From the NCBI GenBank assembly GCA_012730045.1, contig JAAYBR010000059.1, forward strand, positions 1-55,480: DNA of 55,480 nucleotides, read 5' to 3'. Each line of letters opens with the position of its first letter. Position 1 is the first letter of the stretch. The notes under the pieces were generated by a model. It worked only from the letters and a program-made list of their open reading frames with translations. It made no database searches and was not told the origin of the DNA. Both the position numbers and the translations under genes were made by a program. Shown here piece after piece: positions 1 through 55,480 of this stretch. The DNA is from Candidatus Hydrogenedentota bacterium. GTDB taxonomy: Bacteria; Hydrogenedentota; Hydrogenedentia; Hydrogenedentales; CAITNO01.

Positions 1-105
1 TACGAACGGCAGTACCAGGAGCGGTTGCTCAAAAATCTCGCAAGACAAGCCACAAGAATGGGTTGCCAGCTCATTGTGGAAAACTCCGGAGAAGTACTTT
101 CTTAG
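1..105 (+). CDS. C-terminal end of an unidentified ORF, possibly a transposase (partial)
   Basis: An open frame enters from the left edge and gives 34 codons ending in TAG at 103-105. The residues are basic and hydrophilic (for example KNLARQATRMGCQLI) and the codon use is visibly less GC-rich than in the neighbouring genes. The look of the tail, a basic helix followed by a short beta-like end, recalls C-termini of some insertion-sequence transposases, but too little is visible to name a family. It stops directly at a dispersed repeat. A truncated or complete upstream gene cannot be distinguished because the rest lies outside the window. Confidence 0.35.
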   Translation, partial: YERQYQERLLKNLARQATRMGCQLIVENSGEVLS

Positions 106-147
106 CAGCGAAGCGAAGCAATCTCGTGCCCGCCAATGCCCCATCTG
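106..147. repeat. Dispersed short repeat (GCGAAGCGAAGCAATCTCG type)
   Basis: The sequence after the stop codon reads GCGAAGCGAAGCAATCTCG and continues into GTGCCCGCCAATG. The second half is the reverse complement, with small changes, of the core of the 31-nt repeat found at 9674-9704 and 9812-9842, and the first half resembles 9904-9932 (GCGAACGCAGTGACGCCATC). The three places share a dispersed non-coding repeat family. Confidence 0.6.
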
Positions 148-217
148 CCGCGGAAATCTCTCGTCGGAACGCCTTCGGTCCGGCGCGTCACGCGGCTAAA
201 GAACCGCCGTCCGGGTT

Positions 218-2125
218 TCAGTAGCAGCGCATTTCGAAAACGCGGGCGTGCGGGTCGCCGTTGGTGGCGAGCACGCGCAGGCGCAGCGTCCTGGTCTTCA
301 CGGGCGTCTCAAAACCGTGGCGGACCAGGCGCAGGAAGTTGCCCGTGTTTCGGGCGATTTCCCGCCACTTCCCGCCGTCCTTCACCTCGAGCACATAGTC
401 GCGCACCGTCTCGGGCTGCGGTCCGCGCACCTGCCCGGTGAGCGTGCCGTCCTCGCCGCTAAGGAACAGTTTCCGGTGGAGGCCCGTGTCGAAGGTGAAC
501 TGCACCTGACGGAGCGTCTGCTTCTTCCCCCATTCCAGGCAGAGCCAGGCCCCCTCCCCCCCCATCTCCGCGCGCCACTGGTGGGCGGACCCGTCGCCGA
601 TGTCGCGGTTCACGCCGTCCAGCACCGCCTCCGGCGGACAGCCGGGGGCCTGCCCCGACGCCGTGGCCCGCGCGCCGCGCGCCAAGTCGGCCGGGTCGGC
701 GTTCACCACGCCGACCAGCGACTGGTCCTCGCGCAGGAGGCACTGGTGGAACCGGGCCATCCGCGCGGGGTCCGCGGCCACGTCGCGGGGCAGGCATTTC
801 TCCGCCGCGCAGAAGGCCGCCGCCGCGCCCGCGGCCTGCCCCATGGCGGCGCAGGTGGCCATGACGCGGGTGGAGGTGAGGGCGACATGGGACACGCTGA
901 TGTTGCGGCCCGCCATGAGCAGGTTGGGCAGGTCCGCGCTGCACAGCGAGCGCAGGGGGATGGAATAGGGCTTCTTCAGGCCGATCTGCACGCAGGGCGG
1001 CAGGTCGCGGTCGTCCATGCCGCCGGGCGGGTGGTCGTCCATGGGCCAGCCGCCGTAGGAAACGCGGTCGGGATAGGCCACCGCCTCCTCCAGCTCCCGC
1101 TGCACCATGACGTGCCCGCCCAGAATGCGGCGGCTCTCGCGCTTGCCGGGGATCATGCCGACCCATTCCAGGGCCCAGCGCTCGGACTCGGGGTGCTTCC
1201 CGCTGTTCTTGATGTGGTCCCATACGCCGGTCAGGATGCGCAACAGCTCGTGGCGGATGCGGCGGTTGTCCTTGATGGTGTCCAGCTCGCCGCCCCACTC
1301 GATCCACCAGTAGCCGTACTCCCAGCTGCGGATGCGGCGGTGCTTGAAGTCCTCCTCGGTGAATTTGCGCGCCCAGGCGGGGGGCGTGTAGGGCATGGGG
1401 CGGTCGTGCCGCCGCGCCATGAAGAGCAGGCTGTTGCCCATGGTCTTCTGGTCGGCGGTCTCCGGCGCGAGGGACTCCCCGTACTCGGCGCGGCCCTCCC
1501 GCCCGCGCATATAGCGCGCCCCGGCCAGCGCCGCCAGCGACGCGTCGCCCGTGCAGTCGAGGAAGAACCCGGCGGAGACGGTGTGCCGCTCCTCCAGCAG
1601 GGCGCTGGCGGCGGTCACACGGACCACGCGCCCGCCCTCCACCGCCGCGCCGACCACCGCCGTGTCCAGCAGCAGCGTGATGTTCGGCTCCGAGACCACC
1701 TTGTCGTAAAGGACCATGTCCCACATTTCGAACGAGCGCTGGGGGTTGAGGGCCGCCTCCGTGAGTTTCAGCTCCTCGATGATCCCCGTCTCGCGCCAGA
1801 GCGGGTTGCCCTTGAGGGCGCTGGCCCCGAGCACGTGCATGCGGATTTCGCTGCTCCCATTGCCGCCCAGCCGGGAGCGGTCCTGGATGAGCACGACCCG
1901 CGCCCCGCCGCGCGCCGCGGCGATGGCAGCGCAGACCCCCGCCAGCCCGCCGCCGGCCACCACCACATCCGCCTCCAGCGTCTGGTGGGTCCACGAGGCG
2001 AACAGCGGATCGTCCGGGAGGATGGGCGTGTCCGCCTCCGCGGCGCTCAGCCACAGCCCGGAGGTCAGGAGCCCGCCGGCCCCCGCCAGAAACCCGCGCC
2101 GCGAGGGGGTGTTTCCGTTGCTCAT
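218..2125 (-). CDS. Tat-exported FAD-dependent oxidoreductase with C-terminal discoidin-like domain
   Basis: The 635-residue protein starts with a twin-arginine signal (SRRGFLAGAG at 8-17) and continues into a Rossmann FAD-binding segment (AGGGLAG at 57-63, then a GG-NG-SSE stretch near 87-93), the pattern of the FAD_oxidored family found in xanthan-lyase-like and related secreted oxidoreductases. Roughly the last 150 residues look like a discoidin/F5-8C-type sugar-binding module. The start is supported by AAGGAGG seven bases upstream. The CPBP protease gene ends 22 bp upstream on the same strand, so the two are probably cotranscribed. The substrate is unknown; an exported oxidoreductase acting on sugars or their derivatives is the likely role. 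Confidence 0.85.
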   Translation of the reverse strand: MSNGNTPSRRGFLAGAGGLLTSGLWLSAAEADTPILPDDPLFASWTHQTLEADVVVAGGGLAGVCAAIAAARGGARVVLIQDRSRLGGNGSSEIRMHVLGASALKGNPLWRETGIIEELKLTEAALNPQRSFEMWDMVLYDKVVSEPNITLLLDTAVVGAAVEGGRVVRVTAASALLEERHTVSAGFFLDCTGDASLAALAGARYMRGREGRAEYGESLAPETADQKTMGNSLLFMARRHDRPMPYTPPAWARKFTEEDFKHRRIRSWEYGYWWIEWGGELDTIKDNRRIRHELLRILTGVWDHIKNSGKHPESERWALEWVGMIPGKRESRRILGGHVMVQRELEEAVAYPDRVSYGGWPMDDHPPGGMDDRDLPPCVQIGLKKPYSIPLRSLCSADLPNLLMAGRNISVSHVALTSTRVMATCAAMGQAAGAAAAFCAAEKCLPRDVAADPARMARFHQCLLREDQSLVGVVNADPADLARGARATASGQAPGCPPEAVLDGVNRDIGDGSAHQWRAEMGGEGAWLCLEWGKKQTLRQVQFTFDTGLHRKLFLSGEDGTLTGQVRGPQPETVRDYVLEVKDGGKWREIARNTGNFLRLVRHGFETPVKTRTLRLRVLATNGDPHARVFEMRCY

Positions 2126-2147
2126 GATTCCGCCTCCTTGTCCAGAC

Positions 2148-2855
2148 TCAGGCGTTGAAGAGATTGTTCAGGGCGTGGGCAAGCGTTCCCGCCGCGACGG
2201 AACGCGTCCGGTGGACAACATACCCGAAAACAAGCCCCAGCAGAAAGATGGAAAGCGCGCCGCCGGCCGGCGACTTCAGATTATCCAGCAGGCAGCCCTG
2301 GAAATGCCAGCCCGGCAGGTGGATGGCCAGGAAGAATGCGGCGGTCAGCAGGTTGGCACTCCAGAAGCGGAACCGCCCCGCCAGCGCGCCCATGAGCGCG
2401 CCCCGAAAAGTGAACTCCTCGACCAGCGGCGCGACCACCACGCCGCTGAACAGCGGCCAGCCCGGCGCGGACGCGAACAGCGGCCGGTGCCCCGCCCATT
2501 TGACGGCGAGGGCCGTCACCCCCAGCGCGAGCCCGACGCCGCCCCCCCACACGATGATCTCGCGGACCCGGGACAAGCCCATGACTCCGCCCGCGGAGCG
2601 GCCCGACAAGCGGATGAGCACCAGGGACGGGGCGATCCAGAGCAGCAGCTTCATCCCCAGCCAGTAGAGGGACCGCGCACCGCTTTCGTCCAGCCAAGAC
2701 GTGTTCCCCTCCAGGGCGCGCTCCAGCAGCCACGCGCCAATCCAGACAACGGGAAGCGCGCAGGCGAAGGCGGCGGCGCACGCCGCCGTGTGCGGAAAGG
2801 GGGAAGTCCCAGCCCCCGTCTGCATGTCTCGGCTCTGAAGCGGCTCGGGCACCAT
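2148..2855 (-). CDS. CPBP-family intramembrane metalloprotease
   Basis: A 235-residue polytopic membrane protein with the three signature motifs of the CPBP (CAAX protease/bacteriocin-processing, Abi) family: EExxxR at 146-151 (EEFTFR), a hydrophobic segment ending in His179 (FFLAIH) and HxxxN at 227-231 (HALNN). These residues form the intramembrane metal site in the family. About six hydrophobic segments are visible, beginning near residue 25. The chosen ATG has an AAGGAG about eleven bases upstream, a little far; Met11 is an alternative start. It precedes the FAD oxidoreductase gene. The substrate cannot be inferred. Confidence 0.85.
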   Translation of the reverse strand: MVPEPLQSRDMQTGAGTSPFPHTAACAAAFACALPVVWIGAWLLERALEGNTSWLDESGARSLYWLGMKLLLWIAPSLVLIRLSGRSAGGVMGLSRVREIIVWGGGVGLALGVTALAVKWAGHRPLFASAPGWPLFSGVVVAPLVEEFTFRGALMGALAGRFRFWSANLLTAAFFLAIHLPGWHFQGCLLDNLKSPAGGALSIFLLGLVFGYVVHRTRSVAAGTLAHALNNLFNA

Positions 2856-2934
2856 GAATGGACAGTCTCCTTCCGGGTATTATCCAGCACAGGAGAGAAT
2901 GATTCCACCTGGCGAAAACTCAAGGAGTCCGGAC

Positions 2935-5556
2935 ATGAGAAACATCCTTTCGGCGGCGTGCGCGTTTCTGTTGTGCGCGGCTGCCCAGGCGGATGTCGTG
3001 CTGATGTCCAAAGGGGAAACAGACAGCACTGTTGCGGTGAACCGGACAGTCAACCCCGGGTTTGCGGGGGGCGCGAACGGATGGACCGGTTGGAAGCTGG
3101 GGTTCACCCCGGAGGACGGCGGCGGGCGGGACGGGTCGCCCGGGGTGCGGTGCGCGGCGACCAGCACGGAGGAGCAGCACGGGGCCGGCCAACTGGTCAT
3201 GCTCAATCAGGAGCGTCCGCGCCCCGTCGCCGCGGGCGGATGGAGCCGCGCAGAGGGGGTGGACGGCACCGCGGACAACGGGTATTCCGTGTATGTGGAC
3301 GTCAACTACGCGGACGGAACGCATCTGTGGGGACAGACGGCGGCCTTCTCCACCGGCACCCATGACTGGGAGCGGCGCTGCGTTCAGGTGGTTCCAGACC
3401 GGCCGGTGGCCTCGCTGACGGTGCACGCGCTGTTCCGGGGGCACAACGGGACCGTCTGGTTCGATGACTTCTCCCTGGAGGAGTATCCGGACGATCTGGG
3501 CCTGTTCGAGGGCGTTCCCGTCCGGAAAGCCCCGGCGCCGGAGACCTCTGAGAACACGCTTGGGATCTCCCTGAGCGGCGGGCTGTCACTGGCCGTGGAC
3601 GCTGAAACCGGCGCGCTGTCCTCTCTCGCGCTTGAGGGGCGCGTGCTGGGCTCGGGAGGCTTGCCGGTGTTTGTGCGGGATGCCGCCGGGGACGGTGAGT
3701 TCGTTGCGCCGGACTGGTCGGTCAGCCCCGCCGGGGACGGGATCTCCCTGACCGGCGAGTCCGCCGCCCTCCGGCTGCGCTTGGAGGTCACGCTCCGCCC
3801 ACGGGGGGACCGGCTGGAGGTGGACGGCACGGTGACGGACCTCAAAGGCGCGGAGCGCGCGGTCACGGTGTATGTCCCGTTTCCGGTCGCGGGCGACTGG
3901 ACCTGGTGGGAGGACATGCGCCGGAGCGTCCCCGCCGCCGGGGTGCGCCAGAACAGCTTCCGCACCGGCGCGGGGGCCACGGGCATGCGGGCGTCCTATC
4001 CCCTTGCAGTGCTGACGGGGCCGCGGGACGGCCTGATGCTGGCCGTGCCGGTGGACGAACCGCGCCACCACCGCCTCGTGTACGACGCGGACCGGGACCT
4101 GCTGTTCGCCGCCTTCGATTTCGGACTGAGCCCCGCCACGCGGATCTTCCCCGGCGCGGCGTCGTTCAGGCTGCTGCTGTGCGCCGCCGACCCGGCCCTC
4201 GGGTTCCGCGGGGCGCTGGAACGGTATTACCGGATGTTTCCCGCCGCGTTCGAGAAACGGATTCCCACCGAGGGCCTGTGGATGGCCTTCACGGACATCG
4301 CGACGCTGCCCGGCCCGGAGGACTTTGGCTTCGCCTTCCAGGAGGGCGCGCCGAACATCGTCTGGGATGAGGCCCACGGCATCCTGAGTTTTCCCTACAC
4401 CGAGCCCATGACCACCTGGCTGAAACTGGACCCCGGCGCGCCCCGAACCCATGACGGCGCTGTCGGGCACCTCAACGCCCTGCTGGCGGACCCGGCCCAT
4501 CCGCTGCACGGCGGCGCGTCGGCCATCGCCGTGTCCAGCGTGCTCGACGCGTCGGGAAAGAATGTGCTGTCCGTGGTGAACGCGCCGTGGTGCGACGGGT
4601 GCGTCTTCGCCCTGAACCCCGATCCGGGACTCCCGACCACGGAGAGCCGCCCCCTCAACCGCGGACAGGACGAGCTGGCGCGGCTGGAGAAGGCCGTCAC
4701 GGAACCCGTGGACGGCGCGGTGGCCGACGGAGCCTACATTGACTCCTATGAATTCTGGGCAAACAGCATTGACTACTGCGCGGACCATTTCGTTTCCGCG
4801 GAGATCCCGCTGGTTTTCGACGCACAGTCCCACCGTGTCGGGGCGCTCACCGTGTTCTCCGTGTTCACGTTTCAGAAGGAGCTGGCCCGCCGGATGCACG
4901 GCATGGGCAAGCACATGATGGCCAACGGCGCGCTGGCGAGCTACGACCTGGCCGCGCCGTTCCTGGACGTGCTGGGGACCGAGACCAACTGGATGCCCGG
5001 CGGCCGCTGGCAGCCCATGACGGACGCGGAGCTGTGCTTCCGGCGCGCGCTCTCCGCGCGGAAGCCCTACTGTTTCCTCATGAACACCCACTATGCGGAC
5101 TTCACCCTGGAGCTGACGGAGCGGTACATGCAGCGCGCCCTCGCCTACGGCATGTTCCCCGGATTCTTCTCCGAGAACGCCTCCACGGACTGCTATTTCA
5201 CCAAACCGGAGTGGTACGAGCCCGCGCGCCCCCTGTTCAAGAAGTACATCCCCCTGATCCGGACCATCGCCCGAGCGGGATGGCAGCCCGTCACCCGCGC
5301 CGCGAGCGGCGACCCGGCGGTGCTGCTGGAGCGGTTTGGGGAGCCCGGGGACGGCACCGTCTACCTGACGGCGCTCAACGACTCGCCCGAGCCCCGCACC
5401 GCGCACATCACCGTGGACCTCGCCGCCTTGGGCTGGGACACGCCCCCGCGGGTGACGGAGATGCTGTCGGGCGCCGACACCGCCCCGGGGGACAACGCCA
5501 CCATCCCGCTGGCGCTGGCCCCGGAGCAGGCGGTCCTGCTGCGTTTCACCCGGTAG
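2935..5556 (+). CDS. Secreted glycosidase-like protein of unknown family with N-terminal carbohydrate-binding-like domain
   Basis: The start was placed at 2935 because AAGGAG lies seven bases upstream and a signal peptide (MRNILSAACAFLLCAAAQA) begins there; the longer reading frame upstream lacks these. The mature protein (873 residues in total) opens with a beta-rich segment (NPGFAGGANGWTGW to WFDDFSLEE) like a CBM4/9-type jelly roll. A large middle region has beta-sandwich character, and the region around residues 440-800 contains barrel-like strands such as DGAYIDSYEFW. I do not recognise a characterised glycoside hydrolase family. Context (exported oxidoreductases, sulfatase) suggests polysaccharide work. 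Confidence 0.75.
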   Translation: MRNILSAACAFLLCAAAQADVVLMSKGETDSTVAVNRTVNPGFAGGANGWTGWKLGFTPEDGGGRDGSPGVRCAATSTEEQHGAGQLVMLNQERPRPVAAGGWSRAEGVDGTADNGYSVYVDVNYADGTHLWGQTAAFSTGTHDWERRCVQVVPDRPVASLTVHALFRGHNGTVWFDDFSLEEYPDDLGLFEGVPVRKAPAPETSENTLGISLSGGLSLAVDAETGALSSLALEGRVLGSGGLPVFVRDAAGDGEFVAPDWSVSPAGDGISLTGESAALRLRLEVTLRPRGDRLEVDGTVTDLKGAERAVTVYVPFPVAGDWTWWEDMRRSVPAAGVRQNSFRTGAGATGMRASYPLAVLTGPRDGLMLAVPVDEPRHHRLVYDADRDLLFAAFDFGLSPATRIFPGAASFRLLLCAADPALGFRGALERYYRMFPAAFEKRIPTEGLWMAFTDIATLPGPEDFGFAFQEGAPNIVWDEAHGILSFPYTEPMTTWLKLDPGAPRTHDGAVGHLNALLADPAHPLHGGASAIAVSSVLDASGKNVLSVVNAPWCDGCVFALNPDPGLPTTESRPLNRGQDELARLEKAVTEPVDGAVADGAYIDSYEFWANSIDYCADHFVSAEIPLVFDAQSHRVGALTVFSVFTFQKELARRMHGMGKHMMANGALASYDLAAPFLDVLGTETNWMPGGRWQPMTDAELCFRRALSARKPYCFLMNTHYADFTLELTERYMQRALAYGMFPGFFSENASTDCYFTKPEWYEPARPLFKKYIPLIRTIARAGWQPVTRAASGDPAVLLERFGEPGDGTVYLTALNDSPEPRTAHITVDLAALGWDTPPRVTEMLSGADTAPGDNATIPLALAPEQAVLLRFTR

Positions 5557-5644
5557 GCGCGCGGGCCGCGGTGCGGCACCGTCCCCGCGGGAGCCCCCGG
5601 CTCGAAGAGGGCGGATGATGATTCGCCCCACCGCCCCCTTCCCC

Positions 5645-5672
5645 ATCTGCGCACATCTGTGTCATCTGCAGA
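5645..5672. repeat. Short near-tandem repeat, unit about 9 nt (ATCTGYGYC)
   Basis: ATCTG occurs three times in 28 bases with spacings of 10 and 9 nt, upstream of the promoter at 5683. It resembles in design the 9-nt tandem repeats at 23122-23157 and 38518-38544. Confidence 0.5.
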
Positions 5673-5682
5673 CCTCCCGCCC

Positions 5683-5711
5683 TTGCACCGGAGATGCCCG
5701 CAGGGTATGCT
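5683..5711 (+). promoter_or_regulatory. Sigma70-type promoter of the Gfo/Idh/MocA-HEAT operon
   Basis: TTGCAC at 5683-5688, a 17-bp spacer and TATGCT at 5706-5711 predict a start near 5718, about 42 bases before the ATG at 5760. Confidence 0.55.
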
Positions 5712-5759
5712 CTTGGGCAGGGACGCGATGGACTGCACGCGTCCGCAGGACTCCCCCCC

Positions 5760-7091
5760 ATGAACAGACCAGGCGAAAAACACCCCCTCAGCCGCAGGGC
5801 CTTTCTGCGGCGGACGGCCGCCGCCGCCGCGGGCGCGGCGGTGTTTCCCATGATCACGCCGGGCCGCGCGCTCGGGCTGGACGGCGCGGTGTCGGCGGGC
5901 AACCGGATCACCGTGGGCCTCATCGGCATGGGCCGCATGATGGAGAACCACATCGGCCCGTTCCTGAACGACGCGGAGTGCCAGGTGCTGGCGCTGTGCG
6001 ACGTGGAGCGGAACCGGCTGGAGTACCACGCGGGGCGGGTCAACGCCCATTACACGCGGGCCAACGGCGGCGGGTCCTACAGCGCGTGCGACGTCTACGG
6101 CGATTTCCGCGCCCTGTGCGCGCGGCCGGACATTGACGTCGTGCTCATCGCCGTGCCGGACCACTGGCATGTGCTCATCGCGATCGAGGCGCTGAAGAAC
6201 GGCAAGGACGTGTATCTGGAGAAGCCGCTGTCCCTGACCATCAACGAGGGGAAGGCGCTGCGGGCGGCGGTGCGCCGGTATGGCCGCATCCTCCAGACGG
6301 GCAGCCAGCAGCGCTCGGACACGGCGTTCCGCACGGCCTGCGAGCTGGTGCGGAACGGCCGCATCGGGAAAGTGCTCGAGGTCTATGTCAACGTGGGCGG
6401 CCCGCCGCAGGAGGACAACCTGCCCGGGGAACCGACCCCGGAGGGGCTGGACTGGGACCTGTGGCTCGGCCCGCGCCCGTGGCGGCCCTACTCGTCCGTC
6501 CTCGCGCCACCGCAGTCGTTCCGCGGCTGGCCGGAGTGGCGCTACTACCGCGAGTATGCCGGGGGCGGCATGACGGACTGGGGCGCGCACCACTATGACA
6601 TCGCCCAGTGGGGGCTGGGCAGGGACGGGAGCGGCCCCGTGGAGATCATCCCGCCCTCGCCGGACACGCCGGAAACCACCCGGCTCACGCATGTCTACGA
6701 CGACGGCGTCCGCATGTTTCACGGCGGCGCGGCCGGCGGCGCGGGCGTGGAGTTTGTCGGCGAATCGGGCCGCGTCCGCGTGAACCGGGGGCAGTTCCTG
6801 GAGACGGAGCCGGAGACGCTGAAATATGAGACCATCGGCCCGGAGGAGACGCGCCTGTACGCCAGCGCGGACCACCGGCGGAATTTCCTGGAGTGCGTGC
6901 GCTCGCGCCGGGAGCCCATCTGCCCCGTGGAGGTGGGCCACCGCTCGGCGACCGTGTGCCACCTGGCGAACATCGCCTCGCTCCTGCGCCGCCCCCTGCG
7001 GTGGGACCCGGAGCGCGAAACGTTCGTGGACGACCCCGAGGCGGACCGCCTCCTGGAGCGACCCATGCGCGCGCTGTGGCAGCTCACATGA
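5760..7091 (+). CDS. Tat-exported Gfo/Idh/MocA-family oxidoreductase
   Basis: This 443-residue protein has a twin-arginine signal (SRRAFLRR at 11-18 followed by an alanine-rich core), a Rossmann nucleotide site (GLIGMG at 53-58), the EKP signature at 154-156 and the DWGAHHYDIAQW segment typical of the exported members of the family. Such proteins oxidise or isomerise sugars with tightly bound NAD(P). The start at 5760 follows a GCAGGA by about nine bases; the upstream in-frame Met at 5694 lies inside the promoter region. Its TGA overlaps the ATG of the HEAT-repeat gene (ATGA), so the two are translationally coupled. Substrate unknown. Confidence 0.9.
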   Translation: MNRPGEKHPLSRRAFLRRTAAAAAGAAVFPMITPGRALGLDGAVSAGNRITVGLIGMGRMMENHIGPFLNDAECQVLALCDVERNRLEYHAGRVNAHYTRANGGGSYSACDVYGDFRALCARPDIDVVLIAVPDHWHVLIAIEALKNGKDVYLEKPLSLTINEGKALRAAVRRYGRILQTGSQQRSDTAFRTACELVRNGRIGKVLEVYVNVGGPPQEDNLPGEPTPEGLDWDLWLGPRPWRPYSSVLAPPQSFRGWPEWRYYREYAGGGMTDWGAHHYDIAQWGLGRDGSGPVEIIPPSPDTPETTRLTHVYDDGVRMFHGGAAGGAGVEFVGESGRVRVNRGQFLETEPETLKYETIGPEETRLYASADHRRNFLECVRSRREPICPVEVGHRSATVCHLANIASLLRRPLRWDPERETFVDDPEADRLLERPMRALWQLT

Positions 7092-9397
7092 CCGCGCGCA
7101 CGCCTGCACGCCGGTTGTTCCTCGCCCTGCTGCTGGCGGCGGCCGCGCCGTTCGCCGCCGCGCAGGACGACGCCCTCACCGCCGCACTGGCGGCGCTCCA
7201 GGCCTGGGAGCCCGGCGGGGACTTCGCCGCCTGCGAGCAGATCGCCGCCCTGGTCGCCGGCGCGGGCCGCGATCCCACGCGCCGCGCGGAGGTGGCCGCA
7301 CGGCTGGCCGCCGCACTGGAGGGGGCGGACGACGCCGCGCGCACGTTCCTCTGCGGGCAGCTCTGGCAGGTCTGCACGGAGAACGAGGCGGACGCGCTGG
7401 GCCCGTGGCTAACGGACGACAAGCTCTCCCCGCTGGCCCGGTATGCGCTGGAACGGGTGCCGGGGGCAAAGGTGGACGCCGTGCTGCTGGCCGCCGCGGA
7501 GAAGGCCAAAGGGGTGGCGCTGGCGGGCCTGCTGGACAGCCTGGCCAACCGGGGGAACCCCGCCCACGGGGCCGTCCTCGCCGGACACCTCGCCGACCGG
7601 GATGTCGCCGTGGCGGTCGCCGCCGCAAACGGACTGGGGAAACTCGGCGGAGCCGAGGCCGTCGCCGCGCTGGAGAAGGTGCGCGCGAAGGCCTCCGCCC
7701 GCCTGCGCCCTGTGGTGGTCGCCGCGCTGGCCGCCTGCGCCGACCGCGCCGCCGCATCCGGCAACACCGCGCTGGCGGACCAGGTGTTCACCGGCCTCCT
7801 CGCCCCTGGCGAGCCGCCCGCCGCGCGGGACGCCGCATTCCGGGGGCTGGTCCGGCTGGGCAACGCCGGGGCCCTGGCGCGCCTGCGCACCGTGCTTTCG
7901 GGGGAGGACTTCCTCCTGCGGCCCGCCGCCCTGGGCCTGCTGCATTCCGAACCGGGCACACCCGTCACCGAGGCGGGCGTGGCTGCGCTGGAGAACGCCA
8001 ATCCGCTGATCCTTCCCCGGCTGGTGGCGGCCCTGGGCGACCGGGGGGACCCCGCCGCCCTTCCGGCGCTGACGCCGCTGACGGCGCACGCGGACGCGGA
8101 GGTTCGGCTCGCCGCGCTGGTTGCGATGGGCAAACTCGGCACCGCGCACACGGTCACTGAACTGGCCCCCTTCGTGCAGAAAGACGGCCCGGAACGGGAG
8201 GCGGCGCTGGCGGCCCTCGCCGCGATCCGCGACCCCGAGGCCAATGGCATGCTGCGGAATCTCCTGCTGGAGTCGCCGCCGGAGACGGCCGCCCTGCTGG
8301 CCCCCTGCGCCGTGTCGCGCCGGGCGGCGAACTGCGCGGACGTCCTGCTCGCCCATGCGGCCTCGGAACATGCGGGGCTGCGCGCGGCGTCCCTGCGCGC
8401 CCTGGGCGGGCTGGCGGCGCCCGAGGCCCTGCCGGAACTTCTTGCCCTGCTGGTGTCCGCCCCCGTTGACTCGCGGCCCGACGCCGAACGCGCCCTCGTG
8501 GACGCCGTCCGCCGCTGGGGTCCGTCCGAAGACCTTGCCGCGCACCTGACCGCCGCCTACGCCAGACAGCGCAAGCCCGAACACCGCGCCGCGCTCCTGC
8601 GGGTCCTGGGCGGCACCCGGTGCCCCGGAACCCTGGCGCTCGTCTGCAAAACGGCCCGCAGGGGACGGAAGGACCTCCGGCTGGAGGCCGTGGCCGCGCT
8701 GGGCGGGTGGCACGCCCCCGAATCGCTGGACATGCTCCGCCGCCTCGCCGTCAAGGAGCGCCGCCCGGAGGTGAAGGCCGCCGCCTACGACGCCCTCGTG
8801 CGCCTGGCCCGGGAGAGCGGCGGCCTGCCGCCGGAGGAGACCCTCGCCCTCCACCGCGAGGTGCTGGCGCTGGCCGCCACGCCCGAACAGCGCCGCGCGG
8901 CCCTCGCCGCCGTCGGCGGATGCGGCCTGCTGGAGGCCCTCGACCTGGTCGCCCCCCTCAAGGACGACCCCGCCACCGCCGCCGAGGCCCGCGCCGCCGA
9001 AACGCGCCTCCGCGCCAAGTTCATCACCGCCACCGTGTCCGAGAACATCATGGAGGCGCGCCGCGTCCTCGATGGCACCCCCGCGACCTTCTGGCAGACC
9101 GACGGGCCGCAGGCCCCCGGCCCGTGGATTGAGCTCGACCTCACCCGTCCCGCGCGGGTCTGCGGCGTCATCCTGCACGCGCCGGAAGGTTCAGGGGTGT
9201 ACCCGCGCGCCTGCGAAGTCTACGTCTACACCGAGCCGGGACAGCCCGGCACCCCCGTCGCCGCCGCCGCAGGCGCCGACCCCGTGACTGAAATTCCCTT
9301 CCCCCCCGCCGAAGGCCGGTACCTCCGCGTGGTCCAGACCGGCGCCGACCCCGCCGCCAAATGGGCCGTCGGCGAAATCCGGCCAAAATTCGACTGA
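7088..9397 (+). CDS. Secreted HEAT-repeat protein with C-terminal discoidin-like domain
   Basis: The gene starts at the ATG embedded in the stop of the previous gene; a signal peptide (basic MTARTPARR, then an LFLALLLAAAAP core ending AAAQ) begins exactly there. About 640 residues of Ala/Leu-rich helical repeats follow, with recurrent patterns such as RLAALVAMGKLG and RAASLRALGGLA, characteristic of HEAT/PBS-lyase repeats, a scaffold for protein binding. Roughly the last 110 residues (from about FITATVSENIMEARRVLDG) look like a discoidin/F5-8C sugar-binding module. The total is 769 residues. Coupling to the exported oxidoreductase suggests a periplasmic partner or scaffold; no enzymatic motif is visible. 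Confidence 0.85.
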   Translation: MTARTPARRLFLALLLAAAAPFAAAQDDALTAALAALQAWEPGGDFAACEQIAALVAGAGRDPTRRAEVAARLAAALEGADDAARTFLCGQLWQVCTENEADALGPWLTDDKLSPLARYALERVPGAKVDAVLLAAAEKAKGVALAGLLDSLANRGNPAHGAVLAGHLADRDVAVAVAAANGLGKLGGAEAVAALEKVRAKASARLRPVVVAALAACADRAAASGNTALADQVFTGLLAPGEPPAARDAAFRGLVRLGNAGALARLRTVLSGEDFLLRPAALGLLHSEPGTPVTEAGVAALENANPLILPRLVAALGDRGDPAALPALTPLTAHADAEVRLAALVAMGKLGTAHTVTELAPFVQKDGPEREAALAALAAIRDPEANGMLRNLLLESPPETAALLAPCAVSRRAANCADVLLAHAASEHAGLRAASLRALGGLAAPEALPELLALLVSAPVDSRPDAERALVDAVRRWGPSEDLAAHLTAAYARQRKPEHRAALLRVLGGTRCPGTLALVCKTARRGRKDLRLEAVAALGGWHAPESLDMLRRLAVKERRPEVKAAAYDALVRLARESGGLPPEETLALHREVLALAATPEQRRAALAAVGGCGLLEALDLVAPLKDDPATAAEARAAETRLRAKFITATVSENIMEARRVLDGTPATFWQTDGPQAPGPWIELDLTRPARVCGVILHAPEGSGVYPRACEVYVYTEPGQPGTPVAAAAGADPVTEIPFPPAEGRYLRVVQTGADPAAKWAVGEIRPKFD

Positions 9398-9460
9398 TTC
9401 CGGGGCCAATCTTCGCCCGGACGCCGGTCATCCCGATATCCCGTGCGTGCAAGTCCCCAC

Positions 9461-9503
9461 GAAGAAAGGCGGCGGCAAGCCGCCCCGCAGGCTTGCCTGC
9501 GGG
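9461..9503. repeat. REP-like double hairpin
   Basis: GAAGAAAGGC is followed by a hairpin GGCGGC-AA-GCCGCC at 9471-9484 and then CCCGCAGG-CTTG-CCTGCGGG at 9484-9503. The GAAGAAAGGCGGC entry and the AA/CTTG loops recur in the cluster at 55276-55449. Confidence 0.7.
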
Positions 9504-9673
9504 CCGCCACGGCGCGGGGCAACAGCCCCCCCGTTCGCGCCAATGCGCCCCTGTCCGCGTGTCCCCCTCCGCGCTCTCCGCGTCTCTGCGATGAGTCTTC
9601 CCTCCTGAGCGCCGGTTTTGACGTGGTGCCGGAAGAGTTCCCAACGCGGAGACGGGCGGTATTGAGAGATGGG

Positions 9674-9704
9674 GAAGCCCAAGCCATGGCGGGCACGAGA
9701 TGGC
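9674..9704. repeat. 31-nt direct repeat, copy 1
   Basis: Identical over 31 nt to 9812-9842 (core CCATGGCGGGCACGAGATGG); the flanks differ. The core in reverse complement reappears with changes at 124-140. Confidence 0.8.
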
Positions 9705-9811
9705 CTCGCTGGGTTTGACATGACGGGGTTTCGTCGCGGAACGGGAGGGAAGACAAAGAGGCCAGGCTGGAGCCTGGCGATCCCAGGGGCGCGCGGTTTG
9801 GGGATTATGGA

Positions 9812-9842
9812 GAAGCCCAAGCCATGGCGGGCACGAGATGGC
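9812..9842. repeat. 31-nt direct repeat, copy 2
   Basis: Second exact copy of the repeat at 9674-9704, 138 bp downstream in the same orientation. Confidence 0.8.
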
Positions 9843-9903
9843 GTCGCATGCGCTCGCCATGGCGGGTTGACCGTCGGTCTATCACGCGGCCATCGCCCAC
9901 GCC

Positions 9904-9932
9904 GTCATGGCGAACGCAGTGACGCCATCTCG
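9904..9932. repeat. Degenerate dispersed repeat (GCGAACGCAGTGACGCCATC)
   Basis: The stretch resembles the repeat next to position 106 (GCGAAGCGAAGCAATCTC) with several changes, and is followed by GCGCCTTCGGTC, similar to AACGCCTTCGGTC near 169-181. Confidence 0.45.
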
Positions 9933-10240
9933 TTCCCGGCGCGCCTTCGGTCTGGACCTCCCCCTCCGGCGATGCACGGTCCGCCTCTCCCGCGACGACG
10001 CCGGCGCCCTGGGACCGGGTTTGGGCAGGGGGCTGGCGGTCCGTTTCAGGCGGTGCAAGTTGTTTTGCCGCGCCTGATTGTGATACGGTAGCGGGGCACA
10101 ATCCCGCCGAATGTCCGCAGGGTTTTCCTGGGGGTGGGCCTCGTTGGCCCCCTCTGGAAGGCGTTGCGGGGGGCGGGATTCCCTGTCTGTTTCCCTGGAA
10201 AAACGCAGCAAGGCGGCGCACGCCGCGGGAGAATGCAGTA

Positions 10241-10996
10241 GTGAGAAAGCCGATCATCGCCGGAAACTGGAAAATGAACCTGAAGATCGCGGAGGGCGTG
10301 GCGCTGGTGGAGGCGCTGAAGCCGCTGGTCGCGGACGTGGACAATGTGGAAGTCGTTGTGTGCCCCATGTTCACGGCGCTGGACGCCGTGGCGAAGGCGG
10401 CGGCGGGCTCGAACGTGCAGGTGGGCGCGCAGAACGCCTATGTGAAGGCGGGCGGCGCGTTCACGGGCGAGATCGGCCCGCAGTTCCTGCAGGACGCCGG
10501 GTGCGCGTGGGTGATCATCGGCCACAGCGAGCGGCGCCACATCCTGGGCGAGACCGACGCGCTGCTGAACGAGAAGCTGCGCTTCGCCCTGGCGGCGGGG
10601 ATGAAGGTGATGTTCTGCATCGGCGAGCTGCTTGAGGAGCGCAAGGGCGGCCTCATGAACGACGTGATCCGCCGTCAGGTGGTCGAGGGGCTGAAGGGCC
10701 TCACGGCGGCCGACCTGGCGAACGTGGTGCTGGCGTACGAGCCCGTGTGGGCCATCGGCACCGGCGAGACGGCGTCGCCCGAGCAGGCCGAGGAGGTCCA
10801 CGTGTTCACGCGGGCCCTCGTGGCCGAACTGTTCGGCGCGGACGCGGCGGCGGCGATCCGGATCCAGTACGGCGGCAGCGTGAAGCCCGACAACGCGGCC
10901 GAGCTGTTCTCGAAGGAAAACGTGGACGGGTTCCTCGTCGGCGGCGCCGCGCTGAAGGCGGACGGCTTCGCCGCGATCATCCAGGCGGCCCGCTAG
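10241..10996 (+). CDS. tpiA: Triosephosphate isomerase
   Basis: This 251-residue enzyme interconverts glyceraldehyde 3-phosphate and dihydroxyacetone phosphate. All key residues are present: Asn9 and Lys11 in GNWKMN, the electrophile His95 in GHSERR, the catalytic base Glu167 in AYEPVWAIGTG (which includes the phosphate-gripping loop 6) and the YGGSV phosphate loop near 210. Length is normal for the family. The start codon is GTG. secG follows 49 bp downstream on the same strand, a common arrangement in bacteria. Confidence 0.97.
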   Translation: MRKPIIAGNWKMNLKIAEGVALVEALKPLVADVDNVEVVVCPMFTALDAVAKAAAGSNVQVGAQNAYVKAGGAFTGEIGPQFLQDAGCAWVIIGHSERRHILGETDALLNEKLRFALAAGMKVMFCIGELLEERKGGLMNDVIRRQVVEGLKGLTAADLANVVLAYEPVWAIGTGETASPEQAEEVHVFTRALVAELFGADAAAAIRIQYGGSVKPDNAAELFSKENVDGFLVGGAALKADGFAAIIQAAR

Positions 10997-11045
10997 AAAA
11001 CACCGGCCCCTCCGGGGCGCCGACCACAAAGGACTTGACAGACCC

Positions 11046-11684
11046 ATGCTTGAGGCAATTTTCAACTCGACCGTGCTGTGGTGGCTGATCCTGCTGCTCT
11101 ATCTGCCCGCCTGCCTGGGGCTGGTCGTCATCGTCCTCCTGCAGAAGGGCAAGGGCGCGGGGTTCGCCGGGGCCTTTGGCGTCGGCGGCGGCAGCGACAC
11201 GGTGTTCGGCCCCCGCTCGTCCAAGAGCCTTCCGCAGAAGATCACCTATGCGGCGGCGGCCCTGTTCATGCTGCTGGCCCTGCTGATGTCCACGCTCTCC
11301 GGACGCGTGGGCCGCAGCGCGGCGCCCGAACAGGTCACCGAGGAGGAAATCGCGAACATGAACGCCCTCTTCGAGCAGCAGAACCCGGCGGCCGACGCCG
11401 CGGCGGCGCCCGAGGGCGATGCGGCGGCGGCGGTCCCGGCGGCGGACGCCGCGGCTCCGGCCGAGGCCCCCGCGCCCGCGCCGGTGGTGGTGGAAGCCAC
11501 CCCCGTGCCGGATGCGGCCCCGGCGGAAGCGGCCCCGGCGGAAGCCGCGCCCGCGCCCGCAGTCGAGGCGGCTCCGGCCCCGGAGGCGGCCCCCGTGGTC
11601 GAGACGCCCGTCGCGCCCGAAGCGGCGGCCGCGGCGGCGGAGGAACATACGACGGAGACGGCGCCTGCCCCTCCCGCACAGTGA
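11046..11684 (+). CDS. secG: Preprotein translocase subunit SecG with long Ala/Pro/Glu tail
   Basis: Residues 10-32 and 66-84 are the two SecG transmembrane helices, separated by the conserved cytoplasmic loop (LLQKGKGAGFAGAFGVGGGS). SecG assists SecYE/SecA-driven export. Typical SecG ends soon after the second helix, but here residues 115-212 form a low-complexity tail rich in Ala, Pro, Glu and Val with PAEA-like repeats. Tpi-SecG pairing supports the call. A terminator follows at 11706. The long tail is unusual but has an intact frame and GC-rich codon use. Confidence 0.93.
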   Translation: MLEAIFNSTVLWWLILLLYLPACLGLVVIVLLQKGKGAGFAGAFGVGGGSDTVFGPRSSKSLPQKITYAAAALFMLLALLMSTLSGRVGRSAAPEQVTEEEIANMNALFEQQNPAADAAAAPEGDAAAAVPAADAAAPAEAPAPAPVVVEATPVPDAAPAEAAPAEAAPAPAVEAAPAPEAAPVVETPVAPEAAAAAAEEHTTETAPAPPAQ

Positions 11685-11705
11685 GTCAATTACCGTAACG
11701 GACGC

Positions 11706-11743
11706 AGGCCCAAGGCTTTTACCGGCTTTGGGCCTTTGTTGTT
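11706..11743 (+). terminator. Rho-independent terminator after tpiA-secG
   Basis: AGGCCCAAGGC (11706-11716) pairs with GCTTTGGGCCT (11725-11735) with one G-T pair across an 8-nt loop, followed by TTGTTGTT. Confidence 0.8.
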
Positions 11744-11810
11744 GCAGGGGCCTCCGGGAACGCCAAGGGCCTTTCCGGGGATACAGGATGTCATCGGTGG
11801 AGAACAAGCC

Positions 11811-13064
11811 ATGGACCGAATCGTAATCCGGGGGGGGAACCCGCTGAGGGGCGCGGTGCACGTGCACGGCGCGAAGAACGCGGTGCTGCCGCTGATGGCG
11901 GCGTCGCTGCTGGCGGAGACCCCCTGCACGCTGCACAATGTGCCCTGCCTGCACGATGTCTTCTCCATGGACAAGCTGTTGTCGCACATGGGCGTGCGGA
12001 CGGAGTTTACGGGCCGCTACATGATCATGGACGCCTCCGGCCCCCTGGAGCCCGAGGCGCCCTATGACCTCGTCCGGAAGATGCGGGCGTCGTTCTTCGT
12101 GCTGGGGCCGCTGCTGGCCCGGTGCGGACGGGCGCGCGTGTCCCTGCCCGGCGGATGCGCCATCGGCACCCGCCCGGTGGACATCCACCTGAAGGGGCTG
12201 GAGGCCCTGGGCGCGAACATCCGCCTGGACGAGGGCTATGTGCTGGCCGACGGGAAGCTCCGGGGCACCCGGTTCACGCTGGACTTCCCCAGCGTGGGCG
12301 CGACGGAGACGCTGATGATGGCGGCCACGCGCGCCGACGGGGTCACCCGGCTGGTGAATGTGGCGCGGGAGCCGGAGGTGGCGGACCTGGCGCGTTTTCT
12401 CAACGCGATGGGCGCGCAGATCTCCGGCGCGGGCACGGATGTCATCACCGTTGTGGGCGTGGAGGCCCTCGGCGGGGCCGACCACACGGCGGTCCCCGAC
12501 CGGATCGAGGCGGGCACGTTCCTGGCCGCGGCCGCGGCCACGGGCGGCGACGTGACGGTGCTGGACGCGAACCCGGACCATCTGCCGGTCTTTCTGGACA
12601 AGCTGGCGGAGGCGGGCGCGACCGTGGAGACGGGCGCAAACCGCATCCGCGTGGCCGCGCCGAACCGCCTGAAGGCGGTGGACGCCGCCACGCAGCCCTT
12701 CCCCGGCTTCGCCACGGACCTCCAGGCGCAGTTCATGGCGATGCTGACCTGCGCCGACGGCGCGAGCCGCATCCGGGAGACGGTGTTTGAGAACCGGTTC
12801 ATGCAGGTGGCCGAGCTGGTCCGCATGGGCGCCGACATCAGCGTGGACGGAAACATGGCCATCGTGCGCGGCGTCTCCGGGCTGTCGGGCGCGCCGGTCA
12901 TGGCGTCGGACCTGCGCGCGAGCGCGGCCCTCGTGATCGCCGGCCTCATGGCGGGCGAGGGCGAGACGGTCCTGCACCGCGTCTACCACATTGACCGGGG
13001 ATATGAGCGGATCGAGGAGCGCCTGGCGTCGCTGGGCGCGGACATTGTGCGGGTCCGGGACTAG
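11811..13064 (+). CDS. murA: UDP-N-acetylglucosamine 1-carboxyvinyltransferase
   Basis: This is the first committed enzyme of peptidoglycan synthesis, transferring enolpyruvate from PEP to UDP-GlcNAc in the cytoplasm. The 417-residue protein has Lys22-Asn23 (HGAKNAVLPL), the catalytic loop Cys116 in LPGGCAIGTRPVD (the residue targeted by fosfomycin in the family) and the EPSP-synthase-like alternating repeats. The start at 11811 has GGTGGAG upstream; an earlier in-frame ATG overlaps the terminator region and is unlikely. hisD begins 25 bp downstream. Confidence 0.96.
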   Translation: MDRIVIRGGNPLRGAVHVHGAKNAVLPLMAASLLAETPCTLHNVPCLHDVFSMDKLLSHMGVRTEFTGRYMIMDASGPLEPEAPYDLVRKMRASFFVLGPLLARCGRARVSLPGGCAIGTRPVDIHLKGLEALGANIRLDEGYVLADGKLRGTRFTLDFPSVGATETLMMAATRADGVTRLVNVAREPEVADLARFLNAMGAQISGAGTDVITVVGVEALGGADHTAVPDRIEAGTFLAAAAATGGDVTVLDANPDHLPVFLDKLAEAGATVETGANRIRVAAPNRLKAVDAATQPFPGFATDLQAQFMAMLTCADGASRIRETVFENRFMQVAELVRMGADISVDGNMAIVRGVSGLSGAPVMASDLRASAALVIAGLMAGEGETVLHRVYHIDRGYERIEERLASLGADIVRVRD

Positions 13065-13089
13065 ACCGGAACCGCGGAGGCCGGGCATC

Positions 13090-14400
13090 ATGGAAAAACA
13101 CGTCATCACCGACGACGCCGCGCTGGCGCAACTCAGGCGCCGGCTGCTGGCGCGCAGCGCGCCGGGCGGCACCCCCGCCGCCGCGGCCCGCCTGGAAAGC
13201 GTCCGGGCGATTGTGGAGGCCGTGCGGACGGAGGGCGACGCGGCGGTCGCGCGGTTCACGGAGCAGTTCGACGGGGTGCGCCTCGCGCCGGAGCGGTTCG
13301 AGCTGACCCGGGAGGAGATCGAGGCCGCCGGGAGCCGCGTGGACCCCGAAACCCTCGCCGCCCTGGGCCGCGCGATGGAGAACATCCGGGACTTCCACGC
13401 GCGAAACCTCCGCGAATCCTGGGAGCGGGAGTACCCCGACGGGTCGGTGATCGGCCAGCGGGTGGGCCCCGTCGAGAGCGCGGGGGTCTATGTCCCCGGC
13501 GGCAAGGCCTTCTACCCCTCCTCCGTGCTGATGAACATCGTCCCCGCCCGCGTGGCCGGGGTGACCGAGATTATCATGGTGTCGCCGCCGTCCCACAACG
13601 GCGACATCCACCCCGGCGTGGTGGCCGCGGCGCGGATGGCGGGGGCGACCCGCGTCTTCCGCGTGGGCGGGGCGCAGGCCGTGGCGGCCCTCGCCTTCGG
13701 CACGGAGACTATCCCGGCGGTGTGCAAGATCACCGGGCCGGGCAACGCCTATGTGACGGCGGCCAAGGCGCTGGTGCGCGGGGCCGTGGAGATTGACAGC
13801 GAGGCCGGGCCCTCCGAGGTGCTGGTGCTGGCGGACGCCTCCACCAACCCGCGCTTTGCCGCCGCCGAGCTCTTCGCCCAGGCGGAGCACGACGAGGAGG
13901 CCATGTGCCTGCTGGTCTCGGACAACGAACAGACGGCGGACGCCGTGGCCGCCGTGGTGGACGCGGAGCTCCCGGCGCTCCAGCGCGCGGGCATCGCGTC
14001 GCGCGCCCTGGAAGAGCTGGGCCTGCTCATTGTAGCCCGCTCGGCGGCGGAGGCGGTGGACCTCGCCAACTTCATCGCGCCGGAGCACCTGAGCGTGCAG
14101 ACGCGGGACGCCGAGGCAACGGCGAAGCAAATCCGCAACGCCGGGGCCGTCATGGTCGGCCCGATGACGCCGGTGGCCGTGGGCGACTACATCGCCGGAC
14201 CGAACCATGTGCTGCCGACCATGCGGCGCGCCCGGTTTTCCTCGCCCCTGACGGCGGAGGATTTCCGGAAGGTGACGAGCTATATCAAGTACAGTGAGGA
14301 GCGCCTGCGCGCGCAGGGCACCGACATCGTGCGCCTGGCCGAACTCGAGGGCCTCGAGGCCCACGCGCGGTCGGTGACGGTCCGCCTGGAGGAGTCGTGA
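13090..14400 (+). CDS. hisD: Histidinol dehydrogenase
   Basis: The 436-residue NAD-dependent enzyme performs the last two oxidations of histidine synthesis, from L-histidinol to L-histidine. Recognisable signatures are VPGGKAFYPSSVLMN, GPGNAYVTAAK, GPSEVLVLAD, the AQAEHDEEA zinc/catalytic segment, the LSVQT stretch and NHVLPT. The ATG at 13090 has GGAGG eight bases upstream. hisC starts one base after its stop codon, so hisD-hisC form a tight operon with the upstream murA. Confidence 0.97.
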   Translation: MEKHVITDDAALAQLRRRLLARSAPGGTPAAAARLESVRAIVEAVRTEGDAAVARFTEQFDGVRLAPERFELTREEIEAAGSRVDPETLAALGRAMENIRDFHARNLRESWEREYPDGSVIGQRVGPVESAGVYVPGGKAFYPSSVLMNIVPARVAGVTEIIMVSPPSHNGDIHPGVVAAARMAGATRVFRVGGAQAVAALAFGTETIPAVCKITGPGNAYVTAAKALVRGAVEIDSEAGPSEVLVLADASTNPRFAAAELFAQAEHDEEAMCLLVSDNEQTADAVAAVVDAELPALQRAGIASRALEELGLLIVARSAAEAVDLANFIAPEHLSVQTRDAEATAKQIRNAGAVMVGPMTPVAVGDYIAGPNHVLPTMRRARFSSPLTAEDFRKVTSYIKYSEERLRAQGTDIVRLAELEGLEAHARSVTVRLEES

Positions 14401-14401
14401 C

Positions 14402-15454
14402 ATGAAGTACAGCCGGAAAATCCTGGAGACGGTGGAAGGCTACACGCCGGGCGAGCAGCCCTCGGACCCGGACGTGATCAAGCTGAACACGAACGAGAAC
14501 CCCTATCCCCCGTCGCCGCGGGTGATCGAGGCCGTGCGCGCCCTGGGCGTGAACGCCCTGCGCCGCTACCCCGACCCGCTCTGCGCGGCTTTCCGCGCCG
14601 AGTGCGTGCGCCGGTACGGTCTGCAGGGGCCGGAATGGGTCATCGCCGGGAATGGCATGGACGAGCTGCTGGCGCTGGCGCTGCGCGCCTTTGTGGACCC
14701 CGGCGACCGCGTGCTCGCGCCCTACCCCACCTACTCCCTCTACGAGGTGCTGTGCCGGCTGCACGACTGCGCCCTGGACTCGGTGGACCTGGACCCGTCC
14801 TTCCGGCTTCCGGACGGGTTCTTCTCCACGCCCGGAAGACTGTGCTTTCTGGCACGGCCCAACGCGCCCACCGGCGTGTCCGCGCCCCGCGCGGAGGTGG
14901 AGCGCCTCTGCCGGAGTTTCCCCGGCATCGTGGTGATTGACGAGGCCTATGTGGACTTTTCCGACGACCACTGCATGGACTTCCCGGAGCGGTTCCCGAA
15001 CGCCATCGTGATGCGCACCTTCTCCAAGTCCTTCAGCCTGGCGGGCATGCGCGTGGGTATCGCCGTGGCGCGTCCGGAGCTGATCGCGGAGTTCGTGAAG
15101 GTGAAGGACTCGTACAACCTGGACGCCTTCAGCCAGGCGGCCGGTCGGGCCGCGCTGGAGGACTACGACTACATGCGCGAGAACGCCGGGCGCGTCCGCA
15201 GCACGCGCGCGTGGCTGCGCAACGACCTGCTGGCCCTCGGGTTCGACGTGCCGGAGTCGCAGAGCAATTTCCTGCTGGCCCGGTGGAACGGGACGCCGGA
15301 CGCGCGCGCGCTCTTCCAGGGCCTGCGCGACCGCGGCATTCTGGTGCGCTATTTTCCGCACCGGCTGCTGGAGAACGCGCTGCGCATCACCATCGGCACG
15401 GACGAGGAGTGCGCGGCGCTGCTGCTGGCGCTGCGCGCGCTGGTCGGGGCCTGA
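14402..15454 (+). CDS. hisC: Histidinol-phosphate aminotransferase
   Basis: A 350-residue fold-type I PLP aminotransferase that converts imidazole acetol phosphate to histidinol phosphate. Motifs include LNTNENPYPPSP near 28-39, ARPNAPTG at 151-158, IDEAYVDF at 179-186 and the PLP lysine Lys209 in RTFSKSFSLAGMRVG. Length and order match HisC. It lies directly after hisD and four bases before a HAD phosphatase, which could supply the intervening histidinol-phosphatase step. Confidence 0.95.
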   Translation: MKYSRKILETVEGYTPGEQPSDPDVIKLNTNENPYPPSPRVIEAVRALGVNALRRYPDPLCAAFRAECVRRYGLQGPEWVIAGNGMDELLALALRAFVDPGDRVLAPYPTYSLYEVLCRLHDCALDSVDLDPSFRLPDGFFSTPGRLCFLARPNAPTGVSAPRAEVERLCRSFPGIVVIDEAYVDFSDDHCMDFPERFPNAIVMRTFSKSFSLAGMRVGIAVARPELIAEFVKVKDSYNLDAFSQAAGRAALEDYDYMRENAGRVRSTRAWLRNDLLALGFDVPESQSNFLLARWNGTPDARALFQGLRDRGILVRYFPHRLLENALRITIGTDEECAALLLALRALVGA

Positions 15455-15457
15455 GGC

Positions 15458-16171
15458 GTGTTTCTCCGGTTCCTCCGGCGCGCGGTCCCCGAGGGGGAGG
15501 CGCTTCTCTTCGACTACGACGGCGTCATCGCCGACTCCGGGGAGGTGTACTTCGCCGAGTTCACGCGACTCTGCGCGGAGATGGGCTTTGACCGCCTGAA
15601 CTCGAAGGAGGCCTTTCTCGCCCTCTTCGACCACAACCTCGTGCTCCAGCTGATCCGGGCGGGGTTCCCCCTGCGGCGGCTGAAGGAGCTGGGGCGGCAG
15701 GTGGCCCCGCGGGTGGAGGCCGCCAATGAGCGCATATCGCCCTTCCCGGAGATGCCGGGCATTTTGGCCCGCCTCGCGGATGTTCACCCCGTGTATATCA
15801 TCACCTCCAACGCCACGTTCACCGTCACCCGCTTTCTTGAGAAACACCGGGTGGAGGGCGTGCGCGGGGTGATCGGCGCGGACCAGGAGACGAGCAAGGT
15901 GAAAAAGATCCGCCGGGTCATGCGCCTGGAGCGCGGACGCCGCTGCTGGTATGTCGGCGACACACGCGGCGACATCGTCGAGGCCCGCCGCGCCGGGGTG
16001 CTTTCCGTGGGCGCGGCCTGGGGCTGGCACGACGAGGCGCGCATCTGCTCGGCCCGGCCCGACGCCGTGGCCCGGCGGCCGGAGGACCTGCTGCGCTGGT
16101 TTGGCGCGCCGAAGGCCGACCTGGAAACCGTCCGCCGCGAGGGCGGCCCGGCGGAGGAGACACATCCATGA
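15458..16171 (+). CDS. HAD-superfamily phosphatase (candidate histidinol-phosphatase)
   Basis: The 237-residue protein has the HAD motif I FDYDGVIADS (nucleophile Asp19, Asp21), motif II IITSNAT, a lysine in motif III (KVKKI) and motif IV GDTRGDIVEA (Asp168), the layout of phosphoglycolate-phosphatase-like enzymes with a helical cap at about 30-95. It starts with GTG four bases after hisC and its TGA overlaps the next ATG. Position between hisC and the end of the his genes makes histidinol-phosphate a reasonable substrate, but the sequence itself looks like a generic PGP-type HAD; this is inference. Confidence 0.85.
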   Translation: MFLRFLRRAVPEGEALLFDYDGVIADSGEVYFAEFTRLCAEMGFDRLNSKEAFLALFDHNLVLQLIRAGFPLRRLKELGRQVAPRVEAANERISPFPEMPGILARLADVHPVYIITSNATFTVTRFLEKHRVEGVRGVIGADQETSKVKKIRRVMRLERGRRCWYVGDTRGDIVEARRAGVLSVGAAWGWHDEARICSARPDAVARRPEDLLRWFGAPKADLETVRREGGPAEETHP

Positions 16172-17142
16172 AAGGTCTGCGAAAAAAGAGACTCCTGTGG
16201 CTGGCCGTGCTGGCGGTTCTCGGCGCGCTGGGATGGCAATTCGGCCCCGTGCCCGTCCTGCTGGTCGCGGGAATGCTCGGCGCGGCCCTCAGCGTGCTCT
16301 TTCTGGTCCAATGGACGCTGGCCGGGCGCGGACTCGCCACATTGGAGGCCCTCCGCGCGCGCCACGGGTTCAACGCAATGGCCGGGGAACTGCGGGCGCG
16401 CCTGGGGACTCCGGACACTTTCCGGTTTGTCGTGATGGGAGACACGCGGAACAACACCGCCGTCGCCGCGCGGCTGTACGAAAAGGCTGCGGAGGAGACC
16501 CCCGCCGTCCTGTTCCACACCGGCGACATCGTGCGCCGGGGCAACCCCGGCGAATTCCTGCGCAACCATGTGCCGCTGCTCCCCCTGACGGGGGGCGCGC
16601 CCCTGTTCTGCGTGCCGGGAAACCACGACCAGGGCGCGCGGCGCGACTTTGCCGCGTTCCGGGCGCTGTACGGCGACGACCGGTTCTCCTTCGATTTCGG
16701 CGGCTGCCGCTTTGTGGGCTTCAACAACTGCCGCCGGGACCGGGTGGACGATGACACCCTGGCGTGGCTGCGCGCGGAGCTCGCCAAGCCCGGCGCGAAG
16801 CGGCGTTTCGTCTTCCTGCACATCCCCCCGGTGTTCTTCGAGGAAACCTTCGCGGGCGACGCGCGCCGAAGGGGGTTCCGGAAGAACCAGGACGCCTTCC
16901 ACACGGTCATGCGGGAATGCGGGGTGGACGAGGTGTTCATGGCGCACATCCACGGCTACGCGACCCACGTGCGCGACGGGGTGCGCTACACGCTGACGGC
17001 GGGCGGGGGCGCGCCCCTCAGCGGGCGCATCGCCAAGGAGAACCGGAACTTCCATTACGTGGCGCTGAACGTGTCGCCGGAGGGGCTGCGGCGGACAGTG
17101 GTCTTCCTGGACGGGGAACGTTGGGCGCGGAGGGAGGAGTAG
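16168..17142 (+). CDS. Membrane-anchored metallophosphoesterase
   Basis: Two hydrophobic segments (about 10-26 and 29-50) anchor a calcineurin-like phosphoesterase domain. Metal-site motifs are in order: GDTRNN (Asp92), HTGDIV, GNHD (Asn152-His153-Asp154), FLHIPP (His218) and AHIHGY (His260, His262). The family cleaves phosphate esters with two metals; the substrate here is unknown. The gene overlaps the HAD gene by four bases (ATGA), so they are coupled. It converges with the next gene, which ends four bases away. Confidence 0.88.
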   Translation: MKGLRKKRLLWLAVLAVLGALGWQFGPVPVLLVAGMLGAALSVLFLVQWTLAGRGLATLEALRARHGFNAMAGELRARLGTPDTFRFVVMGDTRNNTAVAARLYEKAAEETPAVLFHTGDIVRRGNPGEFLRNHVPLLPLTGGAPLFCVPGNHDQGARRDFAAFRALYGDDRFSFDFGGCRFVGFNNCRRDRVDDDTLAWLRAELAKPGAKRRFVFLHIPPVFFEETFAGDARRRGFRKNQDAFHTVMRECGVDEVFMAHIHGYATHVRDGVRYTLTAGGGAPLSGRIAKENRNFHYVALNVSPEGLRRTVVFLDGERWARREE

Positions 17143-17145
17143 GGC

Positions 17146-20634
<3,489 letters not shown>

Positions 20635-20714
20635 GACACAATACTCCGCCTTGGTTCAGCCAGTCACAGGGTCAGCCCGAAAGAAACTTTCCAAAGGCTA
20701 GAGGGGAGGGGGGG

Positions 20715-20731
20715 CCCGTTGCTCTAACGGG
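20715..20731 (-). promoter_or_regulatory. Leader hairpin of the kdsB-pyrG transcript
   Basis: Read on the minus strand, CCCGTT-AGAGC-AACGGG forms a perfect 6-bp stem that begins almost exactly at the predicted transcription start (about 20730). No U-run follows, so it is more likely a 5' stabilising or regulatory stem than a terminator. Confidence 0.4.
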
Positions 20732-20736
20732 ACTGC

Positions 20737-20766
20737 ATCTTAGCACAGCGGCCCGGGGGGAAGCAA
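20737..20766 (-). promoter_or_regulatory. Sigma70-type promoter of kdsB-pyrG
   Basis: On the minus strand TTGCTT (20766-20761), an 18-bp spacer and TAAGAT (20742-20737). The leader is about 95 nt. Confidence 0.5.
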
Positions 20767-20782
20767 AAGGCCGTGGCGGAAA

Positions 20783-20811
20783 TTGAAACCGGGGCCGGGG
20801 GCGGGTAGAAT
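20783..20811 (+). promoter_or_regulatory. Sigma70-type promoter of the PilT-type gene
   Basis: TTGAAA (20783-20788), a 17-bp G-rich spacer and TAGAAT (20806-20811); predicted start near 20818, 37 bases before the ATG at 20855. Confidence 0.65.
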
Positions 20812-20854
20812 CGCGGCGTGGGGGGCGGGGCGGCGGAAAATGGAGGACGGGCGC

Positions 20855-21940
20855 ATGTCGGAGATTGACGGCTATCTGAACATCATGGTGGAGCAGGGGG
20901 CGTCGGACCTGCATTTCTGCACGGGGTGCAAGCCGATCCTGCGCCGGGACGGCGCGATCATCAGCCTGCGCGAGGAGGTGATCTCCGCGCAGCGGGCGAA
21001 GACGGTGATCTATGAGATCATGCCGCCCCGCAACGAGAAGGAGTACAACGAGCGGAGCGACACGGACTTCGCCTACGACATCCCCGGCCTGGCCCGGTTC
21101 AGAGTGAACGTTTTCCGGGACATCAAGGGGATCGGGGCCGTTTTCCGCGTGATCCCCTCGGACATCCTCACCATGCAGGACCTGCGGCTTCCCGAGCCCG
21201 TCCGCAAGTTCTGCACCCTCCAGAAGGGCCTGGTTCTCGTCACGGGCCCCACGGGCAGCGGAAAGTCCACCACCCTCGCCGCCATGATTGACCACATCAA
21301 CAACACGCGGACGGAGCACATAATCACCATTGAGGACCCGGTGGAGTTCGTGCATCAGAACCAGATGTGCCTGGTGAACCAGCGCGAGGTGCACACCCAC
21401 ACGGACAGTTTCAAGTCCGCCCTGCGCGCCGCCCTGCGCCAGGACCCCGACATCGTCCTGATCGGCGAAATGCGCGACTTGGAGACGACGCGCATCGCCC
21501 TGGAAACCGCGGAGACCGGGCACCTGGTCTTCGGCACCCTGCACACCACCACCGCCATCAGCACGGTGGACCGGCTCATTGACCAGTTCCCCGCCGACGA
21601 GCAGCCCCAGATCCGCACCATGCTCGCCTCCACCCTGAAGGGGGTCGTGGCGCAGAACCTCCTGAAGAAGAAGGGCGGCGGCCGCGTCGCGGCCATCGAG
21701 GTGCTCGTGGTGAACTCCGCCGTGGCAGCCCTCATCCGGGAGTCCAAAATCCAGCAGATCATGAGCATCATGCAGACGGGCAAGCGGGAGGGCATGACGC
21801 TGCTGAACCACGAACTCGCCCATCTCGTCCGCGAAGGCGTCGTCGAGGCGGAGGAGGCCTACCGGAAATCCGTGGACAAGCCGGACCTGCTCAAGCAGTT
21901 CGACTCCTTCAAGATCAGCTACATCCCGCCGGAGGAGTAG
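20855..21940 (+). CDS. PilT/PilU-type twitching-motility retraction ATPase
   Basis: This 361-residue type IV pilus ATPase has the N-terminal GASDLHF motif (15-21), Walker A GPTGSGKST (131-139), the Asp box ITIEDPVEF (158-165) and Walker B LIGEMRD (202-208). PilT-family hexamers depolymerise the pilus at the inner membrane. The ATG at 20855 follows GGAGG by eight bases; an upstream Met at 20840 is possible. The typical AIRNLIRE-like C-terminal motif appears as AALIRESK. No other pilus gene is in the window; PilT and PilU cannot be separated with certainty. Confidence 0.92.
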   Translation: MSEIDGYLNIMVEQGASDLHFCTGCKPILRRDGAIISLREEVISAQRAKTVIYEIMPPRNEKEYNERSDTDFAYDIPGLARFRVNVFRDIKGIGAVFRVIPSDILTMQDLRLPEPVRKFCTLQKGLVLVTGPTGSGKSTTLAAMIDHINNTRTEHIITIEDPVEFVHQNQMCLVNQREVHTHTDSFKSALRAALRQDPDIVLIGEMRDLETTRIALETAETGHLVFGTLHTTTAISTVDRLIDQFPADEQPQIRTMLASTLKGVVAQNLLKKKGGGRVAAIEVLVVNSAVAALIRESKIQQIMSIMQTGKREGMTLLNHELAHLVREGVVEAEEAYRKSVDKPDLLKQFDSFKISYIPPEE

Positions 21941-21981
21941 CGGCGGAAACACCTTCATCCCGCGGCAAATCCGGACAGAGG

Positions 21982-22629
21982 TCAGCGCAGTTTGTAGGTG
22001 ATGGCCATGCCGTCCTGCTTCTCGTCCGAGGCGCGGACGATGACCGTCTCGTAGTCGGGGCTGTTCTGGACATGCTCAAGATAGTCGCGCATGGCCTCCG
22101 CCGAGACGATGACGTTGTCGGCCACGATCACGGCCCCGGCCTTCAACTTCGGCTCGATCAGCTGGAAGTACTTGAAGTAGTCGGTCTTGACCGCGTCAAT
22201 ATAAGCGAAGTCGAAGGGACCCTCCAGTTCGGGGAGGGTCTTCAGGGCGTCCCCCTCCACGCAGGTGACGGACTTGTCCAGCCCGGTCTTGGCAAGGTTC
22301 TCCCGGCAGGTCTTGACCGCTTCCGGGTCAATCTCCAGGGTGTAGAGATGGCCGCCCGTGCGCTCAAAGGCGATGCCCATGTGCAGCGCGCCGTAGCCCG
22401 TGAACGAGCCCACCTCGACCCCCCGCTGCGCGTTCCGGGTCTCCACCAGAATCCGAAGGAGCAGGGCGTCCTCCGGCGTCGTGCTCAGCCCGGTGCGCGG
22501 AAACTCCCGGAGAAACGCCTCGCGCGAAGCGGCGTCCCCCGCGCCGCGCTCCCCGGAGAGCGCCCCCGGCGCGCCCAAGGCCAGGGCCAAGGCAGCCAGA
22601 AACGTGACGATGACAATCTTGTGCTTCAT
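21982..22629 (-). CDS. Class I SAM O-methyltransferase with N-terminal signal or anchor segment
   Basis: The start at 22629 has AAGGAG seven bases upstream and yields a protein of 215 residues that begins with a clear hydrophobic export-like segment (basic KHK, then IVIVTFLAALALAL, ending near GALSG). The rest is a caffeoyl-CoA/catechol O-methyltransferase fold: VEVGSFTGYGALHMG (SAM site), VEGDALKTL, DFAYIDA and VADNVI (metal-site Asp-Asn). Members are normally cytoplasmic because SAM is. Either the segment is a membrane anchor with the enzyme inside, or the protein is exported and not acting with SAM. It follows a 37-residue membrane protein gene by 43 bp. Confidence 0.85.
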   Translation of the reverse strand: MKHKIVIVTFLAALALALGAPGALSGERGAGDAASREAFLREFPRTGLSTTPEDALLLRILVETRNAQRGVEVGSFTGYGALHMGIAFERTGGHLYTLEIDPEAVKTCRENLAKTGLDKSVTCVEGDALKTLPELEGPFDFAYIDAVKTDYFKYFQLIEPKLKAGAVIVADNVIVSAEAMRDYLEHVQNSPDYETVIVRASDEKQDGMAITYKLR

Positions 22630-22672
22630 TCCGCATCTCCTTTGCCCGGCGTTCGGGCGCACATCCCGCGGT

Positions 22673-22786
22673 TCAAAAAAAACGCATGGACACCCAGCGA
22701 TAAAGGCACAGCGCGAGCATACATCCAAAGGACCCGAAGAACACGGCGGCGAACGCCACGAAGAATGAATCGGACAGTCCTTTCAC
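22673..22786 (-). CDS. Small single-pass membrane protein (37 residues)
   Basis: A GTG at 22786-22784 overlaps the TGA of the four-helix gene (GTGA). The product begins VKGLSDSFFVAFAAVFF, continues through a hydrophobic run of about 24 residues and ends with basic YRWVSMRFF before TGA at 22675-22673. The four-base overlap, the coherent transmembrane helix and the basic C-terminus argue for a real gene that automated calling may miss. There is no recognised family. It sits between the four-helix/zinc-finger gene and the methyltransferase gene and could be a small accessory membrane subunit. Confidence 0.5.
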   Translation of the reverse strand: MKGLSDSFFVAFAAVFFGSFGCMLALCLYRWVSMRFF

Positions 22787-23535
22787 GTGTTCTGGTCGGA
22801 ACGCGCCACGCCTCTGCACTTCGGGAAGGCCGCGCATCCCCAGAACGGCTTTCCGGCATTCGGCCCTTTTCGGGCGGTGCGCGCCACGGTCGGGCCCCCG
22901 CACACAGGACAGGCCGGACCATTCTCTTCCTGCTGTGTCCGGCGGTGTTCCACCCGCGCTGCGGAAAGCTGCTCCGTGTATCCGCCCCCTTCCACAAACG
23001 CGCGTTCCAAGGCCGATATCTGACGGTCGAGCAGGTAGTTGGCCTGGTGAATCAGGCAGATGACCGTGTTCGCCACCACGGCGGGATCACGGGATTCCAG
23101 CCAGGGGGCATAGAGGGAAGCATCGGACCGATCGGTCGGATCCGTCGGATCGGTCGGATTTTCCATCTTCCGCCCCAGATCGCGCACCTCGCGGGACTCG
23201 GGGGTGTCTTTCCCCCATTGCGGCAGTCCCCGCTGGCGCAGAAAATCCTCGTAGTCCAGCAGAAGCTCATCCAGGCTGGCGCGCGCGACGTTCACCAGAC
23301 GCAGCTCGGTTTGGCTGGAGACAGCGGAAGCCCGGCTCCCCTCCGCAATGTTCTGGCGACCGCTCCGGGCGGCCTGAACCATTTGATCCACCGTGCGCGA
23401 GCGCTCAGGCAGGAAGCGTCTGCAGAACATGGCTGTGGCGTCATAGATCACCGTGGCGGTGCGAAAGGAGCGCAGTCTCCGGTATCCCCCGCCCGCGCGC
23501 AACCGACCCTGTTCCTCCACCGGATTAATCTCCAT
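22783..23535 (-). CDS. Four-helix-bundle suffix-type protein with C-terminal topoisomerase-like C4 zinc finger
   Basis: The N-terminal part of this 250-residue protein (AARSGRQNIAEGSRAS near 54-69, then ELRLVNVARASLDELLLDYEDFLR) matches the four-helix-bundle proteins related to 23S-rRNA intervening-sequence and Avd proteins, in the longer form with a suffix domain. The C-terminus carries CPVC and CAAFPKC, a topoisomerase-type C4 zinc ribbon that usually binds nucleic acid. In the middle a 9-nt tandem repeat encodes PTDPTDPTDRSD. The start has GGGAAGG just upstream. Function is unknown; nucleic acid binding is an inference. Confidence 0.8.
   Translation of the reverse strand: MEINPVEEQGRLRAGGGYRRLRSFRTATVIYDATAMFCRRFLPERSRTVDQMVQAARSGRQNIAEGSRASAVSSQTELRLVNVARASLDELLLDYEDFLRQRGLPQWGKDTPESREVRDLGRKMENPTDPTDPTDRSDASLYAPWLESRDPAVVANTVICLIHQANYLLDRQISALERAFVEGGGYTEQLSAARVEHRRTQQEENGPACPVCGGPTVARTARKGPNAGKPFWGCAAFPKCRGVARSDQNT
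23122..23157. repeat. 9-nt tandem repeat inside the four-helix gene
   Basis: Four units of ATCGGWCSG (ATCGGACCG, ATCGGTCGG, ATCCGTCGG, ATCGGTCGG) in frame with the minus-strand gene, encoding an Asp/Thr/Pro/Ser-rich linker. Confidence 0.85.
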
Positions 23536-23551
23536 GCCTTCCCGTGCCGCC

Positions 23552-24700
23552 CTATGGTAGCACCCCCCTCAGCACCGGCTCCAGCGCGTCGGCCATGCGC
23601 TGGAAGCCGAGGTCCGTGGGGTGGGTGCCGTCCACCGTGGCCTCGCCGTCGTCGCCGAGCAGGGCCGCGCCGGGCACGTAGTGCAGCCCCGTCACCCCGG
23701 CGGCGGTGAGCCGTTCGTGGGCGGCGCGGAGCGCGTCGTTCTTCGCGGTGTATGACTCCCGGGGTCCGGGGAGAAAGGCGCCCGCCTGGTACGAGATGTT
23801 CTCCACGAGCACGATGGGCGTGTCGGGGCGCGCGGCGCGCAGGGCCTTCACGAAGGGCTCCACCCGCTCCGTCACCTCCTGCGGCGTCAGGTTGGGCAGG
23901 CAGTCCAGCACGTACACCGCCGCGTCCACCTCCGCGAGCAGTTCGCCGAGGGCGGGCTCCATCCGGCCGCTGCCGGAAAAGCCCAGGTTGATGACGGGCC
24001 GGTCCAGCCGCCGTCCCAGAATGGACGGGTAGGCCATCCCGGGCCGCGACGCGCACCCGCCGTGGGTGATGGAGGTGCCGTAGACCAGCACCGGTTTCTC
24101 CCGGTCCGCCGGCCGCGCCGGCCCCTTCGCCATCGCCGCCGCCGGGGGCACGCCGATCTCCAGGGACTCAGTGCCGTTGTACAGCGGCAGGCAGACCATG
24201 AACTCATGGAGCCCCTCCGGGATGCCGTCCGCGAGCAGCCCCTCGGTGGTCTGCTCCTTGGGCCGCCCGTTGCCGATCCAGCGCCACACGGCGCCGTCCC
24301 TCACATACAGGTCCAAACCGCTCACTCCGGTGGCGGGCATGTGGGGCATGGCCAGCTCGGGGTTCAGCACGGTCCACCGCGCGGAGATTTTCGGCGCGTC
24401 GGTGGTGAAGCGCACGCACAGCCCCGCCGAGTGGCGGCTCAGGGACCACACCGACTTGGGCACGTTTTCCTCGGCCCGCGCGGGCAGCCGGTCGTAGAAC
24501 CTCGCAGTGTCCTGCCACCCCTTCCCCTCCACCGTCAGGCCCCGGGCGTCATACCACAGCCACTCCCCCGTGGCGTCCTTCGCCGCGAAGTTGGGGTCCA
24601 GTTGCTCAATTTCCGAGGCGGCGGCCGCAGGCGCCTGCGGGAGAAGGGCGCACACGAGCGCGGCAAGAAACATGCCGTGCAGAAGGGGAAGGGGGCGCAT
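23552..24700 (-). CDS. Exported SGNH/GDSL esterase with N-terminal beta domain
   Basis: The start at 24700 has AAAGGA about nine bases upstream and a signal peptide (MRPLPLLHGMFLAALV to AAAA). The 382-residue protein has an N-terminal beta domain (about 25-195) like the SGNH_N module, then the SGNH blocks: GTSITHG with Ser210, GFSGSG, a DCLPN block III and DGTHP with Asp357 and His360. The family deacylates carbohydrates or lipids. It lies between a beta-helix protein and the four-helix gene on the same strand; a carbohydrate esterase role fits the neighbours. Confidence 0.9.
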   Translation of the reverse strand: MRPLPLLHGMFLAALVCALLPQAPAAAASEIEQLDPNFAAKDATGEWLWYDARGLTVEGKGWQDTARFYDRLPARAEENVPKSVWSLSRHSAGLCVRFTTDAPKISARWTVLNPELAMPHMPATGVSGLDLYVRDGAVWRWIGNGRPKEQTTEGLLADGIPEGLHEFMVCLPLYNGTESLEIGVPPAAAMAKGPARPADREKPVLVYGTSITHGGCASRPGMAYPSILGRRLDRPVINLGFSGSGRMEPALGELLAEVDAAVYVLDCLPNLTPQEVTERVEPFVKALRAARPDTPIVLVENISYQAGAFLPGPRESYTAKNDALRAAHERLTAAGVTGLHYVPGAALLGDDGEATVDGTHPTDLGFQRMADALEPVLRGVLP

Positions 24701-24765
24701 GATGATTTCCTTTCTGGTGGGGGTCCGGAGGCATGCTAACACAGCCGGGCGGACGGTGGAAAATG

Positions 24766-26697
24766 CTATGAGTCCCCGCGGCGCTCGTGCGCGCCCATGT
24801 CCGGCGCCGCGCCCTGCGGCACCGGAACCCCCTCAAAGTCCGTGTCGGCGGCGGGGGTGTCCCCGGCGTCCACACACGGGGAGTCCGCCGTCAGCCGGTA
24901 GTCCCGCGCGGCGGCGTTCCCCACCCGCGGCTCCGCCGCGAGGGAGCGGGGCTCCTTGCCATAGTCGCGGCGGTAGTCGTCGAAGGCGGCCATGGGATAG
25001 CGGTGTCCGTCCACGGAAACCATGTCGCCCTCCGGCTGCCACCAGCAGTTGCGGTCCATCTCCAGGGCGTCCAGCGCCTCCCGGGGCCAGGTGGGCGCGT
25101 AGAAGGCGTTTTCCAGGGCGCCGCAAAAAATGTTGCCCCGGATCACGATGCCCCGCGCGCGGGCCGGGCTGGTGTAGAAGCACAGATGCCGGCCGCTGGG
25201 ATCGGGCCGCTGGGCGTGTCCCCAGCCGCTTCCGGCGTCGAAGCAGGTGTTGTGCTCGAAGCGGATGTTCTCGGTCTCGGAGGCCTCCGGGCGGTTCCAG
25301 TACTCGAAGGAGTACTCGGAGTTCCAGATCAGGTTGTACCGGTAGGTGATGTTCCGCTGCGGCGTGTTCGGGCCGCCGCTCTGGTTGGTCAGGGCGGCGT
25401 CGTAGATCTCCCACAGGCGGCACCGCTCCACAAGGCAATCGTGCGCCGCGGCCCAGAACTCAATCCCGTTCCCGAAGCGCACCGTCTTGTCCCCGCCCAT
25501 CTGGTCGCCGCCGCCAATCCAGCTGATGTCGCAGTTGCGCGCCGTGATGTGGTGGACGTTGCCGCCGCCGATCCCGTGGGCCGCGCCGTAGCGCAGCGCA
25601 AGCCCGTCGTACACGACATGGTGGCGGTTGCCCTGGTCTATGAGGTGCTCCCGCACGGCGCACTCTATCTCCGTGTGCAGGGCGGCCGGATTTCCCGGCG
25701 AGACCAGCCGGACAACGTGCGCCGCCTCGTCGTACCAGTATTCCCCCGGCGTGTCGAGATCCCCCGGCTCCCAAACCTTCACGCCGCAGGATTGCTCGCC
25801 GTCGAAAATGATGTTGCCCACATCGTTCACCAGAAAGCCGTCCGCCGCGCATTCCCGGAACGACAGCGCCTCCAGCGAGAGCGACGCGCCCGCAGGCAGG
25901 GCCGTTCCCAGAAAGAAGGTCAGCCGGGCATCCTCCGCCGTCTGGTTTGCCTTGTAGTGGCACGTGAAGGTCGCCCACTCCCCCCCCGCGGGGAAGGACG
26001 GGCGCGCGCCCGCGGCCCCGTAAGACGACCACGGCGGCCCGGACCGCATCAGCGTGGGCGCCTCCAGCGTGACGGGCGCGCTGCTCCTCGCCCGGAAAGA
26101 CAGGGCGTACATGCCCCCCTGCCGGACGGGGAACGACGCGGTGTAGCACTGGACGTGCGACCCGGCGGTCCCCGGCGCGGCGCACTCCACCCGCAGGCCG
26201 CCGTCACCCCCCGTCATCCGGGCGGACGCGCCCCCCTCTGCGTGCAGCCGCCAGCCCGGAGAATCGCCGGCTGCGGGCGGCAGCAGCAGTTCCGGTCCGT
26301 CCACCCTCGGCGGCAGGGTGCTCCAGACACCGTTGCCCAGGTCCATCCAGTCCTCCGGGCGGTTCTTGGCCACCGATCCCATCAGCACGGGCTTGTCGCC
26401 CTCTCCGTAGGCGCCATAGGTGACAGGGGCCGTCTCGTCCCCGCTGCGCGCCCGCAACTGGCCGCGCCACGCATCCCCCCGCCGGAACAGCACGCTGTCC
26501 CCGGGCGCCAGCTCCGCCGCGTTCACCCGGTCCAGCGAGGCCCACGCCGTCTCCGGCGTCCGCCCGTCCGCCGCATCCGACCCGATGGCGGCCACATGGT
26601 AGGGGACCGCCCATCCCGGACAGGCCGCCAACAAGAGGATTCCCGGCACGCCAAGGCGGGCAAGGCGGTTCATTCGTCGCGTCGGAACAAGATTCAT
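24766..26697 (-). CDS. Exported right-handed parallel beta-helix protein with inserted carbohydrate-binding-like domain
   Basis: The ATG at 26697 has AAAGGAGG about ten bases upstream. The N-terminus (basic, then VPGILLLAACPGWA) is a signal peptide with a possible lipobox LAAC. Of 643 residues, the first part (VAAIGSDAADGRTPETAWASLDRVNA) and the region from about 285 on (HHVVYDGLALRYG, NCDISWIGGG, FEHNTCFDAGSG) are pectate-lyase-like beta-helix coils; residues about 145-275 look like a CBM4/9-type jelly roll. A polysaccharide lyase or hydrolase function is likely but the catalytic residues are not identifiable. Divergent from the sulfatase. Confidence 0.85.
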   Translation of the reverse strand: MNLVPTRRMNRLARLGVPGILLLAACPGWAVPYHVAAIGSDAADGRTPETAWASLDRVNAAELAPGDSVLFRRGDAWRGQLRARSGDETAPVTYGAYGEGDKPVLMGSVAKNRPEDWMDLGNGVWSTLPPRVDGPELLLPPAAGDSPGWRLHAEGGASARMTGGDGGLRVECAAPGTAGSHVQCYTASFPVRQGGMYALSFRARSSAPVTLEAPTLMRSGPPWSSYGAAGARPSFPAGGEWATFTCHYKANQTAEDARLTFFLGTALPAGASLSLEALSFRECAADGFLVNDVGNIIFDGEQSCGVKVWEPGDLDTPGEYWYDEAAHVVRLVSPGNPAALHTEIECAVREHLIDQGNRHHVVYDGLALRYGAAHGIGGGNVHHITARNCDISWIGGGDQMGGDKTVRFGNGIEFWAAAHDCLVERCRLWEIYDAALTNQSGGPNTPQRNITYRYNLIWNSEYSFEYWNRPEASETENIRFEHNTCFDAGSGWGHAQRPDPSGRHLCFYTSPARARGIVIRGNIFCGALENAFYAPTWPREALDALEMDRNCWWQPEGDMVSVDGHRYPMAAFDDYRRDYGKEPRSLAAEPRVGNAAARDYRLTADSPCVDAGDTPAADTDFEGVPVPQGAAPDMGAHERRGDS

Positions 26698-26760
26698 GGC
26701 CAACCACCCTCCTTTAGATGCAAACCCGCGCGCGCCGGGGGCATGCCCCGCCGCCGCCCC

Positions 26761-26789
26761 ATTATCCTCCTCCCCGCCTCCCGGACCAA
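26761..26789 (-). promoter_or_regulatory. Sigma70-type promoter of the beta-helix gene
   Basis: On the minus strand TTGGTC (26789-26784), a 17-bp spacer and GATAAT (26766-26761), about 60 bases upstream of the ATG. Confidence 0.6.
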
Positions 26790-26808
26790 ACCGGGCGACC
26801 TCTTCAGG

Positions 26809-26837
26809 TTGACCCCCGGCGTCTCAGCGGCTACAGT
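26809..26837 (+). promoter_or_regulatory. Sigma70-type promoter of the sulfatase gene
   Basis: TTGACC (26809-26814), a 17-bp spacer and TACAGT (26832-26837); predicted start near 26844. It lies 20 bp from the -35 of the divergent beta-helix promoter, so a shared regulator is possible. Confidence 0.65.
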
Positions 26838-26873
26838 AGGCCTTCGCGGGAACAACCGACAAAGGACACCCCC

Positions 26874-28328
26874 ATGCAGCGACGCGAGTTTCTGAGGACC
26901 ACGGGCGCCCTGCTGGCGGGCGGGGCACTGGCGCGCGCCGCAGGCACGGCGGAACAGGCGGCCACACCGCCGAACATCATCCTGATCCTGGCGGATGACC
27001 TGGGCTACGGCGACTTGGGCTGTTATGGCCAGCGCCTCCTGGAGACGCCGAACATTGACCGGCTCGCCGCGGAGGGGCTGCGGTTCACGCAGGCCTATGC
27101 GGGCGGCCCCGTGTGCGCGCCCTCACGGTGCGCCCTCATGACCGGGCTGCACGGCGGCCACGGCGTGGTGCGCGACAACATCCCCCACTACCCCGCCTAT
27201 CTTGGGGAGGGGGACATCACAGCCGCCAAGGTGCTCCGCGGCGCCGGGTACCGCTGCGGCGGCGTGGGCAAGTGGTCGCTGGGCGACGCCGGGACCGTGG
27301 GGCGCGCCACCAACCAGGGGTTTGACACGTGGTTCGGCTATCTCAACCAGGACCACGCCCACTACTACTACACGGAGTACCTCGACGATGACGAGGGGCG
27401 GCTGGACCTCAAGGGAAACGGTGAGTCCCGCGAGCACTACAGCCATGACCTGATGGCGGAGCGCGCCCTCCGCTTTGTGCGCGAACACAGGGACGGCCCG
27501 TTCTTCCTGTATGCCGCCTTCACGCTGCCCCATTTCTCCAGTGACGACGAGGATCCCGACGGCTTCGCCGTCCCCTCGACGGAACCCTTTACCGGAAGGG
27601 ACTGGGACGAGCGCACGAAGAAGTACGCCGCCATGGTCCACCGGCTCGACCGGGATGTCGGACGTCTGACAGACTTGGTGGAGGAACTCGGCCTTACGGA
27701 AAACACGCTCATCCTCTTCGCCAGCGACAACGGCGGACACCGGGACGTCCCGGACCCCGTCCGCACCGGCGGCCCGCTGCGCGGCTTCAAGTCCGAACTC
27801 ACCGAGGGCGGCATCCGGGTGCCCCTCATCGCCCGCTGGCCCGGCGTGGTTCCGGCGGGAAAGACCAGCGATGAGATCGTCGCGTTCTGGGATCTCCTGC
27901 CGACCTTCGCCGAACTGGCCGGGACCGCCTCGCCCGAAAAGCTGGACGGGGTGTCCATCGTCCCCGCGCTGAAAGGCGGCGCGCTGGAGCAGCCCCGCGA
28001 ATACCTCTACTGGGATTACGGCCACTGCCGTGACCGCTACGACCAGGCCGTCCGCATGGGCCGCTGGAAGGGTATCCGCCTCGGCAGCGGCGGAAAGATC
28101 CAGCTCTACGATCTGGAAAAAGACCTCGGCGAAACCAGCGACCTCGCCGAAAAACATCCCGACATCGTCCAACGGATGGAGGAACTCATGCGGGAGGCGG
28201 TCACGCCCAGCCCGAGATATCCCGTCGGCGTGGAATACAAGGGGAAACCCCTCTGGAAGAAGGCAACGCACGGGCCCGCTGAGGTCAATAAGCGGCAGCC
28301 GAAAGCCCTGAATACGCAGGCCGAGTAA
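26874..28328 (+). CDS. Tat-exported type I sulfatase
   Basis: The 484-residue arylsulfatase-family enzyme removes sulfate esters, probably from polysaccharides. A twin-arginine-like signal (QRREFLRTTG) precedes metal-binding Asp41-Asp42 (ILADDLGYGD) and the formylglycine signature Cys81-Ala-Pro-Ser-Arg85, so maturation by a formylglycine-generating enzyme is expected. ASDNGGH supplies the second Asp-Asn metal pair. The start at 26874 follows AAAGGA; longer upstream frames run through the promoter. Not in an operon with the downstream gene, from which a large inverted repeat separates it. Confidence 0.95.
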   Translation: MQRREFLRTTGALLAGGALARAAGTAEQAATPPNIILILADDLGYGDLGCYGQRLLETPNIDRLAAEGLRFTQAYAGGPVCAPSRCALMTGLHGGHGVVRDNIPHYPAYLGEGDITAAKVLRGAGYRCGGVGKWSLGDAGTVGRATNQGFDTWFGYLNQDHAHYYYTEYLDDDEGRLDLKGNGESREHYSHDLMAERALRFVREHRDGPFFLYAAFTLPHFSSDDEDPDGFAVPSTEPFTGRDWDERTKKYAAMVHRLDRDVGRLTDLVEELGLTENTLILFASDNGGHRDVPDPVRTGGPLRGFKSELTEGGIRVPLIARWPGVVPAGKTSDEIVAFWDLLPTFAELAGTASPEKLDGVSIVPALKGGALEQPREYLYWDYGHCRDRYDQAVRMGRWKGIRLGSGGKIQLYDLEKDLGETSDLAEKHPDIVQRMEELMREAVTPSPRYPVGVEYKGKPLWKKATHGPAEVNKRQPKALNTQAE

Positions 28329-28379
28329 CCATGCGGTTTCTCAGTCTGTCCGAAAAGGGTGAAGGCACTCGCGGGGAAG

Positions 28380-28467
28380 GAAGACAAGGCAGGCGGGACG
28401 CCTGCGCTACGGGGATGACAGACGGCAGCCGATGCCGTAGCGCAGGCGTCCCGCCTGCCTTGTCTTC
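28380..28467. repeat. 33-bp perfect inverted repeat, possible bidirectional terminator
   Basis: The arms 28380-28412 and 28435-28467 are exact reverse complements over 33 bp with a 22-nt loop; the arm contains GGCAGGCGGGACGCCTGCGC, itself nearly palindromic. It lies between the sulfatase stop and addB and could terminate transcription or be a mobile REP-like unit. Confidence 0.85.
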
Positions 28468-28527
28468 GGTCCTGTGCGCGGTGTTCGATCCCGTATTTTC
28501 CGCCATGGTCCTGAAAATTGCCCGCCC

Positions 28528-28550
28528 GCCTTTCCGGAAATCGGAAAGGC
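28528..28550. promoter_or_regulatory. 9-bp stem upstream of addB
   Basis: GCCTTTCCG-GAAAT-CGGAAAGGC, a perfect 9-bp stem with a 5-nt loop followed by AATTT. It may be an attenuator, operator or weak terminator for the transcript entering addBA. A TATCAT follows at 28558 but no good -35 box is seen. Confidence 0.4.
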
Positions 28551-28587
28551 AATTTGGTATCATGGGGCTCATGTTGGAGGACGGATC

Positions 28588-28626
28588 ATGAAAGAACCCA
28601 AGCGGGGGGCCCTGCGCAATGACTGA
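28588..28626 (+). CDS. Putative 12-codon leader ORF overlapping addB start
   Basis: ATG at 28588 with GGAGG nine bases upstream encodes MKEPKRGALRND and stops at TGA 28624-28626, seven bases past the first base of the addB ATG (28619). The strong Shine-Dalgarno belongs to this short ORF, while addB itself has only a poor one, which suggests reinitiation coupling. The peptide is not conserved to my knowledge. Confidence 0.35.
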   Translation: MKEPKRGALRND

Positions 28627-31600
28627 GGCGGCGCTGTATCTGGGCGCGCGGGATTCCGGGCGGGCGGAGGCCGTGGACGGGCTGGTGGCCGCATGCTGGG
28701 GGCGCGCGGCGCTGGTGGTGCCGGTGCGGGCGATGGCCGCGGCGCGGATGGAGGCGCTGCTGCTGGGACGGGGGCTGCCGGGGGTGTTCGGCGCGCCGGT
28801 GCGGGAGTTTAACGACTGGGTGCGGGACCTGTTGGCCGCGCAGGGGCGGGAGGTCCGGCTGGTGGACTCGCTGGAGCGGTCGCTGGTGATGGAGGCGTGC
28901 GTGGACGCCCTGGCGCGCGAGGGAAAAGTGCCGGGGGGCGGCGCGCCGCGTTTTCCGGCGGGGCTGGTGCGCCATCTGCTGGCGGCGGTGACCAAACTCA
29001 AGCAGGCGGCGGTGACGCCGGAGGAACACGCGAAGATCACCGCCGGGGAGTGGGACGCCTTTCTGGCGGAGGCCTATGCCCGGTATCAGGCGGTGCTGCT
29101 GGGGCGGGGGCTCTATGACATTCCCGGGCTCTACTGGGAGGCCTGCCTGCTCTGCGACGGGGACGGCCCCGTCCGCCTGCTGGGGGGGCTGGAGCTGGTC
29201 GCGCTGGACGGATTTGACGACTTCACCCCGTCGCAGCTGCGGCTGGTGCTGGCGCTGGCACGGCGGGTGCCGCACCTGGTCGTCGGGCTGAACCACGACC
29301 CGGACCCGGAGCTGGAGGACCTGTACTCCCTGTCCGCCGCCACGGTGGAGCGGCTCCGCGAGACGCTGCACCCCGCAGAACGGTTCTTCCCCTCCCCCGC
29401 TCCGGCCACCTTCACCGGCTTCGCCGCGACGGCCCTGTTCCGTTCCGAACCGCCCGAAGCGGCCCCGGCGGGACTGGCCCGGAATCTCCGGCTGGCGCCG
29501 CGGCTGAACGTCCAGCACGAGATCGAGGAGACGCTGCGGGAGATCAAGGGGCTGCTGCTGGAGGGTGCCACGGCCCCGTCGCGGGTGGCGGTGGTGCTGC
29601 CGGACTACGCGGAGCACGCGGCCGCCGTGGAGTGCGCCGCGGCGGAATTCGGGGTGCCGGTGCATTCTGTGGGGGGTGTGCCGCTGGCCTCCGGGGGGGT
29701 GGGCCTGTTTCTGCGCAAACTGATCCGCGCCCTGTCGGAGTGGGCGGTAGAGGACGTTCTGGAAGTCGTTTCCGCGCAGTGGTTTGCCCCGGAGGGGGCC
29801 GCCGCACCGGACACGGCCCCCTTCCCGCGCCTCGCCGCGGCTGCGGGGATCACCGGCGGCCGGGACGAATGGTTTGCGCGGCTGGCGCGCCTGCGCGAAC
29901 GGCTGGGCCGCCCTCCCGAACCGGACACCGACCGGGTGTCCCTCCCCTTCCCCGCCCTGCCCGTGCTGGCGGCGCTGGAGCGGCGGATGGGCGCGCTGGC
30001 GGACCTCGACGACCGCCTGCCGCTTCGCGCGTCGCAGGCGGCGCACACGCGGGCCTTCACCGCGCTGGTGGAAACTCTCGGCACCGTCAAGGCGCCGGAG
30101 GTCCCCTCCCCCGCCCTTCGGGCGCTCCACGGCGCGCTGGCCACCCTGTCGCAGACCGGCGACCCGGACCGCGAGCTGGACCGGGACGCCTTTTTCGAGC
30201 TGCTCGACCGCAGCCTGTGCGGCGCGGAGTACCGGCGGTCCTCGCCGCCCGACGCAGTGTTCTTCGCCGCGCCGTCCGCCCTGCGCGGGCGGTCCTTCGA
30301 CCGGGTGTATTTCTGCGGCGCGAACGAGGGCGTGGTGCCCGGCGCGCCGCCGTCCAACGCCTTCTTCTCCGAGCAGGACATCCAGCGGCTGCGCGGGGCC
30401 GGGGTGGTTCTGGAGGGCCGCCGCGAGCATGCCCACCGCGAGCGGCTGGTGTTCCACCACGCCCTTGCGGCGGCGGAACGGGACTTCGTCCTTTCGTGGC
30501 GGCTTCAGGACGCCCGGGGCCGCGAAGCCCTGCCCGGCCCCTTTGTGACCGGCCTGGGCGACCTGCCGGGGGGCGACTCCCTGCCCAGGGACACCTTCAC
30601 CCCCGATGAGAGCGTGCCAACGCATGCCCAGGCCGCCAGTCCGCGCGACCTGGCGCGCGCCGCCCTGCTCCGTCCCCTGCCCGCGCTGCGGGAGGCCTTT
30701 CCGGAGCTGCTGGCGGGCCCCCTCGACGGCGCGACGGTGGAGCGCGCGCGCAACGACGCGTCGCCCTTCGGCCCGCACGACGGGATGCTGGCGGACCCCG
30801 AAGTGAGGGCCTGGCTGGCCGAAAAGTTCGGCCCGGAGCACCGCTTCAGCCCGTCCGCCCTGGAGCGCTGGCTGGCGTGCCCCTTCGCGTTCTTCGCCGA
30901 GCGCGTGCTGAAGATCGCGGAGGATGACACAACGCCCGGCGAAATGGACCCGCGCGTGCGCGGAATCCTGATGCACGACGCCCTGCGGATGTACTACGGG
31001 TGCCGGCGGGACGGGGAAAGCGCGGAGGGCGAAGGCATCCTGGAGGCGCTGGAACAGGCATTCCAAAACAGCCGCGGCCGCTTGGACACCCTCTCCCCCG
31101 GCGTCCTCCAGGCCGAGAAGACGCGCATGGGGCGGCAGCTCGTCCGTTTTCTTGCGCGCATCCGGGGAACGCTCTCCGAAGACTACGCCCCGGCGCTCTT
31201 CGAGCAGCCCTTTGGCCGCGCCGAAAATGGGGCCGGCCCCCTGCGCTTGAGTGTGGGTGAGGGGGAGACCGTGCTGCTGTCCGGACAGGTGGACCGCATT
31301 GACCTGACCCCGGACGGCGGCGCCGCCCGGATCATTGACTACAAACTCAGCAAGGTGTGCGCGCAGAGTGACATCTCCGGCGGACAGGACATCCAGCTCT
31401 CGGTCTACATGCGGGCCGTGGAGGAGCTGATCCGCCCGGGCACCGTGTGCGCCGAGGCGTGGTACCTTTCCCTGACCAAGGACACAGACCGCCGCATCGG
31501 CGAGAAGAAGGGGCGTTCCGGCGTGACGCGGGAGGAGGCGCTGGCGGCGGCGGAGAAGGAAATCTCCCGCGCCGTCGCCGGCATCCGCGCCGGAGAGTTT

Positions 31601-31723
31601 CCCCCCGTCACCCCCAAGGGAAAGGCCCCCTTCGGCGCGACGGCGGCGCGGTTCACCGAGGCGCGCATCGCGCGCAAGACCGGCATGGCCGCGGCGGAAG
31701 ACGGCGGGGAGGGCGAGGCATGA
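28619..31723 (+). CDS. addB: AddB-like helicase/nuclease subunit (PD-(D/E)XK family)
   Basis: The 1034-residue protein resembles the AddB partner of the AddAB recombination enzyme that processes double-strand breaks. The C-terminal nuclease has GQVDRIDL and IIDYKLSK (Asp907, Lys909). The N-terminal helicase-like region has no functional Walker A (YLGARDSGR where a GxxGxGKT would be), as expected for AddB-type inactive motors. Of the four cysteines that hold the iron-sulfur cluster in classical AddB only Cys754 (LACPFAF) is recognisable; the C-terminal cysteine group is absent. Its stop overlaps the addA ATG (ATGA). Confidence 0.88.
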   Translation: MTEAALYLGARDSGRAEAVDGLVAACWGRAALVVPVRAMAAARMEALLLGRGLPGVFGAPVREFNDWVRDLLAAQGREVRLVDSLERSLVMEACVDALAREGKVPGGGAPRFPAGLVRHLLAAVTKLKQAAVTPEEHAKITAGEWDAFLAEAYARYQAVLLGRGLYDIPGLYWEACLLCDGDGPVRLLGGLELVALDGFDDFTPSQLRLVLALARRVPHLVVGLNHDPDPELEDLYSLSAATVERLRETLHPAERFFPSPAPATFTGFAATALFRSEPPEAAPAGLARNLRLAPRLNVQHEIEETLREIKGLLLEGATAPSRVAVVLPDYAEHAAAVECAAAEFGVPVHSVGGVPLASGGVGLFLRKLIRALSEWAVEDVLEVVSAQWFAPEGAAAPDTAPFPRLAAAAGITGGRDEWFARLARLRERLGRPPEPDTDRVSLPFPALPVLAALERRMGALADLDDRLPLRASQAAHTRAFTALVETLGTVKAPEVPSPALRALHGALATLSQTGDPDRELDRDAFFELLDRSLCGAEYRRSSPPDAVFFAAPSALRGRSFDRVYFCGANEGVVPGAPPSNAFFSEQDIQRLRGAGVVLEGRREHAHRERLVFHHALAAAERDFVLSWRLQDARGREALPGPFVTGLGDLPGGDSLPRDTFTPDESVPTHAQAASPRDLARAALLRPLPALREAFPELLAGPLDGATVERARNDASPFGPHDGMLADPEVRAWLAEKFGPEHRFSPSALERWLACPFAFFAERVLKIAEDDTTPGEMDPRVRGILMHDALRMYYGCRRDGESAEGEGILEALEQAFQNSRGRLDTLSPGVLQAEKTRMGRQLVRFLARIRGTLSEDYAPALFEQPFGRAENGAGPLRLSVGEGETVLLSGQVDRIDLTPDGGAARIIDYKLSKVCAQSDISGGQDIQLSVYMRAVEELIRPGTVCAEAWYLSLTKDTDRRIGEKKGRSGVTREEALAAAEKEISRAVAGIRAGEFPPVTPKGKAPFGATAARFTEARIARKTGMAAAEDGGEGEA

Positions 31724-34700
31724 ACTTCACCCCGGAACAGGAACAGGCCATCACCGGAACCGCGCGGCGCATCTGCGTGTCCGCGGGGGCCGGATCGGGC
31801 AAGACGCGCATCCTCATCGAGCGCATGCTGCGGCTGCTGGACAGCCCGGAGCTGTGGCCCGAAAAGCGGCCCCGCCTCGACGGCATCGTGGCGCTGACCT
31901 TCGCCGACAAGGCGGCGGCGGAGATGAAGGCGCGGCTGCGCAGGGGCTTTGCGGAGAAGGCGAAGACCGCCACCGGCGACGCCCGGAAGTTCTGGCGCGA
32001 ACTGGTCCGCGAGGCCGACGGCGCGCGCGCCTCCACCATCCATTCCTTCTGCGCGTCCTTCCTCCGCGAGAACGCCCTGCGCCTCGGCCTGAGCCCGGAC
32101 ACGGGCGTCCTGAGCGACGCCGAGAACGCGCTGCTGAAGGAGCGCGTGGTGGCGGAGGTGCTCGACGAGCTGCTGGAGGCGGGCGATGCCGGGGCGGCGG
32201 CGCTCTACGTGGAGTACGGCGGCAAGCGCCTGAAGGACGCCCTGCGCTCGGCGATCGGACAGCGGACGGCGCTGCGGGACATCGCCGCCCGGACACCGGA
32301 CAACGCGACACCGGAAGCCCTTGTTGAAGAGTGGAAGCGCGTGGCCGGAGCCGTGTTCGACCGCGAAACCCTCGCCCTCGCCTCCCCCGCCGCACTGGGG
32401 CCGGCGCTGGCGGAATTGAAGGCGCTGGAAACCTGCGTCCTTTATGAAAACGACGGGCGGGCCAAACGCCTTCAGCACGCCGTCGCCCTGCTGGAACGGG
32501 TGCTGGCCCCCGGTGCGGAGCCCGGAATAATCCGCGAAGCCCTCGCGGAATTGGGGAAAGCGGGAGACTACAGTCCCAAGGCAAGCGACAAGAAATGGAC
32601 GGACAGGGCGTCCTATGAGCGGGCGAACACGCTGCTCAACAACCTGCACAAGAGGTTCCAGAAAATCGCATTGCTCGACGCGGAGGGCGATCCGCAGATG
32701 GAGCTGGAAACGGCCCGGCGCACGCTGGACTTCCTGTCTATCGCCGAGCGGGTGATCGCGCGCTTCGCCGAGCGCAAGGCCGCGCTGGAGTGCCAGGACT
32801 TCGACGACCAGATTGACCAGACCCGCCGCATCCTCGCGGAGGACGGGGAACTGCGCGCGCGCACCGCGCGGGGCATCGCCTTCCTGCTGGTGGACGAGTT
32901 CCAGGACACGGACCGCGCCCAGCTCGAAATCGCCAACCTGCTCTGCGACACCCCGGGCGGGCCGTCGCTGTTCATCGTCGGCGACGCCAAGCAGTCCATC
33001 TACCTGTTCCGGGGGGCGGAGGTCGGCGTGTTCCGCCAGGCCGGCACGGCGGCGGACCAGCGCGTCGCCCTGGACACCAATTTCCGCTCCACCCCCGGGG
33101 TGCTGGAGTTCATCAACGACTTCTTCCGGAAGACCGGGCTGCTCGCCGCCGTGGAGGACTACGGCGGCATGAAAACCCACCGCCCCGCCGCCGGACGGTC
33201 GGCCGTCGAGTTTCTCCTGCCCCCGGACACGGAGGAAAAGACGAAGGCCGAAGAGGCCCACAAGACCGAGGCCGCGTTCATCGCCGCGCGCATCCGCGAG
33301 ATGGTCCACGGCCCGGAACCGCTGACAGTCGGCGATCCGGAGGACCGGCAGCCCGTCCGCTACGGCAACATCGCCCTGCTGTTTCGCCGCTTCACCCAGG
33401 TGCACCATTACGAGGAGGCCCTGCGGGCCGCGGACATCCCCTACTGCCTCGGCGCGGGCCGCAGCTTCTACACGCGCCAGGAGGTGCTGGACGTCCTCCA
33501 CCTGCTCCAGACCGCCTGCGACCCGTGGAACGAGACGGCGCTGCTGTGCTTCCTGCGCGGGCCCTTCGCCGCTCTCAGCGACGACACGCTCGCGCGGATG
33601 GCCATGGCCGACCCGCGCAAGGGCGGGCTGGCGCGCGTCTTCCACGGCGGGCAGACCCCCACAGGGTTCCCCGGGGCGGACCGCCTCGCCCGCGCCCGGG
33701 AACTCCTGCGGCGGGTGCGGGAACTGCGCGGCGACCCGCCCGGCCCCGCGCTGCGCCGGGCGCTGGAACTGAGCGGCGCGGAGGCCGTGTGCCTCGGCCA
33801 GTACCAGGGAATGCAGAAGGCCTCCAACCTGCGCAAACTCGTCGCCGTGGCCGACGAGTTTTCGCCGCGCCTGCCCGCCACGCTGGCGGACTTCGTCCGC
33901 TATCTCGACGATGTCCGCGACCGGGCGGTCCAGGAGGGCGACGCCAACCTCCAGACCGGGGGCGGCGACGCCGTGCTGGTGATGACGATCCACGCCTCCA
34001 AGGGGCTGGAGTTCCCGGTGGTGTTTCTCCCGGACCTGTGCCCCCAGAAAAGGGGGAAGAACGCGTCCGGTCCCCTGCACCTGCACCGGGACCTCGGCGC
34101 GGTGATGGGTGCCGGGGATCTGGAGGAAAAGGACGACGACACCGCCAAGCCCGTGCTGGTCCGGGCGATCCAGCTGGCCACCGGCCGCGGGGAGGACGAG
34201 GAGTCCGCGCGGCTGCTGTACGTCGCCATGACCCGCGCGCGGGACCACCTCGTGCTGTGCGGCCGCGGCGATGCGGGCGGGGACACCTGGTTCGGCCGCT
34301 TCAACGAGGCCTATTCGCTTGCCGACAGGAAGCACGGAAGTGAAATCGTGAAGGACGGCTGGAAAGCGGTGGTCCACCGCGAGATGCCCGCCCCCTGCGG
34401 TCCCGCACCACAGCCGGACCGGGGGGAAACGCCCGACCTGGACGCCCTGCGCCGCCGCATCGCGCCCTTTGCCGTCCCCGAACGCGCGGGCGCCACGGTC
34501 TCCGTGTCCGCCGTGCTCAACTGGATTCTGGGCGGCGAGGGCGGCGCGGAGAAAGACGCCGGGGACCACACGCGGGACACCGCCGGAGCCGAAACGCCCC
34601 CCGCCCCGCCGGACCAGGAATTCGCCATGGACCGGGGCACGGCGGTCCACCGGTTCTTCGAGCTGTGGGACTTCGCCGGGGACAACGCGGACCTGCCGGA

Positions 34701-35142
34701 CCGTGTGCTGGACGAGAGCGACTTCGACCCGCAACAGCGGGAGGCGCTGCGCGCCCAACTGGCGCGCATGGCCGAACGCTTCCGGGAGGACCCGCTCCAC
34801 GCGCGCCTCGCCGCCGACGCGGCGTTCCGCCGCGAACTGCCCTTCCTGCTTCCCTTCGAGGGGCACCTGATCCGGGGAACCATTGATGCCCTGCTCGGCG
34901 ACAGCACAGTACTCGACTACAAGACCGGCGCGCCGAACGCGGAAAAGCTCGAGCGCTACGGCCTCCAACTGGCCCTCTACGCCGAGGCCGTGCGCCAGGT
35001 GACCGGCGCCGCGCCGGAAGAGGGCCTCCTCTACTTCGTGGACCGCGCCCTCATCGAACGCGTGCCCCTCGGCCCCGGGCCCATCGCCGCCGCCATGGAG
35101 CGCGTCCGTCAAGTCCTCCAAGAGCGCGGGCGGCGGAATTGA
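31720..35142 (+). CDS. addA: AddA-type UvrD helicase/nuclease subunit
   Basis: The start at 31720 overlaps the addB stop by four bases. The 1140-residue protein is a superfamily 1A helicase: Walker A AGAGSGKT (Lys28), motif Ia TFADKAAAEMK, Walker B LLVDEFQDTD, GDAKQSIYLFRGA, DTNFRS, motif V TIHASKGLEFPVVF and motif VI LLYVAMTRARDHL. The C-terminal RecB-type nuclease has GTIDALLGDSTVLDYKTG with Asp1066 and Lys1068. Together with AddB it resects broken DNA ends for RecA. A composition change begins directly after its stop codon. Confidence 0.95.
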   Translation: MNFTPEQEQAITGTARRICVSAGAGSGKTRILIERMLRLLDSPELWPEKRPRLDGIVALTFADKAAAEMKARLRRGFAEKAKTATGDARKFWRELVREADGARASTIHSFCASFLRENALRLGLSPDTGVLSDAENALLKERVVAEVLDELLEAGDAGAAALYVEYGGKRLKDALRSAIGQRTALRDIAARTPDNATPEALVEEWKRVAGAVFDRETLALASPAALGPALAELKALETCVLYENDGRAKRLQHAVALLERVLAPGAEPGIIREALAELGKAGDYSPKASDKKWTDRASYERANTLLNNLHKRFQKIALLDAEGDPQMELETARRTLDFLSIAERVIARFAERKAALECQDFDDQIDQTRRILAEDGELRARTARGIAFLLVDEFQDTDRAQLEIANLLCDTPGGPSLFIVGDAKQSIYLFRGAEVGVFRQAGTAADQRVALDTNFRSTPGVLEFINDFFRKTGLLAAVEDYGGMKTHRPAAGRSAVEFLLPPDTEEKTKAEEAHKTEAAFIAARIREMVHGPEPLTVGDPEDRQPVRYGNIALLFRRFTQVHHYEEALRAADIPYCLGAGRSFYTRQEVLDVLHLLQTACDPWNETALLCFLRGPFAALSDDTLARMAMADPRKGGLARVFHGGQTPTGFPGADRLARARELLRRVRELRGDPPGPALRRALELSGAEAVCLGQYQGMQKASNLRKLVAVADEFSPRLPATLADFVRYLDDVRDRAVQEGDANLQTGGGDAVLVMTIHASKGLEFPVVFLPDLCPQKRGKNASGPLHLHRDLGAVMGAGDLEEKDDDTAKPVLVRAIQLATGRGEDEESARLLYVAMTRARDHLVLCGRGDAGGDTWFGRFNEAYSLADRKHGSEIVKDGWKAVVHREMPAPCGPAPQPDRGETPDLDALRRRIAPFAVPERAGATVSVSAVLNWILGGEGGAEKDAGDHTRDTAGAETPPAPPDQEFAMDRGTAVHRFFELWDFAGDNADLPDRVLDESDFDPQQREALRAQLARMAERFREDPLHARLAADAAFRRELPFLLPFEGHLIRGTIDALLGDSTVLDYKTGAPNAEKLERYGLQLALYAEAVRQVTGAAPEEGLLYFVDRALIERVPLGPGPIAAAMERVRQVLQERGRRN

Positions 35143-35354
35143 TGGAGACGAGAAACAACACGAGTTCAAGTTCCGGTCAGTTCCTTTTGCGTATTATATA
35201 CGTATGTTTTTTCGTAGTATGTATCATGGACGTGTGACTTTTTTTATAAGACCTATAGAGAGGTGAAATGGCAAGACAGAGACATCGAAAAAAAACGTTG
35301 CAGATGCGCGCACTTAGAGGTACAATCAGGTTAGCCAACGCAGGAGGATATGAA
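35143..35354. other. AT-rich left end of the compositional island
   Basis: GC content falls sharply right after addA. The segment holds a palindrome CGTAT-TAT-ATACG (35190-35202) and T-rich runs. TATAAG at 35245-35250 could be a -10 box, but no convincing -35 is visible. An ATG at 35268 with GAGGTG upstream opens the frame that continues into the next gene. Confidence 0.5.
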
Positions 35355-35594
35355 ATGACCCGTTCCAGGAAAGATGATAGGATCGCTAGTCCGAAACAGA
35401 CTCCCAGCGAGTCGAAGATAGAAGCCTTGCTTCGAGACGCCATGCGGTACCCTGGAGTGGCAGATATCTTTGAAATCTGCAAGACCGCGCAGGAAGCGCA
35501 AGAATCTTACGCTGTCATCGCTGGTTCGAATGAGGAGGCATCACCAACGGTAACTTGGTCTGACACAACACGGGGCCGCCTGTGCTCATATTAG
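35355..35594 (+). CDS. Small unknown protein upstream of the Clp-fold protease
   Basis: I chose the ATG at 35355 because AGGAGG lies seven bases upstream, the best ribosome site of the island; the ATG at 35268 (GAGGTG nearby) would add a very basic 29-residue extension beginning MARQRHRKKTLQ and cannot be excluded. The 79-residue product is hydrophilic with a central predicted helical stretch (KIEALLRDAMRYPGVADIFEI). I recognise no family. It ends 18 bp before the protease gene, whose ribosome site lies in the gap, so the two are almost certainly cotranscribed. Base composition is foreign relative to the flanks. Confidence 0.6.
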   Translation: MTRSRKDDRIASPKQTPSESKIEALLRDAMRYPGVADIFEICKTAQEAQESYAVIAGSNEEASPTVTWSDTTRGRLCSY

Positions 35595-35612
35595 GATAGG
35601 GAGAGAAACAAT

Positions 35613-36599
35613 ATGCCAACGTGGGGAGGTATCCTGAAGGAGCTCCATAAAGCCCAAGAGGAGCCAGGTGAAGGGTCTGCATGGGATCGGGTGCGAAGGA
35701 AATACCTGATCCAGATGGCTGAAAAGACAAAGCGCCCCGTCATATTGTACGCAACTCGGTTTCTTCAAGGGAGTTTGCCAATCGACCCGAATCTTCTTTC
35801 AATCACAGATGAAGACATACAAGGTTTAATGGAGGTTGTCCACGAGTTGGAAGGCCCAAGCCTCGACCTTATTCTTCATAGCCCTGGCGGCTCCTTGGAA
35901 GCGGCTGCGGCATTTGTCAGTTATCTTCGGTCAAAGTATGACGACATTCGAGTTGTAGTACCAATGATGGCAATGTCAGCTGCATGCATGATTGCATGTT
36001 GTTCAAACAAAATACTGATGGGAAAGCACTCTTTCTTGGGGCCTATCGATCCACAATTGGTTCTCTCCACATCACTTGGCGTGCGAATGGTACCCGCTCA
36101 GGCAATTTTGGATCAGTTTGACTTGGCGTTACTTCAGTGCAAACAGGATAAGAATGCTCTCGCAGCCTGGGCTCCTATGCTATCACAATACGGGCCAGAT
36201 TTATTAGTGCAATGTCAAAATGCATCCCAACGATCCGAGCACCTCGTATGTAAGTGGTTACAGGAAAACATGTTCCAAGAAGAAGCCGATGCAAAAAAGA
36301 AATCTAAGCACATTGCTGAATGGCTTTCAGATCACAAGCAACACAAGAGCCACTCACGACATATAACGCGCGATGAATTAATAACAGAGGGCCTTTTTAT
36401 CGAAAGGCTCGAAGATGATCAGGAGCTTCAAGATATCGTCTTATCTGTGTATCACGCTGTAACACATACATTCTCCATGACTAATACAATAAAGATCATC
36501 GAAAACAACAAAGGGAGGGCATTTGTAAAATCTGCTATTCCTCCGCCACCAAAAACATCCTCACCGTCAATAAATCCCCAAAGAAACATTCCTGTCTGA
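35613..36599 (+). CDS. Clp-fold SDH-type serine protease
   Basis: The 328-residue protein matches the SDH (serine dehydrogenase proteinase) branch of the ClpP/crotonase fold: HSPGGSLEAA at 89-98 gives the oxyanion strand, MSAACMIACC places the nucleophile at Ser122, and GKHSFLGPIDPQ at 137-148 supplies the conserved LGPIDPQ segment that follows the active site. No signal peptide or membrane helix is visible, so a cytoplasmic protease is likely. GGAGAG lies seven bases before the ATG. It is encoded in AT-rich DNA unlike the neighbours, and probably forms an operon with the small gene before it. Natural substrates are unknown. Confidence 0.82.
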   Translation: MPTWGGILKELHKAQEEPGEGSAWDRVRRKYLIQMAEKTKRPVILYATRFLQGSLPIDPNLLSITDEDIQGLMEVVHELEGPSLDLILHSPGGSLEAAAAFVSYLRSKYDDIRVVVPMMAMSAACMIACCSNKILMGKHSFLGPIDPQLVLSTSLGVRMVPAQAILDQFDLALLQCKQDKNALAAWAPMLSQYGPDLLVQCQNASQRSEHLVCKWLQENMFQEEADAKKKSKHIAEWLSDHKQHKSHSRHITRDELITEGLFIERLEDDQELQDIVLSVYHAVTHTFSMTNTIKIIENNKGRAFVKSAIPPPPKTSSPSINPQRNIPV

Positions 36600-36668
36600 C
36601 CTATCACAGTGTTCTGTTTTCGATTTCCAGAATTTCCTTGAGTAATCGTGACGCATGTGGTATTCGTG

Positions 36669-37799
36669 TCACTGTATATCCTCGCCGGTGAGGTAGTACC
36701 AGGTGGTGTCGAAGCGGAAAAGCACGACGCCGCCGAGGGCGCTGATCTTGTCCACGGCGGGGTGTTCGGCAAGCAGTTTCTTGAAGGCATCATCGCCCCG
36801 GGAAAGGTTGGTGACCTTCTCGCCCGCGTAGCCCCGTTCCATCCATCCGTCCGGGGTCTGGAGGAATACCTTGCCTTCGACCACGCGGCCCAGCGCCACG
36901 CCGGGGCCAAAGGATCCGCCCGTGTCCGTGGGCTGGGGCTTGGGAGTGGCGGGGGACTGCGCCGGGGCGGGCGGACGGTCCTGTCCCGTGGCGGGGGCCG
37001 CCGGGGCGGCCGCAGGCGCGGGGGCGGGGGCGGTGGGCGTGGTCTGGCCCCGGCCCGCCTCCCCTTTCTCCGGCACGGCGGACTTGGACATCAAACTCCG
37101 GTTTCGGGAGACTGTCGGCGGGGCGCTTTGCTCCGCCGTCACGGCCTCGGCCAGGGGGGCGGCCTCCTGCGGGGCGGCGGGCGCCCCTCCCCCGCTTCCG
37201 GGGGCGGGCGGGGCGGATTGGGGCAGGGCTTCGGCCTGCGCCGGGTCCGCATCCGCAACGGTTTCCGCCGGGGCGGCGATGTCCTGGGCCGCCGCCGCGG
37301 GCACCGCCTTCGCCGCATCCTTCGGCGCCTCCTCCATCAGCATCACCGGAAAGACTTCGTTCTTTCCCCCCTCCGCCGCAGGCGTTTGGGCGGGCGCCTC
37401 CCCGGCCTGCCGCGCCATGAGCATCTCCGCGTCGCGCGGGGACCGGGCGGACTGCGTCTGGTAGAAGCACAGCGCGGCCATGCCCGCGCAGAGCATCACG
37501 GCGGCGGCGAGATACTGGGCGGGACTGCGCCGCTTTGGCACCTCGTCTGCCCCGCGAAACCGCACGGTCACCCGGGTGGGGGCGGCCTCGTCAATCTCGT
37601 GGAGCGTGTCGCGGACCAGCTCCCCGGGCGCTTCGGGGGCTGCCTGCCGAACCAGTTCGTCCACGCGGCGCATCTGGTCCAGGGCTTCGCGGAGTTCCGG
37701 CTGCTCCTCCAGCAGGCGCTCCACCGCGGCGCGGGCTTCGGGGTCCAGCTCGCCGTCCAGGTAGGCGGACAGTTGCTCGTGCAGTTCCGGGGAAATCAT
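36669..37799 (-). CDS. Membrane-bound anti-sigma-factor candidate
   Basis: The ATG at 37799 overlaps the TGA of the ECF sigma gene. The first 60 residues (MISPELHEQLSAYLDGELDPEARAAVERLL) have the helical layout of anti-sigma domains but lack the CxxC of the zinc-finger class. A single membrane helix lies at about 95-114. Residues about 115-300 are a low-complexity Ala/Pro/Glu linker, and the last 70 form a small domain with GRVVEGKVFLQTPDGW and FRFDTTWYYL. A role in holding the partner sigma factor at the membrane is inferred from position and layout. Confidence 0.8.
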   Translation of the reverse strand: MISPELHEQLSAYLDGELDPEARAAVERLLEEQPELREALDQMRRVDELVRQAAPEAPGELVRDTLHEIDEAAPTRVTVRFRGADEVPKRRSPAQYLAAAVMLCAGMAALCFYQTQSARSPRDAEMLMARQAGEAPAQTPAAEGGKNEVFPVMLMEEAPKDAAKAVPAAAAQDIAAPAETVADADPAQAEALPQSAPPAPGSGGGAPAAPQEAAPLAEAVTAEQSAPPTVSRNRSLMSKSAVPEKGEAGRGQTTPTAPAPAPAAAPAAPATGQDRPPAPAQSPATPKPQPTDTGGSFGPGVALGRVVEGKVFLQTPDGWMERGYAGEKVTNLSRGDDAFKKLLAEHPAVDKISALGGVVLFRFDTTWYYLTGEDIQ

Positions 37800-38425
37800 G
37801 TCCGGCCTCCTTCCAGCACGCCGCGCCGCTCCAGACAGAGGGCCAGCCGCCGCCGCGCCTCGCTGATGCGCGATTTCACGGTGCCCACGGGGCACTCCAG
37901 AACGGCGGCGATGGCCGCATAGTCCATGTCGCGCTCCACCCGCAGGGCGAAGGCCTCCCGGTACTCCGGCGTCAGGCCGCCGAGGCACCGCCCCAGCGCC
38001 TCGCGCAGTTCCCCCGCCTCGGCGTTCTTTGCGGGGGAGTCGGCGGGCCCGGAGACGGCTTCACGCATCGGGGCGTCCCCGTCAAAGGGGTTTCCCGCCG
38101 CCACCTCGCGGTCGCGGCCCTTGCGGGTGCGGTCCCGGTGTAGGTTCCGCGAGAGATTGACGACGATCCGGTGCATCCAGGTGCCGAAGGCCGCGTCGCC
38201 CCGGAATCCGCCCAGGCTGTTCCAGGCGCGCAGGAAGGCCTCCTGCGCGAGGTCGCGGGCGTCCTCGCGGTTTCCCGTGAGCCGCCACGCCAGGGCGTGC
38301 ACATGATTTTGGTGTCTGCGCATCAACTCGGCAAAAGCCTCCATGTCCCGGTCCGCGGCGCGCGGAACCAGGTCTTTGTCGTCAAGGGCGGCGGGGGGTT
38401 CCACCCCGTCCGGGGGCGCGGCCAT
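37796..38425 (-). CDS. ECF-family RNA polymerase sigma factor
   Basis: The 209-residue protein has sigma region 2 (AFAELMRRHQNHVHALAWRL, then DARDLAQEAFLRAW at 54-67 and FGTWMHRIVVNLSRN) and region 4 (LTPEYREAFALRVERDMDY followed by the helix-turn-helix VGTVKSRISEARRRL). Between them is a longer than usual linker rich in Gly/Pro/Ala. AAAGGAA lies before the ATG. It is translationally coupled to the membrane anti-sigma candidate. The regulated genes are unknown; a possible self-directed ECF-like promoter lies just upstream. Confidence 0.93.
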   Translation of the reverse strand: MAAPPDGVEPPAALDDKDLVPRAADRDMEAFAELMRRHQNHVHALAWRLTGNREDARDLAQEAFLRAWNSLGGFRGDAAFGTWMHRIVVNLSRNLHRDRTRKGRDREVAAGNPFDGDAPMREAVSGPADSPAKNAEAGELREALGRCLGGLTPEYREAFALRVERDMDYAAIAAVLECPVGTVKSRISEARRRLALCLERRGVLEGGRT

Positions 38426-38442
38426 GGTGCGTTCCTTTCCCT

Positions 38443-38470
38443 GTGAGACCCCGTTTTTCCGGGGAGGTTC
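38443..38470 (-). promoter_or_regulatory. Possible ECF-type autoregulatory promoter
   Basis: On the minus strand GAACCT (38470-38465), a 16-bp spacer containing CCCCGGAAAAACGGGG and TCTCAC (38448-38443) fits an ECF pattern (GAACnT, 16 bp, TCT). The predicted start lies so close to the ATG that the ribosome site would be at the very 5' end, which weakens the case. Confidence 0.25.
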
Positions 38471-38517
38471 GGATAGTGTACCGCAGGCCGGGGGGGCGGG
38501 GGAATGCGGGGGACGAT

Positions 38518-38544
38518 ATGGACACTATGGACGGGATGGACAGA
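38518..38544. repeat. 9-nt tandem repeat (ATGGACNNN, three units)
   Basis: ATGGACACT, ATGGACGGG and ATGGACAGA follow one another exactly, in the spacer between the sigma gene and recO. Similar in unit length to the repeat at 23122-23157. Confidence 0.8.
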
Positions 38545-38634
38545 GAGGCGGGCCTGCCCGCGCGGACCGCTCTCTCCCCAGGCGATTTCCGCCCCGTTTT
38601 CAACCGGAAACCGGGCTTCCGCGCCCCGCGCCGT

Positions 38635-38664
38635 TTGCGCCTTTGAGGGGCACGATGGTATGAT
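38635..38664 (+). promoter_or_regulatory. Sigma70-type promoter of recO-lepA
   Basis: TTGCGC (38635-38640), an 18-bp spacer and TATGAT (38659-38664); predicted start near 38671, 50 bases before the TTG start codon of recO. Confidence 0.5.
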
Positions 38665-38720
38665 TTCGCCGCGTGTTTCCGAACCGAGGCGGCCAGCACC
38701 CCCCAACGCTGGAGGCGGGA

Positions 38721-39470
38721 TTGTCCCAGCTCAAAACCGAAGGCATAGTGCTGCGCAAGGTGGACTTTGGCGACACCAGCGCGATCGTCAGTTTTCTCAC
38801 GCCGGACCGGGGGCGGATCGCGTGCCTGGCCAAGGGCATGCGCGGCAGAAAGAGCCCCTTCGCGCCGGTGCTGGACACCTTCAACCGCGTGGATCTGGTG
38901 TGCTACTGGAAGGACGGCCGGTCCGTCCAGACGCTCGGCGAGGTGTCCCCGCTGGACGTCTGGGGCGGTTTGAAGCGCGACGTGGACCGTTTCGCCCACG
39001 CCGCGTTTCTGCTGGAGATTTGTCTGCATGCCGCGGGGGAGGACGCCCCCTCGGAGATCCTGTACGGGGCGCTCGTGGACGGCCTGAGCGCGCTGGAGTC
39101 CGCCCCGGACAACGTGCGCGGCCTCACGGCGCTGGCGGCGTACCGCCTGCTGGCGGCGCTGGGGCTGGCCCCGGAGCTGGCCGCGTGCGCGGACACGGGC
39201 CGCGGCCCGGAGGCGGCGCGGTGGTTCTCGTGGGAGCACGGCCTGTCGGAGTCCCTGGGAAACCGGCGGGTGGGTCCGGAGGAGGTGGCGGCCCTGGGCC
39301 GGATGGCCTCGGAGGGCGCGCCGCCCGCCGCCGGCCCGCCGGCGGAGGCGGTGTTTGAGCTGATGGCCAGATTCACAGCCGGGCAGCTGGAAACGGATTT
39401 CCGGAGCCTGCGCGTGCTGCGCCAGGTTTCGGGCGGCGTCCGGCCGGCGGACGCCCGAGGAAAGGAATGA
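38721..39470 (+). CDS. recO: DNA repair protein RecO
   Basis: I place the start at TTG 38721 with GGAGG five bases upstream; the product then begins LSQLKTEGIVLRKVDFGDTS, which is the normal RecO N-terminus. A GTG at 38673 would add 16 unsupported residues just after the predicted transcription start. The 249-residue protein has the OB-fold N-domain (DRGRIACLAKGMRG) and a helical C-terminal region without the four-cysteine zinc site seen in some RecO proteins. RecO loads RecA onto SSB-coated DNA in gap repair. lepA begins at the base after its stop. Confidence 0.88.
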   Translation: MSQLKTEGIVLRKVDFGDTSAIVSFLTPDRGRIACLAKGMRGRKSPFAPVLDTFNRVDLVCYWKDGRSVQTLGEVSPLDVWGGLKRDVDRFAHAAFLLEICLHAAGEDAPSEILYGALVDGLSALESAPDNVRGLTALAAYRLLAALGLAPELAACADTGRGPEAARWFSWEHGLSESLGNRRVGPEEVAALGRMASEGAPPAAGPPAEAVFELMARFTAGQLETDFRSLRVLRQVSGGVRPADARGKE

Positions 39471-41285
39471 ATGAGCGTACCCCGGGAAAACATCCGCAAC
39501 TTCTGCATCATCGCGCACATTGACCACGGGAAGTCCACCCTGGCCGACCGGCTGCTCCAGCAGACGAACACGATAGACACGCGCAACCTGAAGGAGCAGA
39601 CGCTCGACAACATGGACATCGAGCGCGAGCGCGGCATCACCATCAAGTCGGTGGCCGTGCGCATGAATTACACCGCCGCGGACGGCCGGGAGTACGAGCT
39701 GAACCTCATTGACACGCCGGGGCATGTGGACTTCTCCTACGAGGTCTCCCGCGCCATGGCGGCCTGCGAGGGCGCGCTGCTGGTGGTGGACGCCGCCCAG
39801 GGCGTGGAGGCGCAGACCCTCGCCCACGCCTACAAGGCCGTGGCGGAGAACCTGGAGATCATCCCGGTCATCAACAAGGTGGACCTGCCCGCGGCGGACG
39901 TGGACGGGACGCGCCAGCAGATCGAGGAGGTCATCGGGCTTCCCGCGGACGACGCGGTGCTCGCCAGCGCGAAGTCGGGCCTCGGCACCGGGGAGGTGCT
40001 GGAGGCGGTGATCGCGCGGATCCCCGCGCCCAGGGGCGAACGGGATGTCCCGCTGCGCGCGCTCATCTTCGACGCGGTCTACAACATCTACCGCGGCGTG
40101 ATCGTCTTCGTGCGGGTCAAGGACGGCGTCCTGCGCCGCGGCCAGCGGGTCATGATGATGACCACCGGCATGCGCTACGAGGCGGTGGAGATCGGCACCC
40201 TCAAGCCCGAAATGGTCCCCTGCGACGAGCTGGCGGCGGGCGAGGTCGGCTATGTGATCTGCAACATCAAGACCCTCGAGGACACCCGCATCGGCGACAC
40301 GCTCACGGCGCTCGACCAGCCCGCGGCGGAGGCCCTGCCGGGCTACGAGGAGGTGAAGCCCGTCGTCTTCTCGGGCATGTACCCGGCCAACGCGACGGAC
40401 TACGAGGAGCTGCGCGACGCGCTGGACAAGCTGCACCTGAACGACTGCTCGTTCCAGTACCACGCGGACAGCAGCGACGCCCTCGGGCTGGGGTTCCGGC
40501 TGGGCTTCCTCGGCCTGCTCCACATGGAGATCATCCAGGAGCGGCTGGAGCGCGAGTTCGGCATGAACCTCGTGGTCACCATGCCGAACGTGGCCTACAC
40601 CATCACCACGACGGACGGCGCCGTGACGGTCATCGAGAAGGCGTCGCAGATGCCGCCGGCCGGCGAGATCCAGACGATCGAGGAGCCGTACATCGAGGCG
40701 GACATCCTCTGCCCCACGCAGTACCTGAGCACGGTCATCGAGCTGTGCAAGAAGAAGCGCGGCATCCACGTGCGGGTGGACTACATTGACGGGAAGCGCT
40801 GCATGGCGGTCTACCAGATGCCGCTGGCGGAGATCGTCATTGACTTCTACGACAAGCTGAAATCCTGCACCCGCGGCTACGGGTCCCTGGAGTACCGCAT
40901 CATCGGCAACCGCCCCGGCGACCTCGTGAAGCTCGACATCATGCTCAACGGCGATGTCATAGACGCGCTGTCCACCATCGTCCACCGGGAAAACTCGGTG
41001 TACCTGGGCCGGGCGCTGGCGTCGAAACTGCGCAAGCTCATCCCCCGCCAGCAGTACGAGATCGCGATCCAGGCGGCCATCTCCCGGAAGATCATCGTGC
41101 GCGAGACCGTGAAGGCCGTGCGCAAGAACGTCACGGCGAAATGCTACGGCGGCGACATCACCCGCAAGCGCAAGCTCCTCGAAAAGCAGAAGGAGGGCAA
41201 GAAGCGCATGAAGCAGGTGGGCACCGTCGAGGTGCCCCAGGAGGCCTTCATGGCGCTCCTCAAGGTCAACGAGGAGGACACCTGA
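39471..41285 (+). CDS. lepA: Elongation factor 4
   Basis: The 604-residue translational GTPase has G1 AHIDHGKS at 15-22, the switch I segment ERERGITIKS, G3 DTPGHVDF, G4 NKVD and G5 SAK, followed by the EF-G-like domains and the LepA-specific C-terminal domain (ITRKRKLLEKQKEGKKRMK). It acts on ribosomes, promoting back-translocation or early elongation steps. AAAGGA precedes the ATG by about seven bases. The signal peptidase gene follows with an overlap, the usual lepA-lepB order. Confidence 0.98.
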   Translation: MSVPRENIRNFCIIAHIDHGKSTLADRLLQQTNTIDTRNLKEQTLDNMDIERERGITIKSVAVRMNYTAADGREYELNLIDTPGHVDFSYEVSRAMAACEGALLVVDAAQGVEAQTLAHAYKAVAENLEIIPVINKVDLPAADVDGTRQQIEEVIGLPADDAVLASAKSGLGTGEVLEAVIARIPAPRGERDVPLRALIFDAVYNIYRGVIVFVRVKDGVLRRGQRVMMMTTGMRYEAVEIGTLKPEMVPCDELAAGEVGYVICNIKTLEDTRIGDTLTALDQPAAEALPGYEEVKPVVFSGMYPANATDYEELRDALDKLHLNDCSFQYHADSSDALGLGFRLGFLGLLHMEIIQERLEREFGMNLVVTMPNVAYTITTTDGAVTVIEKASQMPPAGEIQTIEEPYIEADILCPTQYLSTVIELCKKKRGIHVRVDYIDGKRCMAVYQMPLAEIVIDFYDKLKSCTRGYGSLEYRIIGNRPGDLVKLDIMLNGDVIDALSTIVHRENSVYLGRALASKLRKLIPRQQYEIAIQAAISRKIIVRETVKAVRKNVTAKCYGGDITRKRKLLEKQKEGKKRMKQVGTVEVPQEAFMALLKVNEEDT

Positions 41286-42325
41286 TCAGCGGCGACGCCC
41301 CAGACGCCCCCGCGGCGGACACGCCCCGCACCGCGCCCCCGCGCTGGGTGCTGTGGGTTCAGGTGTTCACCGGCCCGTGGAACCGGCGCAACCTCCTGGC
41401 GTGGATCGGTGTCATCGCCGCCGTCTTCGTGACCAAGGGCTGCCTCTTCGACCAGTACGTCATTCCCAGCGGCTCCATGGAGCCCACCCTGCACGGGGCC
41501 GAGCGCGGCGGCGACCGCGTCATCGCCAACAAACTCCTGTTCGGCCCGCGCATCCCCTTCACCACGGTGCGGCTGTGGAACTGGGCCGCACCCAAACGGT
41601 GGGACATCGTGGTCTTCCGGTCCGTGGATCCCGACTCCCCGTTCCCGGTGCTCGTGAAGCGGATCGTGGGCCTGCCAGGCGAAAAAATCCTGCTGAAAAA
41701 TGGAAAGGTGTTTGTGAACGGCGTGGAGACGCCGCTGCCGGAGGACATGGCGGACACGGTCAAGTACACCACCGAGTGGGTGCTGGAGAAGGAGGTTCTC
41801 CTCCGCCAGTTCCTGATGCTGGCCAAAAAAAACGAGCCCCTCGACATCCTCAACCCCCGCCACGAACCCGTGCAGCAGCTCTACCGCGACATGCGCCGCT
41901 TCCATCCCGCCGTGCGGGACCGCGACGTCGCGGCCCTGACGCCGGATGAAATGCGGGAAATCTGCAAAGGCCTCAGCCGCGAGTCCCTTAACACGGTCCG
42001 CCACCTGACGCTGCTCTCCATGCCCCGCATGGTCTACGGCGTCATGGACACGCCGGACCTCAGCGTCGTCCCCGAGGGCCACTACCTCTGCCTCGGCGAC
42101 AACAGCGGCGCCAGCCGCGACGGCCGCGTCTACGGATGGGTGCCCCGCGGCAATCTGCTGGGGCGTGTCTGCGCCGTCTGGTGGCCCTGGGAGCGCCGCC
42201 GCGACTTCACCGGATTCACCGGCACCTGGTGGGGCATGGCCCTGCTCTACGGCGGGCCCGCGGGCCTGCTGCTGTGGGAAGTCCTCCCCCGGGTCCGCCG
42301 CAGGCGCGGGGGCGGCCGGAAGTAG
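41282..42325 (+). CDS. lepB: Signal peptidase I with internal insertion and C-terminal membrane helix
   Basis: This type I signal peptidase cleaves Sec signal peptides at the outer face of the membrane. A membrane helix (LLAWIGVIAAVFVTKG) is followed by PSGSMEPTL, catalytic Ser65, and VLVKRIVGLPGE, catalytic Lys126, then GDNSGASRDGRVYGWVP; numbering assumes the start below. About 100 residues are inserted between these boxes, and a second hydrophobic segment lies near the C-terminus. No ATG or TTG is available at the front. A CTG at 41282 overlaps the lepA stop and has GAGGAGG just upstream; a GTG at 41348 is the alternative. Confidence 0.88.
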   Translation: MISGDAPDAPAADTPRTAPPRWVLWVQVFTGPWNRRNLLAWIGVIAAVFVTKGCLFDQYVIPSGSMEPTLHGAERGGDRVIANKLLFGPRIPFTTVRLWNWAAPKRWDIVVFRSVDPDSPFPVLVKRIVGLPGEKILLKNGKVFVNGVETPLPEDMADTVKYTTEWVLEKEVLLRQFLMLAKKNEPLDILNPRHEPVQQLYRDMRRFHPAVRDRDVAALTPDEMREICKGLSRESLNTVRHLTLLSMPRMVYGVMDTPDLSVVPEGHYLCLGDNSGASRDGRVYGWVPRGNLLGRVCAVWWPWERRRDFTGFTGTWWGMALLYGGPAGLLLWEVLPRVRRRRGGGRK

Positions 42326-42388
42326 GCGGACCGCGGACGCGCCTCCCCGTTCTCCGGCAAACCGGGGCGTTCGCGGGCGGCGGGTATC

Positions 42389-42417
42389 TTGCCATTTCAC
42401 CAGCCCGTGCCTATAAT
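42389..42417 (+). promoter_or_regulatory. Strong sigma70 consensus promoter
   Basis: TTGCCA (42389-42394), a 17-bp spacer and a perfect TATAAT (42412-42417); start predicted near 42424 for the membrane protein/hydrolase operon. Confidence 0.8.
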
Positions 42418-42477
42418 GGGACATCTTGTCAACATGGGGCGCCGCATGACATGAGTCCTTCCTCGCCAGAGGTCATC

Positions 42478-42954
42478 ATGGCCGAAAGTCCGGACAGTTA
42501 TGTTGTCCTGTACGCGATCCTGTGGCTGACGGCCTTTTTCCTGGCGGTGACGGTGTATATCCTCTCCAACCGCGCGCTCCAGCGGCAGCATCCCGGGGAA
42601 CCAATCGGATGGAGTGCCCGGTGGATTTCCCTGCTGGCCGCGCTGGCGCTGGCCACCCCCCTGGTCTGGTACGCCCACGCGTTCTGCTCGGAGCAGTTCT
42701 GCGTGATGAAAATGGCGGGGGAGGACATTGTCCTGGAGTTCGAGATCCCCCCCCGGGAAGTCCGGGCGGGATACGCGGTGTGCAAGGTTACCCTGGAGCG
42801 CGGAATGCTGTTCGGCAGACGCTGGTGCCGCATTGTGGTGCACACCCCCCCAAATGATTATTTCTACGGGCATCTCATCGTCTGCGAGGAGGGGGAGCGG
42901 GCGCTGGATCGGTACCGGGAGATCACGGGGCAGAAATGGAGCGACCTGCGTTAA
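42478..42954 (+). CDS. Unknown protein with two membrane segments
   Basis: The start at 42478 has AGAGG six bases upstream; an ATG at 42451 in the same frame would add nine residues. The 158-residue product has two hydrophobic helices (about YVVLYAILWLTAFFLAVTVY and ISLLAALALATPLVWYAHAF) and a beta-rich C-terminal domain of about 85 residues that would lie outside the membrane on the same side as the N-terminus. Two cysteines follow the second helix. I recognise no family. It is the first gene behind a consensus promoter and overlaps the hydrolase gene by 19 bases. Confidence 0.75.
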   Translation: MAESPDSYVVLYAILWLTAFFLAVTVYILSNRALQRQHPGEPIGWSARWISLLAALALATPLVWYAHAFCSEQFCVMKMAGEDIVLEFEIPPREVRAGYAVCKVTLERGMLFGRRWCRIVVHTPPNDYFYGHLIVCEEGERALDRYREITGQKWSDLR

Positions 42955-44021
42955 ACGCGGACGGAACGGCGCCGGAGGGGAGGGGGCTTTCCCGCCGGGA
43001 AGTGCTGGGCGGCGGCGCGGCCGCGGCCGCCGCGCTGGCGGCAGGCAAAACGGAGGGAGCGGGCGTGCCCGGGAAACATGTCCATGGCGGTCCGGGAGAG
43101 CGCCGCGCCGCGTTGTGGCGGCTGCTGGGCGACCTCCCGGAACGGCGCGCCCCGTCGGCGGAGCGCCGCAGCCCGGAGAGGCGCGAAGGCTTCACGCTGG
43201 AGCGCCTGACCCTGGACCTGAACGGCCTCCAGAAAGTCCCCGCCCTGCTGCTGGTTCCGGACAACGCGCGGGAGAAGGCCCCCGGCCTGCTGTACATCCA
43301 CTGGCACGGCGGGGATTATCCCGTGGGCAAGGAGGAACTGCTGGCGGGCACCCGGGCCATGCAGGGGGCCTACGCGCCGGAGCTGGCGAAACGGGGCATT
43401 GTCACCCTCGCCATAGACAGCTGGTGCTTCGGCGAACGGATGCCCTATCCGGACGACGGGGGCCGGGGCGAGTCGGACACGTTCAAGGAGATGCTCTGGA
43501 AGGGCCGGGTGCTGTTCGGCATGATGCTCTTTGACGAGTGGCAGGCCTTCCGCTGGCTGGCGGAGCACCCCCTGGTGGACCCGGACCGCATCGGCGTTTT
43601 CGGCATGTCCATGGGGGCGACCAAGGCGTGGTGGCTGGCCGCGCTGGAGCCCCGCGTCGCCTGCTGCATGGACCTGTGCTGCCTCACGGACTTCGACACG
43701 CTCATCGAGGAGAGGGGCCTGGGCGGGCACGGCATCTACTACTATGTGCCAAACCTGCTCAAGGAGTTCTCCACGGGGGACATCAACGCGCTCATCGCAC
43801 CGCGGCCCCGGCTCAGCCTGAACGGCCGGGAGGACAAGCTGACTCCCCCGCGCGGGGTGGAGCGGGTGCGCGACCGGGTCCTGCCGCTCTACGCCGCCGC
43901 CGGAAAGGCGGAAGACTGCCGCATCGAGCTGTTCGACTGCGCCCACGAGGAGCTGCCCGAGATGCGGCGCCTGATCCTGGACTGGATGGACCGGCATCTG
44001 GCGCGCCCAACGCCCGCCTGA
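42936..44021 (+). CDS. Tat-exported alpha/beta hydrolase
   Basis: The 361-residue protein has a twin-arginine signal (LSRREVLGGG at 18-27) and an alpha/beta-hydrolase fold of the dienelactone-hydrolase/acetyl-xylan-esterase kind: LLYIHWHGGDYP (oxyanion region), nucleophile Ser225 in GMSMG, an Asp in GREDKLTPP and a final His in CAHEELPE. Esterase activity on acylated sugars fits the neighbourhood. It starts inside the last codons of the upstream membrane protein gene and converges with the beta-helix gene. Confidence 0.88.
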   Translation: MERPALNADGTAPEGRGLSRREVLGGGAAAAAALAAGKTEGAGVPGKHVHGGPGERRAALWRLLGDLPERRAPSAERRSPERREGFTLERLTLDLNGLQKVPALLLVPDNAREKAPGLLYIHWHGGDYPVGKEELLAGTRAMQGAYAPELAKRGIVTLAIDSWCFGERMPYPDDGGRGESDTFKEMLWKGRVLFGMMLFDEWQAFRWLAEHPLVDPDRIGVFGMSMGATKAWWLAALEPRVACCMDLCCLTDFDTLIEERGLGGHGIYYYVPNLLKEFSTGDINALIAPRPRLSLNGREDKLTPPRGVERVRDRVLPLYAAAGKAEDCRIELFDCAHEELPEMRRLILDWMDRHLARPTPA

Positions 44022-44032
44022 CCGGCGCCCCG

Positions 44033-46084
44033 TCACGGCGCGGCGGGCCGGTCCTCCGAGGGGTACAGTCCGACCTTTCCCGGGTCAAAGGGGGTGATGC
44101 CCAGCGCCAACGCCGGGGAGTCCTGCCGGAGCCGGTAGTCGCCCGCGGCGGCATCCACGAAGCCCGGGTCGCCCTCCAGCAGGTTGTTCTCAAACACGAT
44201 GCCCGGCAGCGCCTTTTCCTCGATGCGGTCCCACTTTCCGCCCGAACAGACGTTGCGGGCGATGCGGATGCCGTGGGGGGCCTTGGGGTCCTCCTCGAGG
44301 ATGCGGGGCAGCTCGGGATACCGCTCGCTGTAAGGCGGCTTGGTGTAGGCGATGCCGGAGAGGGTCCCCTTCTCCTTCGCCTCGGCGATCCACTCGTCGG
44401 CGTGGTAGTGCGCCCAGCCCAGCGCCCGCGCGTCCACATGCACCGCCGGGACGCAGTCCACAAAGACGTTGTTCTCGATGGCGCAGTCGCGCCCGCCGCC
44501 GATGAAGGCCGCCGCCGTCACGCGGACAAACAGGTTCCCCACAATGTCCGCCGACGCGAACATGTCGTCGAGATACACCCCCACGCACCCCTTGTTCTCG
44601 AATCCCTGAATGTCGTGGAGATAGTTTCCCCGGATGACGTTGCCGCGCATGGTCCAGTTGCGCCCGGCGTAGATGGCCCCGGCGTCGTTGGACTCCAGGC
44701 AGACGCGGTGTATCTCGTTGCCCTCGATGAGGTGGTCGTTGCCCCCGAAGCCGACGGCCATGTGCGGCGCGTCGTGGATCAGGTTGCGCAGCGCGCGGTT
44801 GCCCACCCCGTCGAGAGAGATGGCGGTCTGGTACATGCGGCTCCAGCGGCCGTAGTCCCAAATGTGGTTGTTCTCCGCCGCGTGCCCGGCGGGGGTCAGG
44901 GTGGTGCGGTCGCCGCCGGAGAGGCGGATGCCGTTGCGGCCCATGCCGTGGATGTCGCAGCCGGCCACGGTGTGCCCCGCGCCCCCCTCCGCCGACACCG
45001 CGCCGCCGCTGCCGTTGCGGAAGGTGCATCCGGAGACGCGCACGCCCGCGCCGCCGGACACGGAGACCACGGTGCCCCGGAAGCCCTCGAACACAAGTCC
45101 GCGCAGGGTGACATGGGACGCGTCCGCGAACACCGCCGCCGTGTCCGCCTTGGACACCATGACATCCCCCTCCCCCGGTGTATCGGGGGGCCAGAAGAAG
45201 AGCAGGCCCTTCTCGCGGTCCACAAACCATTCGCCGGGGCGGTCCAGCTCGCAGAGGAGATTGAAGGCGTAGTACCACTGCCCCACGCGGTAGCCGTAGG
45301 TGTGGTAGGGCGGCGTCAGCTCTATCGTTTTCGATTCCGGAAGGATGGCGGCAATCTTCTGCCGCTGGTCGGACCAGTCCCAGAACCAGTACCCGTGGAG
45401 CCAGGCGTCCCTCTCCTTCGTCCAGCGGGCCGGACGGTCCTCCTCATAGTGGAACTTGCCCGTGGTGCTGCCGGGGATGCCGTGGATCTGGTGCCCGTCC
45501 TTCTCGACCAGTCCGGCGATTTTGACAAACCCCTCGTCCGGCCAGCGGGAGAGCGTCATGGGCCGCCCCCGGAAATAGACTTGCAGCGTGCCATCGTCGG
45601 CCGCCCCATATTCCGTGATTCCGGCGGCGCGCAGGTCGGCCTGGAGCACATGGGGCGCGGCGTCTGGGACAAGGCGCGCCAGCGCGTCGGGATCGGACAC
45701 GGGGACGAATCCGCCCACCGTGCGGCCGCCGGAAAGGATGACCGTCTCCCCCGGCACCGCCCGGTAGACCACCGGGGCGTCGGCGCGGCCGGCATCGGCC
45801 GCCTCGAAGCGCACAGCGGCGTTGACGGGATAGACGCCCCCGCGCACAAGCACCTCCACCCCGCCCTGCGGGAGCCCCGTTGTCTCGATGAGCCGGCGCA
45901 CGGCGGCCCGGGTGCCGTCCAGCGTCGCCAGCGGCCCGTCCTGCGGGGCGGCGTCGGCGGCGGGGTTCACCCCCGAGGCGCTGTCATCGCCGTTCGGGGC
46001 GACGTAAAAGCGCGCGCCCGGCGTCTGCGCGAAAGAGACGGCGGAAACAAGCACAACAGCAAGCGCGAGAAGGGTCGGTTTCAT
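44033..46084 (-). CDS. Exported right-handed parallel beta-helix protein
   Basis: The 683-residue protein has a Sec signal peptide (MKPTLLALAVVLVSAVSFAQ) and the start common to many secreted beta-helix proteins (ARFYVAPNGDDSASGVNP). Coils such as VTLRGLVFEGFRG, VRVSGCTFRNGSGG and IRGNYLHDIQGFENKG run through residues about 320-560. Such proteins are mostly polysaccharide lyases or related hydrolases, but I cannot assign catalytic residues. It is the third gene of an operon with the propeller protein (37 bp upstream) and the alpha-galactosidase. Confidence 0.85.
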   Translation of the reverse strand: MKPTLLALAVVLVSAVSFAQTPGARFYVAPNGDDSASGVNPAADAAPQDGPLATLDGTRAAVRRLIETTGLPQGGVEVLVRGGVYPVNAAVRFEAADAGRADAPVVYRAVPGETVILSGGRTVGGFVPVSDPDALARLVPDAAPHVLQADLRAAGITEYGAADDGTLQVYFRGRPMTLSRWPDEGFVKIAGLVEKDGHQIHGIPGSTTGKFHYEEDRPARWTKERDAWLHGYWFWDWSDQRQKIAAILPESKTIELTPPYHTYGYRVGQWYYAFNLLCELDRPGEWFVDREKGLLFFWPPDTPGEGDVMVSKADTAAVFADASHVTLRGLVFEGFRGTVVSVSGGAGVRVSGCTFRNGSGGAVSAEGGAGHTVAGCDIHGMGRNGIRLSGGDRTTLTPAGHAAENNHIWDYGRWSRMYQTAISLDGVGNRALRNLIHDAPHMAVGFGGNDHLIEGNEIHRVCLESNDAGAIYAGRNWTMRGNVIRGNYLHDIQGFENKGCVGVYLDDMFASADIVGNLFVRVTAAAFIGGGRDCAIENNVFVDCVPAVHVDARALGWAHYHADEWIAEAKEKGTLSGIAYTKPPYSERYPELPRILEEDPKAPHGIRIARNVCSGGKWDRIEEKALPGIVFENNLLEGDPGFVDAAAGDYRLRQDSPALALGITPFDPGKVGLYPSEDRPAAP

Positions 46085-46121
46085 GATTTCTCCCGCGGCG
46101 GAGACCGGGGTCTTCCGCCGG

Positions 46122-48275
46122 TTACGGTGTGTCCGAAGCGATAAACCCGTGGGCCTGGCCCATGTAGTACGCCAGCAGGTAGGGGAAGCCCTCGCGCAGG
46201 CGGGTGCCCTTTCCGTCGTAGGTCAGCGCCCAGGGGTTGAGGTCCCAGTACACCTCATGCCGCTCGTCAACGGGGAAGACCTGCCCGTCGCGGCGGCCGC
46301 CGGAACCGGTCGGCGCGCCGTCATCGCCGCGCAGGGGCAGCAGGTCAATCCGGTGGGCGTTGGACATGGGCCAGTCCACCAGGTCCAGCGGGTAGCGGCG
46401 GAGGGTGTCCACGGCGTCCTCAAACCCGTGCGCGGGCAGCGACAGATCGGTGGTTCCCCAGTGGTCGGTGCGTGTCTTGCCGAGACAGCACGCCGCGTAG
46501 ATGAAGTTCGCGAAGGCGTTGCGCTCCAGTTTCTCGTGCTGCCAGTGCCGGTGGATGGCGTGGTGGTACATGTTAAGCAGTTTCGGGTCCGTCTCGTAGC
46601 GGATCAGGTGGTAGTAGTTCATGAACGCCATGTTGTCGTCCGGCTGGTGGCCCGCGTCGAAGGGGCCGGGCAGGGCCTTGGGCTGGGTCATGCCGTTCAT
46701 GGCGTAGCCTTGATCCAGTGCCAGTTCCAGATAGACCCGCCGGTATTTCTCATCGCCCGTCATGTGGTGCGTCACGGAGAGGTAGGTGAGGATGCTGAGG
46801 GAGTTCAGCCCGCGCTCGTCGCACCACGCGGGGTTGCGGTTCAGGTCGTCCGGCGAGAAGCGCCCCCAGCGCGTGGGGGTGCCGTCATGGTCCACCAGGT
46901 TGTACCCGTGCTCCAGGATGTGGTCCGTGATCCGCCGGACCGCCGCGCGCACGGGTTCGCGCTCCTCCTCAGTCTTGCACACGCGGTCGTAGTACACCGC
47001 GAACCCGAAGTAGTGCCCGTCGAGCTCGTCGGAACTGGAATCGTTCTTCCAGTACCACTCCCCCGTGGCGTCCACGGGCCAGCGCGGCTGGATGATCTTC
47101 CACAGTCTGTCCGCCGCATTGCGCCGCCGGTCATAGGCCAGGTCGAAGTCCGGATTGGGGTCCGGCTCGAAGGTCGGCTTGACGGCGCGGGCGATGAATC
47201 CCTTCGGCGCGGGGTGGGTGCCCCCCTCCGTCACCTCGCCGAGAAAAGCCAGGGCGCGGAAGGCGTTCCGGGCGTCGTCCCGCAGCTTCTCGCGGCCCGT
47301 GGCCGCATGGCCGAAGCTGACCGCGGCGAGATACAGCCCCGTGAAGTGCCCGTCGTTGTCCGTGAACACCGGAACCGCCGTGCGCTTGTCGCCGGGAATG
47401 GAGAGCTCCGCCGGGTTCACATACCCGAAGCGGGTGCGGCGGTGGTACTTTTCAATTTCCTCCTCGAAGAAGGCGGCCTTTTCGGACAGGGTCATCGGGA
47501 TGGTCCGTATGCGGGAGATGCCGGCCGCCGTGGCGATCCACGCGCTCCCCTCCGCGTCCACCGCGATGTCGCGGACGGTGTTGTCCAGCAGCCAGCGCCG
47601 CCCCTGGCGGAAGGAGAATTGTCCGTCGCGGAAGTGGACCGCCCCGTTGGTGGTGCCGAACCACACGCCCTTCGGGCCTGCGGCCAGGCAGGTGAAGTCG
47701 TTGAACGGGAGGCCGTATTCGCCCGTGAACAGGCGCCATGCGCCGTCCGGAGTGCGGCACCCGACGCCCTGCGGCGCGGCGAACCACAGCGCCCCGGAGG
47801 GGTCAAAGGCCACGGCGCGGACATCCACGGGCGCCCAACGCACCGCGCCTTCCCTGGGCAGTGCCAGCTCCCACGCAAGCCCGTCGCCCGTGTAGAGGCC
47901 CGTGTCGGCGGCCGCCGCCCATTCGGCGTCCCGCCGCGCCGCGCCCCTGACAACGGCGCTCTCGCCGGCGGCCTGGAGAAGAGAAGCGCGCTGTCTAGAG
48001 TCCAGCGGCGCCGTGTCCGGGGGCGCGGCATCCGGCGCGGGCACCCAGCGGTCCCCTTCCCGCCGGATTGCGCCCTCCGCCGTAAGCGCGGTGACCCGGC
48101 CCGCCTCATTTACCCACACGCGCGACACGTCGTTGGACGGCAGCCCCTGCGCCGTGGTGTGGGGCTCGTGGACTTGCTGCTCAAACCGTCCAACAGCCAC
48201 GGGAAGACTGTCCGCCGCCAACGCCGCATGAACGCAAACAAGCGCGAGAAGGGTCAGGAAAAGGTGCCTCGGCAT
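46122..48275 (-). CDS. Secreted protein with beta-propeller N-half and alpha/alpha-barrel-like C-half
   Basis: After a signal peptide (MPRHLFLTLLALVCVHAALA) residues about 25-260 show propeller blades of the two-component-regulator type (GLPSNDVSRVWVNEAGRV, DVRAVAFDPSGALWFAA, NTVRDIAVDAEGSAWIAT). The C-terminal 450 residues are helical with paired motifs (NDGHFTGLYLAAVSFGHA, DELDGHYFGFAVYYDRV, RNPAWCDERGLNSLSILTYL) like glycoside hydrolases with an (alpha/alpha)6 barrel, but I cannot name the family. It is the middle gene of the alpha-galactosidase operon, 29 bp after the first gene. Confidence 0.75.
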   Translation of the reverse strand: MPRHLFLTLLALVCVHAALAADSLPVAVGRFEQQVHEPHTTAQGLPSNDVSRVWVNEAGRVTALTAEGAIRREGDRWVPAPDAAPPDTAPLDSRQRASLLQAAGESAVVRGAARRDAEWAAAADTGLYTGDGLAWELALPREGAVRWAPVDVRAVAFDPSGALWFAAPQGVGCRTPDGAWRLFTGEYGLPFNDFTCLAAGPKGVWFGTTNGAVHFRDGQFSFRQGRRWLLDNTVRDIAVDAEGSAWIATAAGISRIRTIPMTLSEKAAFFEEEIEKYHRRTRFGYVNPAELSIPGDKRTAVPVFTDNDGHFTGLYLAAVSFGHAATGREKLRDDARNAFRALAFLGEVTEGGTHPAPKGFIARAVKPTFEPDPNPDFDLAYDRRRNAADRLWKIIQPRWPVDATGEWYWKNDSSSDELDGHYFGFAVYYDRVCKTEEEREPVRAAVRRITDHILEHGYNLVDHDGTPTRWGRFSPDDLNRNPAWCDERGLNSLSILTYLSVTHHMTGDEKYRRVYLELALDQGYAMNGMTQPKALPGPFDAGHQPDDNMAFMNYYHLIRYETDPKLLNMYHHAIHRHWQHEKLERNAFANFIYAACCLGKTRTDHWGTTDLSLPAHGFEDAVDTLRRYPLDLVDWPMSNAHRIDLLPLRGDDGAPTGSGGRRDGQVFPVDERHEVYWDLNPWALTYDGKGTRLREGFPYLLAYYMGQAHGFIASDTP

Positions 48276-48304
48276 TCATATCTCCGAAGAGGTCGGTTTC
48301 AGTG

Positions 48305-50302
48305 TCACTCCGTCACTTCGTACCGCCAGACGGCGGCCGACGGCGCGGCGTCCAGCGCGATCTCCAGCCCGGGGGACAGGAGCGCGGAACCCGTCAGAAC
48401 CGTTGCGGCCTCCGGATGGGCCGTGTTCCAGCACCGGTATTTCTTTTCGGCGGCGAGGGCGGACAGCGGCAGCGTTCGCGCGGCGTCCTCCGCCTTCTCG
48501 CGGCGGAAAACCTGGACGGTGCCCCCGCCGGTTTCGGGGTTGTGGAACTGCCATCCGATCCACGCGGCGGGGTCGAGGCTGTACGCCGTCAGGGGATAGT
48601 AGTCGCCGAAGTAGTCCTTTCCATAGGCGCGCCACTGGTCCACCAGCCCCCTGATCCGGGGAAAGTCAATCGCGTCGTCGCGCTGGTCCCAGCAGGCGAT
48701 GTAGTGCGGACACAGGGTGCTCAGGATTTCGTAGTCGCCTGTCTTGGAGGAGCCCGTGCCGAAGAAGGGGAACCAGTCGGCCAGCGCCCAGGTGTGGCAC
48801 TGGTTGCCGGTGGGCTCCATGATGTAGTCGCTCCGCAGGAGCGGCACGGCCCGGCGCAGGGTCTCCAGGTCGTTGCGCCGCCCGCCGCTGGCGCAGGAGT
48901 CAATCAGCATGTTGGGATGGCGGCGGCGCAGCTCGTCCCAGTAGGCGAAATAGCCCTCCACATGGCGGATTTCCGTGATGCCCCGGCGGTCCGGCGCGTC
49001 GTTCTTCCGCCAGTGGTCCAGCGGGTCCATATTAAAATCCTGGCGGTACAGGTCAATCCCCTGCTCCGTGATGAGTTTGTCCACGTGGTTGATCAGCCAT
49101 TCGCGGACCTCCGGCTCGCCCAGCTTGAGCAGCCCGCCGTCCCTGCCACCGTGGACCCATTCGGGGTGGTTTTCCGTGAGCCAGGTGTCCTTGTGCACGC
49201 GCTCCGGCTCGAACCACACGATGCTCCGCACCCCCTTCCTGCGGGCGTGGTCCGTGATGGGCCGCAGGCCTCCGGGAAAGCGCGTCTCGTCCACCTCCCA
49301 GGTCCCCGTCTTCGGCCACTGCCCGTCGCAGGGATACCAGCCCGCGTCCATCCACCAGTAGTCCAGCCGGAGGCCGCGCTCCAGGTACTTGTCCACGAAC
49401 AGTATCTGGCTGGCCGTGTCGGCGTGGATCATCTCGCCGTACTGGTGGGAGCTGCACGCCGCGAGCTGAGGCAGCGGCGGCAGGGCGCCGCCGGGACGCG
49501 GCAGGTTGTGCGCGATCATCCATTGCCGCCAGACGTTCTGCGCGCGGCGGCGGTCGCCGGTGTAGAACTGCATGACCGTCATGGGCCCGCGCACTTCCTC
49601 CCCCGGGTGCAGGCGGAAATGGACCTCCTGCTGGCCCGCCTCCAGCCGGACCGCGCCGTCCGCCGCGCGGCTAAACCGCGCCTCCCACTGGCCCGCCCAG
49701 CTCACAACAAAGATCACGCCCCGGCCCTTCCCCTCCAGATTGAAGTACGGAAAGGCGGTCTGTGTGGGACGTCCGCCCGTGTTGGCGACCGGGATCTCCG
49801 CCCCCGGCGCGAGCGCCGTCTGGAACGGCTCAAAACTGTCCGCCGTGCAGGTGTCCCCCTTGTTCTGGTGGAGCGTCAGCGGGTCGCCGCCGAAGAGGCC
49901 GAGCACGGTGTCGCAGGACCGGAGCTTTTCAAAGATGCCCGTGTCCTTCGCGCCCGTGTTCCGCAGGAACACGGTCCACTCAATGACGGGATAGTCATGA
50001 TAGGCTTTCCCTTCCAGGCGGATTTCGAGGGTGCCCTCCGGGTTGGACAGCTTCCGCACGAAGGTTGTCACGGTTTCGCCGGACTCCTCCGTCTGCGCCT
50101 GTACCCAGTTGGCGCACAGCGCCGCCGAGGGGGTGCCGTCCAGTGTGAAGGACACCGGCGGCACGGCGGATATCCCAAAGGCGGCGTCCTGCCACGCCTT
50201 CAGCAGGCTGCGGGCCTCAGGGTCCGTCTCCCCGGCAAACGCGGCGAAGGACACCGCAAAGGCAAGACAGGCAACAGTCAGAATACGGCGGACGTTCGGC
50301 AT
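48305..50302 (-). CDS. Secreted GH36-like alpha-galactosidase
   Basis: The start at 50302 opens a signal peptide (MPNVRRILTVACLAFAVSFA). The 665-residue enzyme has the LDYWWMDAGWY segment, nucleophile Asp422 in YRQDFN and the acid/base Asp478 in CASGGRRND, the GH36/clan GH-D pattern, so it should release alpha-linked galactose or a related sugar with retention. An N-terminal beta-sandwich and C-terminal beta domain are in the expected places. It is the first gene of a three-gene exported operon and has its own promoter. Confidence 0.88.
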   Translation of the reverse strand: MPNVRRILTVACLAFAVSFAAFAGETDPEARSLLKAWQDAAFGISAVPPVSFTLDGTPSAALCANWVQAQTEESGETVTTFVRKLSNPEGTLEIRLEGKAYHDYPVIEWTVFLRNTGAKDTGIFEKLRSCDTVLGLFGGDPLTLHQNKGDTCTADSFEPFQTALAPGAEIPVANTGGRPTQTAFPYFNLEGKGRGVIFVVSWAGQWEARFSRAADGAVRLEAGQQEVHFRLHPGEEVRGPMTVMQFYTGDRRRAQNVWRQWMIAHNLPRPGGALPPLPQLAACSSHQYGEMIHADTASQILFVDKYLERGLRLDYWWMDAGWYPCDGQWPKTGTWEVDETRFPGGLRPITDHARRKGVRSIVWFEPERVHKDTWLTENHPEWVHGGRDGGLLKLGEPEVREWLINHVDKLITEQGIDLYRQDFNMDPLDHWRKNDAPDRRGITEIRHVEGYFAYWDELRRRHPNMLIDSCASGGRRNDLETLRRAVPLLRSDYIMEPTGNQCHTWALADWFPFFGTGSSKTGDYEILSTLCPHYIACWDQRDDAIDFPRIRGLVDQWRAYGKDYFGDYYPLTAYSLDPAAWIGWQFHNPETGGGTVQVFRREKAEDAARTLPLSALAAEKKYRCWNTAHPEAATVLTGSALLSPGLEIALDAAPSAAVWRYEVTE

Positions 50303-50344
50303 GGCTTGGAGCCCTCCCAGGAGTTGACACCGGAACACCGGGAA

Positions 50345-50373
50345 AGTATCGCGCCCGGAGGGGGCGTTTTCAA
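50345..50373 (-). promoter_or_regulatory. Sigma70-type promoter of the alpha-galactosidase operon
   Basis: On the minus strand TTGAAA (50373-50368), a 17-bp spacer and GATACT (50350-50345). The -35 box overlaps the stop codon of the upstream radical SAM gene. Confidence 0.6.
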
Positions 50374-51473
50374 GTCGCGCGGGGACCGGCCGGTTCCCCC
50401 TGCGCCCTGCGGTAGGCATGGCACAGAAAGGCGCAGGAGGCGCAGAAGTTCTCGAAGCCGGGGGCGGGGCCGCCGTTCAGCACAAACCCGCGCAGCGCCC
50501 GCATCTTCTCCCCGTTCCAGACCTCCTCGAAGGGGTCCCGCAGGAGGTTGCCCACGGCGCAGCCCGGGCGGTGCACCTGGCAGCAGACGTGCATGTCGCC
50601 GTTGGCGTTGACGACCACCGTGTCCCACATCTGCCGGCACTCCGTGGGCACCGGGGCGTGTCCGCCGGCGTCCACCGCGCTCACCAGTCCGGTGCCGCCC
50701 CTCTCCCGGGCGCTGTCAGAAAGCCACTCGTCGCGGAAGGCCTCCGGCATGCCGAAGACCTCCTGCAGCTCAAACTCCGCCCCGGCGGACTCCGCGAGCC
50801 GCCTTGCCGTCTCGACCTCGTGCTGGTTGACCCGGTTGAGGATCATCTTGTAGCGCACCTGCGGGGTGGTCATGCCGAGCCGGCCGCGTGCCCGCACCAG
50901 CCCCGAAAGATTGCGCAGGACCCGGTCGAAGTCGCCCCCGACCCGGTAGGCGCCGTAGGTCTCCTGCGAGGCCCCGTCCACCGAGGCGACAAACCTGTGC
51001 AGGCCCGACCGGACCAGCGCCTCGAGCCACGCGTCGTCATAGTCGCGCGCGCTGAAGTTAGCGTGGACCACCGTCTGGATGCCCAGGTCCGCGAAGAACC
51101 GGATGTACCCGTTCAGGTGGGGATTGAGCAGCGGCTCGCCCCAGTTGAAGAGATTCGCCTCGCAGAGCGTGTCGAGGGGGAGGTTCTTCGCCAGCCTTGC
51201 GAAGGTCTCCGGGGCGAGGAACTCCCGGACCAGCGCCCCCTCGCCGTTGCCCGTGGGGCAGAACCGGCAGCGCAGGTTGCACACCGGCCCCGGGTCGAGA
51301 ACCAGGTAGACGGGCCGCGTCCGGGCCGCGCACCGGCCCAGGCGCATGTCCTCCTCCGCCAGCGCCAGCATGCGCAGCGCCCGCCGGTGGCGCAGCCAGG
51401 CCCGGAGGCGCCGGCGGCGCCCGGGAAGAAAGAGCAGGCGGAAGGCCCTGCCCGGCGTGCGTGAAAGGAACAT
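50370..51473 (-). CDS. Radical SAM protein with SPASM-like C-terminus
   Basis: The 367-residue protein carries the radical-SAM cluster motif CxxxCxxC at Cys65, Cys69 and Cys72 (CNLRCRFC) and a C-terminal set of cysteines in CRQMWDTVV, MHVCCQVH, GCAVGN and FCASCAFLC that resembles the SPASM auxiliary-cluster region. Such enzymes modify peptides or complete protein maturation (for example anaerobic sulfatase maturation), but no substrate peptide is encoded next to it. The start at 51473 is a compromise, as the ribosome site is weak; Met1 at 51509 is an alternative. Confidence 0.88.
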   Translation of the reverse strand: MFLSRTPGRAFRLLFLPGRRRRLRAWLRHRRALRMLALAEEDMRLGRCAARTRPVYLVLDPGPVCNLRCRFCPTGNGEGALVREFLAPETFARLAKNLPLDTLCEANLFNWGEPLLNPHLNGYIRFFADLGIQTVVHANFSARDYDDAWLEALVRSGLHRFVASVDGASQETYGAYRVGGDFDRVLRNLSGLVRARGRLGMTTPQVRYKMILNRVNQHEVETARRLAESAGAEFELQEVFGMPEAFRDEWLSDSARERGGTGLVSAVDAGGHAPVPTECRQMWDTVVVNANGDMHVCCQVHRPGCAVGNLLRDPFEEVWNGEKMRALRGFVLNGGPAPGFENFCASCAFLCHAYRRAQGEPAGPRAT

Positions 51474-51607
51474 GGCACCATCTTGCCAGCAGACGGGCCG
51501 GGCGTTCAATCAACGAACCGGCGCGGTCATGGAAAGCGGCGGTTTTCCCATGCTACCATGCGGCTTCGCCCCGGCCGTCAAGAGGCCAATCACGGGAGGC
51601 GCGGCGC

Positions 51608-52711
51608 ATGACAGCACAGACACGAGCGGGAAGACTGCGCGGCTGGGCTGCGAACGCGGCCGCCGTCCTGCTCGGTTTCCTGATCGTGGCCGCGCTGCTT
51701 GTCGCGGCGGAGGGTGCGCTCCGGCTCAAGGCCGGGCTTTCCTCCGGCTCGACGCATTCCCTCTTCTGGCAGGAGGCGGAGGGGGCGGTGAGTGACGGGG
51801 GCGCGATGGGCCGGGTGCTTCCGCGAAACAGCACTGTCCGGCTGCATGTTCGCTGGGGGGAAAAGCTGATTTACGATGTGACCGCCGAAACCGACGACGC
51901 CGGACGCCGTGTCACGCCGTGTGACCGTCAAGAGGGGGGGGAATCCAACATTGCGGCCTTTTTTGGCTGTTCCATGACCTTCGGACAGGGGGTCCGGGAC
52001 GAGGAGACACTTCCCGCGCGCTTCTGCGCGCACGCGCCGGAGTGGCGGGCGTTCAACTACGGGGTGAGCGGGTATGGACCGCAGCACATGTGGCTGCAAA
52101 TCTGTGAGAAGAATGTGTTGGGGGAGTTTTCAGCACGCAGGGGCGTCGTCGTCTATTCCTTCCTGGGCCATCATCTGGAGCGGCTGGCAGGCACACCCCC
52201 GGTGCTGGCCACCTGGGCCTACCCCCTTCCGTGGCTGGAGGACCACGACGGGCAGATCGTTCATCGCGGCACCTTTCGCAGCCGGTCGCCGCTGGAGTAT
52301 TTCTTCTTTCAGCGCGTTCACCCCACCCACCTGGCCCAGTTCATTGAGCGCCGCCTGCCGGCCCGCGCCCCCGTCAAGGGCCGGCAGGACGCCGCCCTGA
52401 ACCTTTTGGTTCGCCTCATCGTGGAATGCAGCCAGGCCGCAAAGGAGCAGGCACCGGGCCTTGCCTTCCACGTCGTGATCCTGCCAACCTGCGGGGGAAC
52501 CGTGAGGGAGGGGCTGCTGCAGCGGCTGGAGGCCGCCGGGGTGCGCGCCCTGGACTATGAACGCCTCTTCGAGGAGGCGGGCCTCCCCGAGGAGGAGCTG
52601 TTTTTCAATGACTCGCCGCAGGGGACAAAGGGGCACTTCAAGGCGCCCGGCTATGACCTCATCGCGCAGCACCTGGCCGGCGATGTTGTCACGCCGCCCA
52701 CAGGCGGCTGA
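51608..52711 (+). CDS. Membrane-anchored SGNH-hydrolase-like protein
   Basis: The ATG at 51608 has GGGAGG eight bases upstream; longer frames run back through the divergent gene. An N-terminal membrane helix (about 17-35) anchors a 330-residue domain with an SGNH block I (GCSMTFGQG, Ser122), FNYGVSGYGPQHM as block II and a C-terminal FKAPGYDLIAQHL segment. The usual DxxH before the end is not obvious, so activity is uncertain. A role in acylating or deacylating an envelope or exported glycan is possible. Divergent from the radical SAM gene. Confidence 0.72.
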   Translation: MTAQTRAGRLRGWAANAAAVLLGFLIVAALLVAAEGALRLKAGLSSGSTHSLFWQEAEGAVSDGGAMGRVLPRNSTVRLHVRWGEKLIYDVTAETDDAGRRVTPCDRQEGGESNIAAFFGCSMTFGQGVRDEETLPARFCAHAPEWRAFNYGVSGYGPQHMWLQICEKNVLGEFSARRGVVVYSFLGHHLERLAGTPPVLATWAYPLPWLEDHDGQIVHRGTFRSRSPLEYFFFQRVHPTHLAQFIERRLPARAPVKGRQDAALNLLVRLIVECSQAAKEQAPGLAFHVVILPTCGGTVREGLLQRLEAAGVRALDYERLFEEAGLPEEELFFNDSPQGTKGHFKAPGYDLIAQHLAGDVVTPPTGG

Positions 52712-52764
52712 GGGGCTTTCCCCCTCTGCGGGCCCTGGGTCTCCGTCTGGGAAAACGCATCCTC

Positions 52765-55131
52765 CTACCGGTGCCACTCGGGGGCGAACATGCTGACCGC
52801 CTCGTCGAAGGTGGCTTTCCGGCGGAAGTCGGCCACGTTGTAGTCGCGGTCCTTCTTCTCGGGGTTTGCCCAGTCGGAGTGGTGGCGGCCGTAGTAGCTG
52901 CCGTAGAACTGGTAGTTGGTGTCGGCCCAGCGGCGGAAGATCATCCTCTCACGGTCCGTCAGGAGGACGGCGTGGTTCTCCTGGGCGTTTTTGGGGTGGC
53001 CGGGGTCGGACAGCAGGGCGATGAGCTCACTCCTATGTCCACCGAGGCTCTTCGGCGGCAGGTACGCGCCGTTATAGTTGCCCTGGTCGCCCTTGGAGTA
53101 GGAGGTGAACTCGGCAATGAGGGGCCCGGCCAGCTCGCGCTTCCCCAGCTCCTCGTAGGAGACGCTGTAGTAGAGCGTCAGGTCGCCGCGCAGGTTCAGG
53201 CCGCCTGCGGGGTCCTTCTCCCCGTGGCACGAGACGCATTTCGCGTCGAAGACCGGCTGGATGTCCGTGGGGTAGTGGATGACCTGTCCGGCGCGGCCGT
53301 CGCCGCCGTTCTCCGCAAGGTCGCAGGGCTGGGGCTGGGGCGCGCTGGGGGCGCGGCGCAGGGCGAGGGGCTGCCCGCCCTCCAGCAGCGGATGCTCGGA
53401 GCGGTTGCGCTGGCCGTGGCACCCCACGCAGGACCGCGTCTCGCCGGGCTTGTAGTTGACATAGGTCCGCTCGCGCTGGACCTCCATGAAATTCTCGTCC
53501 AGGGCCTGGAAGAAGAGGTTCCGGTTGGCGGGCACGCGGAAGTAGGCGGAGCCGTCGGCCTCCACCGGCACGACGCCCCACTGCACCCGCGGCCACAGGG
53601 CGGCCTTCCACCCGGCGCTGCTGAGGCTCGGATCCCAGCGCCGGCCCGTGTCCCAGTAGCGCGGGACGGCCTCGTTGATGCGCAGCCACTTGATTTCGCC
53701 CGGGGCGACGCCGTCCATGCCCGTGTAGACATTGACCAGCACGCACAGGGCCTCGTTCTGCGCGGCGAGGGCGGGGTTGCCCTGCGGCTGGATCACGGGC
53801 GGGGTCGTCCGCGCGCGCACGGGCAGGGGGTGCCAGCAGGACAGGGCGGGGTCGCCGTGCACAAAACGGTGCGAGCCGTCGGCGCCGAGCAGCCAGAGCG
53901 CGTAGGCGTTCGGCGTGTTCTGCCGGTGGTCGGCGGGGTTTTCCTTAAACGCGACCAGGAAGCGGTCCGCGGTGACGGGGAAGGGGGTCGAGTACAGGTG
54001 TCCGGAGGTGCCCTCCCCGTCATGCGCATACTTCCCGTCCTCCGCGAGGAAGTGCCACCCGGGCTCTGTCCGCCGCTCGATGAAAACATGCGGCGTGAGG
54101 TTGGTCACGGCGTAGCGGTCGTCCCCCTGGACATAGCCCTCCTCGTCCGGGTCGGGTCCGCGTTCCCGGTTGCCGTTGCCGGGGTCCACCAGCATGACCG
54201 CGCCGAGACACCCGCCCTGCGGGTAGTGGCAGGTGCCGACGCACACGAAACGGCGGTCGTCCCCCGGCAGGGGCTGGGGGTACATGTAGACCGTCGTGGT
54301 GTCGTCCGCCAGGCCGTAAAGCTCCTGCGGCCGGCTGCCGTCGGGGTTCATGGACCAGACGGTCTTGCTGACCCGCGCGCCCCGGTCCACATACTCCCAC
54401 CGGTGGTACATGACCCGCCCGTCGTCGAGGACCAACGGGCAGAACTCGCTGACCAGGCTTTCGCTCAACTGCTCCACGTTCCCCCCGTCGGCGTCCATGC
54501 GGTGGAGGACCGGCGCGGTAAGGTGGGCCGAGCCGCCGCAGAGCACCGTGTGCTCGCAGCGGGTGGACGAGAAGATGATCCGGCCGTCGGGAAGATAGGC
54601 CGGGTGGATGTCGTCCGTGTGCCAGGGCTTGCCCCAGCGGGCGGCCTTCTCCGCCTCATCGGCCGGGGGGAAGGAAACCTGCCGAAGCCCCGAGCCGTCC
54701 AGGCTCACCTCCCAAACGCGGAATCCGGAGGCGCGGTTTTCCCGGTAATCGAAAAGCGCCTTCTGGCCGTCAAAGGAAAGGCTGATCTTGCCGATGACCC
54801 CGCTTCCCCCCGGCAGGGCGGCGGCGGTCACCACCGGGCGCTCCTGTCCCGTGCGCAGGTTGAACACATAGACGCCGTTCGCCGGGTCGAAACGGTCCGG
54901 GGACGTGCCGTTGTCTATGTCCGTGTAGTAATGGTCCGAGGAGAAGGGCCTGCGCTTGACGAAGACAATCTCCTCCGTCCCAATGTCCTCCGGCGCCACG
55001 GGGGCGCTGTCCGCCCGCGAGGCGATCACGCGCGGCGGCGCGCCGCCGTCCGCCGCGAACGCGGGCAGGCCCGCCAGCGGCAGCACCGCAGCCAGGACAC
55101 CCAAAACGGAAGGCCATAAGAAACGCTTCAT
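52765..55131 (-). CDS. Secreted PD40/beta-propeller protein with two c-type heme sites (HzsA-like)
   Basis: The start at 55131 has AAGGA eight bases upstream and a signal peptide (MKRFLWPSVLGVLAAVLP). The 788-residue protein has propeller-type repeats (ISLSFDGQKALFDYRE, IHPAYLPDGRIIFSSTR) in its N-terminal half and two heme c attachment motifs, CVGCH at 568-572 and CVSCH at 632-636. The overall design resembles the alpha subunit of hydrazine synthase and its many non-anammox homologues in planctomycete-like bacteria. Here it is a lone gene without hydrazine synthase beta/gamma partners, so electron transfer or a redox enzyme of unknown substrate is the cautious call. Confidence 0.82.
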   Translation of the reverse strand: MKRFLWPSVLGVLAAVLPLAGLPAFAADGGAPPRVIASRADSAPVAPEDIGTEEIVFVKRRPFSSDHYYTDIDNGTSPDRFDPANGVYVFNLRTGQERPVVTAAALPGGSGVIGKISLSFDGQKALFDYRENRASGFRVWEVSLDGSGLRQVSFPPADEAEKAARWGKPWHTDDIHPAYLPDGRIIFSSTRCEHTVLCGGSAHLTAPVLHRMDADGGNVEQLSESLVSEFCPLVLDDGRVMYHRWEYVDRGARVSKTVWSMNPDGSRPQELYGLADDTTTVYMYPQPLPGDDRRFVCVGTCHYPQGGCLGAVMLVDPGNGNRERGPDPDEEGYVQGDDRYAVTNLTPHVFIERRTEPGWHFLAEDGKYAHDGEGTSGHLYSTPFPVTADRFLVAFKENPADHRQNTPNAYALWLLGADGSHRFVHGDPALSCWHPLPVRARTTPPVIQPQGNPALAAQNEALCVLVNVYTGMDGVAPGEIKWLRINEAVPRYWDTGRRWDPSLSSAGWKAALWPRVQWGVVPVEADGSAYFRVPANRNLFFQALDENFMEVQRERTYVNYKPGETRSCVGCHGQRNRSEHPLLEGGQPLALRRAPSAPQPQPCDLAENGGDGRAGQVIHYPTDIQPVFDAKCVSCHGEKDPAGGLNLRGDLTLYYSVSYEELGKRELAGPLIAEFTSYSKGDQGNYNGAYLPPKSLGGHRSELIALLSDPGHPKNAQENHAVLLTDRERMIFRRWADTNYQFYGSYYGRHHSDWANPEKKDRDYNVADFRRKATFDEAVSMFAPEWHR

Positions 55132-55197
55132 CCTGCTCATCCTTCGGGGCTGCGGACGCCGAAACGGAACCCGGGGCGCACGCCGCGCCCCGCCGCG

Positions 55198-55227
55198 ATT
55201 CTATCGGACGCCCTCCCCCCCGCTCAA
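55198..55227 (-). promoter_or_regulatory. Sigma70-type promoter of the heme protein gene
   Basis: On the minus strand TTGAGC (55227-55222), an 18-bp G-rich spacer and TAGAAT (55203-55198); leader about 60 nt. Confidence 0.6.
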
Positions 55228-55275
55228 GGCAGCCCCGCACGGTGGAGATCGTGGCGGGGAGAATCGCCGCGCCCC

Positions 55276-55449
55276 CGCGCGGGCGAGCCCGCGCGAAGAA
55301 AGGCGGCAGCAAGCTGCCGCACTCCAAGGGGCTTCGCTCTGTGCAACTCCGGGGTTGAGACGGTTGGCCGAAGAAGGACGGGAACTGAGGATGCCGTCCG
55401 TGCCCCCCGCGCGCAACGCGCGCCTTGGAGTGCGCAAGCTTGCTTGCGC
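55276..55449. repeat. Cluster of four REP-like hairpins
   Basis: Four stems occur in the last 200 bases: CGCGCGGG-CGAG-CCCGCGCG (55276-55295), GCGGCAGC-AA-GCTGCCGC (55303-55320), CGCGCG-CAA-CGCGCG (55408-55422) and GCGCAAG-CTTG-CTTGCGC (55432-55449). The second stem with its flank, read in reverse complement, begins CTTGGAGTGCGGCAGCTTGC and aligns with the fourth, CTTGGAGTGCGCAAGCTTGC, so these two units are inverted copies of one element. The GAAGAAAGGCGGC entry is shared with 9461. No gene is seen from 55228 to the window end. Confidence 0.75.
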
Positions 55450-55480
55450 CTTCCAGACCGGGGCCCGCGAAAGATTCGGA

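What the first reader, a model, noticed from the sequence alone, without database searches (positions are those of the whole stretch)
35143..36668. AT-rich two-gene island with a Clp-fold protease next to addAB
The sequence shows a sharp fall in GC content exactly after addA, two cotranscribed ORFs with strong ribosome sites (small unknown protein, then an SDH-type serine protease with Ser122 in MSAAC) and a return to high GC after the second stop. Small-protein plus protease pairs in foreign DNA are a recurrent layout for toxin-antitoxin or defence modules; that role is an inference. No integrase, tRNA or flanking direct repeat is visible.
Basis: partly seen in the sequence, partly recalled or inferred. 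Interest (0 to 1): 0.65.

Follow-up and report, generated by a model that had tools for sequence, protein, structure and literature searches.

The report
Mobile two-gene protease module, likely antiviral
A 1.55-kb foreign insertion carries a tiny protein and a ClpP-like protease that travel together through bacteria, archaea and many prophages, apparently as an uncatalogued toxin-antitoxin-like antiviral module; the defence role is inferred, not shown.

Summary
A 1,549-bp AT-rich block (GC 0.46 against 0.69) sits between addA and an anti-sigma gene; a same-genus genome has these genes about 30 bp apart, an empty site. The block encodes a 79-aa protein and a 328-aa ClpP-fold SDH-type serine protease (PF01972; Ser122 aligns with catalytic Ser97 of 1510-N). 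Libraries give the small gene no family, but relatives of the protease in archaea, bacteria, phages and prophages nearly always have a 50-115 aa ORF just upstream (55 of 59 viral copies, 34% of control genes), and a leave-one-out profile recovers the window's small ORF as its only hit. Both genes of related pairs are under purifying selection. Pairs are optional prophage cargo, and one fills a slot inside the Hma defence operon of a methanogen whose relative with near-identical HmaA has the slot empty. In several prophages a terminator separates small gene from protease, which would keep the small protein in excess. Best reading: a mobile protease toxin with a small inhibitory partner, acting in antiviral defence. 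Coupling and mobility are well supported; defence is inferred; inhibition and the tail-in-active-site mechanism are hypotheses. Absent from PADLOC and from the papers searched.

The parts
35134..36682 (.). inserted AT-rich block (1,549 bp) where the empty site has about 30 bp
   Evidence: absent from G001:C1251, flanks 84% and 90% nt identical; GC 0.459 against 0.689
35355..35594 (+). small gene, 79 aa, proposed inhibitor/antitoxin or sensor
   Evidence: only significant hit of 796 window ORFs to a profile of 15 homologues, E 1.6e-5; same position as the small ORF of other pairs
35342..35347 (+). Shine-Dalgarno AGGAGG of the small gene
   Evidence: sequence
35418..35522 (+). helical core of the small protein (residues 22-56) with the family signature A-x-x-x-P-G
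   Evidence: P33 and G34 invariant in 16 small proteins; helices 17-29 and 35-56 in the model
35547..35564 (+). C-terminal strand TVTWSD (residues 65-70), proposed protease-binding tail
   Evidence: modelled as a strand in the read-through fusion, pLDDT about 71; tail motif not significant for the window by PSSM
35599..35603 (+). Shine-Dalgarno GGGAG of the protease
   Evidence: sequence
35613..36599 (+). SDH-type ClpP-fold serine protease, 328 aa
   Evidence: PF01972 7.6e-15, phrog_11747 2.7e-86; model pLDDT 95.4, pTM 0.91; ClpP VIA Z 13.8
35877..35891 (+). HSPGG motif (H89-G93), by homology the oxyanion-hole region
   Evidence: H89, G92, G93 invariant in 66 sequences
35976..35978 (+). catalytic Ser122 codon
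   Evidence: invariant; aligned with Ser97 of 1510-N, the position mutated in 6m4b (S97A)
36039..36056 (+). GPIDPQ motif (G143-Q148) with invariant D146
36351..36353 (+). invariant His247 codon, possible catalytic or structural residue
   Evidence: role not tested
36492..36494 (+). invariant Lys294 codon, possible catalytic or structural residue
   Evidence: role not tested

Best explanation
The block is a horizontally mobile two-gene module: a small protein and a ClpP-fold serine protease encoded side by side and probably cotranscribed. Shown: conserved linkage, mobility, purifying selection on both genes of related pairs, invariant catalytic serine. Inferred: it is an antiviral or prophage-competition device in which the protease is the harmful effector and the small protein, made in excess, holds it inactive. 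Hypothesis for the mechanism: the helical core of the small protein docks on the protease while its C-terminal strand lies in or near the substrate groove as a pseudosubstrate; infection depletes, displaces or modifies the small protein, and the freed protease cleaves host or phage proteins and stops phage production.
For: Linkage: the clade-A relatives read have the small ORF; 55 of 59 viral proteases against 97 of 283 control genes; leave-one-out homology. Real proteins: dN/dS 0.04-0.17 (small) and 0.01-0.03 (protease, where estimable) in related pairs. Mobility: empty site, patchiness, archaeal, bacterial and viral copies interleaved in the tree. Defence context: in Methanoregula G068 the pair lies between HmaA and HmaB; G257, with HmaA 95-99% identical, has no pair there, and G291 and G184 hold a SLFN_AlbA_2 gene in the slot; a type IIG-like gene ends 250 bp upstream of the protease in L011. 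Prophage cargo: 148 viral contigs; near the integrase in L025 and beside it in L029; optional between lysis genes and terminase in E. coli prophages. Inhibitor in excess: intrinsic terminator between the genes in 8 of 11 long gaps against 12 of 59 control gaps, with at least 3 different hairpins. Tail: strand at residues 65-70 in the fusion model.
Against: No activity or phage phenotype has been tested. The Hma context is probably one evolutionary event (two related Methanoregula), and many chromosomal copies sit beside housekeeping genes, not in defence islands. No PADLOC model matches. The tail motif is weak outside clade A and not significant for the window's own protein. The fusion model used a read-through stop with a 7-residue linker, which forces proximity, and gives no coordinates or PAE here, so the strand's partner is unknown. 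The terminator is seen in phage and prophage versions only, not in the window; its control may include some of the pairs, and six of the eight hairpins look like one lineage.
Confidence: 0.45

Rival explanations
1. The small protein is the dedicated substrate or activator of the protease, as in the STOPP/stomatin operon, where the ClpP-fold protease 1510-N cleaves the C-terminal region of its operon partner. Cleavage of the tail would release a signal; the pair would be regulatory rather than toxic.
For: 1510-N is the best sequence match in the PDB and a structural match at Z 13.2; [quoted passage not shown] the small protein's C-terminal strand is modelled with the protease present.
Against: The clade-A tail is Ser/Thr-rich, not hydrophobic; terminators between the genes suggest the small protein is needed in excess.
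Confidence: 0.25
2. A phage factor acting against the host or its defences, stranded in the chromosome after phage decay.
For: Many relatives lie in viral and prophage contigs.
Against: Chromosomal copies without phage genes beside them, including the window and an Hma operon; no phage gene in the block.
Confidence: 0.15
3. A phage head-maturation protease or other virion-assembly enzyme.
For: Similarity to head maturation proteases (NF045542 3.8e-10; phrog_94 5.1e-8).
Against: The E. coli prophage carrying the pair also encodes its own ClpP-like prohead protease/capsid fusion; related prophages lack the pair; positions vary and are mostly outside the capsid genes.
Confidence: 0.04
4. A decaying AT-rich remnant without function.
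For: Degraded copies exist in genomes of the phylum (G036, G035, G033).
Against: Both window ORFs are intact with good ribosome sites, catalytic residues are invariant, and related pairs are under purifying selection.
Confidence: 0.03

Closest known systems
SDH-type / ClpP-like serine proteases (PF01972; NCBIfam NF047768; phrog_11747)
   Same: ClpP fold, HSPGG, MSA and GPIDP motifs; the window passes PF01972 and matches phrog_11747 almost end to end
   Different: far below the NF047768 equivalog cut-off (67.7 against 250 bits); the linked small partner is not described in the libraries searched
STOPP/stomatin operon (PH1510/PH1511, protease 1510-N)
   Same: ClpP-fold serine protease encoded beside a protein whose C-terminal tail is, or may be, bound by it
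   Different: 1510-N is membrane-bound with a Ser-Lys dyad and a stomatin partner; here the partner is a 60-80 aa protein without a known family
Type II toxin-antitoxin modules
   Same: small gene first, larger gene second, overlapping or closely spaced, mobile and patchy
   Different: the second gene is a ClpP-fold protease; no recognisable antitoxin family; toxicity untested
Hma (helicase-methylase-ATPase) candidate defence system
   Same: in Methanoregula the pair is inserted between HmaA and HmaB
   Different: the pair is not an Hma component: it is absent from an operon with near-identical HmaA and is found elsewhere without Hma

Membership tests
SDH_protease PF01972 | profile match above gathering score | tested here: met
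   55.1 bits against 31.3, profile positions 73-160 of 286
SDH_protease PF01972 | catalytic serine in the ClpP-fold position | tested here: met
   Ser122 invariant and aligned with Ser97 of 1510-N
NCBIfam NF047768 Clp_like_SDH equivalog | score at or above the curated cut-off of 250 | tested here: not met
   67.7 bits for the window; 71.7-95.9 for four relatives
ClpP caseinolytic protease | ClpP fold | tested here: met
   VIA Z 13.8, rmsd 3.3, 172 residues aligned to 9p54_D; Foldseek E 2.3e-4 to 3q7h
ClpP caseinolytic protease | profile match to PF00574 above its gathering score | tested here: not met
   17.6 bits against 20.2
phage head maturation protease | is the carrier phage's prohead protease | tested here: not met
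   separate prohead protease/capsid fusion in the same E. coli prophage
toxin-antitoxin module | two linked genes, small protein plus larger protein, conserved together | tested here: met
toxin-antitoxin module | effector toxic and neutralised by the small partner | not testable with these tools
   needs expression experiments
toxin-antitoxin module | inhibitor made in excess | tested here: inconclusive
   terminator between genes in 8 of 11 long gaps, phage and prophage versions only
known anti-phage system | match to a PADLOC model | tested here: not met
   no match for either protein at E up to 10
known anti-phage system | protection against phage | not testable with these tools

The most novel reading that the evidence does not exclude
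An undescribed family of toxin-antitoxin-like antiviral modules in which the toxin is a ClpP-fold protease and a 60-80 aa protein blocks it by laying a C-terminal strand into the substrate groove, shared by bacteria, archaea and prophages.
Probability: 0.3. Interest if true: 0.8.

Novelty: new variant of a known kind. Interest (0 to 1): 0.6.

Why it matters
The protease is common (148 viral contigs in one scan, 42 of 5,426 complete E. coli genomes for one subtype), yet its partner gene had no PHROG in 9 of 10 members tested and was left unannotated in the E. coli record read. If the pair is an antiviral device, it adds a protease effector with a tiny regulator to the known repertoire, in both bacteria and archaea, and the E. 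coli prophage version can be tested directly in a laboratory strain.

Tried and rejected
Head-maturation protease: rejected because the same E. coli prophage has its own prohead protease. Guarding of AddAB because of the neighbour: not supported, as other copies sit beside rho-like, sugar dehydrogenase and other unrelated genes. RNA element: no Rfam match. Integrase, tRNA or repeat-borne island: none found. Scanning viral contigs with the small protein: the alignment was not conserved enough, and a single sequence gave no relatives, so whether the small protein occurs without the protease is open. Tail motif as a universal signature: only a weak group-level signal. A mixed alignment with small-only rows misaligned them and was not used. 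Literature searches for this family as a defence or prophage factor found nothing relevant. Remote SDH proteases L004, L005 and L007-L009 score far lower and lack such a small ORF in the reading; they were left outside the family.

Full report
What is there. Comparison with G001, a same-genus genome in which addA and the anti-sigma gene are 84% and 87% identical in protein, fixes the block at 35134-36682; G001 has the two genes about 30 bp apart. There is no target duplication of 7 nt or more, integrase, tRNA or flanking repeat. A genome of the same order, G036, carries its relative on a contig of 100,915 bp, the same length as the contig of L022, recorded as Candidatus Hydrogenedentota, so the window probably comes from that group; this is an inference.

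The protease. It matches PF01972 above the gathering score, phrog_11747 (unknown function) almost end to end, and no PADLOC model. AlphaFold2 with 66 sequences gives pLDDT 95.4; [quoted passage not shown] A profile search aligns Ser122 with Ser97 of 1510-N, the position changed in the S97A structure 6m4b. Y46, H89, G92, G93, S122, D146, H247 and K294 are invariant in 66 sequences, consistent with an active enzyme; which residues complete the active site was not tested.

The small protein. No library names the window's copy. Relatives of the protease from archaea, bacteria, phages and plasmid-borne prophages have a short ORF directly upstream. In clade A these share an A-x-x-x-P-G helical core. 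A profile from 15 of them finds the window's ORF as its only significant hit among 796 window ORFs, E 1.6e-5. Of 59 non-redundant viral loci 55 have a 50-115 aa ORF ending at -90 to +45 nt, against 34% of control genes; of the exceptions read, L083 and L105 have one within a longer ORF and L097 appears to lack it. Related pairs show dN/dS of 0.04-0.17 for the small gene. One E. coli-type small protein is phrog_25714, unknown function.

Distribution. Near full-length relatives were found in 3 of 68 genomes of the phylum, in 9 of 393 and 4 of 398 genomes of two other phyla at E 1e-70 or better, in 148 viral contigs, and in 42 of 5,426 E. coli genomes for one subtype. The tree interleaves archaeal, bacterial and viral copies, though many inner branches are weak. 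Decayed copies occur in G036, G035 and G033.

Context. In Methanoregula G068 the pair lies between HmaA and HmaB on one strand; G257 has HmaA 99% and 95% identical in its two parts and goes straight into HmaB; G291 and G184 have a SLFN_AlbA_2 gene there and G246 a remnant. Hma was proposed as a candidate defence system in the PADLOC paper (PMC8565338). In prophages the pair occupies different accessory positions in different phages, and in E. coli prophages it is optional cargo between lysis genes and terminase. Other chromosomal copies sit among genes that look like housekeeping genes, so a defence context is real but not universal.

Expression and mechanism. In most loci the genes overlap or are closely spaced. 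Where the gap is long, 8 of 11 have an intrinsic terminator between them, all in phage or prophage copies and with at least three different hairpins; the control is 12 of 59 gaps and may contain some of the pairs. This would favour the small protein over the protease, as expected for an inhibitor. A read-through fusion of the window DNA (TAG read as Q) was modelled with 36 rows: the small protein forms two helices and a strand at residues 65-70. The proposed pseudosubstrate is therefore a hypothesis, encouraged by the 1510-N/stomatin precedent (PMC3795559). The Ser/Thr-rich tail is clear in clade A, weak in clade B (KS p 1.4e-5 overall, 16% of proteins individually below 0.05) and not significant for the window (p 0.66).

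Verdict. A conserved, mobile two-gene module is well supported. A role in antiviral defence or competition between mobile elements is the best inference. The inhibitor role and the mechanism remain to be tested.

Noticed in passing
35268-35354: An in-frame upstream ATG with its own good ribosome site (GAGAGGTGAA) would give a 108-aa form of the small protein.
   Followed up: partly
35207-35293: Imperfect 22-nt inverted repeat (73%) in the AT-rich leader before the small gene, possibly regulatory.
   Followed up: no
L196, L194, L192, L193, L195: The HmaA-HmaB junction of methanogen Hma operons behaves as an accessory-gene slot: empty, small gene plus protease, or a SLFN_AlbA_2 gene.
   Followed up: partly
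L019:8971-9783: A TIR-domain protein follows HmaB in the same Methanoregula operon.
   Followed up: no
L072, L074, L076, L083, L099, L100, L026, L090: Intrinsic terminators between the small gene and the protease; a phage antiterminator could in principle read through them and switch the protease on.
   Followed up: partly
L003 (G035) and L022 (G036): Decayed copies: an internal deletion just past the catalytic serine in G035, and two stop codons inside the protease frame in G036 while its small ORF stays open.
   Followed up: partly
L148:17630-18205: The small gene of the E. coli prophage pair is not annotated in the RefSeq record.
   Followed up: yes
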